A stretch of 12,323 nucleotides of DNA, taken from positions 1-12,323 of the forward strand of contig JAABTB010000033.1 of NCBI GenBank assembly GCA_011390085.1, given 5' to 3'. The DNA is from Desulfobacula sp. GTDB lineage: Bacteria > Desulfobacterota > Desulfobacteria > Desulfobacterales > Desulfobacteraceae. A program made the translations under genes and the position numbers. Numbering within the stretch: position 1 is the first letter of the stretch; the number at the start of each line of letters is the position of its first letter. Of the stretch, positions 1-12,323 are shown in pieces. The notes below the pieces were generated by a model that saw only the letters and a program-made list of their open reading frames with translations, searched no databases and was not told where the DNA came from.

Positions 1-535
1 CCAGTTTCAATGAATTCATGAGGCCGATGACCCCCATTTTGGCGGCCCCGTAATTGGCCTGGCCAAAGGCGCCGTAGAGGCCCGAGGAGGATGCCGTAAA
101 CACGATGCGGCCGTATTGGTTGTCCTTCATAATCTTTACGGCGGGCTGGGTCACGCAGAAGGCCCCTTTCAAATGGACGCCGATGACCTCATCCCATTCC
201 TGTTCCGTCATTTTCATGAAGGTGCGGTCCCTTAAGATCCCGGCATTGTTGATAAGGATGTCCACCCGACCGAAATGGTCCATGGCCGTTTCCATAATCC
301 TTTGGCCCCCGGCCATGGTGGCGACGGAATCCAGGCTGGCTGCGGCCCGGCCCCCGGCGCTGATGATTTCCTCTGCAACTTTTTGGGCCGTGCTTTTTCC
401 TTCGGCATCTTGGCCGATATCATTGACCACGACCCTGGCCCCTCTTCTGGCCAGGTCCAGGGCATAATCCCGGCCGATCCCCTCCCCTGCGCCCGTCACA
501 ACAGCCACCCGGTTTTCAAATCCGATCTTACTCAT
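1..535 (-). CDS. SDR-family (3R)-hydroxyacyl-CoA dehydrogenase-like oxidoreductase, 3' end cut by window edge
   Basis: The first 178 residues of a classical short-chain dehydrogenase are visible; the C-terminus lies beyond the left edge. The start is the ATG at 535-533, preceded by a GGAGGA ribosome binding site at 541-546. The Rossmann glycine motif TGAGEGIG is at residues 14-21, an acidic residue (D39) at the end of beta-2 suggests NAD(H) rather than NADP(H), NNAG is at 96-99, and the catalytic Ser149, Tyr162 and Lys166 (YGAAK) are intact. The segment SSGLYGAFGQANYGAAK is typical of the dehydrogenase part of peroxisomal multifunctional enzyme type 2 and its bacterial relatives, which oxidise (3R)-hydroxyacyl-CoA. 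A FabG-like ketoacyl reductase role is the main alternative. It is divergent from the AIM24-like gene with 96 nt between starts. Family is secure; substrate is inference. Confidence 0.9.
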   Translation of the reverse strand, partial: MSKIGFENRVAVVTGAGEGIGRDYALDLARRGARVVVNDIGQDAEGKSTAQKVAEEIISAGGRAAASLDSVATMAGGQRIMETAMDHFGRVDILINNAGILRDRTFMKMTEQEWDEVIGVHLKGAFCVTQPAVKIMKDNQYGRIVFTASSSGLYGAFGQANYGAAKMGVIGLMNSLKL

Positions 536-631
536 TCACATCCTCCGGCAGTTTATTTCTTCGTTAAAAAAGTGTATACCAAGCTTTAATGCTGAATTCT
601 GTTTTATTCAACCTTAATTTTGGAGGCGGCT

Positions 632-1420
632 ATGAAATGCCATGAAGTGGAATATAAGATTTTCGGGGATGATATGCAGACCGTAGAAGTGGAACTTGAT
701 CCGGGCGAAACCGTGATTGCCGAGGCCGGGGCCATGAACTGGATGGAAGACGGGATCAGCTTCGAAGCCAAGATGGGGGATGGGTCCGAGCCGGACCGGG
801 GGTTCATGGGAAAGCTCTTTGAGGCAGGCAAACGGGCCGTCACAGGGGAATCCCTGTTCATGACCCATTTCACCAACCAGGGCCGGGAGAAAAAACGGGT
901 GGCCTTCAGCGCCCCCTATCCCGGAAAAATAATTCCCGTGGACATGTCAAAGGTGGGCGGTGAACTGATCTGCCAGAAAGACGCCTTTTTGTGTGCAGCC
1001 CTGGGAACAAAGGTCACCATTGCCTTTACCAAAAAACTGGGGGCCGGGTTTTTCGGGGGAGAGGGCTTTATCCTCCAGCGTCTCCTGGGTGACGGGATGG
1101 CCTTTGTCCACGCAGGCGGCACCATTGTCCAAAAACAGCTCCAGGGTGAAACCCTTCGCGTGGACACCGGCTGCATCGTGGGCTTCAGCCCCGGCATCAG
1201 CTATGATATTGAACGGGCGGGCAATCTCAAATCCATGTTCTTCGGCGGGGAAGGCATTTTCCTGGCCACCCTGAGCGGCCACGGTACGGTTTATCTCCAG
1301 AGCCTGCCCTTTTCAAGGCTGGCGGACCGGGTCCTCCAGCATGCCCCATCGGCCGGCGGCAGCAGCAAAGGGGAAGGCTCGGTCCTGGGAAGCATCGGCC
1401 GCATGCTGGACGGGAAATAG
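632..1420 (+). CDS. AIM24 / TIGR00266 family protein
   Basis: A 262-residue protein starting at ATG 632, chosen over an upstream in-frame TTG at 620 because GGAGG at 622-626 lies at correct spacing before 632. It matches the AIM24/TIGR00266 family in length and pattern: an early [13 protein letters not shown] segment, a central [15 protein letters not shown] stretch, and a second [16 protein letters not shown] repeat near the C-terminus. These Gly-rich repeats belong to a tandem jelly-roll-like beta fold. The C-terminus ends in a Gly/Ser-rich tail. There is no signal peptide or membrane segment. The family's biochemical role in bacteria is not established (the yeast homologue is mitochondrial). 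It converges on the adenosine-specific kinase gene, with a shared hairpin between them. Confidence 0.88.
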
Positions 1421-1437
1421 AAACCACCCTAAAAAAC

Positions 1438-1472
1438 GGCCTGAACCGGAAACCGCAAAGCCGGTTCAGGCC
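1438..1472. terminator. Bidirectional intrinsic terminator between convergent genes
   Basis: A perfect 12-bp inverted repeat, GGCCTGAACCGG (1438-1449) and CCGGTTCAGGCC (1461-1472), flanks an 11-nt loop. Read on the minus strand the stem is followed by GTTTTTT (1431-1437 complement), so it is a good intrinsic terminator for the adenosine kinase transcript. In the plus direction it is followed only by a mixed T/C stretch, so it is weaker for the AIM24 transcript. Confidence 0.85.
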
Positions 1473-1483
1473 CATCCTTTCTC

Positions 1484-1966
1484 TTAGAGCTTATATCCGA
1501 TCATTCTTAAAAAGCCTTTTCGCTTTTGAATATCCTCTTCGGTTTCCACGCCCTTGGATGCATAGCCGTCAATGACGCCCATAATCCCCCGGCCCTGATC
1601 GGTTTCCGCCAGGATGACCTGAACCGGGTTGGCTGTGGCGCAGTGGATCCGGGCCACCTCAGGCACATTCTTGATGGTGTTCAGGACATTGACGGGAAAC
1701 ATGTCTTTCATGAACACGATAAAGGTATGGCCTGCGGAAAGGGCCAGGGCATTTTTCTTTGCCAGCTCAATCAAGGCATCATCGGTGCCGCCGTACCGGA
1801 CCAGGCAATCTCCCGAGGCTTCGCAGAAGGCCAGTCCGAATTGAGCCCTGGGCACGGTGCAGACAATGGCCTCATGGATATCTTCCACGGTCTTGATAAA
1901 ATGGGAATGGCCCAGGATAAAATTCAATTCCTCCGGGTTTTCGATGCTGACGGTTTTAAGTTCCAT
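1484..1966 (-). CDS. Adenosine-specific kinase (PF04008/DUF355 family)
   Basis: A 160-residue protein of the small adenosine-specific kinase family, which is unrelated to ribokinase-type adenosine kinases and is common in archaea, thermophiles and some deltaproteobacteria. The family hallmarks I recognise are the N-terminal MELKTV...NPEELN, the central FCEASGDCLVRYGGTDD, SAGHTFIVFM, then CATANPVQVILAETDQGRGIMGVIDG and the C-terminal KGFLRMIGYK. The start is ATG 1966 with GGAGGT eight bases upstream. The frame stays open to 2032, but the extra 22 residues are not family-like and have no ribosome binding site. The role assigned to the family is phosphorylation of adenosine to AMP in nucleoside salvage. 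It faces away from the helicase gene. Confidence 0.9.
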   Translation of the reverse strand: MELKTVSIENPEELNFILGHSHFIKTVEDIHEAIVCTVPRAQFGLAFCEASGDCLVRYGGTDDALIELAKKNALALSAGHTFIVFMKDMFPVNVLNTIKNVPEVARIHCATANPVQVILAETDQGRGIMGVIDGYASKGVETEEDIQKRKGFLRMIGYKL

Positions 1967-2085
1967 ATCGACCTCCGATTCTGTTAAAAAAATTACGATC
2001 TTTGACTGACCCCAGTTTAACCATAATTCCATTCTGAAAACAACCTGAAACCAAAGGCGGATCTCTTCCTGAAAATTTTCCCTTT

Positions 2086-2112
2086 ATGATACCCTTTCAG
2101 AAATACTTTCAA
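2086..2112 (-). promoter_or_regulatory. Candidate sigma-70-type promoter for the adenosine kinase
   Basis: On the minus strand TTGAAA (2112-2107) and TATCAT (2091-2086) are each 5/6 matches to -35 and -10 hexamers, but the spacer is only 15 nt. A leader of about 115 nt would result. Weak prediction by eye. Confidence 0.25.
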
Positions 2113-2121
2113 AAATAGTCC

Positions 2122-2148
2122 TTGCAAAAATTCAGGCATTCCTGTAAT
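2122..2148 (+). promoter_or_regulatory. Candidate promoter for the DEAD-box helicase
   Basis: TTGCAA (2122-2127) and TGTAAT (2143-2148) resemble -35 and -10 boxes with a short 15-nt spacer. If used, transcription would start near 2155 and the hairpin at 2169-2197 would lie in the leader. Low confidence because of the spacing. Confidence 0.22.
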
Positions 2149-2168
2149 GTGCCTAATTTTGATCTCAT

Positions 2169-2197
2169 GGCCGGATGTTGTCCCGGCCTTTTGTTTT
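2169..2197 (+). terminator. Terminator-like hairpin in the helicase 5' leader (possible attenuator)
   Basis: GGCCGG (2169-2174) pairs perfectly with CCGGCC (2183-2188) across an 8-nt loop and is followed at once by TTTTGTTTT (2189-2197). This is an intrinsic terminator by structure, yet it sits 15 nt before the helicase ATG on the same strand, with the AAGGA ribosome binding site just after it. No plus-strand gene lies upstream that would need terminating: the previous gene is divergent. A leader attenuator or temperature-sensitive element is therefore plausible. Confidence 0.6.
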
Positions 2198-2212
2198 ATC
2201 TAAGGAATTTAC

Positions 2213-3922
2213 ATGTCCCATAAAAATTTGCCCGTGACCCGGTTTGACGAAATGAACCTCAGCCTTCCCGTATTCTCCGTATTGCAGGATATCGGCTATG
2301 ACACCCCGACCCCCATCCAGACCCTGACCATTCCCCATCTGATTCAAAAAAAAGATGTACTGGGCCAGGCCAGGACCGGAACCGGTAAAACGGCCGCCTT
2401 TGCCCTGCCGCTCCTGTCCGGGATTGATCTTGACATTAAACGGCCCCAGGTGCTGGTCCTGACCCCTACCCGGGAGCTGGCCATCCAGGTGGGAGAATCC
2501 TTTAAGACCTATGGGGCAAAATTAAAAGGGCTCAATGTCCTTTCCGTTTACGGGGGACAAGGGTATGGAATCCAACTGAACCAGCTCAAAAAAGGCGTCC
2601 ATGTTCTTGTGGGAACGCCGGGCAGGCTCATGGACCATATGCGCAAAAAAACCGTTTCCTTTGCAGACCTTTCCTGTGTGGTCCTGGATGAAGCCGATGA
2701 AATGCTTCACATGGGGTTTATTGATGATGTGGAATGGATCCTGGACAGGGTCCCGGACGATGCCCAGACTGCTCTTTTTTCAGCCACCATGCCCAAACCC
2801 ATCCGGAAAATCGCCCAGAAATATCTGAATTCCCCCGAAGAAATTCTTGTGGAATCGGAATCAAAGGAATTGAGCACCATCAAGCAGCAATACCTCATGG
2901 TCAAGGGTGTTAAAAAAGCGGATGCCCTGGTCCGGATTCTGGAGTCAATCACCTATGACGGGGTCATTGTTTTTGCCAAAACCAAAACCGCCACCCTTGA
3001 AGTCAATAAAATCCTCGAAGACAAAGGATTTAAGACGGAAGCCTTGAACGGCGACATTGCCCAGAATATCCGGGAAAGAACCATCAACCGGCTGAAAAGC
3101 GGCCATATCGACATCCTTGTGGCCACGGATGTGGCGGCCCGGGGCCTTGATGTGGACCGGATCTCCCATGTCATCAATTACGACATGCCCCCCAAGGTGG
3201 ACCCCTATGTTCACCGGATCGGCAGAACCGGAAGAGCCGGGCGGGAAGGAGAGGCCATCCTGTTTGTCAACACAAATGAACGCTGGATGCTCAATGTGAT
3301 TGAAAAGGCCACTCGGCAGAAAATTGAAGAATTTTCCCTTCCTTCCAACCGGATCATTAACGGAAAGAGGATCGAAAATTTTAAAAAAGAGCTTACAAAA
3401 ATAATGAGTTCAGAAGATCTGGGAGTTTTTCAGGAAATCATTGAAGCCTATGCCTTAGAGCAGGATATCCCGGTCACCCGGGTGGCTGCGGCCCTGGCCA
3501 AACAGGCCCATGGGAACACCCCTTTTCTCCTGCCCTTGGAAAAAGATAAACGAACTGAAAAAGAAAGACCTGAACGGGCAAAACCCGAACGGGCAAAAAA
3601 ATCTCCTCTCTCAAAAAAGCCTTCTGCTTCGGTAAAAGCGACCGCTGCTCCGGTAAAGACCAAGGTTGCCGTTCCTCCTCCTGAAAAGGGGATGGAGCGC
3701 TACAGAATAGAAGTGGGCCTGCGCCATGGGGTCAAACCCGGCAATATCGTGGGCGCCATATCCAATGAGGCCGGCCTTGAAAGCAGATACATCAAGAATA
3801 TTGATATCAACCAGGATTTTTCTCTTGTGGATCTCCCATTCGGCATGCCCAAAGAGATCTTTACCCTTTTAAAAAAGACCTGGGTTCTGTCAAAGCCCAT
3901 GTCCATTTCAAAATGCGCATAA
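2213..3922 (+). CDS. DEAD-box ATP-dependent RNA helicase with C-terminal DbpA-type RNA-binding domain
   Basis: A 569-residue helicase starting at ATG 2213 (AAGGA upstream). The N-terminal RecA domain shows the Q motif TPTPIQ (31-36), motif I ARTGTGKT (53-60), PTRELA (85-90), TPGR (135-138), DEAD (159-162) and SAT (189-191). The second RecA domain carries VATDVAARGLD and HRIGRTGRAG (about 333-343). A Lys/Pro/Ala-rich linker (about 444-492) precedes a domain at about 493-565 with the GLRHGVKPGNIVGAISNEAG pattern of the DbpA/CsdA RNA-binding fold. Known family roles are ribosome assembly, mRNA decay and cold adaptation in the cytoplasm. Architecture is CsdA/DeaD-like but shorter than E. coli CsdA, so no symbol is assigned. 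The leader hairpin suggests transcriptional or translational control. Confidence 0.95.
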   Translation: MSHKNLPVTRFDEMNLSLPVFSVLQDIGYDTPTPIQTLTIPHLIQKKDVLGQARTGTGKTAAFALPLLSGIDLDIKRPQVLVLTPTRELAIQVGESFKTYGAKLKGLNVLSVYGGQGYGIQLNQLKKGVHVLVGTPGRLMDHMRKKTVSFADLSCVVLDEADEMLHMGFIDDVEWILDRVPDDAQTALFSATMPKPIRKIAQKYLNSPEEILVESESKELSTIKQQYLMVKGVKKADALVRILESITYDGVIVFAKTKTATLEVNKILEDKGFKTEALNGDIAQNIRERTINRLKSGHIDILVATDVAARGLDVDRISHVINYDMPPKVDPYVHRIGRTGRAGREGEAILFVNTNERWMLNVIEKATRQKIEEFSLPSNRIINGKRIENFKKELTKIMSSEDLGVFQEIIEAYALEQDIPVTRVAAALAKQAHGNTPFLLPLEKDKRTEKERPERAKPERAKKSPLSKKPSASVKATAAPVKTKVAVPPPEKGMERYRIEVGLRHGVKPGNIVGAISNEAGLESRYIKNIDINQDFSLVDLPFGMPKEIFTLLKKTWVLSKPMSISKCA

Positions 3923-3951
3923 ACTCAAAGATGAATAGAATATCGGTTTTT

Positions 3952-3980
3952 GACACGGAGAAACTTTTCTTCTCCGTGTC
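3952..3980. terminator. Shared hairpin between convergent helicase and STAS-like genes
   Basis: A perfect 11-bp inverted repeat, GACACGGAGAA (3952-3962) and TTCTCCGTGTC (3970-3980), with a 7-nt loop. A T5 tract follows on the plus strand only after eight bases (3989-3993). On the minus strand the hairpin is followed by A-rich sequence. Its right arm touches the stop codon of the minus-strand gene. Probably ends both transcripts, though the U tracts are imperfect. Confidence 0.65.
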
Positions 3981-4297
3981 TATCCCTCTTTTTCCGAATG
4001 AGTTACGATATAAATAATTTTTTCAATAACATAATTATTTTGAGAGACCAGGTTGATTTTTTCCAGAATTTTTTCTTTTCCATGTTTTCGGGCCAGGACA
4101 CCGAACACCTCGTCCAGGAAATCCCAGGGATACCCGAGAACACCGTCCAGTTCGATATTGATCCTGTCATAGAGATCAATAGATCCTTCCAGGAAGCGCA
4201 TCCTGAAATCCTCACCTGAAAATTCGGCTATTTTTTTCTCCCTGCCACCGACATACCGGTTAAATTCATTTTTTATATTTATCGTAAGCTCTTTCAT
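3980..4297 (-). CDS. STAS-like (DUF4325-like) small protein
   Basis: A 105-residue cytoplasmic protein starting at ATG 4297, with AAGGA a few bases upstream; the frame is open to 4348, but that extension lacks a ribosome binding site. The segment INIELDGVLGYPWDFLDEVF followed by GVLARKHGKEKILEKI resembles the STAS-like fold known as DUF4325, in which a buried beta strand (V/I-x-L-D-G) leads to a GY..FL.E.FG helix. These proteins are distant relatives of anti-anti-sigma STAS proteins and are often encoded beside regulatory or ATP-binding partners. Here the partner is the acetyltransferase 72 nt upstream on the same strand, so both probably share the sigma-54 promoter at 5390-5405. The role is unknown. 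Family assignment is by pattern memory, not search. Confidence 0.75.
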   Translation of the reverse strand: MKELTINIKNEFNRYVGGREKKIAEFSGEDFRMRFLEGSIDLYDRINIELDGVLGYPWDFLDEVFGVLARKHGKEKILEKINLVSQNNYVIEKIIYIVTHSEKEG

Positions 4298-4369
4298 TAT
4301 TCCTTTTTTTTCGAATAGCGATTTTAAAAGACAGACCCTTTGGAACAAAAAGGCAAAAAATACCTGAGA

Positions 4370-5326
4370 TTATGCGCAGGCGGCTGATGCTTCCCGGAAC
4401 TCCAAACACGTCCTTTGCTTTTCAAGGCAAAGTTCATACAAAGGGATGGGCGTCAGATGGAACCGTTCCTTCCAGTTAAAATCACCACAGAGAAAATCAA
4501 CGAGTTCAAGTTTCTGACGGCAGGCCCACTCCATATGATGGAGATTGATGAGTTTGGCAACTCCGGGGAATTCCCGGTTGGTTCCCCCGGCCAGAAGCGT
4601 ATAGGATTTCTGCCAGAGGGCGCCCATATCGATGGCTGCAACAGCGCCGTCAATAAGAACCGTTGTAATCCGGAGCATCCCGAATTTTTCAAGAAACCCT
4701 GCAAGCTTTAAAAAAGAATGATGAAACCGCAAATCACTGAAAAATGAATTCTCACCAAAACAGTCCCTGTTCATTTGAAGCATATGCTCTATATCTTCAA
4801 ACCGGTTAAACCTGAAACGGATATTCTTTTCTTCGAACTTCCTGAGGTCGGCCCTGAGCTTTTTTCTGAATTTGCCTGTGAAAGACTGTTGGTAATTCTC
4901 AAAGGAATACCCATACTGTCCGGGCAGGAAAATATAGCCCATCTCATCGGTCCGGATCAGGTCCGATACCCCCTTCAACGAATTTCCATTGAGATATCGA
5001 AGATGAAGGGGGCCTGGAACGGAATCGATAAGCCTGTCAAAAATTTCCGGGGTCCCGGCGATGATCCTGTTCTGCTCCAGCCAGGTTTTTCCGCGCCAGG
5101 TTTCTCCGGGAAACTGCAAATATTTTTCTTCTTCTTCATTCCAGCACAATGCCAGAAATCCCACTGCCTTATTGTTGTCCTCGACCACATGAAAACTTAA
5201 AGGCCTGGAATATGTATCATGAAAACAGGAACGGACCTGCCAGAGATCAAAAAATCCTTTGACCGGCCACAATTTATTCCATATGAATTTACATTCGTCA
5301 GGGTCTTCATATATTGTGGTCTTCAT
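4370..5326 (-). CDS. GNAT-fold acetyltransferase, BioF2/FemAB-like (PF13480 type)
   Basis: A 318-residue soluble protein starting at ATG 5326 (AGGTG upstream). The middle contains the FRKKLRADLRKFEEKNIRF segment (about residues 152-170) that opens PF13480-type domains. It continues with GENSFFSDLRFHHSFLKLA, a strand ITTVLIDGAVAAIDMGALW and a YTLLAGGTNREFPGVAKLIN segment, as in FemAB-like GNAT enzymes that transfer acyl or aminoacyl groups. The N-terminal ~130 residues hold the first, degenerate half of the fold. The substrate cannot be read from sequence; related enzymes act on polysaccharide, peptidoglycan or small molecules. It is first in an operon with the STAS-like gene, is divergent from the EBP1 gene, and has its own sigma-54 promoter, IHF site and distal inverted repeat. 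Confidence 0.8.
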   Translation of the reverse strand: MKTTIYEDPDECKFIWNKLWPVKGFFDLWQVRSCFHDTYSRPLSFHVVEDNNKAVGFLALCWNEEEEKYLQFPGETWRGKTWLEQNRIIAGTPEIFDRLIDSVPGPLHLRYLNGNSLKGVSDLIRTDEMGYIFLPGQYGYSFENYQQSFTGKFRKKLRADLRKFEEKNIRFRFNRFEDIEHMLQMNRDCFGENSFFSDLRFHHSFLKLAGFLEKFGMLRITTVLIDGAVAAIDMGALWQKSYTLLAGGTNREFPGVAKLINLHHMEWACRQKLELVDFLCGDFNWKERFHLTPIPLYELCLEKQRTCLEFREASAACA

Positions 5327-5389
5327 AAAAACACCTATTGTCTGAGCGTTACATTAATACAAGAAAATGTTCATGTATGGCCCGACATA

Positions 5390-5405
5390 AGCATAACCTG
5401 TGCCA
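5390..5405 (-). promoter_or_regulatory. Sigma-54 (-24/-12) promoter of the acetyltransferase/STAS-like operon
   Basis: On the minus strand the 16-mer TGGCACAGGTTATGCT matches the sigma-54 consensus TGGCACGnnnnTTGCW except at two positions (A for G, A for T). The invariant GG and GC have the required 10-nt separation. Predicted +1 is near 5379, giving a leader of about 53 nt to the ATG at 5326. A consensus IHF site lies upstream and the divergent neighbour encodes a sigma-54 activator, both supporting a real promoter. Confidence 0.82.
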
Positions 5406-5444
5406 TTTTAAAAAACAGACCCGAATAATAAATAATTTATGTAT

Positions 5445-5457
5445 AATCAACAGGTTA
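5445..5457 (+). promoter_or_regulatory. IHF binding site upstream of the sigma-54 promoter
   Basis: AATCAACAGGTTA matches the IHF consensus WATCAANNNNTTR at every specified position. It lies in AT-rich DNA at about -66 to -78 relative to the predicted start at 5379. That is the usual place for IHF to bend DNA between an enhancer and a -24/-12 promoter. Confidence 0.65.
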
Positions 5458-5479
5458 ATCCCTATGAACATTTTTAACG

Positions 5480-5507
5480 CAGTAAAAATTATCGCAATCT
5501 TTTACTG
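5480..5507. promoter_or_regulatory. Inverted repeat, candidate enhancer (upstream activating sequence)
   Basis: CAGTAAAA (5480-5487) and TTTTACTG (5500-5507) are perfect 8-bp inverted arms separated by 12 nt, so the half-site centres are 20 bp apart, about two helical turns. The element lies at about -101 to -128 from the predicted sigma-54 start and just beyond the IHF site, the expected position for dimeric EBP binding. It lies between the two divergent genes, so EBP1 could bind here. Which EBP binds is unknown. Confidence 0.5.
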
Positions 5508-5606
5508 ATCTCCAACAAAAAGGTATTTTTAATCCGAATTATCCCAGATTCCACGGAAAGATCCGAAAATTCAATGGGTTTATGAAGGGAAACTCTCATT
5601 TTTTGC

Positions 5607-5635
5607 TTGGCCTGCGCCCAATTTTAGCGTATACA
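5607..5635 (+). promoter_or_regulatory. Candidate sigma-70-type promoter for the EBP1 gene
   Basis: TTGGCC (5607-5612) and TATACA (5630-5635) are separated by 17 nt; each is a 4/6 match to the -35 and -10 consensus. The predicted start near 5642 would place the palindrome at 5661-5674 inside the leader. Weak prediction. Confidence 0.22.
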
Positions 5636-5660
5636 TGGACTGTCCGGCAATTGAATTTGT

Positions 5661-5674
5661 GGTAAATTATTACC
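5661..5674. repeat. Short palindrome just before the EBP1 ribosome binding site
   Basis: GGTAA (5661-5665) and TTACC (5670-5674) are inverted arms around ATTA. The position, between the likely promoter and the GAGG ribosome binding site, would suit an operator or a small RNA stem. Function unknown. Confidence 0.35.
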
Positions 5675-5690
5675 GATAGAGGAAAAAATC

Positions 5691-7115
5691 ATGCTCATCA
5701 GGCTCGTCTGTGCCGTTAAAGACAAGAAACTCCATGCAGATCTTGAAAAAAGGCTCTCTACCTTTGATGTTCAATTAAAAATGTGCGGCCGGCAGAAAGC
5801 CCCCTGGCAGGATCTGGTCAGAAGTTGCGGTGATGTTTTTGTGGTCAGCAAAGGCCTGATTCCCAAACCCATTGAATCCAGCGTGGGGATGCTCAACAAC
5901 CTGCCGGAAAAACCCACCACCATTATCCTCCATGACCGGGAATCCTCCGAAGAGCATGCCAATCTCCTGGCCTCGGGCGCCGATGTGGTTCTATACACCG
6001 GGATTTCCATGGACAGCCTGGTGGAAGCCATTGAAAGCACCATCGAATCCCGGCGGCAATTAAATTTTGTGGACCGGTTTGACCAGCGGGGCAGGATCAA
6101 ACCCAAAATCAGCGATTTTATTTCAAACAGCGAGGACATGCAGCTCTTCCTGGATGAGGTCCAGCAGGTGGTGTCAACGGATTCCACCCTCCTGCTGCTG
6201 GGGGAGACCGGCGTGGGAAAGGAACATCTTTCCAAAGCCATCCATGCCGAGAGTCACCGTTCAAAGGGACCTTTCATCGCCATCAATATGGCGGCCATTC
6301 CCGAACCCCTCATGGAAAGCGAACTCTTCGGCCACGAGCAGGGTGCGTTTACCGGAGCCGTCCGTTCCCGCAGGGGGGCCTTTGAACTGGCCCACGGGGG
6401 AACCATTTTCCTGGATGAAATCGGTGAAATGCCCATGCACATGCAGTCCAAGCTTCTCCGGGTGCTTCAGGATTTTGAATTCACGCCCGTGGGTGGAGAA
6501 ACCTCCATCTGGGTGGATGTCCGGGTGATTGCAGCCACAAACAAAGACCTGGAAGAAGAAATTTCAAAGGGCCGTTTCCGCCAGGACCTCTATTACCGGC
6601 TGGGCGTCATCACCCTGACCCTGCCGCCCTTAAGAAAACGCAAGGAAGATATTCCGGCCATGGCCAACCATTTTTTAAATGTGTACAGCAAAAAATTGGG
6701 CCGTGAGATTAACCGGTTCTCCCCGGAAGCCGTCGAAACCCTTTGCGCTTACAGTTGGCCGGGAAATATCCGGGAGCTGATCAATGTGATTGAAAGAGCC
6801 ATTATTCTATGCAAATCCGACACCATTTCTCCCATTGATCTTCCCAGCACCTTCCAGACCGGCCCCACGGCATCGTTAGGCCTGCTGGAAAGCAAAGACC
6901 TGGAAATGAATGCCTGGAAGACCAAAACCCTTGCCGAAGTCAGGGATCTGGTGCTGAACCGGATTGAAAAAAAATATCTTGAAATGATACTTGAAAAAAC
7001 CGAAGGGAAAATCGGGGATGCTGCTAAAATAGCCGGTATTCACCCCAGAGGACTATATGGGAAAATGAAAAAACTGGGATTGGATAAAGCAAGCTACAAA
7101 CCGCGGAACACTTAG
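5691..7115 (+). CDS. Sigma-54-dependent transcriptional activator (EBP1) with a receiver-like N-terminus lacking the phospho-acceptor
   Basis: A 474-residue NtrC-class activator; ATG 5691 follows GAGG at 5679-5682. Residues 1-125 look like a receiver fold (alternating strands and helices, ending GADVVLYTGISMDSLVEAIES). However, the strand that should carry the phospho-Asp reads DVFVVSKG, and the first strand (LIRLVCAVKD) lacks the paired acidic residues. The AAA+ domain is complete: Walker A GETGVGKE (171-178), ELFGHEQGAFTGA with GAFTGA at 218-223 for sigma-54 contact, Walker B IFLDE (239-243), and FRQDLYYRL (about 296-304). The C-terminus (about 422-466) is a Fis-type helix-turn-helix. It is divergent from the acetyltransferase/STAS-like operon and upstream of a second sigma-54 promoter, so either or both are candidate targets. 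Confidence 0.95.
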   Translation: MLIRLVCAVKDKKLHADLEKRLSTFDVQLKMCGRQKAPWQDLVRSCGDVFVVSKGLIPKPIESSVGMLNNLPEKPTTIILHDRESSEEHANLLASGADVVLYTGISMDSLVEAIESTIESRRQLNFVDRFDQRGRIKPKISDFISNSEDMQLFLDEVQQVVSTDSTLLLLGETGVGKEHLSKAIHAESHRSKGPFIAINMAAIPEPLMESELFGHEQGAFTGAVRSRRGAFELAHGGTIFLDEIGEMPMHMQSKLLRVLQDFEFTPVGGETSIWVDVRVIAATNKDLEEEISKGRFRQDLYYRLGVITLTLPPLRKRKEDIPAMANHFLNVYSKKLGREINRFSPEAVETLCAYSWPGNIRELINVIERAIILCKSDTISPIDLPSTFQTGPTASLGLLESKDLEMNAWKTKTLAEVRDLVLNRIEKKYLEMILEKTEGKIGDAAKIAGIHPRGLYGKMKKLGLDKASYKPRNT

Positions 7116-7128
7116 GATAAACGATGAC

Positions 7129-7146
7129 ACAGGATGTCCTGTTTTT
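7129..7146 (+). terminator. Short hairpin plus T tract after the EBP1 gene
   Basis: The palindrome ACAGGA-TG-TCCTGT (7129-7142) begins 13 nt after the EBP1 stop and is followed by a T5 tract (7142-7146). As RNA it would fold with a 4-nt loop and a 5-bp stem, which is short for a terminator. It could instead be a protein-binding palindrome for the sigma-54 promoter downstream. Confidence 0.45.
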
Positions 7147-7184
7147 ATGAATTCATTCGCCCGCATTCTTCACAAAGCAATAAA

Positions 7185-7238
7185 AATGCCAGGCCTTCAT
7201 TTCCCTTATATCCGGGGCTCAAGGGCCTTATCGGCATT
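7185..7238. repeat. Interrupted inverted repeat upstream of the second sigma-54 promoter
   Basis: AATGCC (7185-7190) pairs with GGCATT (7233-7238), and the adjoining AGGCC (7191-7195) with GGCCT (7224-7228), leaving a TATC bulge. An alternative inner pairing is CCCTT (7203-7207) with AAGGG (7221-7225). It lies about 40-90 bp before the -24 element, where regulators or DNA-bending proteins would bind. No consensus IHF site was found in the 7116-7274 stretch, which contains no gene. Confidence 0.35.
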
Positions 7239-7274
7239 GGGTGAAAACAATATCTGCCATGGATTCGACCGCTC

Positions 7275-7290
7275 TGGCGCATGATTTGCA
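7275..7290 (+). promoter_or_regulatory. Sigma-54 (-24/-12) promoter of the 80-aa protein gene
   Basis: TGGCGCATGATTTGCA matches TGGCACGnnnnTTGCW at all but two positions (G for A, A for G), with GG at 7276-7277 and GC at 7288-7289 correctly spaced. Predicted +1 is near 7301, only 14 nt before the ATG at 7315, so the ribosome binding site AGGGA (7303-7307) sits at the extreme 5' end of the transcript. Confidence 0.82.
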
Positions 7291-7314
7291 TTATTTATCC
7301 CCAGGGATAAACTT

Positions 7315-7557
7315 ATGAGCAAAGCACAGACCGTCATTAATGGTATTATTATTCCTTCAGAATGGAATGAAAAAGGGGAAACTCAGAACATTGCCATTGT
7401 CACATTTGATGAGGACACATTTCTGATTGCCGACAACAATCATGCAAGAACCCTGATGAATTCTCTGAGGAAAACCGTAACCCTCTCGGGAAAGGTATCC
7501 ATGAAGGGCATCCAGAAGGAAATCCGTATTTCCAAATTTCAGATCCATGAACCCTAA
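7315..7557 (+). CDS. Small protein of unknown function (80 aa), sigma-54-controlled
   Basis: A soluble 80-residue protein starting at ATG 7315, with AGGGA at 7303-7307. No signal peptide or membrane helix is visible. The sequence alternates short beta-like segments (VINGIIIP, NIAIVTFD, TFLIAD, KTVTLSGKVS, EIRISKFQI) around one helix-like stretch (NHARTLMNSLRK). That suggests a small beta barrel such as an OB-type fold; this is inference from pattern only. I do not recognise a named family. It is preceded by a near-consensus -24/-12 promoter, lies between two EBP genes, and is followed after 51 nt by a lysine-rich mini-protein. That context makes it a likely direct output of one of the EBPs. 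Confidence 0.82.
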   Translation: MSKAQTVINGIIIPSEWNEKGETQNIAIVTFDEDTFLIADNNHARTLMNSLRKTVTLSGKVSMKGIQKEIRISKFQIHEP

Positions 7558-7564
7558 ATCATCA

Positions 7565-7586
7565 GATACCCTTTTTAACCGGTATC
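7565..7586 (+). other. Intercistronic hairpin between the two small genes
   Basis: GATACC (7565-7570) pairs with GGTATC (7581-7586) across a 10-nt loop, 8 nt after the stop of the 80-aa gene. No T tract follows the stem, so it is not a clear terminator. It could stabilise the upstream message or set relative expression of the lysine-rich gene. Confidence 0.4.
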
Positions 7587-7608
7587 CGTCTAATCAGGAG
7601 GAGCTAAG

Positions 7609-7725
7609 ATGTCAAAAGAAAGAAATGCCAAAAAAGATGAAAAAAAGAAACCTGCAAAAACCTTGAAAGAGAAAAAAAAGGAAAAGCTTGAAAAGAAAAA
7701 GGGGAAAACCGGCCTTATAGACTAA
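7609..7725 (+). CDS. Lysine-rich 38-aa mini-protein
   Basis: ATG 7609 to TAA 7725 encodes 38 residues, 16 of them lysine. The start is preceded by an excellent ribosome binding site, AGGAGGAG, at 7597-7603 with 5-nt spacing. The N-terminus reads MSKERNAKKDEKKKPAKTLK and the C-terminus is a non-charged GLID. The protein would be a highly basic, probably helical or disordered polypeptide, suggestive of nucleic-acid or ribosome contact; that is inference. I recall similarly short proteins beginning SKERN.KK and rich in KKKPA and KEK in other proteobacteria, but cannot verify this here. It lies 51 nt after the 80-aa gene and may be co-transcribed with it. Confidence 0.72.
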   Translation: MSKERNAKKDEKKKPAKTLKEKKKEKLEKKKGKTGLID

Positions 7726-7744
7726 CAGCAATGACCCATCCCCT

Positions 7745-7769
7745 GTGCTCCCTCTTACAAAGGGGGCAC
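7745..7769 (+). terminator. Hairpin after the lysine-rich gene (possible transcript end)
   Basis: GTGCTCCC (7745-7752) pairs with GGGGGCAC (7762-7769), eight pairs including one G-U, around a 9-nt loop. It begins 20 nt after the stop codon. There is no following T tract, so intrinsic termination is uncertain; transcript-end protection is also possible. Confidence 0.4.
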
Positions 7770-7783
7770 GTTACACACCAAGG

Positions 7784-7823
7784 GGAACCCGTATCATCAT
7801 CCCACCCGCCGGATTGGGGTTCC
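7784..7823 (+). other. Second hairpin in the 253-nt intergenic region before EBP2
   Basis: GGAACCC (7784-7790) is complementary to GGGTTCC (7817-7823) across 26 nt. An alternative pairing joins AAGGGG (7780-7785) with CCCCTT (7827-7832). The 7726-7978 stretch has no convincing gene; it holds the two hairpins, a candidate promoter and a cluster of AGCCT/AGGCT pentamers. Confidence 0.35.
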
Positions 7824-7882
7824 AGGCCCCTTACCTGAGCAAAATGGCCGCCCTTAACCAGAGATATTCAAGGTAGTTTATA

Positions 7883-7911
7883 TTGACACCATAGCCTGTT
7901 ACTGATACTAG
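7883..7911 (+). promoter_or_regulatory. Candidate sigma-70-type promoter for the EBP2 gene
   Basis: A perfect TTGACA (7883-7888) lies in AT-rich DNA. Possible -10 boxes are TACTAG (7906-7911, 17-nt spacer, 3/6) or GATACT (7904-7909, 15-nt spacer, 4/6). The strong -35 and intergenic position support it; the -10 is poor, which would fit an activated or weak promoter. Confidence 0.4.
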
Positions 7912-7964
7912 TAGCCTTAATTTCAGCCTGATTCCCGTTATTCTGAAAAGGCTTAATAAAGGCT
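7893..7964. repeat. Cluster of AGCCT/AGGCT pentamers upstream of EBP2
   Basis: AGCCT occurs at 7893-7897, 7913-7917 and 7925-7929, and its inverse AGGCT at 7949-7953 and 7960-7964. The last pair forms a direct repeat AAGGCTT-AATA-AAGGCTT with 11-bp period. The first three are spaced 20 and 12 bp, near helical phasing. The cluster overlaps the candidate promoter and leader, so it may be an operator array. Function unproven. Confidence 0.35.
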
Positions 7965-7978
7965 TTTGAACTGTTACC

Positions 7979-9376
7979 ATGAGAGACATTCTGGTTCTAT
8001 CCAACCGGGCAAATGAGTTTGATTTGATTTCCCAGGTGGTTTCCAAAACCCGCAAGACAAAATATGCAAAAGACATTGAAACTGCCGTTGCATTGCATCA
8101 GAAATTCCCCTTTGACCTTATCATTGCAGATCTCAAACTTCTGGAGCAGACCCAGGGAATCAATGCCGCAAACTTTCTGAAAAACCCTTTTACAAAGATC
8201 AATTCCTTTGTTCAGTTTGTCATCCTCTGCCCCAAGGAAGAGGTTGAAAAGGCTGTAAAAGCCGTAAATGACGGGGCAGCCGGGTATCTTACCTATCCCA
8301 TTGAAGAAAATGAGGTCCGACTCCTGTTGGATTCACTGGACAGGAGCCTTGTAAGGGATTTTGAGCTGGACTATTTAAGGGACCATTTCTGGAAAACGGA
8401 ATGGCTTGAAATCATCCGGTCAAAAAACCCGAGGATGAAGAAAATCTATGAGAGCATCCGGTCGGTCTCCCCGACCATTGCCACCGTTCTTTTGCTCGGG
8501 GATACGGGGACCGGAAAAGGGATGCTGGCAAGACTTGTTCACTGGCACAGCCAGCGGTCTGAAGAGCCGTTTATTGTCGTCCATTGCGGGGCTATCCCCG
8601 ACACCCTGATTGAAAGCGAACTCTTTGGCCATGAAAAAGGGGCTTTTACGGGGGCTGACCGCCGCAAACCCGGAAAATTTGAAATGGCCAGGGGGGGCAC
8701 TATTTTTCTGGATGAAATCGGAACCATTACCGCCTCAGCCCAGATTAAACTGCTCCAGATCCTTCAGGACGGAACCTTCTCCCGGCTCGGGGGCACAACC
8801 CTCATGAACTCCGATGTCAGGATCATCGCCGCCACCAATGCAGACCTGACCAGCCTAGTGCAGAACGGCAGCTTCCGGAAGGACCTGTATTACCGGCTCA
8901 ATATCTTTCCCATAGAGATCCCCCTGCTTAAGGAGCGCCTGGAAGACCTGCCCAACCTGACGGATATTTTTTTAAAAAAGCTCAATGCAAAATACGGAAA
9001 GGGCATTACCGGCCTTCACCCTTCAGTGATCGAAGGCTTTCAGCAATATGAATGGCCCGGCAATATCCGGGAACTTGAAAATATCTTGGAACGAGCCTAT
9101 ATTCTTGAAACCTCTTCCATATTGTCAGCCCAGAATTTCCCTCCGGAAATGGTCAAACAAAGCGAGACCTATCCCCTGTCCGAAAGGAACCCCTCTTCCC
9201 TGGCCCAGGCAAGGCAGATCGCAGTGGAAGCATTTGAAAAATCCTATCTGACGGCGCTCCTGGGCCAGACAAAAGGGAAAATCAACCTGGCGGCACAAAA
9301 GGCAGACATCACCACCCGCCAATTGAACCGGCTGATTACCCGGTATGGGCTGAATAAAAAGAATTTCAAGCGATAA
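7979..9376 (+). CDS. Sigma-54-dependent response-regulator-like activator (EBP2) with degenerate receiver domain
   Basis: A 465-residue NtrC-class protein. The start ATG 7979 fits the receiver's first strand, although no good ribosome binding site precedes it. The receiver (1-120) keeps the acceptor-position Asp (IIADLKLL, D51). It lacks the acidic pair after strand 1 (VLSNRANEF), and the conserved Lys of the K-P motif is Tyr (LTYP, Y106). The AAA+ domain is intact: Walker A GDTGTGKG (173-180), [13 protein letters not shown] with GAFTGA at 220-225, Walker B IFLDE (241-245), FRKDLYYRL (about 298-306). A Fis-type helix-turn-helix ends the protein (about 419-465). It resembles EBP1 in layout but is clearly diverged. 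No histidine kinase gene lies beside it. Targets are unknown; the two sigma-54 promoters in this window are candidates. Confidence 0.95.
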
Positions 9377-9397
9377 AAAGACATCTTATGTCCTTTT
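9376..9397 (+). terminator. Short terminator after the EBP2 gene
   Basis: Starting on the last base of the stop codon, AAAAGACAT (9376-9384) pairs with ATGTC-C-TTTT (9388-9397), one bulged C, with a CTT loop and a T4 tract. It is short but correctly placed. Confidence 0.5.
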
Positions 9398-9471
9398 ATT
9401 CCCATCCTTTTTATAAAATCGGACCCGATCTGTCTTGTCAAAAGAGTGAAAACTGCTTTCTCTTCTTGGGT

Positions 9472-9513
9472 CAGGACCGTTTCCATCCAAAATCGAAGAT
9501 GGAAACGGTCCTG
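9472..9513. terminator. Long perfect hairpin between EBP2 and the convergent synthase gene
   Basis: A perfect 16-bp inverted repeat, with arms at 9472-9487 and 9498-9513 and a 10-nt loop, begins 8 nt after the synthase stop codon. It should separate the two convergent transcripts. Neither flank has a U tract in the expected position, so it may act as an mRNA 3'-end stabiliser or a Rho-assisted terminator. Confidence 0.6.
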
Positions 9514-9520
9514 CAAAAAG

Positions 9521-12323
9521 CTAACCCACAGGTGACGGTTCTTTTTTATCCGAAAGGCTGAACTCCACAAGGCTCTTGATCTCATCCTCAGGATCAAGGT
9601 GGTTGAGTTTGACCATTTCAAAGCCGTCTATCTCGATACATACCGTACCGGCTCTATCCGCAAGGGTCAGGTGATAGGTGTTGGTTTCCTCACCTGAAAC
9701 CACTTTTTGGGTGATACAAAAATAAGGGGTATTTTTTTCAACATCTTTATAAAATTTCAGGGATTTGATTTTAAAGGGCAGGACTGTTCTGGACGTTGTA
9801 AAAAACTCCAAAAGACCGCCGGTCTGGAACATGGCGTCCACCAGAACGGGAGCCGCCACAAAACCAGGCTTTGTTACCCCTTTGAAAAATTCTTTTCCGC
9901 TCCTGTCTTCCACGGTGGTGATCAAGGTTTCTCCATCAAAGGAATGGATGTCCCGGATGGTCCCAAAAAGACCGAACATGAACAATCGCCGGGGATGGTA
10001 CACCAGGGTTTCCACATCCCCCTCAAAGGAAACCGGGTGGAACGGCGGCAATTTTATTTTCCGGGATTTCAAGGGTTTGTCCTCAAACCGGTAGCAGCCT
10101 TCATAATGAAGTTTCGGTTCTCCCATGACAAGGCCTTGCGGGTTCCTGAAAAGCGAGGTGATCCGGCAATTCAGAAGCCCGTCCGCCTGTTTCTCCCCGG
10201 AAATGAGCAGTTCTTTGGGCCGCCCCTTGAGCAGTTTGATGGCATAGGGAATCTGAAAATCGGTCAATTCCACAAAATGCCTCTTATCCCCGGACAAGGA
10301 TTTTGCAACCTCTGCCATGGTTTCTATCCCTGTGGACCCGAGGAAAAGCGGCACGTCGCCCATGGTATGGTCATGGAGGAAAACATCCCTTTCAAGATCC
10401 AGCACCCTTGAATAGGTGCCGGCAGAAGCGGTTTTTTCCACGGGAGTATCCAGGAATGGGAATTCAGCATGTTGCGGATCACCCAGAAGGCCGTCCCTGT
10501 CAAAAGAATAATCCAGACCGGAAAAAACCATTTCAGATTCCGTTCTATCCAGAAGATCCGCCATGAAGAATTTGACGCCCTGGTCCATGGGCAGAAACTG
10601 GATTCCCCTTTCTTCAAGTACGGCCTTAACCGTGGGGTTGGTGGCCATGCCCACCCCGCCCCAGGCCGTCCAGGCATAGACCTTGTAAGTCCGGTCCGGC
10701 CGGCGCTGTTTCTGGCGGAACAGGGTCTTGCCAAGATAGTCATTGGCTGCCGTATAATCCACCTGGCCTTCATTGCCGAACCTTGCTGTAACCGATGAAA
10801 AGGTAAAGAAATACTTATACTCCCGGTCTTTAAAGGCAGCCAGAAGGTTTCTCATGCCCTTGACCTTGACATCCACCACCAGCTCAAAGGACCAGAGTTC
10901 CTTTTTGGCAATGAACTGGCTCATCTCCATGCCGGCGGCATGAAAAACCCCGTCAATCCGGTCATATTTGTCCACAGCCGCCTTTACCGCAGCGGCCTGG
11001 GTCACATCCACACAATTGTAATCCACCCGGACGCCTTGGGATTTCAGGAAATCAATATTGTCTATGGACTGACGAACCCGCAGGAGGCGATCCAGAGCCC
11101 GTTTGATTTCAACGGGTTTGACCCCGGGCATATCCTCCCTGAGTCTCGCCATGAGGTCGGCCCCGGTTGAGGCTTTGTCCAGGTATTTGGGATCAGTGCT
11201 GTAAATATCGTTGATATCCAGGATAATGAGGTTGACCTTATATTTTTCAACCACTTGCTTAAGGATCTCATAGGTGATTCCGCCGGCGCCGCCCGTGACC
11301 AGCAACGTGTCGTTATCCGAAATAATTCTTTGTGTTTTGTCGGCAATGGAGGGCTTCATGGAAAGGACATACCGCTTTTTATTCCTGTATCCCACCTCTA
11401 CCCCTGTGTCACCGGACAGAAGTTCATTGATGAAAAGATCAGTGAGGGCATTGATATTCTTTTTTGGATCTTTTCCCGAAAAATCAACTACCTTGACCAG
11501 GGTATCGGGCAATTCCTTGTTAACGGTTTTCAAAAGTCCGGCGAGCCCGCCAAACAGGGGATGGATACCACCACAACCGTCCATATAGGGAAAGACCACG
11601 GAATCAAAGGTAAGGGTCCCGATGAAACTGTCTTTTCGGTTAAAGGTGTCGAAAAGCGATTTGATGAGCACGAACACGGATTTGATGGTGGTGTTCAAAG
11701 CTTCGTCCGAATCCCCCTTCTCATCTTTTGCAGTAAAATAATAATCCAGGGATGACAGATGGATAAACCCGCTGATATCAGGATAGGCTTTTTTAAATTC
11801 CTCCACCTGCTTTTCCGTCTGTTTCACATCCGTGAGGTCAAAGGCAAAATCCGCATCTTTGCTGCCGATGGTTACGACCTCCCCGTCTTTTTCCCTGATC
11901 TTTTGAATGATTTTTTCTGCAAATCCATGACTGTCAAGGGACACCATGATTTTTTGGCCCTTAAAACCTGTTTTTAAAGGCTTGGGCATCTGTGTTTCCC
12001 TGGTCCTCACGATGAGGCGCTTGATGGGTGAAGCTGGGTCGGGAAATTCATCCCTTCCGGCAGACAACACCGGAGAATCGGTTTTCTGAACCATATCTCC
12101 GCTTTCATGGGAGTTATTTGACGCTTTGGGCTGCACCTGAACCGCTTCTGCCCGGCTGTTGATATAGTCGGCCAGCCTGGCAATGGTGTTCAGATCCCGG
12201 AGTTTTAAATCATCGGGGACGGAAAAACCAAAATGGGCAGCGATCTTGGCAAAAATCTCCACCTGTTTCACCGTATCGATTCCCAGGTCCGCCTCAAGAT
12301 CAAGGCCCTCTTCCAGCATATCG
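9521..12323 (-). CDS. Pfa/polyketide-type synthase subunit: ACP, ketoreductase and dehydratase-like domains, N-terminus beyond window
   Basis: The C-terminal ~934 residues are visible; the frame stays open through the right edge (the codon before M at 12319 is GAT), so the true start is outside. Positions count from that M. An acyl-carrier domain occupies about 1-55 (LDLEADLGIDTVKQVEIF), with Thr16 at the site usually held by the phosphopantetheinyl Ser. A low-complexity linker (about 58-100) follows, then a structural Rossmann half (about 120-325). The ketoreductase comes next: VTGGAGGI (about 340), GVFHAAGM, catalytic FSSVTARFG (about 508) and DYTAAND with Tyr near 521. The C-terminus resembles a double hot-dog dehydratase: HDHTMGDVP (about 650) and APVLVDAMFQTGG with Asp near 827. 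The layout suggests the beta-keto-processing end of a PfaA-like or related secondary lipid synthase. The product is unknown. Confidence 0.88.
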   Translation of the reverse strand, partial: DMLEEGLDLEADLGIDTVKQVEIFAKIAAHFGFSVPDDLKLRDLNTIARLADYINSRAEAVQVQPKASNNSHESGDMVQKTDSPVLSAGRDEFPDPASPIKRLIVRTRETQMPKPLKTGFKGQKIMVSLDSHGFAEKIIQKIREKDGEVVTIGSKDADFAFDLTDVKQTEKQVEEFKKAYPDISGFIHLSSLDYYFTAKDEKGDSDEALNTTIKSVFVLIKSLFDTFNRKDSFIGTLTFDSVVFPYMDGCGGIHPLFGGLAGLLKTVNKELPDTLVKVVDFSGKDPKKNINALTDLFINELLSGDTGVEVGYRNKKRYVLSMKPSIADKTQRIISDNDTLLVTGGAGGITYEILKQVVEKYKVNLIILDINDIYSTDPKYLDKASTGADLMARLREDMPGVKPVEIKRALDRLLRVRQSIDNIDFLKSQGVRVDYNCVDVTQAAAVKAAVDKYDRIDGVFHAAGMEMSQFIAKKELWSFELVVDVKVKGMRNLLAAFKDREYKYFFTFSSVTARFGNEGQVDYTAANDYLGKTLFRQKQRRPDRTYKVYAWTAWGGVGMATNPTVKAVLEERGIQFLPMDQGVKFFMADLLDRTESEMVFSGLDYSFDRDGLLGDPQHAEFPFLDTPVEKTASAGTYSRVLDLERDVFLHDHTMGDVPLFLGSTGIETMAEVAKSLSGDKRHFVELTDFQIPYAIKLLKGRPKELLISGEKQADGLLNCRITSLFRNPQGLVMGEPKLHYEGCYRFEDKPLKSRKIKLPPFHPVSFEGDVETLVYHPRRLFMFGLFGTIRDIHSFDGETLITTVEDRSGKEFFKGVTKPGFVAAPVLVDAMFQTGGLLEFFTTSRTVLPFKIKSLKFYKDVEKNTPYFCITQKVVSGEETNTYHLTLADRAGTVCIEIDGFEMVKLNHLDPEDEIKSLVEFSLSDKKEPSPVG

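Follow-up and report, generated by a model that had tools for sequence, protein, structure and literature searches.

A Desulfobacula regulatory island as the junction of two sigma-54 modules and the predicted relic of a polyamine-linked pathway

In a 12,323-nucleotide stretch of Desulfobacula sp. DNA (contig JAABTB010000033.1, hereafter the window), four output genes accompany two complete sigma-54 activators and -24/-12 promoters close to consensus. Do they form one regulon, and what would it make? The initial annotation had proposed a single self-contained regulon, bounded by terminator-like hairpins and devoid of a canonical sensor kinase. The two activators, EBP1 and EBP2, are indeed complete (Sigma54_activat E = 7e-70 and 2e-65, GAFTGA in both translations), and no sensor kinase was found among the 10 main proteins scanned. 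The outputs are likewise borne out: Pfam recognises the STAS-like protein, the 80-aa protein (hereafter OB80) has no Pfam family yet belongs to a conserved one, and the Lys-rich mini-protein recurs in relatives with a low dN/dS. Both hairpins can be read in the sequence, but neither appears in the terminator-scan listing, and the right-hand one doubles as a candidate activator site; the left one is near-identical in a relative, G016. RNA families at gathering threshold and tRNA genes were sought in the window, and none was found. A defence system was considered and rejected: PADLOC, run on seven proteins, matched the two EBPs alone, via RtcR-type models over the AAA+/HTH part, and left the other five unmatched.

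Table 1. Features of the island, with positions in the window.
Feature	Position	Strand	Basis
Hairpin, 11 bp, probable terminator	3952..3980		between convergent DEAD-box and STAS-like genes; read from sequence
STAS-like DUF4325 gene, 105 aa	3980..4297	-	PF14213 43.2 bits (cut-off 23); downstream of GNAT
'GNAT' gene, 318 aa, predicted Fem-type transferase	4370..5326	-	Acetyltransf_6 73.5 bits (cut-off 22)
GNAT promoter TGGCACAGGTTATGCT, -24/-12, predicted	5390..5405	-	one mismatch
Candidate EBP1 operator GGTAA-N4-TTACC	5661..5674		30 bp before EBP1
EBP1, 474 aa, sigma-54 activator with pseudo-receiver	5691..7115	+	PF00158 234.5 bits (cut-off 20.2); GAFTGA
Candidate EBP2 site GACACAGGATGTC	7126..7138		motif counts vs shuffles; recurrence in relatives
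Orphaned -24/-12 promoter TGGCATTTTTATTGCT, putative	7176..7191	-	precedes dksA-like gene in G016, G020, G018
80-aa gene promoter TGGCGCATGATTTGCA, -24/-12, predicted	7275..7290	+	one mismatch
OB80, 80-aa predicted OB-fold protein	7315..7557	+	no Pfam family; conserved family
Lys-rich mini-protein, 38 aa	7609..7725	+	AGGAGG site; equal-length ORF in 4 relatives
EBP2, 465 aa, sigma-54 activator with degenerate receiver	7979..9376	+	PF00158 220.1 bits (cut-off 20.2); GAFTGA
GACATCTTATGTC, second candidate EBP2 site and/or terminator stem	9380..9392		same motif; hairpin ~9376-9397

The -24/-12 consensus TGGCACN5TTGCW and the scoring matrix are general knowledge. With at most one mismatch, the consensus occurs three times in the window, while shuffles drawn from dinucleotide transitions, which keep composition approximately, average 0.36; none of 200 shuffles reached three. 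A two-mismatch scan was discarded as being at chance level (6 sites versus 5.8 expected). The sites have GG and GC at the -24/-12 spacing and are putative promoters. Two of them, before the GNAT and 80-aa genes, had been annotated and both stand; the third, on the minus strand, had been overlooked. Each activator adjoins such sites, in keeping with the general expectation that EBPs act on neighbouring promoters, and their activation is proposed here.

In relatives, gene pairs and promoters are kept, but the six genes are not conserved as one unit. EBP1-GNAT lies far from EBP2-OB80 in Desulfobacula toluolica (G008), Desulfospira joergensenii (G034) and G044, and on a different contig in G047; the STAS-like gene is confined to the window and G016 among 40 loci, and found in 1 of 80 loci of a second set (again G016). 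Because the gene sets separate in this way, the single six-gene regulon was rejected. The STAS-like gene (dN/dS 0.076) is a local, lineage-specific addition, and the island, as judged from sequence, is where two sigma-54 modules meet, an arrangement seen mainly in one Desulfobacula subclade. Module A is EBP1, divergent from an operon encoding SpeDC, the 'GNAT' protein, an ATP-grasp ligase and a PLP decarboxylase, often with a mini-protein gene first. Module B is EBP2 with OB80, joined in some cases by a dksA-like gene; in several lineages polyamine genes lie close by. In all locus counts, genes are ORFs matched by BLASTP to the query set, a gene counts as 'absent' when its query has no match, and 'EBP2' denotes the best match among queries rather than a tree placement.

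In module B, the PF00072 receiver of EBP2 scores 27.8 against a cut-off of 30.2; by our placement Asp51 is retained in 90% of 39 sequences and the conserved Lys and acidic pair are not, so that it does not qualify as a phosphorylatable receiver. Its Fis-type HTH reaches 13.1 bits (cut-off 22). The candidate EBP2 motif occurs twice in the window (shuffle mean 0.07; 1 of 200 shuffles reaches two) and is found beside EBP2, OB80 or dksA-like genes in six loci (L069, L070, L071, L073, L074 and L101), with scattered matches elsewhere too. The OB80 family is present in 79 of 291 genomes of the class; against PDB sequences its best E is 0.69, and single-domain OB-fold proteins (SSB, PriB, NigD-like) are among the closest known systems. 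Of 53 OB80 matches elsewhere, 45 have an activator best matching EBP2 no more than 6 kb away, and 31 have a -24/-12 site of score at least 12, versus 3.8% of random windows. EBP2 would activate the promoters of OB80, a small, probably OB-fold and perhaps nucleic-acid-binding protein, and of the dksA-like gene, which is missing from the BLASTP-matched ORFs of the window. The 38-aa gene (dN/dS 0.11-0.21 against the three relatives compared, over ~20 synonymous sites) is probably co-transcribed with OB80. An S-adenosylmethionine synthetase gene is found near EBP2 in G046, and a relative near OB80 in G057.

The modules might adjoin by chance, EBP2-OB80 being unrelated to polyamines and the island no functional unit; we hold this to be rather unlikely. 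The four genomes in which the modules occupy separate loci speak for it, as do the 35 of 40 OB80 loci with no polyamine gene of the query set within 6 kb. However, polyamine genes do lie near OB80 in 5 of these 40 loci; the OB80 search brought in 9 further loci outside the window's clade, and 4 of them show the same. For a random 12-kb window, a rough estimate rather than a measured control puts the expectation at ~2%. Four cases come from a biased set: in those of Desulfarculus, Dethiosulfatarculus and Euphemobacter, EBP2-OB80 adjoins the SpeDC operon, and in L142 EBP1 has as neighbours a dksA-like gene and an EBP2 homologue (63%). Since, in several other lineages, the neighbours of the SpeDC operon or of other polyamine genes include EBP2-like activators, OB80 or dksA-like genes, a functional link between modules A and B is likely.

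SpeDC is a pyruvoyl ornithine decarboxylase that converts L-ornithine to putrescine. Among the 80 loci kept from a GNAT scan, 74 have SpeDC within 4 kb of GNAT, 69 the ATP-grasp ligase, 67 the decarboxylase and 52 EBP1. The catalytic S, H and C and four diagnostic residues are present in 73 of the 74 operon SpeDC sequences from relatives, which are predicted decarboxylases; that of L184 lacks the catalytic pattern. No SpeDC gene was found among the BLASTP-matched ORFs of the window contig. The mini-protein at the operon head is Lys/Arg-rich; homology to the window's 38-aa protein was considered and dropped, its profile having no match in the window at E <= 1. Pyruvoyl L-ornithine decarboxylases of the SpeDC type, with the same catalytic and diagnostic residues, and SpeD-SpeDC fusions have been described (PMC10407285); there SpeDC feeds spermidine or homospermidine synthesis, unlike in the operon proposed here, and the main text lacks the words 'ATP-grasp', 'acetyltransferase' and 'sigma'. 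In our searches of open-access papers, we recognised no description of the four-gene operon or of its sigma-54 control. Amidoligase operons of the ATP-grasp and GNAT kinds were reportedly surveyed in 2009, in work that may anticipate some of what is described here.

EBP1 has a Fis-type HTH above cut-off (36.7 bits versus 22), has no PF00072 receiver among its Pfam matches and, by our placement, carries at the presumed phospho-acceptor position a Ser (Ser53; of 52 sequences including that of the window, 96% have Ser and 4% His), so that its receiver too does not qualify as phosphorylatable. The divergent region holds a -24/-12 site of score at least 12 in 47 of 52 loci with EBP1, where whole regions of 365-1088 bases were scored, versus 4 of 26 without it, where scoring covered the 500 bases preceding the first gene, or fewer near a contig end; all four of the latter are cut off by a contig end. 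In four loci where an EBP2-like activator replaces EBP1 (L140, L143, L144, L191), the top score is 9.8. Sigma-54 control is therefore not universal. The palindrome GGTAA-N4-TTACC occurs once in the window and in none of 200 shuffles; a version within 3 mismatches of CGGTAAN4TTACCG lies at most 60 nt from the EBP1 start in 28 of 52 loci, and the palindrome beside EBP1 exceeds 95% of shuffles in 32 of 52. EBP1 and EBP2 share the AAA+ domain, GAFTGA, -24/-12 sites and palindromic upstream sites with NtrC-type activators and regulons, but differ by their pseudo-receivers and a polyamine-linked target operon. The main text of a paper on sigma-54 regulation in D. vulgaris (PMC4641369) does not contain 'spermidine', 'ornithine' or 'decarboxylase'.

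Alternatively, the operon might make a siderophore-like or peptide natural product (compare rhizoferrin or E-64 analogues), with putrescine a mere building block and the island a regulatory remnant; we consider this improbable, and it overlaps with the explanation that we prefer. For the PLP decarboxylase, the top-scoring model is LysA (132.6 bits, cut-off 297.9), followed by the N-citrylornithine decarboxylase FslC (88 bits, cut-off 500), and neither reaches its cut-off; among PDB entries, DAP decarboxylases lead, with the N-citrylornithine decarboxylase 7kh2 and BtrK close behind. The nearest PDB entry to the ATP-grasp ligase is the L-amino acid ligase BL00235, and passages of PMC12568646 describe E-64-type compounds as assembled from an ATP-grasp product and putrescine. 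No NIS synthetase or transporter was found, however, among the neighbour proteins scanned (a subset of the recurrent ones), and presence in very different phyla fits a more basic metabolite.

The GNAT protein, an Acetyltransf_6 match in Pfam, had been annotated as an acetyltransferase, a label that is probably wrong. On structure comparison, the folds nearest to its predicted model are aminoacyl-tRNA-dependent transferases (Sba18, FemX), aligned over 261-277 residues at 8-13% identity in the best 11 rows, which points to a Fem-type enzyme on fold evidence. Its profile has no match among PDB sequences, so that tRNA dependence would rest on this model. FemX/FemA, MprF and Sba18/Sbb17 thus match in fold and differ in sequence, and act on cell wall or lipid where GNAT is set among SpeDC and the decarboxylase. 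The family counts 1155 relatives at E <= 1e-10, and among the 120 matches listed, those with a name are mostly called GNAT acetyltransferase or hypothetical. That GNAT is an ordinary acetyl-CoA-dependent acyltransferase, in an operon acetylating or detoxifying polyamines under regulators that sense polyamine excess, is quite improbable.

In the window, GNAT is the last retained gene of the module A operon, and the mini-protein, ligase and decarboxylase are encoded on another contig (C470) of the same genome. In G016 and G020, this relocated part lies beside speE and a speD-speDC fusion of the type described for Desulfotignum phosphitoxidans (PMC10407285). The lineage would have had two paralogous operon copies, reciprocally reduced: one, in the window, would have kept EBP1, its promoter and GNAT, and the other the mini-protein, ligase and decarboxylase. 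A tree of the PLP decarboxylase did not confirm this history, G009 falling among the second type without support and C470 outside that group. No -24/-12 site of score at least 12 was found near the relocated pair on C470 or in the examined stretches of G016 and G020, so only GNAT would stay under EBP1 here. Two stretches of G013 have one site each, inside the speD fusion gene and ~2.9 kb beyond the decarboxylase.

The explanation we favour, and find reasonably probable, is a two-module junction with sigma-54-controlled aminoacyl-polyamine synthesis and reciprocally reduced operon copies. Such synthesis is the most likely role. Gene sets and their order, promoters, operator-like palindromes, SpeDC active-site residues and the division of the operon can be read in the sequences, whereas we infer binding, activation, tRNA use and product. 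As a dedicated activator that lacks a phosphorylatable receiver, EBP1 would bind the palindromes beside its own start and activate the divergent operon promoter. SpeDC would convert L-ornithine to putrescine, GNAT would move an amino acid from aminoacyl-tRNA onto putrescine or a derivative, and the ligase and decarboxylase would complete an aminoacyl- or peptidyl-polyamine; which enzyme joins which substrates is not fixed by sequence. A signal is presumed, and modules A and B might be co-regulated. A bolder version, to which we give little credence, is a widespread NRPS-independent pathway switched by sigma-54, with the conserved Lys/Arg-rich mini-protein as its scaffold or substrate: the Fem-like enzyme would take amino acids from tRNA and add them, the ligase would couple putrescine supplied locally by SpeDC, and the decarboxylase would finish a polyamine-capped peptide. 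If true, the polyamine-peptide product would belong to a new class, served by a pseudo-receiver activator of its own and by a partner module of OB-fold and dksA-like proteins.

The island may thus be what remains of a bacterial pathway that is widespread, apparently undescribed, and predicted to attach amino acids to polyamines. What looked like an 'acetyltransferase plus unknown proteins' island becomes a testable pathway in several phyla, with SpeDC as biochemical entry point and cultured hosts in Desulfobacula toluolica, Desulfospira joergensenii and Desulfobacter. An enzyme class is proposed for a GNAT family of more than 1000 proteins, a candidate operator and promoter for EBP1, and reciprocal loss is suggested as a route for spreading one pathway over two loci. 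Polyamine-linked roles are also proposed for two orphan sigma-54 activators, of which Desulfobacteria have many.

Read from the left, the island around the two sigma-54 activators, EBP1 and EBP2, contains the STAS-like gene (DUF4325), the Acetyltransf_6 'GNAT' gene, EBP1, the gene for the 80-aa OB-fold protein OB80, a 38-aa Lys-rich ORF and EBP2, and is flanked by AIM24, adenosine-specific kinase, DEAD-box helicase and polyketide synthase genes. The polyketide synthase fragment, with KR and dehydratase parts, is weakly PfaA-like and runs off the contig; a longer version is found in G018 and in G016, the closest relative of the window genome among the genomes compared. Three near-consensus -24/-12 sites (one mismatch) are present in the window, a number reached in none of 200 shuffles. 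Two of them aim at GNAT and OB80, and the third has no target gene within the window. Between the window and G016, dN/dS is 0.015 for EBP1, 0.065 for EBP2, 0.023 for OB80, 0.145 for GNAT and 0.076 for the STAS-like gene; for the 38-aa ORF it is 0.141, based on few sites. Judged by these ratios, the island genes, 38-aa ORF included, look like maintained genes.

We searched 58 genomes, the window's own included, with OB80, EBP2 and GNAT, and compared gene content over 40 fetched loci, one being the window's contig. Over these loci, EBP1 travels with GNAT, in divergent orientation, and EBP2 travels with OB80; the STAS-like gene is confined to the window and G016. Within this set of loci, the two pairs adjoin each other only in the window, G016, G020, G018 and G013. 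They are separated by hundreds of kilobases in G008 and G034 (taken as Desulfobacula toluolica and Desulfospira joergensenii) and in G044, and lie on different contigs in G047. One further lineage (L142) came from a GTDB scan with the GNAT alignment, which gave 126 relatives, the best 80 being kept: here a dksA-like gene adjoins EBP1 and the full operon described below, as does a homologue of EBP2 with 63% identity, and OB80 was not detected at this locus. Other neighbours were seen around the second pair: S-adenosylmethionine synthetase and pantoate-beta-alanine ligase genes close to EBP2 in G046, with a related pair close to OB80 in G057, and an HU-type DNA-binding protein close to EBP2 in G047, with a relative close to OB80 in G057 (L104).

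In most relatives, GNAT is a member of an operon composed of SpeDC, GNAT, an ATP-grasp ligase and a PLP decarboxylase. GNAT is present in 20 of the 58 genomes and ATP-grasp in 19, the two sets being identical except for G033, where only pieces of GNAT are found; the operon of G033 is broken, with SpeDC also in pieces and EBP1 intact. Among the best 80 of 126 GNAT relatives, most come from records named Desulfobacterota genera, deltaproteobacteria or proteobacteria, and the others from Nitrospirae, Zixiibacteriota, Planctomycetota, Armatimonadota, Lentisphaerae and Sumerlaeota records. Within 4 kb of GNAT, these 80 loci, several of which end at a contig edge and some of which belong to the 58 genomes, have SpeDC (74), ATP-grasp (69), the decarboxylase (67) and EBP1 (52). 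All four operon genes are on one strand in 61 of the 80, with an identical order in 61/61. By Pfam, SpeDC is an AdoMet_dc protein (80.3 bits, cut-off 25), and it scores under the AdoMet decarboxylase equivalog cut-off (32.1 vs 75.65). Proteins of this type can be ornithine decarboxylases, with catalytic Ser, His and Cys and diagnostic Gln, Thr, Phe and Tyr (PMC10407285). All seven residues, with fitting spacing, were found in 73 of the 74 SpeDC adjoining a GNAT, the exception being locus L184.

At many loci, the stretch between the promoter and SpeDC carries a Lys/Arg-rich ORF that is mostly 50-80 aa long. Such a mini-protein was recognised by composition at 28 of the 52 EBP1 loci, and with a profile built on those 28 one is matched upstream of GNAT in 33 of the best 80 loci, training loci included; the three members scanned had no Pfam match above cut-off. 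At L077 (G049), its place upstream of SpeDC is occupied by an ORF of 73 aa that has two CxxC pairs and by eye resembles a zinc ribbon.

The best -24/-12 score was at least 12 in 47 of the 52 divergent regions between EBP1 and the operon, and above 95% of shuffles at 49 of the 52. Of the 28 other loci, two had too little upstream sequence and were left out; 4 of the remaining 26 reached 12, and in these four (L161, L171, L180, L199) no more than 1017 bases precede GNAT, too few to reveal EBP1. At L140, L143, L144 and L191, an EBP2-like activator replaces EBP1, and the site is weaker (9.8). Promoter and EBP1 thus occur together, scores of at least 12 being mostly confined to EBP1 loci. It is strongly suggested that EBP1 drives the operon, and suggested that OB80 and dksA-like genes are targets of EBP2. 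In the window, a palindrome, GGTAA-N4-TTACC, lies 30 bp 5' of EBP1; none occurs in 200 shuffles. CGGTAAN4TTACCG, with at most 3 mismatches, occurs no more than 60 nt from the start of EBP1 at 28/52 loci, and the region's best palindrome is above 95% of shuffles at 32/52; it is therefore not present everywhere. Since the EBP1 receiver has a Ser at the position that we take as phosphate acceptor, its signal would be expected to be a ligand or a partner protein rather than a kinase.

In the window's genome the operon is split: ATP-grasp is on contig C470, preceded by the mini-protein and followed by the PLP decarboxylase, and neither the window nor the G016 locus has a standalone SpeDC. ATP-grasp adjoins SpeD-SpeDC fusion and speE genes in G016, G020 and, partly, G013. 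The fusion protein of G016 has an intact SpeDC-type C-terminal motif and could supply putrescine. No -24/-12 site scoring at least 12 was found on C470 or in the corresponding G016 and G020 stretches; G013 has one in each of two stretches, inside the speD fusion gene and about 2.9 kb past the decarboxylase. In the GNAT tree, the window clusters with G016, G020, G018 and G009 (0.96). In the ATP-grasp tree, C470 clusters with G016, G020, the second cluster of G018 and G023/G015 (0.97), G009 being outside. Both GNAT kinds are present in G018, a bin with 6% contamination. The simplest history would be two paralogous clusters, each losing what the other retained. The decarboxylase tree does not confirm it: there, C470, G016 and G013 are sister to a group of G009, the second G018 cluster, G023 and G015, with weak support for the position of G009.

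Alignment with G016 shows that about half a kilobase, including a whole dksA-like gene (119 aa in G016; PF01258, 44.4 bits), is gone from the window, where its -24/-12 promoter is still present. This gene was not found in the MAG containing the window, which is the whole of contig C231; the MAG is 57% complete, and its dksA-like genes are two others that are less closely related (41 and 31% identity). Because the MAG is incomplete, the gene may have relocated elsewhere in the genome.

Coordinates of the features discussed
Feature	Locus	Position
Polyketide synthase fragment	window	9521-12319
Site of the missing dksA-like gene	window	7116-7180
Corresponding stretch in G016	L069	9326-9895
ATP-grasp cluster on C470	L109	4825-7692
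Broken operon of G033	L106	about 7400-9177
EBP2 homologue and dksA-like gene, next to EBP1 and the operon	L142	2645-8001
Synthetase and ligase genes	L079	4625-6769
Synthetase and ligase genes, second stretch	L081	from 908
HU-type gene of G047	L082	7415-7687

The activators, promoters, operon, co-occurrence and split are read from sequence. Among the papers listed in literature searches, which covered few subscription papers, we recognised none that describes this operon or its sigma-54 control. Desulfobacteria are reported to carry the largest number of EBPs (PMC12316311); the main text of that article contains neither 'sped' nor 'polyamine', and 'spermidine' once, naming a transport protein. 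E-64-type compounds, made from an ATP-grasp product and putrescine (PMC12568646), are a chemical precedent, not relatives. GNAT would use aminoacyl-tRNA, the product would be an aminoacyl-polyamine, and the EBP1-operon and EBP2-OB80 modules would answer related signals.
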